From positions 62,001 through 126,000 of the forward strand of contig JAJYBB010000001.1 of NCBI GenBank assembly GCA_021779195.1: 64,000 nt of DNA, in the 5' to 3' direction. Of this stretch, positions 1 to 64,000 are shown piece by piece. This DNA is from Bacteroidota bacterium (GTDB lineage: Bacteria; Bacteroidota; Bacteroidia; Bacteroidales; Paludibacteraceae). Both the position numbers and the translations under genes were made by a program. Position 1 is the stretch's first letter. Every line of letters begins with the position of its first letter. The notes below the pieces were generated by a model. It did no database searches and had not been told where the DNA came from. It saw nothing but the letters and a program-made list of their open reading frames with translations.

Positions 1-41
1 TTTGTCTCTAATGTTTATAAAATAAAAAATACATACTTAGT

Positions 42-62
42 TCCCCTTTAGGGGTTAGGGGT
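42..62. repeat. Dispersed palindromic CCCCTTTAGGGG repeat, copy 1, just after the nifB stop
   Basis: TCCCCTTTAGGGGTTAGGGGT; same core at 8604, 8676 and 22356. Confidence 0.7.
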
Positions 63-67
63 AGTTT

Positions 68-1342
68 TCACCCGCATCCTTTTGCTTCTCCTTTGCAGCT
101 GGTGCCGCATTTGAATGCATCGGGTTTGGCAATGGAGCGAATCACTTTGTTATTGTATATGCCTTCTAATCCCTCGTCGATCAGGCCGGTCATCTCTACC
201 ACGTGAATGCCACAACCTTTGAGCATTGCTTTGGGGTTTTCACCCACGCCGCTAAGCAAAATAGCACGACAATCTTTTAAATCACGGGCCATATTTAACC
301 AGCGTTCATCGCCTTTTCCTTTGGGAGGCATATCACGCACTTCCACGTTTTTGAATCCGTTCTTTGTTTGTTCGAAAATATACACGTTACGCGCTTCGCC
401 AAGGTGCAGGTTCACCAATAATCCTTCGTTGGTAGCAACTGCTACGTAAGGGCGACTTGTGGCGTCCATTTCTTCGGCACGCGATGAATATTCTTTTAGC
501 AAAGCATGCGTTTCGCTTAAGTCCTGTCCCAATAATCCTGCTGCATCGGCACGACAGCGGGCGCAATGGCTCATTATCTTCAAGTGGTCGGAACACAATG
601 TGCGGGTTTTGAAAATCATTTTTGTATCCGGCTTTTCCACCGATTCAAATGGAGTTTCGGCAGTAGGTATCAGTGGAATACAGTTGATAACATCAGCTCC
701 GAGCTCGGCACACACTCGTGCCACTTCCGGAATATGATTCTCGTTGATGCCCGGAATAATAATGGAATTGATCTTTACCGTAATACCACGCGCTTTTAAT
801 TTAGGAATACAGGCTAGCTGGCGCTCCAACAGAATGGCTGCACCTTCTTCGCCACGATATATTTTTTTATTATACCGTACCCATTTGTAAATCTGAGCAG
901 TGATTTTTGGATCAATGGCATTGATAGTAAGTGTTACATGCGAAACATTTAAATCGGCAATATCATCAATATACGGTTCTAAGTTCAGTCCGTTTGTAGA
1001 AAGACAGAATAATTTATCCGGAAACTCTTTACTTACACGACGCATAGTTTCAAGTGTTTCTTCGGCATTGGCAAACGGATCGCCGGGACCTGCAATGCCT
1101 ATTACTGCCAGATTTTCAATTCGTCCATCTAAGTCTTTCAAATAATCAACGGCCTGAAATGGTGCTAAAACAGATGATGTAACACCCGGGCGACTTTCAT
1201 TCACACAGTCGTATTTGCGATTGCAATAATTGCATTGTATGTTACATTTTGGAGCTACTGGCAGGTGAACACGTGCATTGGTATGCTTTGCTTCTTCGTT
1301 GAAACAAGGATGTGCTTGTTTTCTTTCTTCGGTCATTTCCAT
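68..1342 (-). CDS. nifB: Nitrogenase cofactor biosynthesis protein NifB (radical SAM, with C-terminal NifX/NafY-like domain)
   Basis: N-terminal HLPVAPKCNIQCNYCNRKYDCVNESRPGVTS radical-SAM motif; C-terminal VAVATNEGLLVNLHLGEA NifX-like domain; next to nifEN. Confidence 0.97.
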   Translation of the reverse strand: MEMTEERKQAHPCFNEEAKHTNARVHLPVAPKCNIQCNYCNRKYDCVNESRPGVTSSVLAPFQAVDYLKDLDGRIENLAVIGIAGPGDPFANAEETLETMRRVSKEFPDKLFCLSTNGLNLEPYIDDIADLNVSHVTLTINAIDPKITAQIYKWVRYNKKIYRGEEGAAILLERQLACIPKLKARGITVKINSIIIPGINENHIPEVARVCAELGADVINCIPLIPTAETPFESVEKPDTKMIFKTRTLCSDHLKIMSHCARCRADAAGLLGQDLSETHALLKEYSSRAEEMDATSRPYVAVATNEGLLVNLHLGEARNVYIFEQTKNGFKNVEVRDMPPKGKGDERWLNMARDLKDCRAILLSGVGENPKAMLKGCGIHVVEMTGLIDEGLEGIYNNKVIRSIAKPDAFKCGTSCKGEAKGCG

Positions 1343-1352
1343 ATCGTCTCTG

Positions 1353-2660
1353 TTATAAATATTTATACCCTATCGGTGAATTTTCTTGTTTGTAATCTAT
1401 CAATGCATTTACTACAAGGTCGAAAAGCTCCTGCGTGCCGCGGTAACCAATGTGGTGAATGCGTGTTGCTCCGAAGCGATCGTGAATGGGGAAACCTACC
1501 CGTACCAACGGTATTTTGAGTTCGCGGGCAATGTAATAGCCTTTGCTGTTTCCCAACAGAAAGTCAGGTTTAAATTCATCAGCTTTTTCCCGTAATGTTT
1601 CAAAGTCGGCTCCTTTAATCCAACATGCTTCTATTCCAATTTCTTTCAACCAATCGGCCATGGCGGTTACAAAATCTTCTTCACCGTAAATCAATGCTTT
1701 TTTCCCAAATACATATTTATGTGCATCAACGTAAGCATCCACCAAGCGTCCACGTTCTTTTCGGTGCTTTTCGGGCACCTGTTTTCCGCTTATTTCTTCC
1801 AACGTTTTAATAAATTTATCGGAAGCCTCAATGCCGATTGGTAAGGACATTTGATGATTTCTAATGTAATATGTTGTTTGTAGCCATTCGCCGGCAGTTT
1901 GAAGAGTGCCGCTATCCTTTGTCCGGTTTACCGTTTTGTTGAACGAAGTCCCAAACTCAATGGTTGCTTTAGCATCACCAATGTGTTCTATGTCAATCAT
2001 CGGTGTTCCACCGGTTGGTATCAGCTGATATTCCGATGTATATTCGTTGTCGAGTGTCTCGCTGAAATCAGGGAAAAGCACGTACTTCATACCAAAATCT
2101 TCCAGCAATTCTTTCAGGTACCGAATGTCGGCCGGAGAAACCATACCCGGAAAGATATTGAGTGTCTCAACGGTTTTATCGTGTTTCGCGATAGCTTTCA
2201 CGGCAGCCAGGACTGTGTTATGGAAACCTTCGGCGTGGCTGCCGCTATAGCTGGGGGTTGAAGTGTGGATGAAAGTAGGTATGACACTTCCATCGGCTTC
2301 ATGAGATTCTTTATAATGTCGTATATGCCCAGGAATATCTTCGCCAATCGTTTCCGATAAGCAAGTAGAAGCAATGCCTATGACATTGGGCTTGTATTGT
2401 TTTACAATGTTTTCAATTCCGGTAATGAAATTTTTGCTTCCGCCAAAAACTGTCGATTCTTCACTGAAATTACTGGAAGCAATATCAACCGGTTCTTTGT
2501 AATGACTAATCATGTATCGGCGAATGTACGTAGCACAACCCTGACTTCCATGAATTAATGGTACGCAACCTTCAATGCCTTTGAACACCATCGATGCACC
2601 TAACGGAGCACACAGTTTGCAGGAGTTGCGGGTGGATGTATATGTTTTTGCTTCAATCAT
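1353..2660 (-). CDS. nifN: Nitrogenase iron-molybdenum cofactor biosynthesis protein NifN
   Basis: NSCKLCAPLGASMVFKGIEGCVPLIHGSQGC, NifK-like; gene order E-N-B. Confidence 0.93.
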   Translation of the reverse strand: MIEAKTYTSTRNSCKLCAPLGASMVFKGIEGCVPLIHGSQGCATYIRRYMISHYKEPVDIASSNFSEESTVFGGSKNFITGIENIVKQYKPNVIGIASTCLSETIGEDIPGHIRHYKESHEADGSVIPTFIHTSTPSYSGSHAEGFHNTVLAAVKAIAKHDKTVETLNIFPGMVSPADIRYLKELLEDFGMKYVLFPDFSETLDNEYTSEYQLIPTGGTPMIDIEHIGDAKATIEFGTSFNKTVNRTKDSGTLQTAGEWLQTTYYIRNHQMSLPIGIEASDKFIKTLEEISGKQVPEKHRKERGRLVDAYVDAHKYVFGKKALIYGEEDFVTAMADWLKEIGIEACWIKGADFETLREKADEFKPDFLLGNSKGYYIARELKIPLVRVGFPIHDRFGATRIHHIGYRGTQELFDLVVNALIDYKQENSPIGYKYL

Positions 2661-2677
2661 AATTTTTAGTTTTATTT

Positions 2678-2775
2678 AGTAGACAAGTAAACAAGTAAAC
2701 GAGTAGACTGCTAAACGTCTTGACTTGGACTGTATTAATAAGTGGTGTACTCGTTTATTTGTTAACTGGTCTACT
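2678..2775. repeat. Inverted repeat between nifE and nifN
   Basis: Left AGTAGACAAGTAAACAAGTAAACGAGTAGAC (2678-2708); right GTACTCGTTTATTTGTTAACTGGTCTACT (2747-2775); about 3 mismatches over ~28 bp. Confidence 0.8.
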
Positions 2776-4102
2776 GTTTCGTAAACTTCCACACCGGGCT
2801 CATGGCAGTTGCATAAATTTCTTTAGCGAAGTTCAACATGCCTTCGTATCCTGCCAATGGTTCTTTGCGTTCGTGATTGTGGTCGCAGAACCCGAGTCCG
2901 ATTTTATGAGCAATGGGGCGTTCTTTTACACCTCCGATAAAAATATCAGCCTGCTTTTCTTTCACGAAATGCGAAAGCTCCACCGGATTCGAGTCGTCAA
3001 CGATGATGGTTCCTTCGTCGCAAAGCTGTTTTATCAATTCATAATCTTCGGTTGTTCCGGTTTGCGAACCCACAATCACCGATTGAACGCCAATCAATCG
3101 TAGTGCTTTTACCAACGAAATGGCTTTAAATGCTCCGCCAACGTAAATGGCGGCTTTTTTCCCGGTAAGTTTTTCTTTGTACCAGGCCAGTTGTGGAATG
3201 AGTTTTGTAAATTCTTCTTTCACCAACTGACGGGCTTTCTCCATCATGTCGTCATCTTTGAAAAACCGGGCTACATCGTAAAGTGCATCACTCATATCTT
3301 CAATGCCGAAATACGAAACCCGCATCGAAGGAATTCCATATTCATCTTTCATCATCTTAGCCAGATAGTTCATGGAACCTGAGCATTGAACCACATTTAG
3401 CGCGGCATTGTGTGCATTGCAAATGTCGTCTACACGTCCATCGCCGGTAATGGTGGCGTTGACATGCACGCCCATTTTTTTGTAGTATTCCAATAGTATC
3501 CAAAGTTCGCCGGCCAGGTTGAAATCGCCCAGTATATTGATACTTTTAGCAGGTGTGAAAGGTTTGCTTTTGGTTCCCACCAGTTTGAAAATGGATTCGC
3601 AAGCTACTTTGTACCCGTCCTTTTTGGAACCCTGAAATCCGGGTGCCTGTACAGGTATAATTGGAATACCTTTTTCTTTTTCTACTGTACGGCAAATTTG
3701 TTCTACATCATCGCCAATAACCCCTACAATACAGGTTGTATAAATAAAGGCAGCTTTGGGTTTATGCAGGTCGATAAGTTCTATAATGGAAGCATAGAGT
3801 TTCTTTTCTCCGCCAAAAATCACATCCCGTTCCTGCAAATCGGTACAATAACTCAGTCGGTGTAATTCGGGTCCCGACGAGAGTGAACCCCGTATGTCCC
3901 AGGTATAGGCAGCACACCCAATTGGTCCGTGAATAATATGAAGGGCATCCACAATGGGGTAAAGCACCACCCGCGATCCGCAAAATACACAGGCACGTTG
4001 GCTAACACTTCCCGCCAGACTGGCTTTGTTGCAATCAATCGTTCGCTCGTTGGCTCCTGCAATTGAAACTTGCTTTTGTCTATCATCTAATATATGTCCC
4101 AT
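2771..4102 (-). CDS. nifE: Nitrogenase iron-molybdenum cofactor biosynthesis protein NifE
   Basis: RACVFCGSRVVLYPIVDALHIIHGPIGCAAYTWDIRG; start moved from the TTG at 4117 to the ATG at 4102 because GGAGGAGAAGG lies just upstream. Confidence 0.94.
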   Translation of the reverse strand: MGHILDDRQKQVSIAGANERTIDCNKASLAGSVSQRACVFCGSRVVLYPIVDALHIIHGPIGCAAYTWDIRGSLSSGPELHRLSYCTDLQERDVIFGGEKKLYASIIELIDLHKPKAAFIYTTCIVGVIGDDVEQICRTVEKEKGIPIIPVQAPGFQGSKKDGYKVACESIFKLVGTKSKPFTPAKSINILGDFNLAGELWILLEYYKKMGVHVNATITGDGRVDDICNAHNAALNVVQCSGSMNYLAKMMKDEYGIPSMRVSYFGIEDMSDALYDVARFFKDDDMMEKARQLVKEEFTKLIPQLAWYKEKLTGKKAAIYVGGAFKAISLVKALRLIGVQSVIVGSQTGTTEDYELIKQLCDEGTIIVDDSNPVELSHFVKEKQADIFIGGVKERPIAHKIGLGFCDHNHERKEPLAGYEGMLNFAKEIYATAMSPVWKFTKQ

Positions 4103-4115
4103 AGCCTTCTCCTCC
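4103..4115 (-). promoter_or_regulatory. Shine-Dalgarno of nifE
   Basis: Minus strand GGAGGAGAAGGCT directly before ATG. Confidence 0.75.
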
Positions 4116-4162
4116 AATTAAGAATTTATAATTCAAAATTCAAAATTCACATTCACCTTTAA

Positions 4163-4183
4163 TCATTTATCGTGCCATTAACA
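4163..4183 (-). promoter_or_regulatory. Element A: sigma-54-like nifE promoter
   Basis: Minus strand TGTTAATGGCACGATAAATGA, identical over 21 bp to 9587-9607; TGGCACG matches the sigma-54 -24 element, the -12 region (ATGA) is degenerate. Confidence 0.65.
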
Positions 4184-4310
4184 AATTATCTATGTTTTAT
4201 AACATGTGCGATGCAGTTAATGTATTGAATATGATTGTTGTGCTATTTTTATTTTTAGGCTATTGGATAGGAATACAATGAGCTTTTACTATGGTGTGAC
4301 TTGTGTAAAT

Positions 4311-4350
4311 CATACATTTAAGTAGGAAATTATACTTAAAATGTAGGAAA
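4311..4350. promoter_or_regulatory. Element B: candidate upstream activator site for nifE
   Basis: CATACATTTAAGTAGGAAATTATACTTAAAATGTAGGAAA; closely matches 9736-9775; two GTAGG repeats 21 bp apart. Confidence 0.65.
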
Positions 4351-4560
4351 GGTAAGGGAGTCAAAGTTGACAGGGAGATATATGGAAGTAGTGTTTTCTG
4401 GAGATAGAGGTAGTTTGCTCTTATATAAAATTACGACTCCACTAAAAAGTGAAGCCGTAAATGTTGATTTTCCCAATGGCAACTTGAGAGAGAAAAATAG
4501 AAGTATTGAATAAAAGCCATTCCGACTTATGTCATGCGTCGATGCGACTAAATATTGTAT

Positions 4561-4626
4561 AAAAACCCAAGGACGTAGACTGACAGAATGCTAACTAACA
4601 ACATAATAACGTCCCCGGGTTTTTTA
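4561..4626. terminator. Hairpin/terminator between nifK and nifE
   Basis: AAACCC-AGGACGT ... ACGTCC-CGGGTTTTTT directly after the nifK stop. Confidence 0.6.
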
Positions 4627-4627
4627 A

Positions 4628-6007
4628 TTACAATTGGAATTCAACCTTTTCTTCCAAACAAGTGCGATCGTAATGTTCCAAAAATGCATCCATAATTTGT
4701 TTTACTAAATTAGCCCCACCATCGTAACCAGTTTTTGCAAAGTAGTTATGTCCGGGACGGTCGGCAATCGGGAATCCGAAGCGAACAAAAGGTGTATTTT
4801 CGTCGCGTGCAATGTATTTACCGTATGTATTTCCGATTAATAAATCCACACCTTCTTGTTTAATCCATTGGTGCATACGGAACATATCGGCCAATTCACC
4901 GCTTTTGAATTTTGCTTCCGGAATATCTTTCAGTAACTCGGGCATTTTAGTATCGAAATACTTACTTGGAGTTCCGGTAACAATATAAACCGGTTTCATA
5001 TCCATGCTTACTAAAAACTCTACTAACGGAATCAACGTATCAGGGTCTCCCCACAGTGCAACTCGTTTTCCGTACAAGTATTTCGAACTATCCGAAATCA
5101 GGTCGATTAAACGTCCTCGCTCATCGTTCAGGCTTTGAGGAATCGGAACATTAGCGTGGCGGCTGAGCGACATTAAGAATCGGTCGGTAGCTTTAAATCC
5201 AATGGGGATATCCAACATCTCGAATTTTACTTTACATTTATTGTCGAGTTTGATACAAGCATCTTCGGTGCACGAATGTCCAAGGCCTAATGTAAATTTA
5301 CTGTCGCCTGTCAATTTCATGTCTTCGATGGTTGTTCCGCCTGTTGGATACATTTTGTAATGTCCATCCAGTGGAGCATCCAACACGTCGGTCATATCGG
5401 GAAACATAATTGTACGTGCTTCCATAACCGTTGTCAATCGTTTGATTTCACGCATATCCGAAGGTTCCATCCATCCGGCAGCGATATTGATAACGTTACG
5501 TTTCTTTGGTGTTGCCGTTGAGAAAAACTTTACAAAAGCAGCAACCTGATTGGAATATCCCGTTACGTGTGTTCCAACATAACTTGGGGTATTGCAATGG
5601 ATTACGTATTTTCCTTCGGGAACAAGTCCATCTTCGTTGGCTTTTGATACGATTTGAACCAGGTCATCACCAATTGTTTCCGACAAACAGGTGGTGTGTA
5701 CGGCTATAACTTCGGGTTTATACACCGTGAACATGGTGTCGATAGCCTGAACTAAGTTGGCTGAACCTCCAAATACGGAAGAACCTTCAGAAAATGAGCT
5801 GGTACCGGCCATGATTGGTTCGCGGAAGTGGCGCGATAAAGCACTTCGGTGATAAGAGCAACACCCTTGTGAACCGTGGCTATGTGGCAGGCATCCGTGG
5901 ATACCCAATGCTGCAAACATTGCGCCTACAGGTTGGCAAGTTTTGGCCGGGTTAATGGTCAGTGCCTTCCTGTCTATTTCAAATGCAGTGGTATGTCTGA
6001 GTAACAT
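4628..6007 (-). CDS. nifK: Nitrogenase molybdenum-iron protein beta chain
   Basis: INPAKTCQPVGAMFAALGIHGCLPHSHGSQGCCSYHRSALSRHFREP; short N-terminus as in clostridial-type NifK. Confidence 0.97.
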   Translation of the reverse strand: MLLRHTTAFEIDRKALTINPAKTCQPVGAMFAALGIHGCLPHSHGSQGCCSYHRSALSRHFREPIMAGTSSFSEGSSVFGGSANLVQAIDTMFTVYKPEVIAVHTTCLSETIGDDLVQIVSKANEDGLVPEGKYVIHCNTPSYVGTHVTGYSNQVAAFVKFFSTATPKKRNVINIAAGWMEPSDMREIKRLTTVMEARTIMFPDMTDVLDAPLDGHYKMYPTGGTTIEDMKLTGDSKFTLGLGHSCTEDACIKLDNKCKVKFEMLDIPIGFKATDRFLMSLSRHANVPIPQSLNDERGRLIDLISDSSKYLYGKRVALWGDPDTLIPLVEFLVSMDMKPVYIVTGTPSKYFDTKMPELLKDIPEAKFKSGELADMFRMHQWIKQEGVDLLIGNTYGKYIARDENTPFVRFGFPIADRPGHNYFAKTGYDGGANLVKQIMDAFLEHYDRTCLEEKVEFQL

Positions 6008-6050
6008 AATGTTCTAATTTATAATTATTAATTCATAATTAAATTTTGAC

Positions 6051-6093
6051 TTGATAATTGACTACTTAATAAGTAAGCATTGTCAATTATCAA
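6051..6093. repeat. Inverted repeat between nifD and nifK
   Basis: TTGATAATTGAC (6051-6062) and GTCAATTATCAA (6082-6093), perfect 12 bp. Confidence 0.8.
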
Positions 6094-6096
6094 TTG

Positions 6097-7731
6097 TCAA
6101 TTGAATACGTATTCGGCAGATACAAACTCCTCACTTTCCCAAGGTGCTTTCATTTGTTTGAAAATGGTGCTGCAAGCAATCATTTCTATGTCCTTGTAAA
6201 AGTTTATAGCTCCTTTGAAACCTGCGTATGGTCCGCCATTATCATAGTTATGCAGCTGTTTCATTGGGATTCCCATTTTTTGTACTACATACTTTTCTTT
6301 AATTCCGGCACAAAACACATCCGGTTTATAAAGTTCGATGAGTTTTTCCATCTCGAAATGACTCAAATCGTCGATTACCAATGTGCCTTTCTTCATATCA
6401 GTCATCATCCCTTTGTATTCGTTGAATTCAATATCAAATGCTTCTTTCAGTTGAGCCAGTTCTTCTTCCGATTTGCGCGGATTGAAACGTGTTGGGTCCG
6501 GAACAACCGTTATTTCCTCAATGTTACGACTGTCGGCATCAATTTGGATAGTTGGCATTACGCGGCGACCTTCATAGTCATCCCTGTGTCCGAATTCATA
6601 TCCGGCAACGAGTACTTCCATTCCAAGTTCAGTAAATAATTCTTGATAATGGTGTGCACGTGAGCCTCCAACAAACATCATGGCAGTTTTGCCTTCTGTT
6701 TTAGCTTTAGCTTTTGTAATGGCTGTATTTACAGTTTCCATTTCTTCGGCAATAACTACTTCAATACGATCCATCAATTCCTGGTCGCCAAAGTATTGAC
6801 CCACTTTGCGCAATGTTTTTGCAGTTGCATCAGCACCTATAAAGTTTGCCTTTGCCCATGGAATTCCAAATGAAGTTTCCAACATTTCGGCTACGTAGTT
6901 GATAGACCTATGGCACATTACTAAACTGAAATCGGCAGTGTGAGCAGTTTCAAATTGTTCCAGGGTAGAGTTACCCGACATGGTAGCGATAATATCCACA
7001 CCTATCTTTTCGAACAAATCTTCGATAACAAAAGCATCTCCTCCGATATTGTATTCGCCCAGTACGTTTACGGCATATTTGTGTTTACGTTTCGGATTGT
7101 CATTATTTCCGATTAAGTTTTTATACAGTCCGTTGTTGGCAATGTGGTGACCGGCTGACTGTGATACTCCACGATAACCTTCGCATGAGAAACCAAAAAT
7201 GTTTACTTCCGGAAACTCTTCTTTCATCTGGCGTGCTACACGGTGAACATCATCACCGATTAATCCAACCGGACAAGTAGAGAAAATAGCTATGCCTTTT
7301 GGGTGGAACAACTCGTGTGCCTCGCGAATAGCTTGTTTCAATTTTTCCTCGCCGCCAAATACAATATTCGAATCCTGCATGTCGGTAGAGAAGGCGTAAG
7401 GAATATAGTTTTCCATTTCGGGTTTGTCGGCGCGTGTCTGGTTACGACGTGTTAACCACGAGTAATACCCACAACCGATTGGTCCGTGTGTGATGTTTAT
7501 AATGTCCCTTGTAGGGCCGAGTACCACACCTTTACAGCCGGCATATGTACAACCACGTTGGGTAATAATGCCCGGAATGGTACGTATGTTTGCCTGAATC
7601 TTAGGAATTGCATCCGGATCGTTAATGACAATTGATTTTGCTCTTTTCTTCCCTACTTTCGAAGGGTAGGCAGCAACTACTTCGTCAGTGAAGTTCGTCA
7701 AATCCAATTCTTTTTTATTTTTCTTTTCCAT
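6097..7731 (-). CDS. nifD: Nitrogenase molybdenum-iron protein alpha chain
   Basis: RGCTYAGCKGVVLGPTRDIINITHGPIGCGYYSW; internal insertion (TRFNPRKSEEELAQLKEAFDIEFNEYKGMMTDMKKG) typical of clostridial/methanogen-type NifD. Confidence 0.97.
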   Translation of the reverse strand: MEKKNKKELDLTNFTDEVVAAYPSKVGKKRAKSIVINDPDAIPKIQANIRTIPGIITQRGCTYAGCKGVVLGPTRDIINITHGPIGCGYYSWLTRRNQTRADKPEMENYIPYAFSTDMQDSNIVFGGEEKLKQAIREAHELFHPKGIAIFSTCPVGLIGDDVHRVARQMKEEFPEVNIFGFSCEGYRGVSQSAGHHIANNGLYKNLIGNNDNPKRKHKYAVNVLGEYNIGGDAFVIEDLFEKIGVDIIATMSGNSTLEQFETAHTADFSLVMCHRSINYVAEMLETSFGIPWAKANFIGADATAKTLRKVGQYFGDQELMDRIEVVIAEEMETVNTAITKAKAKTEGKTAMMFVGGSRAHHYQELFTELGMEVLVAGYEFGHRDDYEGRRVMPTIQIDADSRNIEEITVVPDPTRFNPRKSEEELAQLKEAFDIEFNEYKGMMTDMKKGTLVIDDLSHFEMEKLIELYKPDVFCAGIKEKYVVQKMGIPMKQLHNYDNGGPYAGFKGAINFYKDIEMIACSTIFKQMKAPWESEEFVSAEYVFN

Positions 7732-7738
7732 TGTTTTT

Positions 7739-7744
7739 CCTCCT
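7739..7744 (-). promoter_or_regulatory. Shine-Dalgarno of nifD
   Basis: Minus strand AGGAGG, 7 nt before ATG (AGGAGGAAAAACAATG). Confidence 0.8.
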
Positions 7745-7746
7745 GA

Positions 7747-8112
7747 TTAGTCTAAAGTGATATCACCTTTTTCTCCCGTTCTTACACGAATAGAATCAAT
7801 TGTGTTAATCACAAATATTTTACCATCACCACTTTTACCTGTTTGATTCGCTTTAATCAACGTTTCAACTGCAAGATCTTTTTTCTCATCGGTTACAACA
7901 AGCGTTATCATGCGTTTTGATTTTAAGCGAGGCATCTCTACAATAAGCTCCTGTTGGTCGGGATCTAAATTGGCGGCTTTTTCAAATCCACCTTTTCCCA
8001 TTCCTCTGCCCAATACGGGCATGGCTGTGAACGATGGCAGTCCAACATCCGAAAGTGCCAGTTTGGTTTCGCTCATTTTTGAGATTCGTATCATTGCTAA
8101 TATCAGTTTCAT
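7747..8112 (-). CDS. nifI2: Nitrogen regulatory PII-like protein NifI2
   Basis: PII family ending KSGDGKIFVINTIDSIRVRTGEKGD; located between nifH and nifD. Confidence 0.92.
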   Translation of the reverse strand: MKLILAMIRISKMSETKLALSDVGLPSFTAMPVLGRGMGKGGFEKAANLDPDQQELIVEMPRLKSKRMITLVVTDEKKDLAVETLIKANQTGKSGDGKIFVINTIDSIRVRTGEKGDITLD

Positions 8113-8136
8113 ACTTCTTTGTTTTTTTGTTATTTA

Positions 8137-8231
8137 CTTCGTGATATTTACTCCCTCTGGTCGTGATATTTGCTTCGCGATATTAATTGTCATTTCACCC
8201 GAAGGGTAATATCCCAATATCGCCCGAAGGA
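8137..8231. repeat. Complex direct/inverted repeat between nifI1 and nifI2
   Basis: Three G[TC]GATATT units followed by inverted AATATC/CGAAG units (ACTTCGTGATATTT...CTTCGCGATATT...CCGAAGGGTAATATCCCAATATCGCCCGAAGG). Confidence 0.65.
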
Positions 8232-8255
8232 CTACTATCGACTAATAACTATATT

Positions 8256-8582
8256 TTAAACTTCTTTTCTACCACTGGAAATGGTGTAGCTTTCGTCTAC
8301 CTGAGTAACAAATATTTTACCATCACCGAACTGGCCTTGCTCTCCAGTACGAGCTGATTCCATTATGGTTTCGATTACAAAATCTTTATCTTTTGCCGGA
8401 ATGGTTATCATTAGCAAATCTTTTGGTAGCTCATCGTATGTTACATTTCCTACTTTGATACCACGTTGTTTACCACGACCAAAAACGGCTAATTTAGTTA
8501 CTGCCGGAAAACCTGCATCAAATAACGCTTTCATAACAATGGCTGATTTCTCCGGACGAACAATTGCTCTTAATAAATACAT
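8256..8582 (-). CDS. nifI1: Nitrogen regulatory PII-like protein NifI1
   Basis: MYLLRAIVRPEKSAIVMKALFDAGFPAVTKLAVFGRGKQRGI... FGDGKIFV. Confidence 0.93.
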   Translation of the reverse strand: MYLLRAIVRPEKSAIVMKALFDAGFPAVTKLAVFGRGKQRGIKVGNVTYDELPKDLLMITIPAKDKDFVIETIMESARTGEQGQFGDGKIFVTQVDESYTISSGRKEV

Positions 8583-8603
8583 AATGTGTTGATTTTTTAG
8601 ATG

Positions 8604-8697
8604 ACCCCCAACCCCTAAAGGGGAGTAAAAGGGTTATGGTTATAAATAAATTTGATTGATTGTACACCGCCAAAAGCCCCCTTTAGGGGATTGGGGC
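8604..8697. repeat. Pair of inverted CCCCTAAAGGGG repeats between nifH and nifI1
   Basis: 8604-8625 ACCCCCAACCCCTAAAGGGGAG and 8676-8697 GCCCCCTTTAGGGGATTGGGGC; reverse complementary with one bulge. Confidence 0.8.
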
Positions 8698-8698
8698 A

Positions 8699-9559
<861 letters not shown>

Positions 9560-9586
9560 TTAACTTTTAAACCTGCTACCTGTTAT

Positions 9587-9607
9587 TCATTTATCGTGCC
9601 ATTAACA
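9587..9607 (-). promoter_or_regulatory. Element A: sigma-54-like nifH promoter
   Basis: Minus strand TGTTAATGGCACGATAAATGA; predicted +1 near 9575, ~50 nt before nifH ATG; no TAnnTTTG box seen here. Confidence 0.65.
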
Positions 9608-9735
9608 TTTAGTGCTCAATTTTCATACGGTTTATGATCCTGTAATGTGCTGATTACAATTGGAATAAAAAATATTTTATAATGTATGAATAAAGGTACA
9701 GCAGGGAATTTGCACGAGTGGAAAAAGTAAAGAAT

Positions 9736-9775
9736 CCTACATTCATGTAGGGAATTATACTTAAAAGGTAGGAAA
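9736..9775. promoter_or_regulatory. Element B: candidate upstream activator site for nifH
   Basis: CCTACATTCATGTAGGGAATTATACTTAAAAGGTAGGAAA; 7-bp dyad CCTACAT-TC-ATGTAGG plus direct GTAGG repeat. Confidence 0.65.
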
Positions 9776-9781
9776 AGAATG

Positions 9782-10267
9782 TTATTTAAATCGGTCATCG
9801 GAGCGTAGTTTTTCCAAGGACAGATTCTTATTTTTCTCCAGCCATCCGATTTCTACGTTTTCTCGATTATCGTATCGTGGATAGAATGGTTTTATATCAA
9901 TCAGCGGAGTTCCATCGAGCATATCTACTTGTTCGATATATACAATATTTCCTTCAATACCCAGCAATCTTACGGTTGAAATGCCAATGGCATTTGGTCT
10001 TTTCGGGGCTTTAGTTGCAAAAATACCATGAGCTTCGATATCCATAAATGGAACTACAGTAAGTTCATAACCAGTTATTTTGTGAAAATGATAAATCAGC
10101 GTTATGTGTGAGAATCCCTCCAGATCTTTTAATCCGGCTACAAATTCCGGTAAAAGTTCGATATAACCTTTTACGCCTTCGGCAGCAATAGGTTGAATTG
10201 GCATATTCTTTACATCTTTATGGGGAGTAAAGATGGTTCCGATAGGTTTTATTGTTATATTTTCCAT
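9782..10267 (-). CDS. TsaA/TrmO-like (YaeB family) SAM-dependent methyltransferase
   Basis: IKPIGTIFTPHKD..., FSHITLIYHFHK, APKRPNAIGISTVRLLGIEG. Confidence 0.85.
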   Translation of the reverse strand: MENITIKPIGTIFTPHKDVKNMPIQPIAAEGVKGYIELLPEFVAGLKDLEGFSHITLIYHFHKITGYELTVVPFMDIEAHGIFATKAPKRPNAIGISTVRLLGIEGNIVYIEQVDMLDGTPLIDIKPFYPRYDNRENVEIGWLEKNKNLSLEKLRSDDRFK

Positions 10268-10288
10268 ATTTGTTTTACTAATATTCTC

Positions 10289-10495
10289 CTATTTTCCGAT
10301 CATAACTTCAGTCGATTTCACGATGGCATATACCACATCTCCAACTTTGAGTTTTAAATCGGCCACACTTTCAATGGTAATTACAGAACTGATTACATTT
10401 CCATTTCCAATGTTGATTTTTATTTTGGCCATAACACTACCCGGGGTAATTTCTTCAATAGTTCCTTTGAGCTTGTTTCTTGCACTAATTTCCAT
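10289..10495 (-). CDS. Molbindin (TOBE/Mop domain protein)
   Basis: MEISARNKLKGTIEEITPGSVMAKIKINIGNGNVISSVITIESVADLKLKVGDVVYAIVKSTEVMIGK. Confidence 0.92.
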   Translation of the reverse strand: MEISARNKLKGTIEEITPGSVMAKIKINIGNGNVISSVITIESVADLKLKVGDVVYAIVKSTEVMIGK

Positions 10496-10519
10496 AATTT
10501 GATGATTTTAATTGATAAT

Positions 10520-11248
10520 TTATTTTGATTGAAATATTTGGGAATAATACTCCATTTTTAATTTGTATTCTGATGATTTTTGGTTGAAGACATCTACAGG
10601 TTTACCTTCGCTTATAACAGTTCCGTTTTTAAGTAGAATAACTGTTGATGCCAGATGAAGAACTTCCTGCAGATCGTGGCTAACCATGAGTGTAACTGTG
10701 TTAAGCAGGTCGTGCGCTTTGCGTATTTCGTGTTGAAGCGACAGTCTCATTTCAAAATCGAGCGCCGAAAGTGGCTCGTCGAGAAGTAGTACGTTGGGTT
10801 TGGCAGCTAATGCCCGTGCCAATGCTACCCGTTGTTTTTGTCCACCGGAGAGTTTGTCGGGATGTTGGTTTTTCAAAACTCCTAAATCGAATAGGTCCAA
10901 CAATTTATCTACTTCTACTTTATCCTTTTCTTTTTGAGCAAAGCTGATGTTCTTCTCCACGGTCATGTTGGGGAAAAGAGCATAATTCTGAAACATATAC
11001 CCTACGTTCCGTTGTTGCGGCGGTAGATTTATCTTCTTTTCGGAATCAAACCAAACTGTATTATTAAACTCAATCCGCCCTTTATCCGGTTTTGTAAGTC
11101 CGGCTAATATACGCAATAACGTTGTTTTCCCGGCACCTGAATGGCCAAACAGACAAAGTAATTCGTTATCCTTAATTTCGGTGCAAATTTCTAAATTTGT
11201 CTTGCCTCCGGAGGTTAGCATTTCGCGCTGAACATTAATTTTCAACAT
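10520..11248 (-). CDS. modC: Molybdate ABC transporter ATP-binding protein
   Basis: GHSGAGKTTLLRILAGL Walker A, LSGGQKQRVALARAL; start placed at internal ATG (MLKINVQ) to avoid overlap with modB. Confidence 0.9.
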   Translation of the reverse strand: MLKINVQREMLTSGGKTNLEICTEIKDNELLCLFGHSGAGKTTLLRILAGLTKPDKGRIEFNNTVWFDSEKKINLPPQQRNVGYMFQNYALFPNMTVEKNISFAQKEKDKVEVDKLLDLFDLGVLKNQHPDKLSGGQKQRVALARALAAKPNVLLLDEPLSALDFEMRLSLQHEIRKAHDLLNTVTLMVSHDLQEVLHLASTVILLKNGTVISEGKPVDVFNQKSSEYKLKMEYYSQIFQSK

Positions 11249-11249
11249 A

Positions 11250-11945
11250 TCAAAAAAGAATTTTTTTCTTGCCATTTATACTGTAAATCAGCGTAAGAAT
11301 AAGCAATGAAACGATAAATAAAATAAATGAATACTGATTGGCAGTATGATAATTCAGTGCCTGAACCTCATCAAATATAGCAATGGATGCTACCCTTGTT
11401 TCACCCTGTATGTTACCACCAACCATAATTACTACACCAAATTCACCAATACAATGTGCAAAAGTCATAGCAATGGCGGTGATGATTGATGGAATCATAT
11501 TTGGAATCAATACCCGAAAAAATGTAGTGAATTCGGACTTGCCCAACGTGTAAGCAGTTTCACGAAAGCTTTTGGGAATACTGGTCAGTCCGTTTTGCAG
11601 GGGTTGAATCATAAACGGCAAACTGAAAAGTACACTTGCAATCAACACACCTGCGAAACTAAATGCTAACCAGGTATTGAAATGCTCTGCCATAAACCGC
11701 CCAAATGCATTTTGCGGACTGTAAGCAACCAACATATAAAATCCCAATACGGTTGGAGGCAATACCAATGGCATGCTGAACAGTGCTTCCAATAAAGCTT
11801 TTAAAGGAAAGCGTTTGTAAGCGAGCACGTATGCGATGGGAAATCCTGTTATAAAAAGTATAGCAGTGGTCCAACCAGCCAGTCTGCCGGTGAGCGAAAG
11901 TGTGTTTAAAAAATCTTGATCCATAATTTTAATTGGGTTCCGCAA
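11250..11945 (-). CDS. modB: Molybdate ABC transporter permease
   Basis: LPLVLPPTVLGFYML-type sequence; IGEFGVVIMVGGNIQGET. Confidence 0.94.
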   Translation of the reverse strand: MRNPIKIMDQDFLNTLSLTGRLAGWTTAILFITGFPIAYVLAYKRFPLKALLEALFSMPLVLPPTVLGFYMLVAYSPQNAFGRFMAEHFNTWLAFSFAGVLIASVLFSLPFMIQPLQNGLTSIPKSFRETAYTLGKSEFTTFFRVLIPNMIPSIITAIAMTFAHCIGEFGVVIMVGGNIQGETRVASIAIFDEVQALNYHTANQYSFILFIVSLLILTLIYSINGKKKILF

Positions 11946-11980
11946 TTTCCGAATCGCGATTATTACTATCTATTTTATCC

Positions 11981-12013
11981 AACTTTTCCAAAGTTTAGAA
12001 CTTTCGAAAAGTT
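11981..12013. repeat. Hairpin between modA and modB
   Basis: AACTTTTCCAAAGTT-TAG-AACTTTCGAAAAGTT, 14/15 complementary. Confidence 0.7.
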
Positions 12014-12026
12014 CATCAACTACTAG

Positions 12027-12782
12027 CTATTTACTGCCAACTAATCCATATCCCCACTTCTCCCAAATTTCTTTTGTTGCCGACGAAAGAACAAATTTCT
12101 TGAATTTGGCTGCTTCGGTATTCAACACTGGAGTTTTAATTAGGATACAAGCTTGCTCAATTGGTTTGTAAAGTGATTGAGGAATAATGTAATAACTCCC
12201 TTTTCCTGCCATTTCGGGAGCCAAAGCCAGCGAAAGGGCAATAAAACCAATCTCGGCATTTCCGGTAAAGGCAAATTGTGCTGTTTGTGAAATATCGTTG
12301 CCAAAAGCAATTTTCGATTTTAATCCATCATATAGTTTCTGGCTTTTCAGCAACTCTAAAGCCCGTTCGCCATAAGGTGCGGTTTCGGGATTGGCAATGG
12401 CTATTTTTTTTATTGTTGTACTTTTTAGTATTTCCAATCCTTTTTTACCAAACTGTAAGGTGCTGCTGTACATAACTAATTTCCCAAAAGCGTAGGTTGT
12501 CATTGATCCGGTGGTAAGTCCTTTTTCTTTCAACTTCAAGGGAAACTCATTGTCGGCAGCCATAAAAAAATCGAACGAAGCACCATTTTGAATTTGTTGG
12601 ATAAGCATTCCTGAACTTCCAAAAGTCAGATTCACTTTAGCTTTAGGATTTTGCTTTACATAAACTGTTTTAATTTCTTCCAATACATAACGTAAGTTGG
12701 CTGCTGCGGCTACATTTACTTTTTGAGCCGAGATGGTTATCGCCGCGAGCAATATTGCTAATGAAATTGTTATTCGTTTCAT
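12027..12782 (-). CDS. modA: Molybdate ABC transporter substrate-binding protein
   Basis: VAAAANLRYVLEEIKTVYVKQNPKAKVNLTFGSSGMLIQQIQNGASFDFFMAAD. Confidence 0.95.
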   Translation of the reverse strand: MKRITISLAILLAAITISAQKVNVAAAANLRYVLEEIKTVYVKQNPKAKVNLTFGSSGMLIQQIQNGASFDFFMAADNEFPLKLKEKGLTTGSMTTYAFGKLVMYSSTLQFGKKGLEILKSTTIKKIAIANPETAPYGERALELLKSQKLYDGLKSKIAFGNDISQTAQFAFTGNAEIGFIALSLALAPEMAGKGSYYIIPQSLYKPIEQACILIKTPVLNTEAAKFKKFVLSSATKEIWEKWGYGLVGSK

Positions 12783-12818
12783 ATTTATTGATATTTATAA
12801 TTTTGAATTATGGATTGT

Positions 12819-14111
12819 TTATAGAAATTTTGGTTTGATAGAGAACATTATATACGCCCATTGCGGAGTTCGGACTGCAGGTATAATTGCTGAAGTTATT
12901 ATGTTTTTAGCAATAAGGGTATTATTCGTGTTAAAATATGTACACCAACCACCTTGAACGGATGTCCAGGGATTTAGTTTGTAATTTACAATTAAATCAA
13001 ATTCAGAACCCAACTCTTTGCCAAAGGCAATTCCTTTGCTGTTTTTCCCCGAAAATTCAGAGTTAAAGAGATGATACGTTCCAGCTAAACTTAAATTTTC
13101 CGCAATTTTACCTGTCACTCCAACGTAATAGTCCAGTAATCCCTGCGTTAAAGCCACATCCCAATAATCCATTAATCCATAGAAAGTATGGTCGCTACCA
13201 TATAATTTCTTGAAATTCGATTGAGTTCCATCAGTTGTATTATTATCGCCCGAAACATAGTCGGTTCCGATATTTGCAGAAATTATATTCGAAAATTTAT
13301 AATTAATTTTCATTGCCAGCATTTTCCCGTTCATTTTCGACCCCATATTATTCTTCTCTGCCTGAAAATAAGCTGTTGCCAATGCGCTTACAGGCAAAGA
13401 TTCATTAGAATACTTTAAATTTCCACCAAAAGTATATGCATGGTACATGTTGATTTTAAGATAGTTTCCACCATTTTTTGTCTTTACTGTGTCTTGAACC
13501 CCTTCATCTACACCGAGAAGACTAAGATTTATGCCATCAGCAATATTCTTAGTTAACCATACATACCCCATATATCGATAATTTGATATTGGACTATAGT
13601 AAGTTTCGGAAGAAATAATTGAATTGTTGTTATAGGCCAACCCTAAATGTCCTTGAAAATCGTTCACACAGTATTTTATTAATGCTACATCGTGCGAAGT
13701 TCCCGTATTACTCCAATCTGAGGCTGAAAAAAGACGACCGTCGTCGTACTGCAACGCCTGACGGCCAATTTTGAACGATAAGCCCGGTGCTATAAGCATT
13801 TGTGCCCATGCTTCAAAAATTCCGGTTGTAGCAACGCTTGATGAATTTGGGGTTTGTCCGTATGTTCTGGAATCCTGCAATGTAATTTGTGTGCTTAAAG
13901 CAGCACTTGTAAAGGTCATTCCAATACGGGTACGTTGAATTGCGGAAACTCCGGGATCATTGGTTGTGAGCAGTGGTTTTGTAAATCCATCACGATCTTC
14001 GATTCGAGGACGAATTTCTCCATCGATTACTACTGTTTGAGCAACTGAAATTACTGAGCTAAAGCTCAACATAAAAACGAGTAAATACTTTTGTAAATGA
14101 ACTACTTTCAT
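12819..14111 (-). CDS. Outer-membrane porin, alginate-export (AlgE)-like beta-barrel
   Basis: Signal peptide; GEIRPRIEDRDGF, RTRIGMTF, FKIGRQALQYDDGRLF; beta-strand pattern. Confidence 0.75.
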   Translation of the reverse strand: MKVVHLQKYLLVFMLSFSSVISVAQTVVIDGEIRPRIEDRDGFTKPLLTTNDPGVSAIQRTRIGMTFTSAALSTQITLQDSRTYGQTPNSSSVATTGIFEAWAQMLIAPGLSFKIGRQALQYDDGRLFSASDWSNTGTSHDVALIKYCVNDFQGHLGLAYNNNSIISSETYYSPISNYRYMGYVWLTKNIADGINLSLLGVDEGVQDTVKTKNGGNYLKINMYHAYTFGGNLKYSNESLPVSALATAYFQAEKNNMGSKMNGKMLAMKINYKFSNIISANIGTDYVSGDNNTTDGTQSNFKKLYGSDHTFYGLMDYWDVALTQGLLDYYVGVTGKIAENLSLAGTYHLFNSEFSGKNSKGIAFGKELGSEFDLIVNYKLNPWTSVQGGWCTYFNTNNTLIAKNIITSAIIPAVRTPQWAYIMFSIKPKFL

Positions 14112-14164
14112 ATTGTTTAATTTTTTTCGTTATAACCTAAAAAGAACAACGCTGAGTAAATTTT

Positions 14165-14194
14165 TAGCGATATTCATAAATAAGAATATCGCTA
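14165..14194. promoter_or_regulatory. Perfect 11-bp palindrome, candidate ModE-type operator
   Basis: TAGCGATATTC-ATAAATAA-GAATATCGCTA between modE-like gene and porin; no adjacent T-run on either strand. Confidence 0.5.
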
Positions 14195-14196
14195 TT

Positions 14197-14550
14197 CTAA
14201 AAAAAACAGCTTTCTAATTCGCTGTCACTTTGAGCAAGAAACTGAATGATGTCTGCCACTTTTTTCTCATACGTCCGGATAAGTTTCATGCCATATGGGC
14301 TTATTTTGCAACCACCACCATCTTTTCCACCTTTTTGCCTGATAATTATTGGCACCGGCGACAAATGATTAAGTTTATCGAGAATATGCCACGCATGTTG
14401 ATAGGACATTTTCAGGTTTTTAGCTGCGGCGTGTATAGATCCGTCAATCGCAACTTGTTTTAAGAGCCGGATTTGCATTGAGCCAAGAAATAATTCACCT
14501 TCGCGATAGAATGAAAGTTCGGCAGATATGTTAAAAACCTGATGGTACAT
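14197..14550 (-). CDS. ModE-type N-terminal winged-HTH regulator (no molbindin domain)
   Basis: GSMQIRLLKQVAIDGSIHAAAKNLKMSYQHAWHILDKLN...GGKDGGGCKISPYG. Confidence 0.88.
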   Translation of the reverse strand: MYHQVFNISAELSFYREGELFLGSMQIRLLKQVAIDGSIHAAAKNLKMSYQHAWHILDKLNHLSPVPIIIRQKGGKDGGGCKISPYGMKLIRTYEKKVADIIQFLAQSDSELESCFF

Positions 14551-14627
14551 TGTTCTTGCATATTTGTTGTTGGAAATAGGAACCTATTTTTGTGCACCAA
14601 AAAGTTTCTTATTCCGGAAAAGGCATT

Positions 14628-14642
14628 CCAATTCCTGTGCCA
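14628..14642 (-). promoter_or_regulatory. Sigma-54-like promoter upstream of modE-like gene
   Basis: Minus strand TGGCACAGGAATTGG; consensus TGGCACR-N4-TTGC. Confidence 0.45.
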
Positions 14643-14828
14643 TTGATTTATATTATTGATATACAGAGTTATATATCTTAAATAATTCTACCGGTTGTCT
14701 TTGAAAGCTACTCAATTGTATGTGAAAAATTTAGGTTCTTACAAATATGTCGTCTTTGAGGATGTCTACTTATTTTAAGGAACTACATTCAGGGATTGCC
14801 GGATTGGAGAGCACCTGTTTTTTGATCG

Positions 14829-14851
14829 TTGGTTTATTTTCCGTACCTTTG
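14829..14851 (+). promoter_or_regulatory. Bacteroidota housekeeping promoter (TACCTTTG)
   Basis: TTG...TACCTTTG upstream of DEAD-box gene. Confidence 0.6.
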
Positions 14852-14919
14852 CACAAAATCGTATTCCGTCAGGTTAAATGAAGAGCTTGTGAAAGAAGAA
14901 TGGATGCGTTAAATATTCT

Positions 14920-16263
14920 ATGACATTTGATAAATTAGATCTTATTGAGCCGATCTTAAACGCTCTCCAACACGAAGGTTATACCCAACCAACCCCTATT
15001 CAGGAAATTTCAATTCCAATTGTACTTAAAGGTAAAGATTTATTAGGCTGCGCACAAACAGGAACCGGAAAAACGGCTGCTTTTGCCATTCCTATTTTAC
15101 AACAATTGTATCAAAACAAAACAAATGACAAGATTCATCGTAAAATTAAAGTGTTAATTGTTACGCCAACACGTGAATTAGCTATTCAGATTGGTGAAAG
15201 TTTTACTGCCTACGGACGTTTTCTCAATTTCCGCCATGCCGTTATTTTTGGTGGTGTTCCGCAAAGTCAGCAAGTAGGTGCTCTGAAACAAGGCATTGAC
15301 ATTCTGATTGCCACACCGGGGCGTTTGCTCGATCTGCAAAGTCAGGGATATGTAAAACTGAATGAATTGAGCATTTTTGTGCTCGACGAAGCCGATCGAA
15401 TGCTTGACATGGGTTTTATTCACGACGTAAAAAAACTCATCAAACTTATACCTGCCAAACGTCAGTCGCTTTTCTTTTCAGCCACAATGCCCGATTCCAT
15501 TCGTGTGCTGGCCGGAACAATTCTGACCGATCCGGAAGAAGTAGCTGTTACACCTGAATCAACCACTGCCGAAACCGTTCAGCAGGAAATGTATTATGTG
15601 GAAGCAGCCAATAAAAAGGATTTATTGATTCATATTCTCCAGGATAAAAAAATTGCAACGGCTCTGGTTTTCACACGTACCAAACATGGTGCCGACAAAG
15701 TACAACGTTTATTGGTGAAAGCGCACATAAAAGCGGAAGCTATTCACGGCAACAAATCACAAAATGCCCGTCAGAATGCGCTGCGAAATTTCAAAGACCG
15801 TTCCACCCGTGTGTTGGTGGCTACCGATATTGCCGCCCGTGGCATTGATATTGACGATTTGAATCTGGTAATTAATTATGAAATTCCCAATATTCCGGAG
15901 ACATATGTTCACCGAATTGGCCGGACGGGCAGAGCCGGACTTGAAGGAAAAGCCGTTTCGTTTTGCGACGTGGAAGAGCTGGAATATTTGCGCGATATTC
16001 AAAAACTCATTTCCATTGATATTCCGGTTGTCAAAGGGCATCCTTTTGAGGCTGAATTTGAATTGACCGACAAAAAATCGAAGGTTAAACCAAAAGTGGC
16101 AACCCGCGGTAAAGGTTCGGGCATTGATCCCTGCAAAGGCAAACGCAGGGTTGGGAGCGATAGGAATGTGAGCAAACCTCAAGCTTCAAAAGCTCCTGCA
16201 CACTCTGATGCAAAATCGGAAAATACCTCCAAAAAAATATTTTTCAGAAAAGACAGCAAGTAA
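14920..16263 (+). CDS. DEAD-box ATP-dependent RNA helicase (RhlE-like)
   Basis: [38 protein letters not shown]. Confidence 0.95.
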
Positions 16264-16289
16264 AGTGTATTTTGTTAATATCAAAAAAT

Positions 16290-16326
16290 AATAAAACCCG
16301 GCGCATTAATTTGGTCGGGTTTTATT
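16290..16326 (+). terminator. Rho-independent terminator of helicase gene
   Basis: AATAAAACCCG...CGGGTTTTATT + T-run. Confidence 0.7.
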
Positions 16327-16378
16327 GTTTTTCGAACGAATCAGATATTTTTACTTGAAATAAATTATCTTTGCAAGC

Positions 16379-17269
16379 ATGAATATGCTCCATAAAGACA
16401 TAAAAACCTACACCTTTGCCGAAATGGCACAACAGTATTCCGATTTTGCACTGAAGCGGATGGAAGTTGTTTATCGTGCTTCTAACGGTGCACCCGATGT
16501 CCCTCACCGGCACGATTATTATACTATTATCTTTATAGAAAAAGGCAAAGGAACTCATTTTGTTGATTTCAAGGAATATAATGTTGAAGACCGGACTATT
16601 TATTTTATTTTGCCGGGTCAAATGCATCAACTTATTCTCACGGCTGAACCGATTGGTTGGGTGATAACTTTTACGGATCAATTCCTGATTGCCAACTCCA
16701 TTTCGGAGAAAATGATCAATGACATTTTTCTTTTCAACGATTATGGTCAGTCGCCACCACTTCCGGTTAGTGAAAGTGATTTAGTCATTTATAAAAGCCT
16801 GACAGAACAAATGACTCATTTTGCCAGTTCACTTGAAACCTACACACTCGAAGCGGTTGGCTCATTGGTGAAACTATTTCTGATTCAGAGCAATAACCAT
16901 TGTTCGCTTCGCAAAAGCAATAATCCGCAATTAATTGAAACGGGAAATCACCTTCTTCGAACGTTTAAACAGTCGCTGAATAAAAAATATGCCTCAGCGC
17001 ACATGGTGTCCGATTATGCCGACGAATTGGCCGTTACGGCCGATTACCTGAATAAGACGGTAAAAAACTTAACCGGAAGATCGGCTAAAGATCATATTCA
17101 GAGTAAATTAGTTATCGAAGCTAAACGGTCTTTACTTTTCAGCAATGTCAGCAGCAAAGAGCTGGCTTACGAACTTGGTTTTGAAGAATCGGCTCATTTC
17201 AACAACTTTTTTAAGAAAATTACCGGTCAAACTCCTTCCGAATTTCGTATTTTAGCACGTCAGTCCTGA
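16379..17269 (+). CDS. AraC family transcriptional regulator
   Basis: Cupin-like N-terminus (PHRHDYYTIIFIEKGKG), C-terminal AraC HTH (KELAYELGFEESAHFNNFFKKITGQTPSEFR). Confidence 0.92.
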   Translation: MNMLHKDIKTYTFAEMAQQYSDFALKRMEVVYRASNGAPDVPHRHDYYTIIFIEKGKGTHFVDFKEYNVEDRTIYFILPGQMHQLILTAEPIGWVITFTDQFLIANSISEKMINDIFLFNDYGQSPPLPVSESDLVIYKSLTEQMTHFASSLETYTLEAVGSLVKLFLIQSNNHCSLRKSNNPQLIETGNHLLRTFKQSLNKKYASAHMVSDYADELAVTADYLNKTVKNLTGRSAKDHIQSKLVIEAKRSLLFSNVSSKELAYELGFEESAHFNNFFKKITGQTPSEFRILARQS

Positions 17270-17290
17270 TTTTTGCAATCAATCACCCGT

Positions 17291-17329
17291 TTTTGTTATT
17301 TTATGCGGCGTTTTGTCGCCGTACCTTTG
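17291..17329 (+). promoter_or_regulatory. Bacteroidota housekeeping promoter upstream of pirin gene
   Basis: TTTTG ... TACCTTTG. Confidence 0.6.
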
Positions 17330-17373
17330 TCGTGTCAAATTCAAAGAAGAATTTATAATTAAAACGACAGCGT

Positions 17374-18081
17374 ATGAAAACAATATTGCATAAATCGGAA
17401 ACACGTGGACATGCCAATCACGGTTGGTTGGATTCACATCACACCTTTAGTTTTGCCAATTATTATAACCCCGAGCGGGTTCATTTCGGGACATTACGGG
17501 TTCTGAACGATGACCGGGTAATGGCAGGAGAAGGTTTCGGAACACATCCGCATGATAACATGGAAATTATTTCCATTCCACTTTATGGCGATTTGGAACA
17601 TAAGGACAGCATGGGCAATCATGGTGTTATCAGCACCGGTGAAATTCAGGTGATGAGTGCCGGAACCGGTATCTTTCACAGCGAGTTTAATAAAAACAAA
17701 GACAAAGAGGTGCAATTTTTACAAATCTGGGTTTTCCCGAATAAAAAGAATGTAACACCGCGCTACGACCAGATTTCACTTACCAATATTGAAAAACCAA
17801 ATGAATTGGTTCAGATTCTTTCACCAAATCCAACTGATCAGGGCGTATGGATTCATCAGAATGCATGGTTTCATTTAGGTGACTTATCCGAAGGTTGGGA
17901 AGGTAAGTATGACTTAAAGGATAAAAATAATGGAGTGTATTTCTTTGTAATAGAAGGAAGTGTAACTGTTGCCGGTCAAAAACTAAACAGGAGGGATGGT
18001 TTCGGTGTAAGCGAAGTAGAATCAATAGCTATTAAAACAAACTCTTTGACAAAATTGTTGGTTATGGAAATACCAATGTAA
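17374..18081 (+). CDS. Pirin family protein
   Basis: HGWLDSHHTFSFANYYNPERVHFGTLRVLNDDRV... HPHDNMEIIS. Confidence 0.93.
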   Translation: MKTILHKSETRGHANHGWLDSHHTFSFANYYNPERVHFGTLRVLNDDRVMAGEGFGTHPHDNMEIISIPLYGDLEHKDSMGNHGVISTGEIQVMSAGTGIFHSEFNKNKDKEVQFLQIWVFPNKKNVTPRYDQISLTNIEKPNELVQILSPNPTDQGVWIHQNAWFHLGDLSEGWEGKYDLKDKNNGVYFFVIEGSVTVAGQKLNRRDGFGVSEVESIAIKTNSLTKLLVMEIPM

Positions 18082-18115
18082 TTCATAGTTCATAAATCAA
18101 AAAAAACAAAAAAAA

Positions 18116-18574
18116 ATGGAATCAATTAAAAAATTTTTAGCAACCGACCAACAATCATGGTCATTACTTTTAGTTCGTCTTGCATTAGGCGTAGTTATTT
18201 TACCTCACGGTATGCAAAAAGCTCTTGGTCTTTTTGGTGGATATGGTTTTACAGGAACAATTGGTTTTTTCGAATCAATGGGAATGCCTTTTATTTTAGC
18301 TCTTCTGGTAATTTTAGCTGAATTCGTGGGCAGTCTTGGATTAATTGCCGGGATCGCAACTCGATTTATGGCATTTTCGCTTTTTATTGAAATGACTGGA
18401 GCCATGATTTTAGGAGGTCACATTCATAATGGATTCTTTATGAACTGGTTTGGGACTCAAAAAGGTGAAGGCATTGAATATTTTATTTTAGTTATAGGAA
18501 TTTCACTTGCAGTTTTGATAGGCGGAAGCGGCAAATTCTCACTCGACAACATCATTTCAAAAAAGCTGAAGTAA
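18116..18574 (+). CDS. DoxX family membrane protein
   Basis: LLVRLALGVVILPHGMQKALGLFGGYG. Confidence 0.88.
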   Translation: MESIKKFLATDQQSWSLLLVRLALGVVILPHGMQKALGLFGGYGFTGTIGFFESMGMPFILALLVILAEFVGSLGLIAGIATRFMAFSLFIEMTGAMILGGHIHNGFFMNWFGTQKGEGIEYFILVIGISLAVLIGGSGKFSLDNIISKKLK

Positions 18575-18639
18575 ATTATTGAAAACAGCATCATTTTGAA
18601 AAAAATTTGATGTTTCTTTAATATGTAACCCTTTATAAT

Positions 18640-18692
18640 TTAAGTAACTTAACGGTGTATTATTTTACCGTTAAGTTACTTAATGTTTTTTT
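18640..18692 (+). terminator. Rho-independent terminator after doxX
   Basis: TTAAGTAACTTAACGGT-N10-ACCGTTAAGTTACTTAA, perfect 17 bp stem, then TGTTTTTTT. Confidence 0.85.
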
Positions 18693-18887
18693 GTCGCATT
18701 TTACATCTTGATTTGAAAATATCATATCATTTTAAAAATTGGGTTCAAAATTACATACAGCATTTAGTTTGCTGAGTGGCAATACGCTGCTTATATTAAA
18801 CAGCCGTAAATTTATTCAAATATTTCCATTATATTTGTCCGTTAAATATGAATTTCGGTATGCTATATTTTTTTTAAAAGAATCTAC

Positions 18888-19370
18888 ATGGATACATTGC
18901 TAATTATTTGTGCCGGTATTTTAGTAGTTGCAGGTTTAGTTGGCTCAATTTTCCCAAAATTGCCCGGAACTCCATTGAGTTATTTGGGACTCATACTTAT
19001 TCATTTAAGCACATTGACAGAATATTCTATTCATTTTTTCGTGCATTGGGGCTTAATTGTAATTACAGTTCAAGGACTTGACTATTTATTACCTCGTTGG
19101 GGAACCCGAAAATTCGGTGGGAGCAAAAGAGGGGTATGGGGTGGCATAATCGGGCTGTTGGTTTGTTTTTATTTTGGGAAATGGGGTATTGTTACCGGAG
19201 CTGTGTTGGGTTCATTTATTGGTGAACTAACTGGTGGCAGAAAAACATACAATGCTATAATTCAATCTATTGGTGCATTTTCTATTTTTATTATCGGAAC
19301 CATTTCTCAACTTATTGTTTCAGGTTGGTTATTTCACCATTATTTCGTAGCCCTTAGTTTATGGTTTTAA
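18888..19370 (+). CDS. DUF456 family membrane protein
   Basis: GLVGSIFPKLPGTPLSYLGLILIH; glycine-rich TM helices. Confidence 0.75.
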   Translation: MDTLLIICAGILVVAGLVGSIFPKLPGTPLSYLGLILIHLSTLTEYSIHFFVHWGLIVITVQGLDYLLPRWGTRKFGGSKRGVWGGIIGLLVCFYFGKWGIVTGAVLGSFIGELTGGRKTYNAIIQSIGAFSIFIIGTISQLIVSGWLFHHYFVALSLWF

Positions 19371-19413
19371 TAAACGTATTAAATTTATAATTTCAAGATA
19401 TTATTAATTTTAT

Positions 19414-20766
19414 CTATCTAACATTTTCAATCAACTCGACCAGCGATACTAAACTTTGATTACCTGTTTCCATATTTTTAAGCATAACTTTTCCTGCATT
19501 CATTTCAATCTCGCCAACAATGGCTACAAATGGGATCTGTTTATTGTCGGCGTAGGTCATCTGTTTTTTCATTTTTACTGGTTCAGGGTAAATTTCAGCG
19601 TTAATACCTTCTGAGCGTAAATACTTTAACCATGACAGACAGTAAATCAACTCCTTTTCGCCAAAGCTTACAAACAAAATGCGGGTTTGTTCGGCAGATG
19701 TTTCAGGATAGAGATTTAATTGATTCAAAACGTCATAAATTCGGTCGGCACCAAACGAAATGCCTACTCCCGAAACACCTTCTAATCCAAATACTCCAGT
19801 CAAGTTGTCATAACGTCCGCCACCGGTAATACTTCCCATTTCTACATCCAATGCTTTAACTTCGAAAATTGCGCCTGTATAGTAATTCAACCCGCGTGCC
19901 AATGTCAAATCTAATTCGATGGGCGTTTCAACATCAACTGTCTTGCAAAATCCGAAAATCGTCTCAAGTTCCGAGATTCCTTTCATTCCGATTTCAGAAT
20001 CTGATAAAACCAGCCGAAGTTGTTCTATTTTTTGATCGTTTGTTCCCGTCAGTTTCAAAATTGGTTGCAAATTGGATATAGCTTCAGCGGAAATTCCTTT
20101 TGAAGAAAGCTCTTCATTCACTTTTTCCAACCCAATTTTATCCATTTTATCAATGGCAACCGTTATGTCAGTGATTTTATCAGTCTGCCCAATTATTTCA
20201 GCAATTCCCGACAGAATTTTTCGATGATTTATTTTAACGATAATATTAATTTTTAATCGGCGGAAGACATCGTCAACGATCTGAATTAATTCTAATTCGT
20301 TCAATAATGAATCACTACCTACCACATCCACGTCGCATTGATAAAATTCACGGTATCTTCCACGCTGTGGACGATCGGCACGCCAAACCGGCTGAATCTG
20401 AAATCGTTTAAATGGGAAAGAAATCTGGTCGCGATTTTGAACTACAAACCTGGCAAAAGGTACCGTCAAATCGTAACGCAAACCTTTTTCTGATATTTTT
20501 GGAGTAAGTTTCGTGCTGCTTCGCAATTCATCTTCAGACAGTCCGGCCAAAAAATCACCTGAATTAAGCACTTTGAACAATAATTTATCCCCTTCGTCAC
20601 CATATTTACCCATTAACGTTGAGAGATTTTCAATTGCAGGAGTTTCAATTTGCTGAAATCCATAAAGCCGAAAAACTTCTTTTATGGTATCGAAGATATA
20701 GTTACGGTTAGCCATTTCTTGTGGCGTAAAATCACGTGTACCTTTTGGTATGGAGGGTTTTTGCAT
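19414..20766 (-). CDS. hisS: Histidyl-tRNA synthetase
   Basis: [11 protein letters not shown], class II motifs, [14 protein letters not shown]. Confidence 0.97.
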
Positions 20767-20893
20767 AACGTTTAATAAAATTGAACTTGCCTATGAAGCA
20801 AATGAAATCATTTCTATAAAAACACGGCATTGAAATGTCGTAAATCGAAATAGATTCAGGAAAAAATTATAAATATATACCTTGAATGAAATG

Positions 20894-20930
20894 AAAAAAG
20901 GCATTTCAAAACAGCTTTTTTGAAACGCCT
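20894..20930 (-). terminator. Terminator of rpsO
   Basis: Minus AGGCGTTTCAAAA..TTTTGAAATGCCTTTTTT. Confidence 0.75.
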
Positions 20931-20956
20931 CTTTCATGTTTTTTGAAAGCCTAAAA

Positions 20957-21226
20957 CTACTTTCTAATGCCCAATTCTTTGATAATGTGGCGGTAACGTT
21001 CAATATCTTTTGCCTTTAAATAATCGAGCAACCGACGACGTTTCCCTACTAACATAACTAAAGAGCGTTCTGTACTATGATCTTTTTTGTTTGACTTGAG
21101 ATGCTCAGTCAAATGGTTGATACGGTAAGAAAACAATGCTATTTGCCCTTCAGATGAGCCGGTATCAGTGTTAGACTTCCCGTATTTACCAAAGATTTCT
21201 TGCTTTTTTTCAGCGGTTAAATACAT
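20957..21226 (-). CDS. rpsO: 30S ribosomal protein S15
   Basis: DTGSSEGQIALFSYRINHLTEHLK...RRRLLDYLK. Confidence 0.98.
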   Translation of the reverse strand: MYLTAEKKQEIFGKYGKSNTDTGSSEGQIALFSYRINHLTEHLKSNKKDHSTERSLVMLVGKRRRLLDYLKAKDIERYRHIIKELGIRK

Positions 21227-21320
21227 GATAATTAATTAAAAATTTATAATTCGTAATCCCTAATTAAAGAAGATAGTTTGTTTTCTTATTTCAAACGGTT
21301 TATCCTTAATTTTGAGCTTG

Positions 21321-21328
21321 CAAAGATA
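21321..21328 (-). promoter_or_regulatory. -7 box of rpsO promoter
   Basis: Minus TATCTTTG. Confidence 0.5.
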
Positions 21329-21461
21329 GTTCATTAATTTTGAATTGCCAAGTATTGATTCATTTTCTTTTTTATTCAGGAAATATTTTTCGGTGCATCA
21401 TTAATATTCCATGAAATTAATTGATACAGCGGAATTATTTGCATATCCAACACAAATTATT

Positions 21462-21469
21462 TACTTTTG
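21462..21469 (+). promoter_or_regulatory. -7 box of pyrH promoter
   Basis: TACTTTTG. Confidence 0.5.
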
Positions 21470-21485
21470 CTAAAAAATAATTTGT

Positions 21486-22196
21486 ATGACAGTTTATAAA
21501 CGCATCTTATTGAAATTAAGCGGTGAATCGCTAATGGGAAACCAACAATACGGCATTGATCCGAACCGTCTTACGGAATATGCTGCTCAAATTTCCGAGT
21601 TGGTCGAAATGGGTGTCGAAGTGGGAATTGTGATTGGTGGAGGAAATATTTTTCGTGGAATAAGTGGCACTTCCAAAGGTTTCGATCGTGTTCAGGGCGA
21701 TCAGATGGGAATGCTTGCTACTGTTATCAATAGTTTAGCTTTGAACTCTGCATTACAAGTTGCAGGCTCAAAAACACGTGTTTTAACATCCATTCGGATG
21801 GAACCGATCGGCGAATTGTATAGCAAATCTAAAGCCATGGAAGCACTTTCACGTGCTGAAGTGGTAATCATTGCCGGAGGCACGGGCAATCCATTTTTCA
21901 CTACCGACACGGCGTCGGCTTTAAGGGCTATAGAAATTGAAGCAGATGTAATGCTTAAAGGGACACGCGTGGATGGCGTATATACTGCCGATCCAGAAAA
22001 AGTACCAGATGCTGTGAAATTTGATGAAATAACATTTGATGAAGTGTATTCTCGCAATCTAAAAGTCATGGATTTAACAGCTACCACTTTGTGTAAAGAA
22101 AATCGGTTACCAATTTATGTCTTTGATATGGACACCACTGGGAATCTTAAAAAAGTACTGCTTGGTGAGAAAATTGGCACCTTAGTTAAAAATTAA
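21486..22196 (+). CDS. pyrH: UMP kinase
   Basis: YKRILLKLSGESLMG, GGGNIFRG. Confidence 0.97.
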   Translation: MTVYKRILLKLSGESLMGNQQYGIDPNRLTEYAAQISELVEMGVEVGIVIGGGNIFRGISGTSKGFDRVQGDQMGMLATVINSLALNSALQVAGSKTRVLTSIRMEPIGELYSKSKAMEALSRAEVVIIAGGTGNPFFTTDTASALRAIEIEADVMLKGTRVDGVYTADPEKVPDAVKFDEITFDEVYSRNLKVMDLTATTLCKENRLPIYVFDMDTTGNLKKVLLGEKIGTLVKN

Positions 22197-22355
22197 TATA
22201 CTTATCCGTTCTTATAACAATTTCAAAGCTTAAAATTACATTTAAGCAAATGGAATTTAAATTAGAAAATAAATTTTTCACAATATATTTCAATTGGATT
22301 TAGCCAATCAATATTCAATCATTATAGAGATTTTATTAATTAACTAACATCTGTT

Positions 22356-22378
22356 CAACCCCCTAAAGGGAGAGGGGC
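22356..22378. repeat. Dispersed CCCCTAAAGGG repeat, copy 4
   Basis: CAACCCCCTAAAGGGAGAGGGGC. Confidence 0.6.
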
Positions 22379-22390
22379 AAATTTTAAATT

Positions 22391-22951
22391 ATGCAAGATT
22401 TTAAGACATACCTCGCTCATGCCGAAGAGAGCATGGAATCATCAATTCTGTTTTTGGATGAAGCCTTGGCACATATTCGTGCCGGAAAAGCCAACATTCG
22501 TATTCTGGACGGTGTAAAAGTTGAATATTATGGTTCACATGTGCCACTATCGAACGTTGCCACTATTACAACACCCGATTCAAAAACCATCACAATTCAA
22601 CCATGGGAAAAGGGATTGATTTCGATTATTGAAAAAGCAATTCTAAATTCAGATGTAGGCATTACGCCGATGAACAATGGTGAAACAATCCGGCTCGGAA
22701 TTCCTCCATTGACTGAAGAGCGCCGTCGGCAATTGGCTAAACAATCGAAAACCGAATGTGAAGAAGCAAAAATATCGGTGCGGAATGCCCGAAGAGATGC
22801 AATTGAACACCTAAAAAAACTTGTTAAAGAAGGACTTCCTGAGGATATAGAAAAAGATGCTGAAGCTGAAGTTCAGAAAATCCACGACAAGTATATCAAA
22901 AAAATTGACGACCTCTTTGCAGTCAAGGAAAAAGAAATTATGACGATATGA
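22391..22951 (+). CDS. frr: Ribosome recycling factor
   Basis: [34 protein letters not shown]. Confidence 0.97.
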
Positions 22952-23021
22952 TCTTGTTTACCAATTACTTACTCTTTGATCAGTCATTTTTTCGTGGAAT
23001 GGCTGTTATTTTTTTACGTGA

Positions 23022-23945
23022 ATGACCGGATTAGTGGTAAAAAATACAGGCAGCTGGTATCAGGTTAAAACTGAAAACGGAGAATTGATCGAGTGTAAAA
23101 TTAAAGGTAATTTTCGCATTAAAGATATTCGCAGTACCAATCCCATAGCCGTGGGCGACAATGTTGATTTTGAGAAAAGCACAGATGGATCAGCTATGAT
23201 TCATACTATTCACGATCGGCGAAATTACATCGTTCGACGATCATCAAATTTATCAAAGCAATCGCATATCCTGGCTGCCAATCTCGATTTAACGGGTTTG
23301 ATTGTAACTATCAATTATCCTGAAACTTCATTGATATTTATCGATCGATTTTTGGCAGCTGCAGAGGCATATCGCATTCCAGCATGTCTGATATTTAATA
23401 AAACTGATTGCTACGATGTCGATGAAATGAGGTATTTAGATGGGTTGAAATTCTTATATGAAAATTTGGGATATCCTGTATTTGCAGTATCAGCCGTACA
23501 AAAACAAACAATTTCAGAATTGTCGGACTTTTTGACCGGTAAAACAACTTTATTTTCGGGAAATTCAGGGGTTGGTAAGTCAACTCTAATCAATTCGTTA
23601 TTTTCAAAACCAATTGCCAAAACAGGCGAAATTTCACGTTATCACAACAAGGGAATGCATACCACTACTTTTTCTGAAATGTTCGAACTACCTTTCGGTG
23701 GCTATATTATTGATACGCCTGGAATTAAAGGTTTTGGCACGTATGACATGAATAAAACTGAAATTAGTCATTATTTTAAAGAAATATTTCAATTTTCTTC
23801 AACGTGCCGATTTAACAACTGTACTCATGTGCATGAACCTGGATGTGCAGTGCTGGAAGCAGTTGAAAAAAGCTATATCAGTCAATCGAGATATCAAAGC
23901 TATCTAAGTATTATGAACGATTGCGATGAGGGAAAGTACAGATGA
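23022..23945 (+). CDS. rsgA: Ribosome small subunit-dependent GTPase A
   Basis: [25 protein letters not shown]-terminal Cys/His zinc motif [14 protein letters not shown]. Confidence 0.96.
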
Positions 23946-24089
23946 ATTTTACCTTAAAATGTATATTTACACATTTAACTATCAATTTATTCATACTAAA
24001 GACTCAAATTCAAAAATATTAAATACATTTGCATGGAAATTTCAATAATTAATACCAATTCAATATTTTCAGTATAATTTTTATATACT

Positions 24090-24593
24090 ATGGGACAACA
24101 TCAAATAGACAGATTAGACAAAAAAATACTCCAATTGATTTCGCAGGATGCACGTATTCCTTTTTTGGAAGTTGCCCGTGAATGTAATGTTTCTGGAGCA
24201 GCCATTCATCAACGTATTCAAAAACTTCGAAATACCGGTATAATTAAAGGTTCGGAGTTTGTGATCGATACCTATAAAGTTGGATTTCAGACTTGCGCAT
24301 ATATCGGTATCATTCTTAGTGATATTAAAATGTTCAATTCAGTGGTCAACGAATTAAAAAAAATTCCAGAAGTGGTTGAATGTCACTACGCTACAGGTAA
24401 GTATTCAATGTTTATTAAAATTTATGCCAAAGACAACCGCCATCTACTTCAAATTATTTTAGAACATTTGACCTTGATTCAGGGCATAGCTCATACAGAA
24501 ACGTTTCAAATTTCGCTTGATGAGATATTTCGTCGTCAATTATCTGTTTTTGAAGTTGATGATTCTGGAATTGACATCATGGATGAAGAATAA
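24090..24593 (+). CDS. Lrp/AsnC family transcriptional regulator
   Basis: LDKKILQLISQDARIPFLEVARECNVSGAAIHQRIQKL. Confidence 0.95.
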   Translation: MGQHQIDRLDKKILQLISQDARIPFLEVARECNVSGAAIHQRIQKLRNTGIIKGSEFVIDTYKVGFQTCAYIGIILSDIKMFNSVVNELKKIPEVVECHYATGKYSMFIKIYAKDNRHLLQIILEHLTLIQGIAHTETFQISLDEIFRRQLSVFEVDDSGIDIMDEE

Positions 24594-24617
24594 TTCTCAT
24601 TTTTTTTAAATATTTAA

Positions 24618-24649
24618 AGCTGTATCGTGAACGATGCAGCTTTTTTTAT
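24618..24649 (+). terminator. Terminator after Lrp-family gene
   Basis: AGCTGTATCGT-GA-ACGATGCAGCT + TTTTTTT. Confidence 0.8.
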
Positions 24650-24959
24650 TACTCCGTTGCAAATGTTCCATTTTGAAAATTCAGATATTCAGAAAAATGA
24701 ATCTCTTACACATACTTCGACTTTACCAAATAATATCTCTATTTTCTACATTTCACGGATTAATAAGAATAATTTAAAGATTTACATAATTTTTAGATAT
24801 CTCAGGAAAAACAAGGAGCGATCTGTATCAAACTTTCAATTCAATTCCAACACATAATTAATATTGACAAGAGTCGTTTCAGTATGGTTTCAACTTCGAA
24901 GACATTAATTAATTAACAATTTCACCTCAAAAACGGATTCGATTGTTATAAAAAAAATG

Positions 24960-24967
24960 TATCTTTG
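24960..24967 (+). promoter_or_regulatory. -7 box of rpoN promoter
   Basis: TATCTTTG. Confidence 0.5.
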
Positions 24968-25002
24968 CACACTATTGTATATCAATAGTTGATGACCGGA
25001 TT

Positions 25003-26454
25003 ATGTTAAAGCAACAACTACAACAAAAACTACAACAAAAACTATCACCTGCTCAGATTCAGGTCATTAAAATGCTCGAAGTACCGGCTTTGGAGCTGGA
25101 AGAGCGCATTCGGCAGGAATTAGAAGAAAACCCTGCATTGGAAGAAGGACGCGAAAGTGATGAAGAAGCTGAAGAATTAGACAATCAAAATCAAGAAGAT
25201 GAAGGACAGAATGATGAATTTGATTTAGAAGAATATGTAGCCGATGATGATATACCTGATTATAGATTAAAAATTAACAATGCTTCGAAAGACGATAAAC
25301 ACGAAGATATTCCGTTTTCGGCAGGGATGACTTTCCACGAATTTCTTATTGATCAAGTAGGATTGTTGCAAATCAGTCAAAAAGAACGATTGCTTGTAGA
25401 ATATGTTATCGGGAATATTGACGACGAAGGATACCTGCGCCGAACCCCCGAAGCCATGGTAGATGATATCGTGTTTTATGCCGGTGTAGAAACTACTGAT
25501 CAGGAAATGGAGCAAGCCGTTCAATATGTCCGAACTTTAGATCCACCCGGTGTTGGAGCTTTTGATTTACAGGATTGTCTGAAACTTCAGCTCGAACGCA
25601 AAGATAATACGAAAACTATAAAATCGGCTCAACTGATTATTTCGGATTATTTCGACGAATTTTCGAAAAAACATTTCGATAAAATTCAACGTGGATTAAG
25701 TATCGATGACGAAACATTGAAAAAAGTTATGGCTGAAATCATCCATCTGAATCCAAAACCCGGAAACGCATGGAGTGGAAATATCCTTGAGAAATCAATG
25801 TCAACGATCGTTCCTGATTTTATTCTGGAAAACATTGAAGGGCAATTAATTGTTTCTCTGAACAACGCCAATATCCCCGATCTGAGAGTAAGCAGCACCT
25901 ACAACGAAATGTTTCAGGATTATACGGGCAACAAAAAAAATCAGAGCCGAGAAATGAAAGATGCAGTGATGTTTGTAAAACAAAAAATTGATTCTGCACG
26001 CTGGTTTATCGATGCCATCAAACAAAGGCAACAAACATTGCTTACTACCATGATAGCCATTGTCAATTTTCAAAGCGAATATTTCATTGAAGGAGACGAC
26101 ACATATATTAAACCAATGATTCTTAAAGATATAGCTGATATAACGGGATATGATATTTCAACTATCTCGCGGGTAAGCAACAGCAAATATATTCAAACTG
26201 AGTTCGGCATATTTCCCGTAAAATATTTCTTTTCGGAATCTATGACCAACGATGTTGGTGAAGAAGTGTCTACTCGTGAAATCAAAAAAATATTGCAGGA
26301 TTGCGTTGAGAATGAGAATAAACAGAAACCGTTGAACGATGATGCGTTGGTTGATGTTTTAAAACAAAAAGGGTACCTTATTGCCCGCCGTACCGTAGCT
26401 AAATATCGCGAACAACTGAATATCCCTGTTGCAAGAATGCGTAAAGAAATTTAG
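25003..26454 (+). CDS. rpoN: RNA polymerase sigma-54 factor
   Basis: MLKQQLQQKLQQKLSPAQIQVIKMLEVPALELEERI; C-terminal RpoN box ARRTVAKYRE. Confidence 0.97.
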   Translation: MLKQQLQQKLQQKLSPAQIQVIKMLEVPALELEERIRQELEENPALEEGRESDEEAEELDNQNQEDEGQNDEFDLEEYVADDDIPDYRLKINNASKDDKHEDIPFSAGMTFHEFLIDQVGLLQISQKERLLVEYVIGNIDDEGYLRRTPEAMVDDIVFYAGVETTDQEMEQAVQYVRTLDPPGVGAFDLQDCLKLQLERKDNTKTIKSAQLIISDYFDEFSKKHFDKIQRGLSIDDETLKKVMAEIIHLNPKPGNAWSGNILEKSMSTIVPDFILENIEGQLIVSLNNANIPDLRVSSTYNEMFQDYTGNKKNQSREMKDAVMFVKQKIDSARWFIDAIKQRQQTLLTTMIAIVNFQSEYFIEGDDTYIKPMILKDIADITGYDISTISRVSNSKYIQTEFGIFPVKYFFSESMTNDVGEEVSTREIKKILQDCVENENKQKPLNDDALVDVLKQKGYLIARRTVAKYREQLNIPVARMRKEI

Positions 26455-26493
26455 AAACGGACAAAACTGTAATTAAAAACAAAATTAAAAACA

Positions 26494-27099
26494 ATGAAAA
26501 CGTTCTATAAAATAATATCTCTTATTTTTCAACCCTTTCTGATACCAACTTACGGCATGTTGTTGCTTATGAACATGGATGTATTCTCCCTCCTACCCTT
26601 TTTCTGGAGGGTTGTAGCAATAGGTGGAACATTTTTATTCACTGGATTATTACCCTCCATCCCGATTTATTTTTTAATGAAACGAGGCGAAGTTCATGAT
26701 CTTTTTATTTCGAAAAAAGAAGAACGCACAATGCCCTACTTGTTTTCTTTTTTAGCTTATGTATTTTGGGCATTATTCTTATGGCGTACCATGCAATTCC
26801 CGCTATTTCTTGTGGCAATGGCTGGAGGTTCGGCAGTTTCCATTTTTATTATTTTATTCATAAATCTGCGATGGAAAATCAGTGCACATGTATCAAGTAT
26901 GGGAGGTCTTGCAGGTGCAATTTTCGGAGTAAGTTACCGTTTTGCAATCAATCCGCTTGCAATTATATTTATTATTCTGACATTATCTGCCTTAGTAGCT
27001 TTGTCACGCATTGAGCTGAAAGCACACACCCCAGGGCAGGCTGTGGCGGGTTTTATTATCGGTTTCCTCACAATTTTTTTACCATGTTTCTTTTTTTAA
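26494..27099 (+). CDS. Phosphatase PAP2-like integral membrane protein
   Basis: Multi-TM; RIELKAHTPGQAVAGFIIGF. Confidence 0.6.
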   Translation: MKTFYKIISLIFQPFLIPTYGMLLLMNMDVFSLLPFFWRVVAIGGTFLFTGLLPSIPIYFLMKRGEVHDLFISKKEERTMPYLFSFLAYVFWALFLWRTMQFPLFLVAMAGGSAVSIFIILFINLRWKISAHVSSMGGLAGAIFGVSYRFAINPLAIIFIILTLSALVALSRIELKAHTPGQAVAGFIIGFLTIFLPCFFF

Positions 27100-27178
27100 A
27101 TCAAAGTAATATTTCAGCAAATAAAGTCTTAAAGTCTGAGGCATTAAGACCTTTTTATAACCATTTAAACATTTAATA

Positions 27179-28286
27179 ATGATAACAATAGACCAGCTAA
27201 AAGATGTGTTGGAACGCGAGGCAGCGTTGAGGAGGTATCTTTGACATCGATACAAAATTGATCCAAATAGAAGAAGAAGATTTACGCACTCAAGTACCTG
27301 ATTTTTGGGATAATGCCAAAACCGCCGAAGTTCAAATGCGGAAAGTAAAAGAATTAAAAAATTGGGTGGAAGGTTACAATGATGTGAAAACTGCCACCGA
27401 TGAACTCCAATTGGCGTATGATTTTCACAAGGAAGAAGTCATTAGCGAGGAAGAAATCGATATGGCTTACCGTCATGCTTTAGCAGCTGTCGAAACCTTA
27501 GAAATGAAAAATATGCTCTCCCATGAAGAAGACAAAATGGGAGCAGTAATTAAGATTGTAGCCGGCGCTGGTGGTACAGAAGCCCAAGATTGGGCTGAAA
27601 TGCTTTTCCGAATGTACCAGCGATGGTGCGAACGACAGGGTTATAAGTTAGAAGTTACGAACTTACAGGATGGTGACGAGGCCGGCATAAAAACTGTAAC
27701 AATGCAAATTGAAGGCGAAATGGCTTATGGCTACCTGAAAAGCGAAAATGGAGTCCACCGGTTAGTGCGGGTTTCACCTTTCAATGCTCAGGGAAAACGA
27801 ATGACTTCATTCACATCTGTGTATGTGGTTCCACTTGTCGACGATAGCATAGAAATTGAAATCAACCCAGCCAATCTGAGTTGGGACACTTTCCGTTCGT
27901 CGGGAGCGGGTGGTCAAAATGTGAACAAAGTTGAAACAGGAGTACGTTTACACTATAAATTTATTAATCCGGTTACCAATCAACCCGATGAAATTGTGAT
28001 TGAAAACACCGAAAGCCGTTCCCAATTCGGTAATAAAGACAATGCCCTTCGAATGTGTAAATCACAGCTTTACGAATTGGAACTGGAAAAACGTCGGGCA
28101 GAAACAGCAAAAGTAGAAGCTGGGAAAAAGAAAATTGAATGGGGTTCTCAGATTCGAAGCTACGTTTTCGATGACCGTCGCGTAAAAGATCATCGTACAA
28201 ATTACCAAACTTCAAACGTTGGAGCGGTTATGGATGGTGATATCGATGGATTTATCAAAGCCTTTCTAATGGAATTTCCGGATTGA
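27179..28286 (+). CDS. prfB: Peptide chain release factor 2 (programmed +1 frameshift)
   Basis: ORF0 27179-27244 (MITIDQLKDVLEREAALRRYL-TGA), shift at CTT-TGA-C preceded by AGGAGG; downstream frame DIDTKLIQIEEEDLR...; GGQNVNK motif. Confidence 0.96.
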
Positions 28287-28311
28287 TATTTAGCCGTCTT
28301 ATTAATGTAAA

Positions 28312-28674
28312 ATGATTTGGAACATGAATATCGAAGAGTTACGTATTTTTTGCCTCAATCTGAATCAAGTTACTGAAAGCTTCCCGTTTGATACTTCAAC
28401 ATTAGTTTTCAAAGTTGAAGGAAAAATTTTTGCCATCATCCCACTTGATGCTTTTGATACACAAATCACGCTGAAATGCAATCCCGAAAAGGCAATCATG
28501 CTGCGCGAAACATACGATTGCATTACTCCGGCATGGCACATGAATAAAAAATACTGGAATACAATTTATATCAATCATTTGATAACTAAACAATTGATTT
28601 CAGATCTAATTATTCATTCATACAACGAGGTACTAGCAAAAATTCCCCGGATACAAAAAAAACACGAGTGTTAA
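28312..28674 (+). CDS. MmcQ/YjbR family protein
   Basis: VTESFPFDTSTLVFKVEGKIFAI...CNPEKAIMLRETYDCITPAWHMNKKYWNTI. Confidence 0.88.
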   Translation: MIWNMNIEELRIFCLNLNQVTESFPFDTSTLVFKVEGKIFAIIPLDAFDTQITLKCNPEKAIMLRETYDCITPAWHMNKKYWNTIYINHLITKQLISDLIIHSYNEVLAKIPRIQKKHEC

Positions 28675-28688
28675 TTCGTGCTTTTTTT
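28656..28688. terminator. Bidirectional terminator between mmcQ-like gene and fabI
   Basis: AAAAAAAACACGA...TCGTGCTTTTTTT. Confidence 0.7.
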
Positions 28689-28705
28689 GTAAAATTTGGA
28701 CTTTT

Positions 28706-29563
28706 TTATCCATAAATGATGTTGCCGTTTTCGTCTTTAAATTCATCAAAGCTCTTGTTGTATTGTTGCATAGCTCTGTAACTCATTGCCATACTCGAAA
28801 ATCCTCCATCATGAAAAAGATTTTGCATTGTAACTTTGCGGGTTAAATCGCTAAACATGGCAACGCAATAATCAGCACAATCAGATGCAGTGGCATTTCC
28901 AAGAGGTGACATTCGTTCCGAAAAATCGAGTAGACTATCAATTCCTTTCACTCCGCTACCGGCAGTTGTTACTGTTGGTGATTGGGATATGGTATTTATT
29001 CTCACGTTATGTTCGCGCCCATAAATATAACCGAAACTTCGTGCAATACTTTCAAGCAACGCTTTTGCATCAGCCATATCGTTGTAAGCCACAACTGTTC
29101 GTTGAGCTGCCATGTAGGTCAACGCTATCACCGAGCCCCATTCATTGATGGCATCCATTTTTTTTGCTACCTGCAACATTTTATGAAATGAAATAGCCGA
29201 AATATCGAAGGTGGTATTCAACATCTCATAGTCCAAGTCATCATAAGCACGTTTTTTTCGGACATTGGGAGACATACCAATGGAGTGAAGAACGAAATCA
29301 ATTTTTCCACCTAAAACATCCATCGATTCAGTAAACACTTGTTTCAAATCCTCCACATTCGTAGCATCGGCAGGTATTAGTTTAGCATTCAATTTTTCTG
29401 CTAACTCATTGGTTGTTCCCATGCGAACCGCTAATGGTGTATTTGACAAAGTGATAGTGGCTCCCTCTTCAACAACGCGTTCTGCAACTTTCCATGCGAT
29501 GGACATATCGTTCAACGCTCCAAATACAATCCCTCTTTTACCTTTTAATAAATTAGAACTCAT
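28706..29563 (-). CDS. fabI: Enoyl-ACP reductase
   Basis: LKGKRGIVFGALNDMSIAWKVAERV...SIARSFGYIYGREHNVRINTISQSP. Confidence 0.95.
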   Translation of the reverse strand: MSSNLLKGKRGIVFGALNDMSIAWKVAERVVEEGATITLSNTPLAVRMGTTNELAEKLNAKLIPADATNVEDLKQVFTESMDVLGGKIDFVLHSIGMSPNVRKKRAYDDLDYEMLNTTFDISAISFHKMLQVAKKMDAINEWGSVIALTYMAAQRTVVAYNDMADAKALLESIARSFGYIYGREHNVRINTISQSPTVTTAGSGVKGIDSLLDFSERMSPLGNATASDCADYCVAMFSDLTRKVTMQNLFHDGGFSSMAMSYRAMQQYNKSFDEFKDENGNIIYG

Positions 29564-29827
29564 AATTTTTAGTTAACGAAAGATTCATTTTTATTGGTTT
29601 GCAGCAAAACCAAACAACAATGACACTTTCTGATTAATTTTAAAACATTTTTCCCTGAAATAAGTTTATCCCTTTTTCCAAAAACTGCACAAAGATAGTA
29701 AAAATGTGCAATATATAAAAATTCATTCCAATTAAAAATAATTGATAGTAATATATATCTTTGATATACAGATAATTAGAATGAGATTTTTAAAATTAAA
29801 AAAACAATTCTATGCAGGATTTTTATT

Positions 29828-30706
29828 CTATTCTAATTCAATATGTTCAGCCTGAATTTCTGCATGAAGAAAAATAGAAGCAGATGAGGTGAATTTTTCG
29901 ACAGACTCGGTAGTCAGATAATGTATTCCACCCATTTTAGAACAACGCTGATCCATCTCAGGATGACGACGTAAATAATCGGACAGACTTTCGGCAACAA
30001 TTTCACCTTGCGCGATCACTTGTGTTCCAGCAGGTAAAAAATGCTTTATCTTGTTCATAAGAAGCGGATAATGCGTACAACCCAACATCACTGCATCAAT
30101 AAGCGGATCAGCACGCAGAAGGTTTTCAATATTTTTTTTAATAAAATAGTCTGCTCCTTCAGAATTGTGTTCGTTATTTTCAATTAAGGGCACCCACAGG
30201 GGACAAGCTTCTGATGTTACAATTAATTGTTGATGAAGTTTCTTGATTTCGAGCGGATATGAATTGGATTGAACCGTACCTGGAGTTGCAAGTAAACCAA
30301 TATGTTGCGAGTATGAAAATTTGGCAACTGCTTCAACCGTCGGACGAATTACACCCAACACACGCCGGTTGGGGTCAATCGTTGGCAAATCACGTTGTTG
30401 AATTGTTCGGAGTGCTTTCGCAGAAGCGGTATTACAAGCCAATACCACCAGCTGACAGCCCAATTCGAATAATTTAATTACAGCCTGCAACGTGTATTTA
30501 TATACTACTTCAAAAGAACGAGTTCCATAGGGAGTACGCGCATTATCTCCCAAATATATATAATCATATTCAGGCAAACGTTCTCTGATTTTTTCTAAAA
30601 TTGTTAAGCCTCCATATCCCGAATCGAAAATACCGATGGGTGCACCTCCACGTCCTAAAAAAGCGTTTAAGTTGCCGTCTTCATTTGAATCTCTAAGAAT
30701 ATTCAT
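29828..30706 (-). CDS. murI: Glutamate racemase
   Basis: PIGIFDSGYGGLTI, VLACNTASA, MLGCTHYPLL. Confidence 0.97.
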   Translation of the reverse strand: MNILRDSNEDGNLNAFLGRGGAPIGIFDSGYGGLTILEKIRERLPEYDYIYLGDNARTPYGTRSFEVVYKYTLQAVIKLFELGCQLVVLACNTASAKALRTIQQRDLPTIDPNRRVLGVIRPTVEAVAKFSYSQHIGLLATPGTVQSNSYPLEIKKLHQQLIVTSEACPLWVPLIENNEHNSEGADYFIKKNIENLLRADPLIDAVMLGCTHYPLLMNKIKHFLPAGTQVIAQGEIVAESLSDYLRRHPEMDQRCSKMGGIHYLTTESVEKFTSSASIFLHAEIQAEHIELE

Positions 30707-30764
30707 ATAAATACTTTGAAATGAATATATTAAATAATTTGCGAATTAGAAAAACCGATGATAA

Positions 30765-31733
30765 TTAATCGAACATCTGACCCGCATTATTGCTCATTTC
30801 TACCATACGATCATATTCAGCCGGCGACAAATCCATGAAATAATAATTCTGAGGATTCATAATTTGCCCTTTAAAATGTACTTCATAATGTAAATGCGGA
30901 CCCGTGGATTTTCCTGTACTCCCAACCAAACCAATTACATCTCCACGTTTCACGGGTTGACCTATCCTGACTTTAATAGCACTCATGTGACCGTACAAAG
31001 TTACATAACCATATCCATGATTGATTTGCACACAATTTCCATAACCCTGTTGCCAACCTGCGCTCATGACAGTTCCGTCGGCAGTTGCATAAATATCCGT
31101 ACCGATGGGAGCGGTAAAGTCCATCCCTTCATGAAATCGGCGTGTATGGTAAATCGGGTCAATACGCCAACCATAACCGGATGCCATACGCGTTAAATCC
31201 TTATTTAATACGGGTTGAATTGCAGGCAAATGTTGCAACATCACTTCTTTATTTTTCGTAAGTTGAACCAGCTCGTCGTACGATTTCGACTGTATGTACA
31301 ATTCCTTTTTCAACATGTTCAGTTTTTTGGTAGTCGATACCACAATTTCAGAATTGGTCATACTCAATAATTTTTCGTAGTAATCGTTATTTGCTGATGT
31401 CCCCTTTCTTACAGAAAGTGGTATTGGATCAGCTTGAAAAATGACACGGTACAAATTATCATCACGCTGTTGTAAATCAGTAAGCACATTCTGAACTTCA
31501 TCGAACTGACGATTCAAAACTTTGTATTGTGCCTGTATATTATGCTTTTCAACGCTCAATTGTTTTTCTTTCGGCGATTGAATGGTCGATACAAAAATGA
31601 AGAAAAAAACCACGCCAAGAGACACTCCAGAAAGCGCATGAATAAATATTTGCTTCAGCCAATGAGCCAAATTGTGTTCAATCTGCTCATAACTTAATGT
31701 ATCTGGATTAAAATGAAATTTCTTCTTCGCCAT
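30765..31733 (-). CDS. M23 family metallopeptidase
   Basis: RFHEGMDFTAPIGTDIYATADGTVMSAGW...HLHYEVHFKG. Confidence 0.95.
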   Translation of the reverse strand: MAKKKFHFNPDTLSYEQIEHNLAHWLKQIFIHALSGVSLGVVFFFIFVSTIQSPKEKQLSVEKHNIQAQYKVLNRQFDEVQNVLTDLQQRDDNLYRVIFQADPIPLSVRKGTSANNDYYEKLLSMTNSEIVVSTTKKLNMLKKELYIQSKSYDELVQLTKNKEVMLQHLPAIQPVLNKDLTRMASGYGWRIDPIYHTRRFHEGMDFTAPIGTDIYATADGTVMSAGWQQGYGNCVQINHGYGYVTLYGHMSAIKVRIGQPVKRGDVIGLVGSTGKSTGPHLHYEVHFKGQIMNPQNYYFMDLSPAEYDRMVEMSNNAGQMFD

Positions 31734-31872
31734 AAAAACAGTATTCTGATCGATTGATCATTTGTAAAAATTACAAATAAATCATTAGTTAATCAATCGT
31801 TTCGAAAGGGAAATATATGTGTCGTTACAATTTTTTATAAGAACAATTGCTGCAAAAATAATGAATTTTAGC

Positions 31873-31880
31873 TACTTTTG
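31873..31880 (+). promoter_or_regulatory. -7 box of alaS promoter
   Basis: TACTTTTG, ~220 nt before alaS ATG. Confidence 0.45.
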
Positions 31881-32099
31881 CAGACTTTATTTGAGATTAT
31901 TAACCCAATAATGGATATTTACTTCCGGCGTTATTTTCTTTTGGCGATATTAGTTTTACGTAATTAGCATTCATGCCTTGTATTTGTCGTTATCTATTGT
32001 TTAAATAAAATATGTTTGAACCTATTATCACGCCGGTTAAAATCGATTCAATTATTAAAAATATTCTGTAAATAAAGCGTTGCAAATAACAAAATAAAT

Positions 32100-34712
32100 A
32101 TGACTTCACAAGAAATTCGTCAATCTTTTCTCGATTTTTTTGCTTCGAAAGGGCACAAAATAGTTCCTTCGGCACCCATGGTTATCAAAGATGATCCCAC
32201 GTTGATGTTCACCAACGCAGGAATGAACCAATTCAAAAATATTATTTTGGGCAATGACCCGATAAAATACTCCCGGATTGCCGATTCCCAAAAATGTCTT
32301 CGCGTGAGCGGAAAACACAACGACCTGGAAGAAGTCGGACATGATACGTACCACCACACCATGTTCGAAATGCTGGGTAACTGGTCGTTTGGCGATTATT
32401 TCAAAAAAGAAGCCATTGAATGGGCTTGGGAATATCTGGTGGATGTATTGAAATTAGATACCGACCGTCTCTACGTAACTGTTTTTGAAGGATATGCACC
32501 CGAAGGATTGGAACGTGATAATGAAGCAGCTACTATTTGGGAACAATTCCTGCCTAAGAACCGGATTATCAACGGAAATAAAAAAGATAATTTTTGGGAA
32601 ATGGGCGACACTGGACCTTGTGGCCCCTGCTCCGAAATACACATCGATATCCGAAACGATAAAGACCGCGCCAAAATTGATGGTTTGACATTGGTGAACG
32701 GAAGTCACCCGCAGGTAATTGAAATATGGAACAACGTGTTCATGCAATACAACCGCAAAGCCGACGGATCACTCGAAGGGCTTCCTGCCAAAGTAATTGA
32801 TACAGGGATGGGTTTCGAAAGACTTTGTATGGCAATTCAGGGCAAGCAATCGAACTACGACACGGATGTTTTCACACCTGTCATTGCTGAAATAGGTCGG
32901 GTATGTGGAGCTGAATATGGCAAAAACGAGAAAACCGACATTGCGATGCGCGTAATTGCCGATCATGTTCGCACCATTGCGTTCTCTATCACTGACGGTC
33001 AGTTGCCATCGAATGCCAAAGCCGGCTATGTGATTCGCCGCATTTTACGTCGTGCCGTGCGTTACGGTTATACTTTCCTCGGACAGCGCCACGCCTTTAT
33101 GTACAAACTTATCAATATCTTGAGTGAAAACATGGGAAAAGCTTACCCTGAATTGATTGCACAAAAAGGTCTGATTGAGAAAGTAATTAAAGAAGAAGAA
33201 GAATCGTTCTTGCGAACATTAGAAACCGGTATCCGTTTGCTCGACAAAGTGATGGAAGATTCCAAAAGGGAAAAACAAACAGAAATTACCGGAAAAGTAG
33301 CTTTTACGCTTTACGATACTTTTGGATTCCCATTAGATTTAACTGAATTAATCCTTCGAGAAAATAATTTCACAGTTAACATCGATGAGTTTACTGCTGA
33401 AATGCAAAAGCAAAAAGAACGTGCCCGCAATGCTGCTGCAACTGAAACCGGCGATTGGGTAACCGTTCGCGAAGGTGACAGCAAGTTTGTGGGTTATGAC
33501 TTTACCTCATTCGACACCGAAATTTTACGATATCGCAAGGTAAAACAAAAGAATCAGGAATTCTATCAACTGGTACTTTCAAACACTCCTTTTTATGCTG
33601 AAATGGGAGGACAAGTCGGCGATAGCGGAACATTAGTCTCGGATGATGAGAATATTGAAATTCTTGATACAAAAAAGGAAAACAATTTAGCTGTTCATAT
33701 TGTCAGGAATTTGCCAAATGATATTACTGCAACATTTACAGCTGCTATTGATACCGAAAAACGGAAAGCTACCGAATGTAATCACTCGGCTACACATCTT
33801 TTACACGAAGCCTTGCGCGAAGTTTTGGGAACTCATGTAGAACAAAAGGGCTCGTATGTAAGCCCCGATGCATTGCGTTTCGATTTTTCGCATTTTCAAA
33901 AAATGACAAAAGAAGAAATTCGGGAAGTAGAACAAATAGCCAACCGCAAAATCCGCGAGAATTATCCATTGAACGAAATGCGCGACACGCCTATTGCCGA
34001 AGCACAGGCACTTGGGGCTATGGCTTTGTTTGGCGAAAAATACGGCGAAACAGTACGTGTTATTCAGTTTGGCGACTCCATTGAACTTTGTGGTGGTACA
34101 CACGTAAAAGCCACAGGAAATATTGGCATGGTACGGATAGTGTCCGAAACATCGATTGCAGCTGGAGTTCGTCGTTTGGAAGCCATTACTGCCAAAGGCG
34201 TTGAGAAACTGCTTGATGAACAACAGGATTTTATTTCGGATGCACGCGAATTTTTCAACAACACACCGGATTTGATGTCGGCTATTCAAAAATCAATTGA
34301 AGAAAACAGTGACTTAAAAAAACGCGTGGAAGATTTCATGCACGAAAAAATTATAAATTTGCGTGACATTCTCGTTGAAGAAGCACAAGTCATTAATGGT
34401 GTAAAAGTAATTCGTGTAGATGCCGAATTGCCTGTTGATGCTGTCAAAACCCTGGCATTCCAAATACGTAATGTGGTAAATGAAAAGTTGTTTTTTGTTG
34501 CCGGTTGTGTGTTTGATGGCAAACCATCACTGACGATTTTACTCTCTGACGATTTAGTTGCCGGAGGATTAAATGCAGTGAACATTGCCCGTGATGCTGC
34601 CAAAGAAATTCAGGGCGGTGGTGGTGGACAACCATTCTTCGCCTCTGCAGGTGGTAAAGATGCTGAAGGAATTGATCGTGCAATTGAAAAAGCGTTGAAA
34701 GCGATCAACTAA
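32100..34712 (+). CDS. alaS: Alanyl-tRNA synthetase
   Basis: [26 protein letters not shown]...[15 protein letters not shown]. Confidence 0.98.
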
Positions 34713-34756
34713 ATTAAAGTTGTGACTAAAAGCCGCTAATCTGTCTAATTATTATT

Positions 34757-34794
34757 GACGGAATGACTTGTGAAGTCATTCCGTCTGTTTTTTT
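34757..34794 (+). terminator. Terminator of alaS
   Basis: GACGGAATGACTT-GTG-AAGTCATTCCGTC + TGTTTTTTT. Confidence 0.9.
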
Positions 34795-34881
34795 CAACAA
34801 AATTCATTTATATACATTTGAAAAACAGATTTTTAAATAAATCATAAACAAGTTTCTCAGATATGATGCTATACAAACAAG

Positions 34882-35574
34882 ATGAAAATTAAATTTCTAA
34901 AGATAATCAGTCTAATTTTATTCACTCAGTCCTGCACCGTTATAACCAACTTACACAAAGAAACCACTGACCGAATAAAAGAACAAAATAAAATATGGGG
35001 AGTTGATATTTCACATTATCAGGAAATATTTGATTGGGATAAACTACAAAAACAAAAACCTGGCTTTATTTTCGTTAAAGCCACCGAAGGCAGTACTATT
35101 CAAGATCCAAAATACACAGAATATTATAAAATGGTTCGAAAACTGAAAATTCCGGTAGGTTCCTATCATTTTTTCACCTACAAAAGCTCGGGAAAAGAAC
35201 AGGCAAAAAACTTTTTAGCCATTGTAAGATATCAACATGGCGATTTACCAATGGTGCTTGATGCTGAATTTGCAAAAGTAATGCCTAACAGAAAACAAAT
35301 AAAAAAAGATTTATTCGAATTTATGACGGCTGTTTACGGCAGAACAGGTCGTTCACCGATCATTTATTGCGATTATAAATATTACCTGCTTTACCTGAAA
35401 GACAATCTACCCATGCAATGCAGATTATGGATTGTGGATTATAATCATAATCCCAATTGCGACTGGACATTCTGGCAAACTACTGAAAAATTCAGGGTTG
35501 CAGGAATTAAAGGTTATGTAGATTTCAATATGTTTTATGGAACAAAAAAAGATTTGAAGAATCTGTTATTTTAA
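34882..35574 (+). CDS. GH25 family lysozyme, putative lipoprotein
   Basis: WGVDISHYQEIFDWDKL...VKATEGSTIQDPKY; lipobox-like LFTQSC. Confidence 0.9.
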   Translation: MKIKFLKIISLILFTQSCTVITNLHKETTDRIKEQNKIWGVDISHYQEIFDWDKLQKQKPGFIFVKATEGSTIQDPKYTEYYKMVRKLKIPVGSYHFFTYKSSGKEQAKNFLAIVRYQHGDLPMVLDAEFAKVMPNRKQIKKDLFEFMTAVYGRTGRSPIIYCDYKYYLLYLKDNLPMQCRLWIVDYNHNPNCDWTFWQTTEKFRVAGIKGYVDFNMFYGTKKDLKNLLF

Positions 35575-35981
35575 TTTGAAACTAGATTTCAAACAATTTC
35601 TTTCCCCCAAATCATTCCTTCCAATGAAATCCCACAAATAATACCCGTGATTCAGGCAAAAAAAATCACGAAAGTGAGGGTTGAAAAAAATCTTCACTTC
35701 GACTGGACTTAAAGAACAACTATATAAATCATAAAAACGTTGAAATACAATGAGATATACTGATAAAATTAAAAAATACTTTCCCGTTTACTAATTAAAT
35801 TTTTATTTAAAACAATTTGAAGATAAGATTATCAAGCCTAATAAACATTAAAATGTCAGCAATTTACATTGTTTAGGGTTGCGATTTACATCACTATAAC
35901 TTAACTTTGTGTCAAATCTTCGATTTATTGTTATCTATTTAGCATTACTTTAGAAAAAATCAATCTCACATTCACGAGAAT

Positions 35982-36746
35982 ATGTATAAAAACTTAGTGA
36001 TTATCTTGTTTCTGATTTTTATTATTCATCTTCCAACTCAAGCCCGAATACATCATCGAACGCGCTATATTGCACGTAATCATGCCCACAGGCATGCACG
36101 AAGCAGGCATAAACACCATCATGCCAGCACCTTTGTTCCAATTAAAGTAGACATTAATGGAAAAGTATGGGGCATTGATGTCTCACATCATCAAAGTGAT
36201 ATAGACTGGGAAAAATTGAATGAACAGAAACCTCAATTTGTTTTCTTAAAAGCAAGTGAAGGAGTTACAAATCAAGACAATAAATACGAATGGAATTACA
36301 AAGAAGCCCATGATAAAAACATTCCAGTTGGTTCCTATCATTTTTTTACATATAAAAATAGCGGCAAAGATCAGGCAAAGAATTTTTTATCAACCATAAA
36401 ATATAATAATGGTGATTTACCACCTGTTCTTGATCTTGAATTTTCAAGAAAAATGCCTCCTGCAAACCAAGTACGCAATGAATTGCTGGATTTTATTCAA
36501 ACAATATATGAGAAACTTGCATGTTATCCAATTGTGTACTGCAACAATAGATATTTCAACAAATACCTTCAAGATTACCTTCCCGAAAAATGTAAACTTT
36601 GGATCGTGGATTATAAAGCACAGCCAGATGGTAACTGGACATTTTGGCAAACATCGAATAAGCATAAATTACCCGGAATTAAAGGGTATGTAGATCTAAA
36701 TATTTTTAATGGATCAATATCAAATCTCAGAGGGATGCTCAATTAA
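35982..36746 (+). CDS. GH25 family lysozyme with His-rich N-terminal segment
   Basis: WGIDVSHHQSDIDWEKL...LKASEGVTNQDNKY; HHRTRYIARNHAHRHARSRHKHHHAS. Confidence 0.9.
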   Translation: MYKNLVIILFLIFIIHLPTQARIHHRTRYIARNHAHRHARSRHKHHHASTFVPIKVDINGKVWGIDVSHHQSDIDWEKLNEQKPQFVFLKASEGVTNQDNKYEWNYKEAHDKNIPVGSYHFFTYKNSGKDQAKNFLSTIKYNNGDLPPVLDLEFSRKMPPANQVRNELLDFIQTIYEKLACYPIVYCNNRYFNKYLQDYLPEKCKLWIVDYKAQPDGNWTFWQTSNKHKLPGIKGYVDLNIFNGSISNLRGMLN

Positions 36747-37017
36747 TTTACTGAACTGAAATAATGCTTTCGACTTTTGAAAAATATCGTAGATTTTTTT
36801 CAAAAAAAATACCTATAAATTTGATTATCAGCATTAAAAATATGAAAATCGCTTTAAAAATCAAATCGGAATTAAAAACGAGATAAATCCATAATCATAA
36901 GTAAACTAAATTTCAATTTAATTGTTACATATTAAATTATCATGCGCATGTGCATCAAAATAAAAAAATAATCGGTTTACATGCAAATCGCTTATTAATA
37001 ATTAAATTTATACTACA

Positions 37018-37458
37018 ATGAAAAAAGTATTCGTTTCTATGTTAGCAATTTGCTTTTTAGCAGCAATGACAGTTAATGCTCAAACTCCACAGATTTCTAA
37101 AAAAGGAGAAGTTAAAACTGAAGTAAAGAAGAAAGTTATTGAAAAAAAAGAAGCTGTAAAACATGATGCAAAGTTAAAAAAAGAAGATGCAGAAAATGAA
37201 ATGAAAGGCATGAAAGAAAAAGGCATGAACATGAAAGAAAAAGGTATGAACATGAAAGAAAAAGGCATGAACATGAAAGAAAAAGGTATGAACATGAAAG
37301 AAAAGGGCATGAACATGAAAGAAAAAGGCATGAAAGAAAAAGAAAGTATGGTGAAAGAAAAGAAAACAATCGAGAAAGGCATGAAAACTGAAAAAGGGAA
37401 AATGCAAAAAAGCATGAAGGAAGAAAAAGAAAATGTGAAAACTGAATTGAAAAAATAA
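37018..37458 (+). CDS. Secreted Lys/Met/Glu-rich tandem-repeat protein
   Basis: Signal peptide MKKVFVSMLAICFLAAMTVNAQ; MNMKEKG heptad repeated. Confidence 0.7.
   Translation: MKKVFVSMLAICFLAAMTVNAQTPQISKKGEVKTEVKKKVIEKKEAVKHDAKLKKEDAENEMKGMKEKGMNMKEKGMNMKEKGMNMKEKGMNMKEKGMNMKEKGMKEKESMVKEKKTIEKGMKTEKGKMQKSMKEEKENVKTELKK
37224..37330. repeat. 21-bp in-frame tandem repeat (~5 units)
   Basis: Units of ATGAACATGAAAGAAAAAGG[C/T]. Confidence 0.9.
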
Positions 37459-37589
37459 GAAGTTGAAGTAGAAAGTAGGTAGATATAGAACACGATGAAC
37501 TGTTTCAGTAAATATTTTTTCAAATTTCGGTCAAATAATTCATCCGATATTTTTAATTGACGACAAAAAACCTGAAATTAATAGGTCTT

Positions 37590-37625
37590 AAACGATTAGA
37601 AGATTTACTTCTAATCGTTTTTTTT
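37590..37625 (+). terminator. Terminator downstream of repeat protein
   Basis: AAACGATTAGAAG-ATTTA-CTTCTAATCGTTTTTTTT. Confidence 0.85.
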
Positions 37626-37669
37626 CACGATGCTTCAAAGATATCAAATATTATGCTTTCAGACATCGC

Positions 37670-37707
37670 AAAAAAAAATCCTACAAAACGATAATTTTGT
37701 AGGATTT
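37670..37707 (-). terminator. Terminator of tRNA-Val
   Basis: Minus AAATCCTACAAAA..TTTTGTAGGATTTTTTTTT. Confidence 0.8.
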
Positions 37708-37742
37708 GTCTTGCCGATGTAGTTTATCGGCTTGATCTATTG

Positions 37743-37817
37743 TGGGCGTTGAGGGATTCGAACCCCCGACCCTCTGCTTGTAAGGCAGATGCTCTGAACC
37801 AGCTGAGCTAAACGCCC
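37743..37817 (-). tRNA. tRNA-Val (anticodon TAC)
   Basis: GGGCGTTTAGCTCAGCTGGTTCAGAGCATCTGCCTTACAAGCAGAGGGTCGGGGGTTCGAATCCCTCAACGCCCA; no encoded CCA. Confidence 0.96.
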
Positions 37818-37971
37818 GAAATGTGAATTTTGTTTATTGTGCCTTTCTTTAAAAGCGTTGCAAAGATACTGCTTTTTTTATATTCTGCAAATTTTATATC
37901 GTGTTTTTTTTGAAAAAATAAATATTCACTTTTTTAAAATATGCTGATTTTAGGCATCCGATAAAAAAACG

Positions 37972-37979
37972 TACCTTTG
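37972..37979 (+). promoter_or_regulatory. -7 box of der promoter
   Basis: TACCTTTG. Confidence 0.5.
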
Positions 37980-38077
37980 CAAACAAAATATTTGCACCCA
38001 ATGTTCTTGGTTTGAGAAAATCAGAACATTTATAACAAAGGAATGTGAATATCTAACATATTAGATATAAATAAATT

Positions 38078-39391
38078 ATGGGAAATATTGTTGCAATCGT
38101 TGGTCGTCCAAATGTGGGTAAATCAACTCTTTTTAATAGACTCACTCAAAGCAGAAGAGCCATTGTAGATGATGAAGCCGGAACTACACGCGACCGTCAA
38201 TATGGTAGAAGCGAGTGGAATGGGCGTGAATTTTCAGTAATTGATACCGGTGGTTGGGTTGTTAATTCAACCGACATTTTTGAAGGAGAAATTAAACGCC
38301 ACGTGATGCTCGCAATAGAAGAAGCTGATGTAATCATTTTCATGTTAGACGTACAAAGCGGAATCACCGATTATGATTTAGAAGTTGCACAAATTCTACG
38401 GGGAAATAAAAAACCGTTGATTGTCGTATCAAATAAAGTTGACACTTACGACCTTCAATATCAGGCAGCAGAATTTTACAAACTCGGATTAGGAGAACCT
38501 TTTTTGATATCGGCTGTCAATGGTTTAGGAACGGGCGAACTTTTAGATAAACTTCTGTCCTATTTTAAACCCGAAACCGCTAATGAAACCGATGAAAATC
38601 TTCCTCGTTTTGCAGTTGTAGGTCGTCCTAATGCGGGTAAATCTTCAATGATTAATGCATTCATCGGCGAAGAGCGAACAATCGTAACCGATATAGCTGG
38701 AACAACCAGAGATTCAATTTATACACGCTTTAATAAATTCGGTTACAATTTTTATTTAGTTGATACAGCCGGAATTCGAAAAAAAGCGAAAGTTTATGAG
38801 GATTTGGAATATTATTCTGTAGTTCGTGCTATTCGTGCTATTGAAAATGCTGACGTTTGCATTTTAATGTTAGATGCAACACGTGGACTCGAAAGTCAGG
38901 ATTTGAATATCTTTTCATTAATTCAGAAAAACAAAAAAGGATTAGTTATTTGTGTCAATAAATGGGATTTAATTGCCGACAAAGAATCCAATGATATAAA
39001 AAAAATTGAAGCTTCCATCCGTGAAAGATTTTCACCATTTGTAGACTTTCCTATTATTTTCACTTCGGTACTCACCAAACAAAGAATCTTCAAAGTTTTG
39101 GAAACTGCAGTTCAGGTTTACGAAAACAAGCAAAGAAAAATTTCCACTGCAAAACTGAACGAATACCTTTTGCCCGCTATTGAAAATTATCCGCCACCTG
39201 CAATAAAAGGGAAATACATTAAAATAAAGTACGTTACACAGCTACCGGATACTCTGGTACCTACTTTTCTGTTTTTTGCTAATTTACCTCAGTACGTAAA
39301 AGAACCATACAAACGTTTCTTAGAAAACAAGATCCGTTCACAATATGAATTTACGGGCACACCAATTCAAATTTTTATCCGCCAAAAATAA
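38078..39391 (+). CDS. der: Ribosome biogenesis GTPase Der
   Basis: Two GTPase domains: [14 protein letters not shown] and [14 protein letters not shown]. Confidence 0.97.
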
Positions 39392-39444
39392 TTTAGTTCA
39401 TAAGACAGTTGAAAGATTTTTCATTCATTTGAGAACGCACAAAT

Positions 39445-39482
39445 AAAAAAGCAGTAAAAATTAATTTCTTTACTGCTTTTTT
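39445..39482. terminator. Bidirectional terminator between der and DUF4270 gene
   Basis: AAAAAAGCAGTAAA...TTTACTGCTTTTTT. Confidence 0.8.
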
Positions 39483-39502
39483 ATTGATTAATATTTTGGA
39501 TA

Positions 39503-40894
39503 TTAAAATCCGCTGTAAACCATACTCAAACGCATAGGTGAGGTAGAATTTTGTCCACTTTTAATAGTTACTGCGCTCATTAATGGTTGTTGCTTTATAC
39601 TTGTTAAAGTACTGGTTCCCGTACTGCTATTGGTTGTATATTTAACACTTACTGGTACCAACCTGAAAAGCAAATGATCATCAGGTTCTGTTTTATTATA
39701 ACTGGCTTTCTTCAACTCGTTAGCAATCAATTTAGCAATATTAAATGAATAATAATATTCATAAAGCCCGGTGGTAGAGTTCAATGATTTTGTGTACGAA
39801 GCTAAAATTGAGCATGTATCGGATGGCAATTGATTAGTTTTAAAGAAATCGGTCAATGCTGACTCTTTTATCAACAGCATATACTGAACCATTGGCAAAT
39901 GCAAAGCCGAGCTGTCAAGTTCAGTGGCTTCGACCTTTATTATTGCACTATTCAAAATTAATTTTTTATTGCCGATAGCAGTAAGCATACGCGATTTAAT
40001 CCTTCTTAAAGGGACAATTAGGCGTGTTTGAATATTTGCCGGAGACGAAATATAATTTACATTTGGCTTTGCATTTAATTGCTGTCTGATCGCAGTAGTA
40101 TCGGGATGTAAAAATCGATTAACCTGTCGTACTTCAGAATTTGCAGGAAAAGTAATCACACTGTTCACCACCGTATCTTTTCCCAACTTATTATAAGTGT
40201 AGTGAAAATAATAATCCAAATCTATCTGACTTATATTCAGCAGTGTTGCTGTTCCAAAATCAGCAGATATATACATTCCTTTGAAAAAGTTATTTGTAAA
40301 ATCACTTTCACCAGTATAATAAGATTTTGTAGTATCAGGGAAAAAGCGGGTTACAAAACTTTTCGACAATTTAAAAATAATGGAAGTTGAATCAGTTCGG
40401 GATTTCAAAGCATCCTTTGCTGAAAAAATCATATTTGACAATAAAATTGATTTATCGGTATAATCTGATGGATCTATATTTGAAGGATAGGATTTTGTAT
40501 ATTGAAATGTGCTTTTATTCATCTCATAAATATTCACATTCATAGGAGAATAACTATCACCAAACCAAGTCCTATAGTACAATACCACCTTAGCTGAATC
40601 AGGCTGAGAGCGTGGAGGAAATTTAAACCCAATAGGACAGTTGACTTGAGCCAGAATATCAGCTTCGGTAGTCCCGTACTTAGCATCATTAAAAGATCCA
40701 AGAAGAAATGAATCCTGTCGTTGAGTCATATTTTCTACAAACACATTTTCGGTGGTCAGCGCAAAAGTATCAGTGGCAATATTAATTGCATCAGAAGTGG
40801 GTTGAATCGAAACGCCCATGTCTTTCAATGAGTCTGTACAAGAAAAAACGAGAAATGAAAAACAAATGAGGATGAAGAATGTATATGATTTCAT
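39503..40894 (-). CDS. DUF4270 family lipoprotein
   Basis: Lipobox LVFSC; TDSLKDMGVSIQPTSDAINIATDTFALTTENVFVENM...LLGSFNDAKYGTTEADILAQV. Confidence 0.85.
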   Translation of the reverse strand: MKSYTFFILICFSFLVFSCTDSLKDMGVSIQPTSDAINIATDTFALTTENVFVENMTQRQDSFLLGSFNDAKYGTTEADILAQVNCPIGFKFPPRSQPDSAKVVLYYRTWFGDSYSPMNVNIYEMNKSTFQYTKSYPSNIDPSDYTDKSILLSNMIFSAKDALKSRTDSTSIIFKLSKSFVTRFFPDTTKSYYTGESDFTNNFFKGMYISADFGTATLLNISQIDLDYYFHYTYNKLGKDTVVNSVITFPANSEVRQVNRFLHPDTTAIRQQLNAKPNVNYISSPANIQTRLIVPLRRIKSRMLTAIGNKKLILNSAIIKVEATELDSSALHLPMVQYMLLIKESALTDFFKTNQLPSDTCSILASYTKSLNSTTGLYEYYYSFNIAKLIANELKKASYNKTEPDDHLLFRLVPVSVKYTTNSSTGTSTLTSIKQQPLMSAVTIKSGQNSTSPMRLSMVYSGF

Positions 40895-41037
40895 TTGACA
40901 AATATTGATTTTAAAAAATCAAAAAGAAGTGTAAGAAAATAATAATAAAACTCTGCAATTTAACTCAAAAAAAATCACTTGAATTATTGCCGTTACATTA
41001 AACGGCATAAATTAGAAAAATTATATTAGTTACTGAA

Positions 41038-41847
41038 TTAAATAATCTCATAAAACTTAATGTAAGCATCAACATAATCAGCACTATTTTGAAAAGGCAA
41101 AAACTTTGATTTTTTAGAAACCACATAATCAACAACTTGTTGATTCACTTCTTTACTCGCCTGTATAACACCATCCGAATAATCGATAGCTAATTTATTA
41201 AGCGCGACATAATCAATCACTTTATCTTTAACATGTACGACATGCTTTTTTTCAATTCCTTCTAATAAAAGTCTTTTAGCAAACAAACTTCTGAATGGCT
41301 TTTTAAATTCATCATTGAAAAGCGAATAAACCACTTTTGAATTTTTAAAAAAAGGATCATCATGATAAGCCTTTTTGATATAAAGAGGAGCTAAAGCCGT
41401 CATCCAACCTTGACAATGAATGACATCGGGAGTCCAACGAAGTTTCTTAACCGTTTCCATCACACCGCGAACAAAAAAAATAGTTCGTTCGTCGTTATCA
41501 TCATACTCCTCGTCATTTTCATCGGCAATGGTATTTTTCCTATGAAAATAATCTTCGTTATCGATAAAATAAATTTGCAATCGGGCAGATTGAATCGAAG
41601 CAACTTTAATAATCAACGGATGATCGGTATCATCGATGATCAAATTCATTCCTGATAAACGAATAACTTCATGTAACTGATTTCGACGTTCATTGACAGC
41701 ACCGAATTTCGGCATAAATGTTCGAGTTTCAAGTCCTCTATCTTGCACTGCTTGAGGTAAATACCTCCCCATGTTTGATAATTCGGATTCCGGTAAATAA
41801 GGAAAAATCTCTTGCGAGATATACAATACTTTGATAACTTTTTTCAT
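41038..41847 (-). CDS. Glycogen/starch synthase N-terminal (GT5) domain protein
   Basis: KVLYISQEIFPYLPESELSNMGRYLPQAVQDRGLETRTFMPKFGAVNERRNQLHEVIRLSG; about half the length of a full GT5 synthase. Confidence 0.82.
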   Translation of the reverse strand: MKKVIKVLYISQEIFPYLPESELSNMGRYLPQAVQDRGLETRTFMPKFGAVNERRNQLHEVIRLSGMNLIIDDTDHPLIIKVASIQSARLQIYFIDNEDYFHRKNTIADENDEEYDDNDERTIFFVRGVMETVKKLRWTPDVIHCQGWMTALAPLYIKKAYHDDPFFKNSKVVYSLFNDEFKKPFRSLFAKRLLLEGIEKKHVVHVKDKVIDYVALNKLAIDYSDGVIQASKEVNQQVVDYVVSKKSKFLPFQNSADYVDAYIKFYEII

Positions 41848-42231
41848 GCTTTTAAAAATCCGAAGCTAATAAGCTGTTTTTCGGTATGCAAAGATATATA
41901 AAAAAAATCGGATATAAACAAGTACAAAATGCTTCATTGTTAACACAAAACAATTGATTAATAACTTATTCAAAAATATACTGCAAACATTTTAATGATA
42001 TATCATTGAACAGCAATTTAATATCAAAATGAACTGTAAATAAAAAAAAAAAATCGGAGACTCAATTTATAAAAGTTTAACCAAGAAAAATTGAACTTTG
42101 TGTCGATGAAAATGAATCACCTACAATCAGGTTAAATGCGATTAATAGACAGGACTTAAATGCTTTAAATCGAAAATATATTATCTGGAATCATTATTAA
42201 CCGAATTACAATAAGTTTTAGTACTTTTGCA

Positions 42232-42239
42232 ACGAATTT
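42232..42239 (+). promoter_or_regulatory. -7 box of panC promoter
   Basis: TACTTTTG. Confidence 0.5.
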
Positions 42240-42290
42240 TCAGCGCTAATTTTCTTATGGGATTAAAACGGTGAATCTATTCAAAATCAA

Positions 42291-43142
42291 ATGAAAATTA
42301 TACATAAAATCGATGAACTAAAGTCCGAAATTGAGACGTATCGTTCGGACAAAAAAAATATAGGTTTTGTTCCCACAATGGGCGCATTACATGAAGGTCA
42401 TATCAGTTTGGTGCAACGTTGCGTCCAAGAAAATGATATTTGTATCATCAGCATTTTTGTAAATCCGACTCAATTTAATAATTCTGAAGATCTTGCAAAA
42501 TATCCACGCGATTTGAAACAAGATTCAGAAATGCTTGAAAAAGCAGGTTGTAACTTAGTTTTCAATCCTGATCCTCGCGAAATCTATACCGAAGCAGAAC
42601 TTTCAAACACTTTCAATTTCGATTTTGAAGGGTTGGATCAGGTAATGGAAGGAAAATTTCGCCCCGGACATTTCAATGGTGTAGTACAAATTGTAAGCAA
42701 ATTATTCAACCTTATTCAACCTCAAAAAGCTTACTTTGGAGAAAAAGATTTTCAGCAACTTGCCATTATTCATTTAATGGTCACAAAATTAAAAATGAAC
42801 ACTGAAATTGTTGATTGTCAAATTATCCGAGAACAGAGTGGCTTAGCCATGAGCAGCCGCAACGCGCGATTGACTACCGAGCAGCGCAAAAATGCAGCTC
42901 AAATTTCAAAAGTTCTGTTCGAAAGTCGTAACTTTGTACTTCAATCTTCACCGGAAGAATTAAAAAACAGGGTTATTACTCAAATTAATAATACACCCGA
43001 TTTAAAAGTCGAGTATTTTGAAATCGTCGACAGTGAATCATTGCAGCCTATCGTAAATACTTGGAAAAGAAAAGCTATAGGCTGTATTGCGGTATTCTGC
43101 GGAGAAGTCAGACTGATTGATAATGTCAGACTCAACCCTTAA
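42291..43142 (+). CDS. panC: Pantothenate synthetase
   Basis: GFVPTMGALHEGHISLV, FGEKDFQQL. Confidence 0.97.
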   Translation: MKIIHKIDELKSEIETYRSDKKNIGFVPTMGALHEGHISLVQRCVQENDICIISIFVNPTQFNNSEDLAKYPRDLKQDSEMLEKAGCNLVFNPDPREIYTEAELSNTFNFDFEGLDQVMEGKFRPGHFNGVVQIVSKLFNLIQPQKAYFGEKDFQQLAIIHLMVTKLKMNTEIVDCQIIREQSGLAMSSRNARLTTEQRKNAAQISKVLFESRNFVLQSSPEELKNRVITQINNTPDLKVEYFEIVDSESLQPIVNTWKRKAIGCIAVFCGEVRLIDNVRLNP

Positions 43143-43181
43143 TTTTCACAGATTAAAATTAAAGCAAATAAATAAAAAAAC

Positions 43182-43532
43182 ATGTTAGTCCACGTTCTTA
43201 AATCAAAAATTCATCGGGCAAAAGTAACTGAAGCCAATCTCAATTATATCGGAAGCATCACTATTGATCAAGATTTAATGGACGCGGCTAATATTATTGC
43301 AAACGAAAAAGTTAGCATTGTGAACAACAACAATGGTGAACGCATTGAAACATATGTCATTCCGGGCGAACGCGGCTCTGGAGTAATTTGCCTTAACGGT
43401 GCTGCAGCTCGAAAAGTTCAACCGGACGACATCGTTATAATTATGGCTTACACATTGATGGAATTTGAAGAAGCAAAACTATTTAAACCAAGCATTATTT
43501 ATCCCGATAGTGCTACGAATAAATTGATATAA
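43182..43532 (+). CDS. panD: Aspartate 1-decarboxylase
   Basis: [23 protein letters not shown]. Confidence 0.97.
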
Positions 43533-43698
43533 CTAATTATTTAAGATAGTGTTATATTAAACCGATAATGACGTTCTGATTTTTCATATATCATTGATTC
43601 AAAAAATTAAAAATTAACTTTACAATAGTCGAAGTTTTTTTAAACATTACCAGGCAACCCATCAATCCACTATTCAGTAACCTAAAAAAATCCGTTCA

Positions 43699-44298
43699 AT
43701 GAAGGTTGTAATTATAAAATACAATGCAGGAAATATTCGGTCAGTGCTCTTTGCTTTAGAACGTATTGGTGTAAAAGCAATTGTTACGGATGATGTGAAT
43801 GAAATAAAAACAGCTGATCGGGTAATTTTTCCTGGTGTAGGTGAAGCTTCATCAGCCATGAAATACCTCAAAGAAAAGGGATTAGACAAAATTATATGTT
43901 CACTCACGCAACCAGTACTGGGCATTTGTCTTGGAATGCAATTAATGTGTTCGTATTCTGAAGAAAACAACACTGATTGCCTTGGAATTTTCAATCAACA
44001 AGTAAAGCGTTTTACAGATGATAATTTGAAAATACCTCAAATTGGGTGGAACAATATTCGCGATTTGAAATCGCCTTTATTTCAGCATATCAATGAAAAT
44101 GCCTTTATGTATTTTGTTCACAGTTACTATGTTGAAAATTGCCAAAATGCCATTGCCAAAACTGACTACATAACAGAATTTAGCGCAGCACTACATAAAA
44201 ATAATTTTTTTGCGGTGCAGTTCCATCCTGAAAAATCAGGCGAAACGGGGCAACTCGTTCTGGAAAATTTCATATCAAATTTAGGGGTTGAATCATAA
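43699..44298 (+). CDS. hisH: Imidazole glycerol phosphate synthase subunit HisH
   Basis: IIKYNAGNIRSVLFALERIG, GICLGMQLMC, QFHPEKSG. Confidence 0.94.
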   Translation: MKVVIIKYNAGNIRSVLFALERIGVKAIVTDDVNEIKTADRVIFPGVGEASSAMKYLKEKGLDKIICSLTQPVLGICLGMQLMCSYSEENNTDCLGIFNQQVKRFTDDNLKIPQIGWNNIRDLKSPLFQHINENAFMYFVHSYYVENCQNAIAKTDYITEFSAALHKNNFFAVQFHPEKSGETGQLVLENFISNLGVES

Positions 44299-44394
44299 AA
44301 TGAACAACAACATTTTTTACAAAATGATGTTTTAGTATATAACTAACTATAAAAAACTTACGTTTTTAAATTAAACATCTCAGGACTTTCATTC

Positions 44395-45525
44395 ATGACA
44401 TTTGAAATACTACATACCGACCCTAACAGTGCTGCTCGGGCAGGAAGATTAACAACAGATCACGGCGTAATCGAAACGCCGATTTTTATGCCTGTTGGAA
44501 CAGTAGCATCGGTAAAAGCCATTCATACCCACGAATTGAAAGAAGATATTAAAGCACAAATTATTCTTGGAAACACCTATCATTTGTACCTACGTCCGGG
44601 TATCGACACATTAGAACGTGCCGGCGGATTACATAAATTCAATGGCTGGGACAAACCGATTCTGACTGATAGCGGTGGTTTTCAGGTGTTTTCATTGTCA
44701 GAAAACAGAAAATTAAAAGAAGAAGGAGCTACCTTTCGTTCGCATATCGATGGAAGTAAACATCTCTTTACGCCCGAAAAAGTAGTAGATATTCAACGAA
44801 GTATTGGTGCCGACATCATGATGGCATTTGATGAATGTACTCCGGGAACTGCCGATTATTCTTACGCAAAGAAATCAATGGAGTTAACCCATCGATGGCT
44901 GGAACGTGGCTTAAAAAGTTTTGCCAGTACGGAACCAAAATTCGGATTTAATCAAAGTTTTTTCCCGATAGTTCAGGGATGCGTTTATCCTGATTTACGA
45001 CGTCAATCAGCTGAATTTATAGCATCGCAACAACAGGATGGCAATGCCATAGGTGGATTGGCAGTAGGCGAACCTACTGAAATAATGTACGAAATGATTG
45101 AAGTAGTAAATGAAATTTTACCAAAAGATAAACCTCGATATTTAATGGGTGTAGGCACACCTCAGAATATTCTTGAAGCAATTGAACGGGGAGTCGATAT
45201 GTTTGACTGCGTAATGCCAACCCGCAATGGAAGAAATGGCATGTTATTCACTTCAAATGGAATCATGAACATGCGAAATGAAAAATGGAAAAACGACTTT
45301 TCTCCCTTAGATGAAATGGGCACTTCGTATGTCGATCATCAATATACTAAAGCCTATTTACGTCATCTTTTTATAAGCAAAGAACTATTAGCCATGCAAA
45401 TAGCATCCATTCATAATTTATCTTTTTATCTCTGGTTGATAAGTGAAGCCCGAAATCACATTCAAGCAGGTGATTTTATTTCATGGAAAAAAGGAATGAT
45501 CGAACAATTGGGGCAAAGAATGTAA
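44395..45525 (+). CDS. tgt: Queuine tRNA-ribosyltransferase
   Basis: IILGNTYHLYLRPG, DSGGFQVFSLS, RYLMGVGTP. Confidence 0.97.
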   Translation: MTFEILHTDPNSAARAGRLTTDHGVIETPIFMPVGTVASVKAIHTHELKEDIKAQIILGNTYHLYLRPGIDTLERAGGLHKFNGWDKPILTDSGGFQVFSLSENRKLKEEGATFRSHIDGSKHLFTPEKVVDIQRSIGADIMMAFDECTPGTADYSYAKKSMELTHRWLERGLKSFASTEPKFGFNQSFFPIVQGCVYPDLRRQSAEFIASQQQDGNAIGGLAVGEPTEIMYEMIEVVNEILPKDKPRYLMGVGTPQNILEAIERGVDMFDCVMPTRNGRNGMLFTSNGIMNMRNEKWKNDFSPLDEMGTSYVDHQYTKAYLRHLFISKELLAMQIASIHNLSFYLWLISEARNHIQAGDFISWKKGMIEQLGQRM

Positions 45526-45615
45526 ATAAAGTAACTGAAAATAAAAAAAGTTATACAATGAAATATCTTTCAACTTCAAAAAATACTTTTTAATAAAGTA
45601 AAGAATTAAACTAAA

Positions 45616-46716
45616 ATGCATATTGACTATAGGAACTTTGGATTAAAAAAAATTGATATATACATTATCAAAAAGTTTTTGGGAACATATTTGTTTTCAA
45701 TTGTTATGATATTGAGTATCGCCATTGTGTTCGATTTAACAGAAAAATTAGATAATTTTTTCGAAAATAATGCGCCCCTTAAAGCCATAATTGAAGATTA
45801 TTATTTCAATTTCATTCCGTTTTACATGAACATGTTTAGTCCACTGTTCACATTCATTGCTGTAATATTTTTCACTTCAAAGATGGCAACCAATACCGAA
45901 ATCATTGCCATTTTATCAAGTGGGGTAAGTTTTAAAAGGCTGATGGTACCTTATTTTATTTCCGCTGCGCTAATTTCTGCACTTTCATTCGGATTGGGCG
46001 GTTATGTTATCCCGCCGGCAAGCAAAAAAATGCTCGATTTTGAAGATAAATATGTTAAAAGATTCAAGCATGATAACGCCCGAAATGTCCAAATGGAGGT
46101 CGAAAAAGGTGTTATCATGTACATCGAACGTTATGAAGTAAGCAGTAACATGGGTTATCATTTTTCACTTGAAAAGTTTAAAGGGAAGACGTTAGTTTCG
46201 AGGCTAACGGCTCAAACTATCTCGTGGGATTCAGTTTATAAATGGAAAATCACCGATTACCTTCAACGCGATTTTAATGGCATGCGTGAAAAAATAACCC
46301 GTGGTATTTCCAAAGATACCACTATAATGGTTCAACCCAAAGAATTTTTTATTACTTCGGAGGAAGCGGCTCAACTCAACAATACACAATTGGGCGATTA
46401 CTTGTATAGGCAACGTAAAAGGGGTGTAGGAAATATACAAGGATTTGAGGATGAGTATTATAAACGTTTTGCAACTCCTTTGGCTGCATTAATTCTTACT
46501 TTAATTGGCGTATCACTTTCATCTCGAAAAGTACGTGGAGGTATGGGACTTCACCTTGGTATTGGGCTTGCGTTAAGCTCACTATACATCTTATTTTCAA
46601 CGCTTTCATCTACATTCTCTGTAAGCGGTGACATGTCGGCGTTGGCAGCGGTATGGTTGCCAAATCTTCTGTTTTTATCTATAGGCATTTACTTATATTT
46701 TACGGCTCCAAAATAA
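45616..46716 (+). CDS. LptF/LptG family LPS-export permease
   Basis: IDIYIIKKFLGTYLFSIVMILSIAIVFDLTEKLDNF; C-terminal TM helices. Confidence 0.9.
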   Translation: MHIDYRNFGLKKIDIYIIKKFLGTYLFSIVMILSIAIVFDLTEKLDNFFENNAPLKAIIEDYYFNFIPFYMNMFSPLFTFIAVIFFTSKMATNTEIIAILSSGVSFKRLMVPYFISAALISALSFGLGGYVIPPASKKMLDFEDKYVKRFKHDNARNVQMEVEKGVIMYIERYEVSSNMGYHFSLEKFKGKTLVSRLTAQTISWDSVYKWKITDYLQRDFNGMREKITRGISKDTTIMVQPKEFFITSEEAAQLNNTQLGDYLYRQRKRGVGNIQGFEDEYYKRFATPLAALILTLIGVSLSSRKVRGGMGLHLGIGLALSSLYILFSTLSSTFSVSGDMSALAAVWLPNLLFLSIGIYLYFTAPK

Positions 46717-46751
46717 AACCGCTTAAATTTCATCCGAGGAACTGCTAATAT

Positions 46752-46791
46752 AAAAAAAGCTTGATCAATTGAATTGAACAGGCTCTTTTTT
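46752..46791. terminator. Bidirectional terminator between lptF/G and rfbB
   Basis: AAAAAAAGCTTGATCAATT-G-AATTGAACAGGCTCTTTTT (G-U pairs and mismatch). Confidence 0.6.
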
Positions 46792-46831
46792 ATTATTTTT
46801 AAAATCACACTTAAATTAATGACGTGTTTCT

Positions 46832-47890
46832 CTATCTTTCCTTGTATTGTTTTTCGTAATACTTTTGATAATCACCGTTAATTATATTTTCTAACCAATT
46901 TTGATTATCAAGATACCAATCGACCGTTTTTTCGAGTCCTTCTTCAAACTGTAACGAAGGCTCCCAGCCTAACTCACGTTGGAGTTTTGAAGAATCGATA
47001 GCATAGCGCAAATCATGTCCGGCACGATCTTTTACAAATGTAATTAATTGAGCCGAAGTACCGATTTCACGACTTAACTTTTTATCCATTATCCGGCAAA
47101 GCGCTCTGATCAGATCAATATTAGTCCATTCGTTATTTCCACCAATGTTATAAGTTTCGCCATTATTTCCCGAATGAAAAATAACATCGATTGCCCGTGC
47201 ATGATCATTCACCCAAAGCCAATCGCGCACATTTTCACCTTTCCCGTAAATTGGAATAGAGATATTGTTTTTAATATTATGAATTGCCAACGGAATTAAT
47301 TTTTCGGGAAACTGATTTGCACCATAATTATTGGAACAATTCGAAATAACAACCGGCAAACCGAAAGTATCGTGATAAGCTCTTACAAAATGATCAGAAG
47401 AGGCTTTACTGGCTGAATAAGGAGAATGCGGGTCGTATTTTCGATTTTCAGTAAAAAAAGTTCCATCAAATGCCAGTGCACCATAAACTTCATCGGTAGA
47501 AATATGATAAAACCGTTTCTCAGCCATATCCCCTTTCCATGCCTCTTTGGCAGCATTCAACAAATTGGCAGTGCCAAACACATTTGTGCGGATAAAAGCC
47601 AGCGGATCAGAAATTGAACGATCGACATGCGATTCGGCAGCCAAATGAATTACTCCATCAATTGAAAAAGATCTAAACAAATCAGCAGTAAATCTTTCAT
47701 CGGTAATATCACCTTTTACGAAAGTATAATTCGGAGCATCTGCAATGTCAATCAAATTGCCCAAATTTCCTGCGTAAGTCAATGCGTCTAAATTAACTAT
47801 CAAATAATCAGGATATTTATTTACAAAAAGTCGTACAACATGCGAACCAATGAAGCCCGCACCACCGGTAATTAAGATCGTTTTTCTCAT
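46832..47890 (-). CDS. rfbB: dTDP-glucose 4,6-dehydratase
   Basis: ILITGGAGFIGSHVVRLF, STDEVYG, YSASKASSDHFVRAY. Confidence 0.96.
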   Translation of the reverse strand: MRKTILITGGAGFIGSHVVRLFVNKYPDYLIVNLDALTYAGNLGNLIDIADAPNYTFVKGDITDERFTADLFRSFSIDGVIHLAAESHVDRSISDPLAFIRTNVFGTANLLNAAKEAWKGDMAEKRFYHISTDEVYGALAFDGTFFTENRKYDPHSPYSASKASSDHFVRAYHDTFGLPVVISNCSNNYGANQFPEKLIPLAIHNIKNNISIPIYGKGENVRDWLWVNDHARAIDVIFHSGNNGETYNIGGNNEWTNIDLIRALCRIMDKKLSREIGTSAQLITFVKDRAGHDLRYAIDSSKLQRELGWEPSLQFEEGLEKTVDWYLDNQNWLENIINGDYQKYYEKQYKER

Positions 47891-48012
47891 TCTTATACAT
47901 ATTTATTAGTAGGTTGCACAAAGATACAAAGAATTTTTAAGTTTAAAAACTTGTTGATAACTTTATCGAACGAGAAGAACATTTTCATAAACAAAATAGC
48001 TATTTTTGCAAG

Positions 48013-48918
48013 GTGGAACAATTTAGCATACATATTGAGAAACTTTTGGCGCACCATAAATATGTGGTTATACCGAATTTAGGTGGTTTTGTTGTACAAC
48101 AACAATCAGCCAAAGTGTTATCCGACAGGATTATAGCACCGTCAGCTATCGTTGCATTTAATCCACTTATGCATCACGCCGACGGGATGCTGGCTCTTGA
48201 AATTGCCCGAAGCCGTCAAGTTAGCTATCGAATGGCAATGGAATACATTGACAATGAGGTTGAAAGCATTCAATTGAAATTAAATGCTTTTCAACAGGTA
48301 CGCATCGGTAATCTCGGAATAATCGCAAAAAGCGAAACAGGAAGTTTAGTTTTCGATCCAAGTGAAAAACCTGCGTTTTTACCTGAAAATTTAGGATTGA
48401 CAGATATTTTTGTTTCAAAGCGAACGAGCTTAGCAAATACAGAAAGCCGGCATGTAATACTTACGCTACCATCGAATCGCACCTTCCGTTATGCTGCATC
48501 AATTTTATTAGCACTCGGATTATTTGTTTATACCGAGAGAGTTTCTGATTTTAAAACCAATCGCTCAACAGCTAATTTAGCTTTGTTGAACCTTGATCAG
48601 ATCAAACAACCCAAACCATCTATAGTTTCTGAGCACGGGCAAATACCGAACTTTACAGAAAATGTACCTGATAAAAAAGTTGCTGATACTCCAAGATATC
48701 ATGTGATTATAGCAAGCCTGCATACTGGCAAAACCGCTGATCAAGTTTGCCAATCGTTAATCGATGCCCATTTTAAAAATGCCCATGTGCTTTCTCCTGC
48801 CAAATTATATCGTGTTGCAATCGAATCATTTAACAATAGAGAAAATGCCATTAGATACATGATGAACCTTCGCAAAAACGATCACCGGTTCGAAAATGCT
48901 TGGGTATTTTGCAATTAA
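48013..48918 (+). CDS. HU-like (CCDC81-type) N-terminal domain protein with TM and SPOR-like C-terminus
   Basis: GTG start; HHKYVVIPNLGGFVVQ; C-terminal RYHVIIASLHTGKTADQ... Confidence 0.75.
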   Translation: MEQFSIHIEKLLAHHKYVVIPNLGGFVVQQQSAKVLSDRIIAPSAIVAFNPLMHHADGMLALEIARSRQVSYRMAMEYIDNEVESIQLKLNAFQQVRIGNLGIIAKSETGSLVFDPSEKPAFLPENLGLTDIFVSKRTSLANTESRHVILTLPSNRTFRYAASILLALGLFVYTERVSDFKTNRSTANLALLNLDQIKQPKPSIVSEHGQIPNFTENVPDKKVADTPRYHVIIASLHTGKTADQVCQSLIDAHFKNAHVLSPAKLYRVAIESFNNRENAIRYMMNLRKNDHRFENAWVFCN

Positions 48919-49036
48919 AAATAAGTTCAACAATTCGTTAAGTCAGAGATTTATCAATTCCGAATCAGTTTATTTCCCAGACAAATGTTGGAATGTTATT
49001 TTCTCCAATTCAACGCCATTTATCAAAAAAAATTAC

Positions 49037-49044
49037 TATCTTTG
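49037..49044 (+). promoter_or_regulatory. -7 box of rpsP promoter
   Basis: TATCTTTG. Confidence 0.5.
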
Positions 49045-49094
49045 CGGTCGCTTTTCGAGAAAAAGCATAGGTATAAACATTAAAAAAAATAAAA

Positions 49095-49631
49095 ATGCCC
49101 GTAAAAATCAGATTACAACGTCATGGACGTAAAGGATATGCTTATTATCATATCGTTATCGCCGATAGTCGTGCACCACGTGATGGTAAATTTATCGAAC
49201 GAATCGGTTCGTACAATCCAAACACAAATCCAGCCACCGTCGATTTAAAATTCGAACGTGCTTTGTATTGGATGCAAACAGGTGCTCAACCCACCGACAC
49301 AACGCGTAATATTCTTTCAACCGAAGGAGTTTTAATGAAAAAACACTTACTTGAAGGAGTTAAAAAGGGAGCTTTTGATGAAGCTGAAGCTGAAAAACGT
49401 TTTGCAGCTTGGAAAACGACCAAAGAATCTAACGTTGTTAAGACAAAAGAACAATTGGCAGCCGAAAAACAAGCTGATTTGAAAGCCCGTCAGAAAGCCG
49501 AAGCTGAAGTTAATAAAGCAAAAGCTGCAGAATTAGCAAAGAAAAAAGCCGAAGCAGCCGCTGCAATAGCCGAAGCAGCCGCTGAAGTTGCAACTACTGT
49601 CGAAGCTCCAGTTCAGGAAGTTGCCGAATAA
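49095..49631 (+). CDS. rpsP: 30S ribosomal protein S16 with Ala/Lys-rich C-terminal extension
   Basis: [40 protein letters not shown]. Confidence 0.98.
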
Positions 49632-49654
49632 CATGATGTGCTAAAATATTTTAG

Positions 49655-49684
49655 AAACTCGAAAGAAATTTCGGGTTTTTTTGT
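49655..49684 (+). terminator. Terminator of rpsP
   Basis: AAACTCGAAAGAAATTTCGGGTTTTTTT. Confidence 0.75.
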
Positions 49685-49795
49685 TTTAATTATTCAAAAA
49701 TATTTTTTTCGAATAATACAATAAATAATATGCCTGTTGATACAATTTTTTTCGAATAACTACGTTTAAAACTATTAAATTTACTCAATAATCCA

Positions 49796-50086
49796 ATGAA
49801 TCAAACCGTAAACATAGCCCTACAAATTTTGCCAAGTTCAAAAACAATACATCCTTATGCTCTGGTTGATAAAGCGATTGAAGTAATTGCCGCTTCTGAA
49901 CTTCGATATAGAGTAACTCCTTTCGAAACAGTTATGGAAGGTCGTTATGACGATATTATGAAGGTTGTAAAAATGGCCCAGGAAGCTTGTTATGCAGCAG
50001 GTGCCGAAAGTTTGATGACTTACATTAAAATTCAAAGCTCGTTGAATGATGTAAGTATTGAGGATAAAATGGAGAAATATGAATAG
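49796..50086 (+). CDS. MTH1187/YkoF-type thiamine-binding-like protein
   Basis: NIALQILPSSKTIHPYALVDKAIEVIAASELRYRVTPFETVMEGRYDDIMKVVKMAQEAC. Confidence 0.75.
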   Translation: MNQTVNIALQILPSSKTIHPYALVDKAIEVIAASELRYRVTPFETVMEGRYDDIMKVVKMAQEACYAAGAESLMTYIKIQSSLNDVSIEDKMEKYE

Positions 50087-50089
50087 CAC

Positions 50090-51382
50090 ATGACACAACT
50101 TTACAATAAATTATTAAATATAATTTCAAACTCAAACTACAAACGAATTGGGAATAACGTTTTAGCTTTGACAATTTTAAATGGCATTTATTTTATTTCG
50201 CCATTAATTTTAATTCCTTACCTAATGAAAACTATAGGTAGTGAATTATATGGCATTTATATATTTTCATGGACATTCATTTATTATTTCATCTTTATTG
50301 TAAATTATGGATTTGATTTAAGTTCAACACATGAAATAGCCATCAACAGAAGAGACATTGATAAAATATCTGAAATATACTCTATTACATTTTATTCAAG
50401 ATTATTGCTTTTATTAATTAGTACAATAATACTCTCAATATGTATACTGTTTATTCATAAATTAAACATAAATGCTAAACTAATCTTTCTTGGAATCGGC
50501 GTAATTATTGGTCAAGCTTTTTTCCCCACCTGGTTATTTCAAGGTATGGAAGAAATGAAATTCATTACTTTAGTGAATTCTATCATGCGAATTTTGCCTA
50601 TCGGATTAGTTTTTATTTTTGTAAAATCAGGTAAAGATACAGACTTAGTTATATTTTTTCAATCAATAGGTTTTTTTGTGGGAGGTATATTTAGTCATAT
50701 ATTTTCAATTAAACATTTTCATCTAAGGCTTAAAAAACCATCAATCAGACTCATAAAAGTAAAATTAATCTCAAGTTGGAGTCTTTTTTTATCTACTGTG
50801 GGCATCTCTTTATACCGCGAAACAAATACCGTAATTTTAGGTTTCATAACAAATAACTTTGAATTAGTTGGATATTATGCCTTAGCCGATAAATTCATAA
50901 GAATTGTTCAATTAATGGCAAATTCAGTTTCACAGGCTCTTTTTCCCTTTTTTGGTCATCATCTTATTGAAAATAAAGTGCAAACTATTTTAAAGTTTAA
51001 GAAAACTGGAATTTATTATGCTGTCTTTCTGTTAGTTTGTGCAATAGCCCTTTATATTTCCATACCTTGGATTATAAATATTTATTTAGGAAAACCCTTC
51101 CCTAAAATAATACGAGATGTCAGGATTATGACACCTGTAATTTTTGTAGGTGGTTTAAATTATTATTTCGGAGTAGTAGGTCTTATAAATTTTAATCATA
51201 AAAATGCTTTCACTATTTTTGTATTGATTGCCGGAGCAATAAATATTATTTTTTGTTTTCTTCTTAGTAAAATTTATTTTGATGCAGGAGCCGCAGTCAG
51301 TTTATTAATTGCAGAAACAACTTTATTATTACTTATATTACTTTACTTTCAGAAAAAAGAGAAATTCTCATACAAATTATAA
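50090..51382 (+). CDS. Polysaccharide flippase (Wzx-like)
   Basis: Multi-TM; LIPYLMKTIGSELYGIYIFSWTFIYYFIFIVNYGFDLSSTHEIA. Confidence 0.88.
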   Translation: MTQLYNKLLNIISNSNYKRIGNNVLALTILNGIYFISPLILIPYLMKTIGSELYGIYIFSWTFIYYFIFIVNYGFDLSSTHEIAINRRDIDKISEIYSITFYSRLLLLLISTIILSICILFIHKLNINAKLIFLGIGVIIGQAFFPTWLFQGMEEMKFITLVNSIMRILPIGLVFIFVKSGKDTDLVIFFQSIGFFVGGIFSHIFSIKHFHLRLKKPSIRLIKVKLISSWSLFLSTVGISLYRETNTVILGFITNNFELVGYYALADKFIRIVQLMANSVSQALFPFFGHHLIENKVQTILKFKKTGIYYAVFLLVCAIALYISIPWIINIYLGKPFPKIIRDVRIMTPVIFVGGLNYYFGVVGLINFNHKNAFTIFVLIAGAINIIFCFLLSKIYFDAGAAVSLLIAETTLLLLILLYFQKKEKFSYKL

Positions 51383-51388
51383 GGTAAA

Positions 51389-52609
51389 ATGATAATTGCA
51401 TTAATCACAATTATAATCTCGCTGGTTTTGAGCTTAAGCCTGTCAAATAAAATCTTTGCCCCTGCAACAATAGTAGCTGCTTTATGGCTATTTTGTATCA
51501 TGGCCTATTGGATATACCCTCACAACTTATTAGCACTAAAAGATCAATTTTATATTGGAATTTCATTATGGGTAGGAGCTTTTACTTTTGCAACGCTATT
51601 AACACAAAGCATATCACAAAAATCAAACAATTTAACTCTCCCCAATGAAAAAATTCGAAATCTTTATTATATTTTAACATTAATAACATTTCCATTGATG
51701 CTATGGAAAATATATTCGCTAATTATATCATTAGGATTAACCAATAATATTTTTTACAATTTAAGAGTGCTAGCCATTGGGAATATAAAAGGTGTAGAAG
51801 ATGGAACCTCTCAGAATTACTTTGCATCACTATGGATTGTAACATATCTTATTGAATTATTGCACTTTAGAAAAAAGAATCTTTGGCGATTAATTATACT
51901 CTTCTTAATAAATATTAGTTGGGCATTTCTGGTTATGTCAAAAACGAGTTTTCTAAATATTTTTCTTTCTACAATGGTTATTTTACTATTTAAGAACATT
52001 ATAAAGCCAAAATATATCTATCTATCGTTGGCGGCAATATTTATTTTCTTTACTTCCATACAAATTGTCCGTACTTCAAATTTAAAAAAAAATGAGAAAT
52101 TAAGCTATGATTTTTTCACCCTATATGTATTATCTGGTATGCCAGCATTTGAAACTATCAAACCTCATTCATCTGAAAACTTAGGTGAAAATACTTTTCG
52201 ATTTTTTTATGCAGTCGGACAGAAATTAGGGATATCAGAAATTAAAGCAAAAAAACCAATTCTAAAATATGTACCTGTCAATAAAGACAAAACAATGTCA
52301 ACAAATGTATATACAACATTATACCCGTTCTTTAAAGACTTTGGTTTTTCTGGCATTTTTTATTCTGCATTTTTAATTGGAATTTTTTATGGATATATTT
52401 ATAAAAAAGTTTTAAAGAAAAATAACCCAATGACAATAACATATTCAATTTTGGTTGTAAGCTTAGTCACTCAATTTATGAATGAAACAACAATCTCAAC
52501 ACTGTCATTCATAATTCAAATCCTTATTTTTAGTCATATACCTTATTGGTCAAATTATATTGTAATAAGGGCTTCAAAAAATGAAATCGAATCTTATCAT
52601 CAATCATAA
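51389..52609 (+). CDS. O-antigen polymerase-like membrane protein (Wzy-like)
   Basis: Multi-TM, between flippase and glycosyltransferases; large central loop. Confidence 0.7.
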   Translation: MIIALITIIISLVLSLSLSNKIFAPATIVAALWLFCIMAYWIYPHNLLALKDQFYIGISLWVGAFTFATLLTQSISQKSNNLTLPNEKIRNLYYILTLITFPLMLWKIYSLIISLGLTNNIFYNLRVLAIGNIKGVEDGTSQNYFASLWIVTYLIELLHFRKKNLWRLIILFLINISWAFLVMSKTSFLNIFLSTMVILLFKNIIKPKYIYLSLAAIFIFFTSIQIVRTSNLKKNEKLSYDFFTLYVLSGMPAFETIKPHSSENLGENTFRFFYAVGQKLGISEIKAKKPILKYVPVNKDKTMSTNVYTTLYPFFKDFGFSGIFYSAFLIGIFYGYIYKKVLKKNNPMTITYSILVVSLVTQFMNETTISTLSFIIQILIFSHIPYWSNYIVIRASKNEIESYHQS

Positions 52610-52666
52610 GAAAATAACATATTATTTATATTTAGACGCTTTGATTCATTTAAAAAAAATATACTG

Positions 52667-53509
52667 ATGCTAAATAAAAGGAAATCAATTGTAATAATAA
52701 TAACGCTTTACAACTCAGAACTAATTGAATCAGAAAGTTTTATGTCGTTAATAAATATAAATGATAAACAAATAATTGATTACAATTTAATTTTGTACAA
52801 TAATTCAAAAGAAATTGAGATACCTAATCATGAAAGTTATTTAATTATAAATGATAAAACAAATCAAAAATTAGCTGGAGCATATAACTTTGCTTTAAAC
52901 TACGCATTAAAAAATAATCAAGAATGGATATTACTCGTAGATCAAGATACGGAAATAACACAAGATTATTTTATCAAATTAGCATCTTTCTTAGAGTCTG
53001 ACAAACAGTCAAACGATATTGTGGCTATAGTCCCATTTATAAAGGAAAACTCACAAGTACTTTCACCTCATAAAATTAACTTTTTCAATTGCAGAAGGAA
53101 AGTAATTTCAAATTCCGGTTTACAAAATGATTATGTTTCCGCATTTAATTCAATGTCATTACTTAAAGTGAATTTTATAACATCAATTGGAGGATTTAAC
53201 ATTGATTTTCCATTGGATATGTTGGATTATTGGTATTATTATCAAATACATAAAAATGGCAAGAAAGTCTATGTATTAGATACCTATGTAAATCATAATC
53301 TTTCAATTACTCACTATGAAAGGAATATTTCTCTTGAAAGACATACTGATTTACTATTAGCAGAGAAGAAATTTATACGTGAAATCGGATTGGTGCATTT
53401 CTCCTTTTACAAAGTAAGATTACTTTATAGATTTATTAAACAATTGATATTTTTTAAAAACAAACGATATGCTCAAATAATTCTCAAAAATCTTTTTAAT
53501 AAACTATGA
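52667..53509 (+). CDS. Glycosyltransferase, family 2-like
   Basis: VIIITLYNSELIES..., ILLVDQDTEITQDYF. Confidence 0.75.
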   Translation: MLNKRKSIVIIITLYNSELIESESFMSLININDKQIIDYNLILYNNSKEIEIPNHESYLIINDKTNQKLAGAYNFALNYALKNNQEWILLVDQDTEITQDYFIKLASFLESDKQSNDIVAIVPFIKENSQVLSPHKINFFNCRRKVISNSGLQNDYVSAFNSMSLLKVNFITSIGGFNIDFPLDMLDYWYYYQIHKNGKKVYVLDTYVNHNLSITHYERNISLERHTDLLLAEKKFIREIGLVHFSFYKVRLLYRFIKQLIFFKNKRYAQIILKNLFNKL

Positions 53510-54234
53510 TAACTGTCTGCTTAACCTCTTTCAATGGAGAATCTTATATTTTAGATCAACTTAAAAGTATTCTTTGCCAACTAAATAATGAGGATGAAGT
53601 AATTGTATCTGACGATGGTTCAACTGACAAAACCGTAAATATCATTAAAGAGCTGAATGACAAACGAATAAAACTTATCTTCAATAACAATAATAAAGGT
53701 ATTATATCAAATGTTGAAAACACATTAATCCATGCAATAGGAGATTATATTTTTTTGGCTGATCAAGACGACATTTGGCTACCAGATAAAGTCAGAATTT
53801 GCACTAAAGAATTAGAAACATCTGATTTAGTAATTTCTGATTGTTATATTACTGATAATGAATTAAATATTACCTATGATTCGTTTTACAAACATAACAA
53901 TTCTCAATTTAATAAATGGTTTGCATTGCTAAAAAACCCTTATCTCGGGTGCTGTATGGCATTTAATAGGAAAGTTTTAATGAATGTTTTACCATTTCCA
54001 AAAAAAATTCCTATGCATGATATCTGGATAGGGAATATCGCAGCGTTCAAACATAAAGTGAAATTTATTGATGATAAACTTATTTATTATCGCCGACATG
54101 GATTAAATTCATCTTCAGCTTCAGAACCTTCTAAAGCATCAATTTTCCAACAATTTGACTATAGATTGAGTTTAATTAAACCATTAATTAAAGTATCAAT
54201 AAATCACAATAAAAACAATCCGAAATCACAATAA
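53506..54234 (+). CDS. Glycosyltransferase family 2
   Basis: ITVCLTSFNGESYILDQLKSIL...VSDDGSTDKT...LADQDDIW. Confidence 0.92.
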   Translation: MITVCLTSFNGESYILDQLKSILCQLNNEDEVIVSDDGSTDKTVNIIKELNDKRIKLIFNNNNKGIISNVENTLIHAIGDYIFLADQDDIWLPDKVRICTKELETSDLVISDCYITDNELNITYDSFYKHNNSQFNKWFALLKNPYLGCCMAFNRKVLMNVLPFPKKIPMHDIWIGNIAAFKHKVKFIDDKLIYYRRHGLNSSSASEPSKASIFQQFDYRLSLIKPLIKVSINHNKNNPKSQ

Positions 54235-54287
54235 AATATCCGAAAATTCGTTTAAAAAATTAGTTTAAAACTTTTCAACTTTTACAT

Positions 54288-55058
54288 ATGAAAGTATCTA
54301 TAATCACTGCAACATTTAATAGCGAAAAGAGCATACAACAAACAATTAATTCAGTTGTTAATCAAGACTATGCAGACATCGAACATATTATTATTGATGG
54401 TGGTTCTACAGATGCAACACTCGAAATAATTAAAAAAAATAACGGAAGAATTTCACTTCTCGTTTCCGAAAAAGATAAAGGAATTTACGATGCACTAAAT
54501 AAAGGTATAAAAATAGCAACAGGTGATATTGTTGGATTTCTAAATTCAGATGATGTTTTTGACAATCCTCAGATAATTTCCAGAGTAATAAATTGTTTTA
54601 AAATAAAAAAATCTGATGTGGTCTATGGTAATTTAATTTACCAATCAAAAAACGAATCAAAAAAACGCACTATTCGATATTGGCGTAGCAATGCATTTAA
54701 TCCTGGATGTTTATGGTATGGTTGGATGCCTCCGCATCCAACATTATATTGTAAGAAAGAAATATACAATAAATTTGGACTTTTTGATGATAATTTTAAA
54801 ATTTCAGCCGATTATGATTTTATTTTAAGGGTTTTCAAAGAACCAACTATTAATAAGACTTACCTACCAACTATTATGGTTAAAATGAATGTCGGAGGAG
54901 CAAGCAATAAATCAATAAAAAATATTATACAAAAATCAACAGAAGATTACAAAGCCATTCGGAATAATAAAATTGGCGGACTACCAACACTGATATTAAA
55001 AAATATACGTAAAATAGGACAATTTAACGCATTGAAAAATATTAAGGTGCGATGCTAA
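54288..55058 (+). CDS. Glycosyltransferase family 2
   Basis: SIITATFNSEKSIQQTINSVVNQDYADIEHIIIDGGSTDATLEI. Confidence 0.92.
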   Translation: MKVSIITATFNSEKSIQQTINSVVNQDYADIEHIIIDGGSTDATLEIIKKNNGRISLLVSEKDKGIYDALNKGIKIATGDIVGFLNSDDVFDNPQIISRVINCFKIKKSDVVYGNLIYQSKNESKKRTIRYWRSNAFNPGCLWYGWMPPHPTLYCKKEIYNKFGLFDDNFKISADYDFILRVFKEPTINKTYLPTIMVKMNVGGASNKSIKNIIQKSTEDYKAIRNNKIGGLPTLILKNIRKIGQFNALKNIKVRC

Positions 55059-55852
55059 ATGTTTCGATCGTCATATTTAATCATCTTTTTTCCGAGATTG
55101 CTCCTTTGATAAAATTAATTCAAATATCTGGACAAACTTCGGAAATATTTCTTATCGACAACTCTCCAACCCCAACCTTAGAATTCAATCAATTTCCAGT
55201 TAACTATATTTTTACCGGAAAAAATATCGGCTATGGCGCCGCCCATAATATTGCCATCCGCAAAACCATTGAACAAAGTATTCCCTACCATTTAGTAATA
55301 AACCCGGATATTTCATTTGACCCTTCCATTTTAGCAGAAATAGAAAATTTTATGAATTTAAATCCTGATATAGGGCATTTAATGCCCAAGGTCCTTTACC
55401 CTGATGGCAATATCCAATATCTTTGCAAACTAATTCCAACTCCTCTCGACCTTATTTTCAGACGATTTTTGCCAAAAAATTGGACCCAAAAACAGAAAGA
55501 ACGATTTGAAATGAGATCATCGGGATATAATAAAATCATGAATGTCCCTTACCTTTCTGGATGTTTTATGTTTTTGCGTACCGAAGCATTAAAAGAAGTT
55601 GGACTTTTTGATGAACGATTCTTTATGTATCCCGAAGATATCGACCTGACACGCAGAATGCACAAAAAATTTAGAACAGTTTTTTTTCCTGAAGTTTTCA
55701 TCATTCATCATCATGCTCAAAGTTCATATAAAAGTTTGAAAATGCTTTGGATTCACATTTCGAACATGGTAAAATACTTCGATAAATGGGGTTGGATTTT
55801 CGACCGAGAAAGAAAATTAATGAACAAAAAAATTGAAAGTCAATACGATTAA
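55052..55852 (+). CDS. Glycosyltransferase family 2 (rhamnosyltransferase-like)
   Basis: GKNIGYGAAHNIAIR, INPDISFDP, GCFMFLRTEALKEVGLFDERFFMYPEDIDL. Confidence 0.9.
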   Translation: MLNVSIVIFNHLFSEIAPLIKLIQISGQTSEIFLIDNSPTPTLEFNQFPVNYIFTGKNIGYGAAHNIAIRKTIEQSIPYHLVINPDISFDPSILAEIENFMNLNPDIGHLMPKVLYPDGNIQYLCKLIPTPLDLIFRRFLPKNWTQKQKERFEMRSSGYNKIMNVPYLSGCFMFLRTEALKEVGLFDERFFMYPEDIDLTRRMHKKFRTVFFPEVFIIHHHAQSSYKSLKMLWIHISNMVKYFDKWGWIFDRERKLMNKKIESQYD

Positions 55853-56187
55853 ATTGTTTTACACATCACAACCATGGAAGGTATTAACAAATGATTAGTT
55901 TCAAAAAAATATGATTCTAATTCACAATGTATTGTTGTACAAATGGGTAACAAATTTTTGACCATACTTTTTAATACTGAAAATAAGATGTCGAGCATAC
56001 CGATTGCATTCGGAAAAACAGATTTACGGGTAAGCCCCTTAAATTGAACTCATAAAATGGAATTGCTATTTGAATACTAAAATCGATAAATAAAAGCAGC
56101 TATCCTAAAAGAACAAAGGACTAAAAAAGGATATAATCCTCAATTCAGTCCCTTCAATCAATAATAATCTTCCAATCAAGTATTTCG

Positions 56188-56261
56188 TGGAGATTACCGG
56201 ACTCGAACCGGTCACCTCGACACTGCCAGTGTCGCGCTCTAGCCAGATGAGCTAAACCCCC
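56188..56261 (-). tRNA. tRNA-Ala (anticodon GGC)
   Basis: GGGGGTTTAGCTCATCTGGCTAGAGCGCGACACTGGCAGTGTCGAGGTGACCGGTTCGAGTCCGGTAATCTCCA; G3:U70 identity pair. Confidence 0.93.
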
Positions 56262-56480
56262 AAACTTGATTTTGAAATTGCAGTGCAAAGATAAGAAAGT
56301 TTTACAAATTATGCGTACTTTTGCCTTCGTTTATTGCGATTATTCAAAAAAAATGGCAACACAGTATCTATCGGTTTTTATACTGTCAATTTCATATAGA
56401 AGAAAAAACAGATGCAGTTTTGCTTTGCAACTTTCAATAAATCAATGTATATCAACAATTAAATATCACTCTAAATCCTG

Positions 56481-56786
56481 ATGTTAATATTAAATACCAC
56501 CTTTTTGGTTTCTGACGAGATTCAAAATCAATGGCTCGAATGGGTTCGCGAGCAACATATCCCATTTATGCTCAATACAAAATATTTCATAAAACCACAA
56601 ATTGCTAAAATCATAAGTAATGATGCCACAGACGGGACTTCTTATTCAGTTCAGTTTCAAATAAACAATCGCGAAACTTTAGAAAAATGGCAGCGTGAAT
56701 TTGCAGGGAAGTTTGAACAAAATTGTTATAAGATTTTTGGCAACGAAGCTCTTTTTTTCTCCACAATTTTAGAAATAGTCGATTAA
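56481..56786 (+). CDS. DUF4286 family protein
   Basis: [44 protein letters not shown]. Confidence 0.8.
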
Positions 56787-57355
56787 TGAAAAACAATGAC
56801 TTTATAATTTTGGGAATTGACCCAGGAACTACCATCATGGGGTATGGAATTCTTAAAGTTTCGGGTAATCAAACTGAGATGTTAGCCATGGGCGTACTTG
56901 ATTTGAAGAAATATAAAGAACATTATCTGAAACTTCAACGGATTTTTGCAAGGACTTTATCATTGATCGATGAATTTCATCCTGATCATTTGGCGATTGA
57001 AGCACCTTTTTTTGGCAAGAATGTACAGTCCATGCTTAAACTCGGTCGAGCCCAGGGCGTTGCCATGTCAGCGGCTCTTTACCGCGATATTCCATTGACA
57101 GAGTATGCTCCACTTAAAATTAAAATGGCAATTACCGGAAACGGTAATGCATCCAAAGAGCAAGTGGCTGATATGCTCAGGCGTTATTTAAAAATACCTA
57201 TTGAGAATATGTTGCCGCAGTTAGATGCTACCGATGGTTTGGCAGCAGCCTATTGTCATTTTTTACAAATTGGCAAACCCTCCTCTGAAAAAAAATTTTC
57301 GGGTTGGAAAGATTATATTGCAAAAAACGAGGCAAAAGTCAATAAAAAAAATTGA
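56786..57355 (+). CDS. ruvC: Crossover junction endodeoxyribonuclease RuvC
   Basis: [37 protein letters not shown]. Confidence 0.97.
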
Positions 57356-57387
57356 CTAAAAAATTGACTAAAAACAAAATCCCAAAT

Positions 57388-58746
57388 TCAATGATTTTTA
57401 TCAATCGACGCAACAATTGATGCTAAGAATTTTTGAAAATTAAAATCTCCTTTTTTCGAAAACCCTGTACGAACCACAACTAATTGCAACGAAGGGATGA
57501 TGTAAATAAACTGTCCATCATGTCCATCGCAATAAAATAAATCTTTCGGTACAGCAGGATACTGACCTGAACTGTTCAACCAGAAGAAAGCGCCATATTT
57601 TCCAGCTGATCCCTTTGCCGGTATGGTTACCTGATCCGTCCAGCCCTTAGGTAAAATCTGATTTCCTAACCAATTTCCCTTATTCAAATACAGCAATCCA
57701 AATCTCACATAATCACGCAAAGAAGCATAAAGATAAGAGGATCCAACGAAAGTTCCTGATGGGTCAACCTCAAAAACGGCACTCCGCATACCAATCGGAT
57801 TGAACAATTCACGGCGTGGAAAAGTATAATATAATGAGTCATTATCAATCGCTTTTCGGATAAGAAAGTCAACGATATTTGTTGATCCTGAATTATAATA
57901 CCAAAAAGAACCGGGTCGATGTTGTAAAGGTTTATTTAATGTATATGCAGCCATATCGGCAACTTCATGAAGCATAATAGTTACATCCGATAAATTTCCG
58001 TAATTTTCGTTCCATTTGAGTCCACTATTCATTTGCATCAAATTCATTAGGGTAATCTTTGCTCTTCCATCATTTTTCCACAAAGAAATATCAGGATGTT
58101 CATTCAAGTGCATTATGTTCTTTTTTACCATCACTCCGACCAAAGCATTCGTAATACTTTTTGCCATCGACCAACTTAAAAAACGATTATTTGAAGAAAA
58201 GCCAACGTTATATTTTTCGGCCACCAACTGATTTTTATAGGCAACTGCAACAGCAAACGTTCCTTTAGTTCCAACAGAATCAACAAATGCTTTTGCAAGC
58301 GCTTTATTTAAAAGCACCATATTGATGTTTTTCGGGATAGTGTCAGCAATTTTATCACCCGCAGGCCATGCAACTGCATCGGGGTGAATTTCAGGAAGTG
58401 GAACAATGTGGTAAGGTCGGTTTCGAATGGAACTTTCATCCAATCCTTGAACCAGAACACACCCAAATCCATCGATATAAATGGCCTTGGATTTTGCCCA
58501 TAAAAACCGACTGGTTACTTCTTTCTTCTGATAATCAATCGTGTTTTTAGTAAATTTAATAAAAGAAAAATTCAAATCTATACCCTCAACACTTTTTTGA
58601 GAGCGATTTCCGACAAACACATCCGAAGCAAGATTTTTAGCTGCATAGCCCGTTATAATTGGTGTTAAAGAGTTTATATAATACACTCCATATCCAAGAA
58701 CGAGTAATAAAATAACCAATAGAATGCGTAAAATTCTTTTTTTCAT
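57388..58746 (-). CDS. Beta-lactamase family serine hydrolase
   Basis: SWSMAKSITNALVGVMV (SxxK), FWYYNSGSTN, HDGQFIYIIP. Confidence 0.9.
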   Translation of the reverse strand: MKKRILRILLVILLLVLGYGVYYINSLTPIITGYAAKNLASDVFVGNRSQKSVEGIDLNFSFIKFTKNTIDYQKKEVTSRFLWAKSKAIYIDGFGCVLVQGLDESSIRNRPYHIVPLPEIHPDAVAWPAGDKIADTIPKNINMVLLNKALAKAFVDSVGTKGTFAVAVAYKNQLVAEKYNVGFSSNNRFLSWSMAKSITNALVGVMVKKNIMHLNEHPDISLWKNDGRAKITLMNLMQMNSGLKWNENYGNLSDVTIMLHEVADMAAYTLNKPLQHRPGSFWYYNSGSTNIVDFLIRKAIDNDSLYYTFPRRELFNPIGMRSAVFEVDPSGTFVGSSYLYASLRDYVRFGLLYLNKGNWLGNQILPKGWTDQVTIPAKGSAGKYGAFFWLNSSGQYPAVPKDLFYCDGHDGQFIYIIPSLQLVVVRTGFSKKGDFNFQKFLASIVASIDKNH

Positions 58747-58830
58747 ACCGATCGAATTTTAAGATTAACTCCAAATAACACAGCAAAAATAGTTTTTTCG
58801 TTCAATATGTCAATCGTTTTCCGATGTAAG

Positions 58831-58879
58831 TTTAAAAAAAAATGACTGTTACCCAGATTTACATCAAGTAACAGCCATC
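58831..58879 (-). terminator. Terminator of serS
   Basis: Minus TGGCTGTTAC...GTAACAGTCATTTTTTTTT. Confidence 0.75.
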
Positions 58880-58905
58880 TTTACAAGAAATAATCAAAAA
58901 TGATA

Positions 58906-60177
58906 TTAATCGATTATATCAAATCCTGTATATGGAATCAATGCTTTCGGGATCCGAATACCTTCGGGAGTTTGGTTGTTTTCAAGCAGGGCAGCTACAA
59001 TGCGTGGCAATGCAAGTGCACTTCCATTGAGCGTGTGGCACAGTTGCGTTTTCTTATCTGCAGTCCTATAACGGCATTTCAAACGATTAGCCTGATAACT
59101 TTCAAAATTCGAAACCGAACTGACTTCTAACCAACGTTCCTGCGCAGCCGAGAACACTTCAAAATCAAATGTTAAAGCCGAAGTAAAGCTCATATCACCA
59201 CCACAAAGGCGAAGAATTCGCCAAGGTAATTCTAATTTTTCAACCAATGTCTGAACATAATTCACCATTTGATCCAGCGTATCGTATGATTTATCGGGGT
59301 GTTGGATTTGTACAATTTCCACTTTATCGAACTGGTGGAGACGATTCAACCCACGAACATCCTTACCATAAGAACCGGCTTCGCGACGAAAACAAGCGGA
59401 ATAGGCAGTATTTTTGATAGGTAATTCATTTTCGTTGAGAATGACATCTCGATAAATATTAGTTACGGGAACTTCTGCTGTAGGGATTAAATACAAATCA
59501 TCAACCGTACAATGATACATTTGACCTTCCTTGTCAGGAAGTTGTCCTGTACCATAACCTGAAGCGGCATTCACCACGTAAGGTGGTTGTACTTCAAGAT
59601 ATCCGGCTTCGCGGGCATTGTCAAGGAAAAAATTAATTAAAGCACGTTGCAAACGAGCACCCTTCCCCTTATAAACAGGGAAACCTGCACCAGAAATCTT
59701 CACGCCTAATTCAAAATCAATGAGGTCATATTTCTTAGCCAGATCCCAATGAGGAACTGCATCAGCATATAAATCTGGCATTTTTCCTCCAGTTCGTTCA
59801 ATCAAATTATCTTCGGCGTGGTTTCCAACAGGCACACTTGGGTGAGGCAAATTTGGAATCAGAACTAATAATTCATTTAGCTTCTGCTCGGCATCTACTT
59901 GTTGATCACTGAGCTTTTTTATAGTTTCTTTCAACTCCACTGTTTTCTCTTTTGACTGAGTTGCTTCAACAAGCCTACCTTGCTTTAAAAGCAAACCAAT
60001 TTCTTTCGACAAATTATTCAATTCTGCCGAAGCTTTATCAACTTGAACCTGAGTGGATTTACGCAAATTATCCAATGCAACTACCTGTCCGATAATGGCT
60101 TTTCCATCGAAATTTTTCTTTGCCAATCGGGCAATTACTTCGTCGGTATTATCGGCTATTTGTTTGATTATCAACAT
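58906..60177 (-). CDS. serS: Seryl-tRNA synthetase
   Basis: N-terminal coiled coil; TAEVPVTN, ACFRREAGSYGKDVRGLNRLHQFDKVE. Confidence 0.98.
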   Translation of the reverse strand: MLIIKQIADNTDEVIARLAKKNFDGKAIIGQVVALDNLRKSTQVQVDKASAELNNLSKEIGLLLKQGRLVEATQSKEKTVELKETIKKLSDQQVDAEQKLNELLVLIPNLPHPSVPVGNHAEDNLIERTGGKMPDLYADAVPHWDLAKKYDLIDFELGVKISGAGFPVYKGKGARLQRALINFFLDNAREAGYLEVQPPYVVNAASGYGTGQLPDKEGQMYHCTVDDLYLIPTAEVPVTNIYRDVILNENELPIKNTAYSACFRREAGSYGKDVRGLNRLHQFDKVEIVQIQHPDKSYDTLDQMVNYVQTLVEKLELPWRILRLCGGDMSFTSALTFDFEVFSAAQERWLEVSSVSNFESYQANRLKCRYRTADKKTQLCHTLNGSALALPRIVAALLENNQTPEGIRIPKALIPYTGFDIID

Positions 60178-60381
60178 TTTATTGTAATTTATAATTTAAT
60201 GATATATTATTTTCGATCGAAATATCGGAAATTCAAACGTATTACTTTTTTGAAACGAACTGAAATGCTGGCAGAAATAAAAAATCTCCCGCAATTTTAC
60301 ACTACGGTAAAACAACAGGAGATTATAATTTCAATTCAAAAAAAAATTTATATTACCCTGAAACGGGATATAAGAAAATCT

Positions 60382-60645
60382 TTAGTTTGCTTCAATCGGT
60401 TTAATCGAAACGAAAGATTTATTATCTTTTTTCTTTCTGAACTCTACAATGCCATCAATTAAAGCAAATAAGGTATGATCTTTACCAATACCAATGTTTT
60501 GTCCAACATGATGAACTGTACCGCGTTGACGAACAACAATATTACCTGCTTTCGCAAATTGTCCGCCGAAAATTTTCACGCCAAGTCGTTTGCTTTCTGA
60601 TTCACGACCGTTCTTTGAGCTACCAACTCCTTTCTTGTGTGCCAT
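60382..60645 (-). CDS. rpmA: 50S ribosomal protein L27
   Basis: [43 protein letters not shown]. Confidence 0.98.
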
Positions 60646-60665
60646 TTAATTCTAATTTTTATTGG

Positions 60666-60980
60666 TTAAGCTACAATTTCTTTAATAAATAATTCTGTGA
60701 AGTTTTGACGGTGTCCGTTACGTTTGCGGTATCCTTTACGACGCTTTTTGTGGAAAACAATTACTTTGTCACCACGAACATGTGATAATACTTCACAAAC
60801 AATTTTTGCTCCTGCAACAACCGGAGCACCAACAGTGATAGTTCCTTCATTATCAATAAGCAACACTTTGTCAAATTCTAATTGAGAGCCTCTTTCAGCC
60901 TCTTCCATACGATGAATAAACAGTCTTTTACCGGCTTCAACCTTGAACTGTTGTCCTAAAATTTCTACGATTGCGTACAT
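60666..60980 (-). CDS. rplU: 50S ribosomal protein L21
   Basis: [25 protein letters not shown]...[25 protein letters not shown]. Confidence 0.98.
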
Positions 60981-61063
60981 TTTATTAACGACTTTTCTAA
61001 TTACATCGGGAAGGTGAGTTACCTGCGGTATTGCTTCTTCATAACCTTATCCGAAAAGAGCTG

Positions 61064-61071
61064 CAAAATTA
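61064..61071 (-). promoter_or_regulatory. -7 box of rplU promoter
   Basis: Minus TAATTTTG. Confidence 0.4.
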
Positions 61072-61197
61072 CAGTATTTTTTCTAATTTTCAAAACGATA
61101 AGGAAGAAAATAAATAAGAAAACCAAATATTTAACAATATAAATTATCTCAAAATGTCATTGCAAATACCACTCAATTTACAAATTACTCTTTAACA

Positions 61198-61950
61198 CTA
61201 AATGATTTCTAAATTTTGTTGTTCAATCCAACCAACACTTCCATTGCCCAGGATAATCTCGTCCCAATTGCCTAACGTGCTTTTAATCGAAATTATCGTT
61301 CCTTCATGTAACTGAAACAAGTCTGTTCCGCTTTTATCGGGTGAACTTTTCACTGAAACTGCACCAGACATAATCACAGCATCGCGATGGTTCATTAGTT
61401 GCTGATTGCGAACTCCTGAAAAAAAGATCGAAAAGACAGAAATAAGTAACAGAAAAATTCCCGTATAAAACGATGTTTTACGCAAAAAATACGAACTACC
61501 GAAAACAAACAAGAATGCGGAAATTAAAGCCAAAATAAATACGACAAAACCGATATATAACCACTGATTAGAGGAAAACAGTTGAATTAAATAATTTATC
61601 CAGCGCCCTAAGAAAAAAGTAGGAGCCTGAATAATATTATCGACAACCTTTTGTTGAGCAAGTTCCAGATTAAATCGCGCATCATCAAAAGTGGGATTTA
61701 TACGCAATGCTCTTTCGTAATTCAGGATCGAAAGACCAATTTCATTCGATTTGTAATAAGCATTACCTAAATTATAATATAATTCGGGAGCATCACCTTC
61801 GTTTTTCAGAATATTCTCGTATTCCTTTGCTGCAGCTTCGAATTTATTTTTAGCATATAAACTGTTGGCATGTTTCAATGCCTGTGTTTCAGCTTGCGAC
61901 CAGCTTGTAAAGCTCCAAATTAATAATCCTAATAATATAATTCTTTTCAT
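61198..61950 (-). CDS. BatE-like TPR/SH3 domain protein
   Basis: TPR segment (YYNLGNAYYKSNEIGLSILNYERALRINPTFDDARFNLELAQQ), two TMs, C-terminal SH3-like. Confidence 0.82.
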   Translation of the reverse strand: MKRIILLGLLIWSFTSWSQAETQALKHANSLYAKNKFEAAAKEYENILKNEGDAPELYYNLGNAYYKSNEIGLSILNYERALRINPTFDDARFNLELAQQKVVDNIIQAPTFFLGRWINYLIQLFSSNQWLYIGFVVFILALISAFLFVFGSSYFLRKTSFYTGIFLLLISVFSIFFSGVRNQQLMNHRDAVIMSGAVSVKSSPDKSGTDLFQLHEGTIISIKSTLGNWDEIILGNGSVGWIEQQNLEII

Positions 61951-61971
61951 ATTCTCTATGTTGAGGTTAGA

Positions 61972-63792
61972 TTATTTTTTTTTGAAATTTTCTTCAATAT
62001 TACTGATTGCTTTGATCGTGTCATCATAAAGATTTCCCATTTCCTGTTGTCCTGAATTCGGAGCATAACGTGCAAACTCACAAGTATTTAAATTCTGAAA
62101 AATGGCCTCGATCAAAGTTTCATCAATTCCATGAGCACTTAGCTCTAATTGAACATGTTCTTTGGTAAGCGAAGCAACCGGTATAGATAATTTATCACTT
62201 AGATAAGTCCAGACTGCTTTTAGAACTTCTTCATAAAATTTTTCCTTGTTTCCTTCACTCAGAAGCTTCTGTGCTAATTTCAATCTTTTTTGGGCAACCT
62301 TGTTAGCTTTTTTATTTTTAACCAAACTTATATCCGAATTATCCTTTGCCTGTTTACGAAAGAAAATGAATAAGAACATTGAAATTAATAACGGAATGAC
62401 AAACATTAACCACGAATTGACCGAGCCAAATAATAAATTATCATCCTTCGACAATTCAAAATTATTCGTTTCAATATAACGAATATCATTCCCAATTTGC
62501 CTAACATCCTCTTTATCAACATAATTATTAATCACAGTGGAATTATCACCACTTGATCCTTTCTGAACCTGCAAATGATAAGCAGGGGTTCGAAGCGTTT
62601 TATAGGTTCTATCCTGAATATCGAAATATGAAAATTCGGCTGATGGAATCTCAAAAGCACCGTTATGACGTGGAATAAACAGATATTCAATAGTTTTAGT
62701 TCCTGATACGCCAGAGGGAGTGGTTTTAAAATTATTTGTTACTTTTGGATCGTATAACTCAAAACCATCGGGGAACTTTATATCTGGATTCTTTATCAGT
62801 TTCATATTTCCTTCACCAACAATATTCACTTTGATGGTTACCGCATCGTTCGCCTTAACATTTTGCGAAGTAATACTCGAATTCATTGAAAAACGTCCCA
62901 CAGCTCCACTAAACGATGCTGGTTTATTTCCGGGTAAAGCGGTTACATTAATTGAAACAGCAGGTGCAGTAATAATTTTTGAAACATTGGAGTAGGAATC
63001 AAAAAAATTATCAAATATACTATTTCCCGATGTATGGTTTTGCACTCGAACTCCGGCTTCAAAAACAGCTTTATCTATTTTTATAGTTCCTGCATGTTGA
63101 GGATAAAGTAGTACCTGATACAAAACGACAGTACCGTAATTATGTCCGTTAAAGTTTTCATAGGAAAACTGCTTATTGGGCGACTGATCAAGATCCTGTT
63201 TCATAAATCCATTGAAATCAGGCATTTTTCTGTTTACACATTGCACCACATCTGCCAATGTGTATAATTTATAAGTTACCAAGACTGCTTCCTGTTCATG
63301 AACATTTGTTTTTGAAACATTAGTCCGGATAAATAAACTTTCCTTACCAACCGACTGGCTATTGCCCGAAGAAGCAGATCCTCCACGAGATTTCGGTGGA
63401 TTTGCATCCGCAGGCAAAACTTTGATGGAAACTCCATTTGACGTATACTTTTGTCCGCCAACTATTAAACTTGCCGAAGGGATGGTAAATGTACCTGTTT
63501 TTTGAGCCTGTAATGTATACGTATAGGAAACTGAAACCGATGAAGATGTTTTTCCGTTAATAATTTGCATACTTGAACTATGCGACTCAAAAGGACCTGC
63601 CAAAACGTCGAAATTTGCAATATTAGGAGCACGCAAATCTCTTCCATTTGCATTTACGGTATATACCAATTGAAAGGGTTGATCCATGATTGCCGTTGAT
63701 GGTGCCGAAGCAGTGAAACGAACCGGCTCATCCGCACGAGTAATCCAAATGCTGAGGAACAAGAATGATATGAATATGAATCTACGTTTCAT
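61972..63792 (-). CDS. BatD (oxygen tolerance) family protein
   Basis: FTASAPSTAIMDQPFQLVYTVNANGRDLRAPNIANFDVLAGPFESHSSSMQIINGKTSSSVSVSYTYTLQAQKTGTFTIPSASL. Confidence 0.92.
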   Translation of the reverse strand: MKRRFIFISFLFLSIWITRADEPVRFTASAPSTAIMDQPFQLVYTVNANGRDLRAPNIANFDVLAGPFESHSSSMQIINGKTSSSVSVSYTYTLQAQKTGTFTIPSASLIVGGQKYTSNGVSIKVLPADANPPKSRGGSASSGNSQSVGKESLFIRTNVSKTNVHEQEAVLVTYKLYTLADVVQCVNRKMPDFNGFMKQDLDQSPNKQFSYENFNGHNYGTVVLYQVLLYPQHAGTIKIDKAVFEAGVRVQNHTSGNSIFDNFFDSYSNVSKIITAPAVSINVTALPGNKPASFSGAVGRFSMNSSITSQNVKANDAVTIKVNIVGEGNMKLIKNPDIKFPDGFELYDPKVTNNFKTTPSGVSGTKTIEYLFIPRHNGAFEIPSAEFSYFDIQDRTYKTLRTPAYHLQVQKGSSGDNSTVINNYVDKEDVRQIGNDIRYIETNNFELSKDDNLLFGSVNSWLMFVIPLLISMFLFIFFRKQAKDNSDISLVKNKKANKVAQKRLKLAQKLLSEGNKEKFYEEVLKAVWTYLSDKLSIPVASLTKEHVQLELSAHGIDETLIEAIFQNLNTCEFARYAPNSGQQEMGNLYDDTIKAISNIEENFKKK

Positions 63793-63850
63793 AGTTTATA
63801 TTTTGAAAAAACGAATTTATTATAATCAAATTGTAACATCAAAGAATAAT

Positions 63851-64000
63851 TTACCAATCTTTATCTGCTTTTTGCGGATTTCTGATTTGTTGTTTCTTGG
63901 CTTTATCTTGGGCATTCTTCTCATCCTGTTGCAACGCATCCAAAATTTGCTGCGCACTTTCCTTCGTCATTTGAGATTGCTGAGGTTGTGGTTGTTGATT
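63851..64000 (-). CDS. BatC-like TPR protein, C-terminal fragment (truncated by window end)
   Basis: Reverse strand reads NQQPQPQQSQMTKESAQQILDALQQDEKNAQDKAKKQQIRNPQKADKDW*. Confidence 0.7.
   Translation of the reverse strand, partial: NQQPQPQQSQMTKESAQQILDALQQDEKNAQDKAKKQQIRNPQKADKDW

Follow-up and report, generated by a model that had tools for sequence, protein, structure and literature searches.

In R. capsulatus, the experimentally derived binding consensus of the sigma-54 activator AnfA is TAC-N6-GTA; AnfA recognizes two such sites at anfH, and full expression requires both (PMC7294313). The A. vinelandii regulator VnfA1 recognizes GT(T/A)C-N6-GTAC, usually with two motifs per promoter, and its binding has been proposed to be cooperative (PMC9542535). 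The upstream activator sequence of NifA is TGT-N10-ACA (as cited in PMC7294313), and in D. vulgaris control of a nitrogenase operon has been proposed for DVUA0143, a one-component activator whose N-terminus resembles that of AnfA/VnfA (PMC4641369). A survey of the nif genes of Bacteroidetes notes a nifA near the cluster and gives no sites or promoters (PMC4356463), while our literature search on TAC-N6-GTA, which covered open-access papers, found no paper on Bacteroidota. The switching-on of nitrogenase in diazotrophic Bacteroidota is largely undescribed in the literature searched.

The window considered here, a stretch of 64,000 nucleotides analysed as a whole, belongs to a Bacteroidales genome resembling Paludibacter; among named NifH matches, those of Paludibacter MAGs are the nearest (97 %). 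The order of genes on its minus strand is modABC, trmO, nifH, two glnB-like genes, nifD, nifK, nifE, nifN and nifB, with one copy of a sequence element, designated B, between trmO and nifH and another between nifK and nifE. The nifH gene (8699..9523, minus strand; TIGR01287, 452 bits) is the first of nifH-glnB-glnB-nifD-nifK, and nifE (2771..4117, minus strand; TIGR01283, 622 bits), the start codon of which is probably the ATG at 4102, is the first of nifE-nifN-nifB. Because a strong terminator-like hairpin follows nifK, between nifHDK and nifENB (4555..4630, minus strand; -25.9 kcal/mol, z -5.3), nifE probably heads an operon of its own. The window also contains rpoN (25003..26454, plus strand; TIGR02395, 409 bits, over the cut-off), which encodes sigma-54, the sigma factor needed by activators of the kind discussed below. 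A molybdate uptake cluster (10520-14550), consisting of modA, modB, modC and genes for an outer-membrane protein and a short ModE-like HTH protein, is located directly upstream of trmO and nifH. The trmO gene (9782-10267), encoding a tRNA t6A37 methyltransferase, lies between the mod genes and nifH in the same orientation and ends approximately 10 bp before element B, a placement common to the related locus L001, not to L002.

Element B occupies positions 9736-9772 upstream of nifH, and its copy occupies 4311-4347 upstream of nifE. The 29-bp core, GTAGGRAATTATACTTAAAANGTAGGAAA, occurs twice in the window and in none of 100 shuffles; in the whole 3.12-Mb genome, which was scanned by pattern search, it likewise has two copies, each upstream of a nif operon. 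Since both copies are associated with nif, the notion that B is part of a longer dispersed repeat with copies unrelated to nif, which the first-pass annotation had put forward as a check on its own reading, was rejected. That annotation had described a 7-bp dyad, CCTACAT-TC-ATGTAGG, followed by a third GTAGG half-site, with the GTAGG repeats 21 bp apart. The dyad is found as described at 9736-9751 and the repeat distance is seen at both loci (9747/9768 and 4322/4343), but the dyad of the nifE copy (CATACAT-TT-AAGTAGG) retains only five of the seven pairs, and what is kept between the two copies is TAC-N6-GTA rather than the full 7-bp dyad. The third GTAGG proved to be not a lone half-site but the end of a second dyad, TAC-N7-GTA (TACTTAAAAGGTA at nifH and TACTTAAAATGTA at nifE). 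The centre, AATTATACTTAAAA, does consist of the same letters in both copies; because it forms this second dyad together with the third GTAGG, it is mostly half of the second site. Its proposed role as a specific core was not supported, as most of the centre is retained at nifH of the relatives L001 and L002, not in L003 or in other genera, and its conservation does not extend beyond close Paludibacter relatives.

Each copy of element B comprises two predicted enhancer sites on the minus strand, namely a proximal TAC-N6-GTA and a distal variant, TAC-N7-GTA. The proximal site of nifH (9738..9749; TACATTCATGTA on the plus strand) is palindromic, flanked by CC..GG and located 149 bp upstream of the -24 GG, and the distal site (9758..9770; the sequence given above is that of the plus strand) is conserved in L001 and L002. 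The corresponding sites of nifE are found at 4313..4324 (TACATTTAAGTA on the plus strand, 148 bp upstream of the -24 GG) and at 4333..4345 (again given above as read on the plus strand). The dyad centres within each element are approximately 20.5 bp apart, which corresponds to two helical turns. The window, L001 and L002 together have six nifH and nifE promoters, and five of these retain TAC-N7-GTA. Both operons have a sigma-54-type promoter with the sequence TGGCACGATAAATGA, at 9587..9601 for nifH and at 4163..4177 for nifE, each on the minus strand. This promoter has the -24 GG and the -12 G at the correct spacing, but GA replaces GC at -12; the -12 dinucleotide is GC in some relatives (e.g. 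L036, L077 and G296), and the same -24 box occupies the corresponding position in almost every Bacteroidota nifH locus examined. In the window as in L001 and L002, the TGGCAC box of either operon is 147-149 bp from the enhancer, a distance that falls within the geometry of sigma-54 enhancers, which lie roughly 80-200 bp upstream of -24/-12 on a fixed helix face.

The conservation of the dyad was assessed upstream of a de-replicated set of 19 nifH genes from Bacteroidota by counting every inverted repeat of the form XYZ-N(0-15)-Z'Y'X' against dinucleotide shuffles. TAC-N6-GTA ranked first among the 1,024 dyads, being present at 18 of the 19 loci, with 0.81 expected (p ~4e-24, from a binomial calculation that ignores the common descent among loci, which is reflected in part of this conservation). 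In total, the exact dyad is present in 31 of 32 loci, the sole exception being L008, which has two sites with one mismatch each. The position weight matrix approximates CCTACA-(A/T)4-TGTAGG, and across many families the TAC and GTA letters are conserved while the remaining stem letters vary. When 247 genomes of this order were searched to assemble a held-out set, all 13 further activator-bearing genomes proved to have TAC-N6-GTA. Two genomes with nifH but no activator lack the dyad at that gene; they provide a weak negative control, because the nifH-like gene they carry is more distant and its position differs. The NifA site, TGT-N10-ACA, does not occur within 500 bp upstream of nifH in the window and is absent from nearly all Bacteroidota loci examined; as an identity for B, it was therefore rejected. 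Since a single TAC-N6-GTA is not rare (20 in 64 kb), the prediction requires the flanks, the pairing and the promoter distance to be taken into account, and the combination of CTAC-N6-GTA with TGGCAC 120-150 bp away is found genome-wide only at nifH and nifE. When further regulon members were sought in the same genome, the extra matches obtained with the TAC motif alone were about as frequent as those of reversed-pattern controls, i.e. at chance level.

TAC-N6-GTA also ranked first in 56 nifH loci from outside Bacteroidota, which come from Desulfobacterota, Spirochaetes and others (e.g. L033, L040, L046, L055 and L059), being present in 22 of them (1.04 expected). In these loci, the dyads are often paired at approximately 23, 30-32 or 41 bp and the recognition helix of the activator is more varied; outside Bacteroidota, the recognition-helix class and the motif match only partly.

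Among the related Bacteroidota loci, a second site, counted where it scored at least 4 bits, was present in 22, in which the site-site spacings were 19, 20, 30 (nine loci), 31 (three loci), 40, 100 (four loci) and 101 bp (two loci), with an outlier at 129 bp. These spacings are multiples of approximately 10 bp in 21 of the 22 loci, with a resultant length of 0.94 at a period of 10.0 bp, and the distances from site to -24 GG gave R = 0.56, a value reached by 0 of 5,000 uniform draws; these phasing figures are indicative rather than exact, because many loci are related, a few positions were entered twice and the period was picked post hoc. The spacings fit an activator that would be bound on one face of the helix. 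Many relatives carry two N6 sites, the second site in the window being N7.

Only three strong sigma-54 interaction proteins are encoded in the genome, of which one, a response regulator, gave no match to an HTH and another is without a sensor domain at its N-terminus. The remaining protein, P0001, has a GAF-AAA+-HTH architecture and approximately 516 residues; its gene, at G000:C19:56541-58094, is located beside the nif cluster, approximately 4 kb before the start of the window. Its GAF, sigma-54 interaction AAA+ and Fis-type HTH domains (PF01590, PF00158 and PF02954, respectively) each score over the cut-off. Compared with the NifA equivalog TIGR01817, P0001 reaches 498.8 bits, under the cut-off of 528.85, in a match that ends before the HTH, and its closest solved structure is 9qq6, a Nif-specific regulatory protein of 528 residues. 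A relative of P0001 (44-90 % identity) is present in 21 of 21 Bacteroidota nif genomes tested, and a recognition helix near ITERMMGIRIKKY and an N-terminal C-X6-CYG are common to most of these relatives; P0001 itself has the N-terminal C-X6-CYG, and the linker that precedes its HTH contains no cysteine. Among the 247 genomes of the order, the activator gene was found in 18 and nifH in 20, the 18 being a subset of the 20, and 14 of these 18 genomes have both genes on the same contig within approximately 20 kb. P0001 is likely to be the activator acting at B. In the locus L013 (genome G012, a Cyclobacteriaceae MAG), the activator gene beside nifH appears to be split into two overlapping frames, through either a frameshift or an assembly error.

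The locus resembles the AnfA system in having TAC-N6-GTA as the first site of both elements, a pair of sites, of which the second is here a TAC-N7-GTA variant, upstream of a sigma-54-type promoter and a GAF-AAA+-HTH activator with N-terminal cysteines. It differs in the N7 of the distal site, in the CC/GG flanks and A/T centre and in its target, which is the Mo-nitrogenase cluster of a member of the Bacteroidota. No AnfD over the cut-off was found in this genome; an alternative nitrogenase was accordingly rejected as the real target, and an enhancer type known from alternative nitrogenases would here serve the Mo-nitrogenase. Two dyads, N6, a GTA core and similar spacing are shared with the VnfA1 sites, but the outer letters are G/C in VnfA1 sites and C/G here, and the VnfA1 targets are vnf and related genes. 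In AnfA/VnfA, the cysteine motif is in or just before the GAF domain and not in the HTH linker, and its placement in P0001 is the same, the comparison being one of the placement of the motif. An HTH search for AnfA/VnfA relatives on plasmids returned weak general matches only. Like the NifA site, B would act as an enhancer at nif promoters and serve a GAF-AAA+-HTH activator that works with RpoN, but TGT-N10-ACA is missing from the enhancer region. The likeness to DVUA0143 lies in the proposed control of nitrogenase outside the classical proteobacterial models (PMC4641369). In the plasmid record of D. vulgaris RCH1, no TAC-N6-GTA was found upstream of nifH, and the best activator match on this plasmid, which may be a protein other than DVUA0143, has a different recognition helix (LTPRQMGYRIRQW).

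Element B is very probably the enhancer of an AnfA/VnfA-like, NifA-annotated activator, which would drive the Mo-nitrogenase operons via RpoN. As an upstream activator sequence, B would consist of two tandem TAC-N6/7-GTA dyads, two helical turns apart, both of which could be occupied by dimers of a GAF-AAA+-HTH protein of the NifA/AnfA/VnfA class, putatively P0001, placed side by side on one DNA face and possibly binding cooperatively. The bound dimers may build an AAA+ ring, which would loop to RNA polymerase-sigma-54 at the TGGCAC promoter approximately 148 bp away, and the promoters of nifH(glnB2)DK and nifENB would be opened together. The GAF domain may sense nitrogen via PII proteins, or oxygen or redox state via the N-terminal cysteines. 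The proposal of a multimeric activator in the first-pass annotation is retained here, without its specific core, in the form of helically phased activator sites, and is well supported by the sigma-54 enhancer geometry, the phased spacings at 21 of 22 loci and the nif-linked activator gene. Counted against the enhancer reading are the N7 of the second site, the GA at -12 and the frequent occurrence of TAC-N6-GTA alone.

Many regulators bind dyads, and B might instead be an operator for a repressor or for a nitrogen, oxygen or molybdenum regulator independent of sigma-54 (ModE-, Fnr- or GlnR-like) that happens to act on nif, a reading favoured by the short ModE-like HTH protein encoded in the nearby mod cluster (14197-14550). 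This is improbable, as a fixed, phased distance to the sigma-54 box is maintained over many families, B matches the AnfA consensus and the sites lie 100-230 bp upstream, which is too distant for an ordinary repressor. To our knowledge, the motif of B is unlike the ModE, Fnr or GlnR consensus.

The dyad could also function in RNA, as the trmO transcription terminator or another hairpin, since positions 9735-9752, just past the trmO stop, are called as a stem of 6-7 bp followed by a weak T tail. We regard this as very unlikely: in the nifE copy, which lies behind a different gene, the 7-bp dyad is broken, L002 carries the element without trmO upstream, and the retention of TAC and GTA among variable stem letters is not accompanied by compensatory whole-stem changes across relatives. 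Hardly any probability attaches to the last alternative, a recent duplication of the promoter region or a mobile repeat without a function of its own, by which the likeness of the copies would be explained. The 29-bp cores are indeed nearly identical and the promoter boxes are shared too, but the genome has two copies only, and the sequence separating enhancer from promoter differs whereas its length remains 147-149 bp. Moreover, TAC/GTA and not the remainder is what is conserved across many families, and phased TAC-N6-GTA sites occur in distant genera.

With the enhancer, the promoter boxes, the activator gene and the spacing rule named, the regulon under the preferred enhancer reading becomes directly testable and the nif promoters of the phylum become recognizable. 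These observations suggest that enhancers of the AnfA/VnfA style are not restricted to alternative nitrogenase systems. A broader proposal, which we advance tentatively and would sooner doubt than assert, is that in Bacteroidota and some nif-bearing anaerobes of other phyla the Mo-nitrogenase may be run by an AnfA/VnfA-type activator-enhancer pair, with TAC-N6-GTA arrays at strictly helical spacings, and not by the NifA TGT-N10-ACA pair, and that an inverted sigma-54 element with a -24 box only, which is phased and close to the enhancer in a third of Bacteroidota loci, may be an additional, undescribed working part.

This inverted sigma-54 -24-like element, TTTTGGCACG, which is located on the strand opposite to nifH and lacks the -12 G, is absent in the window and occurs in 11 of 32 Bacteroidota nifH upstream regions (L007, L011, L027, L031, L037, L072, G130, G229, G145, G243 and G181), compared with a mean of 1.2 and a maximum of 5 in 300 shuffles. 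It is positioned approximately 143-190 bp upstream of nifH in most carriers and further upstream in L007; from the forward -24 box, most copies are offset by approximately 88-91 or 99-102 bp, two values that differ by one helical turn.
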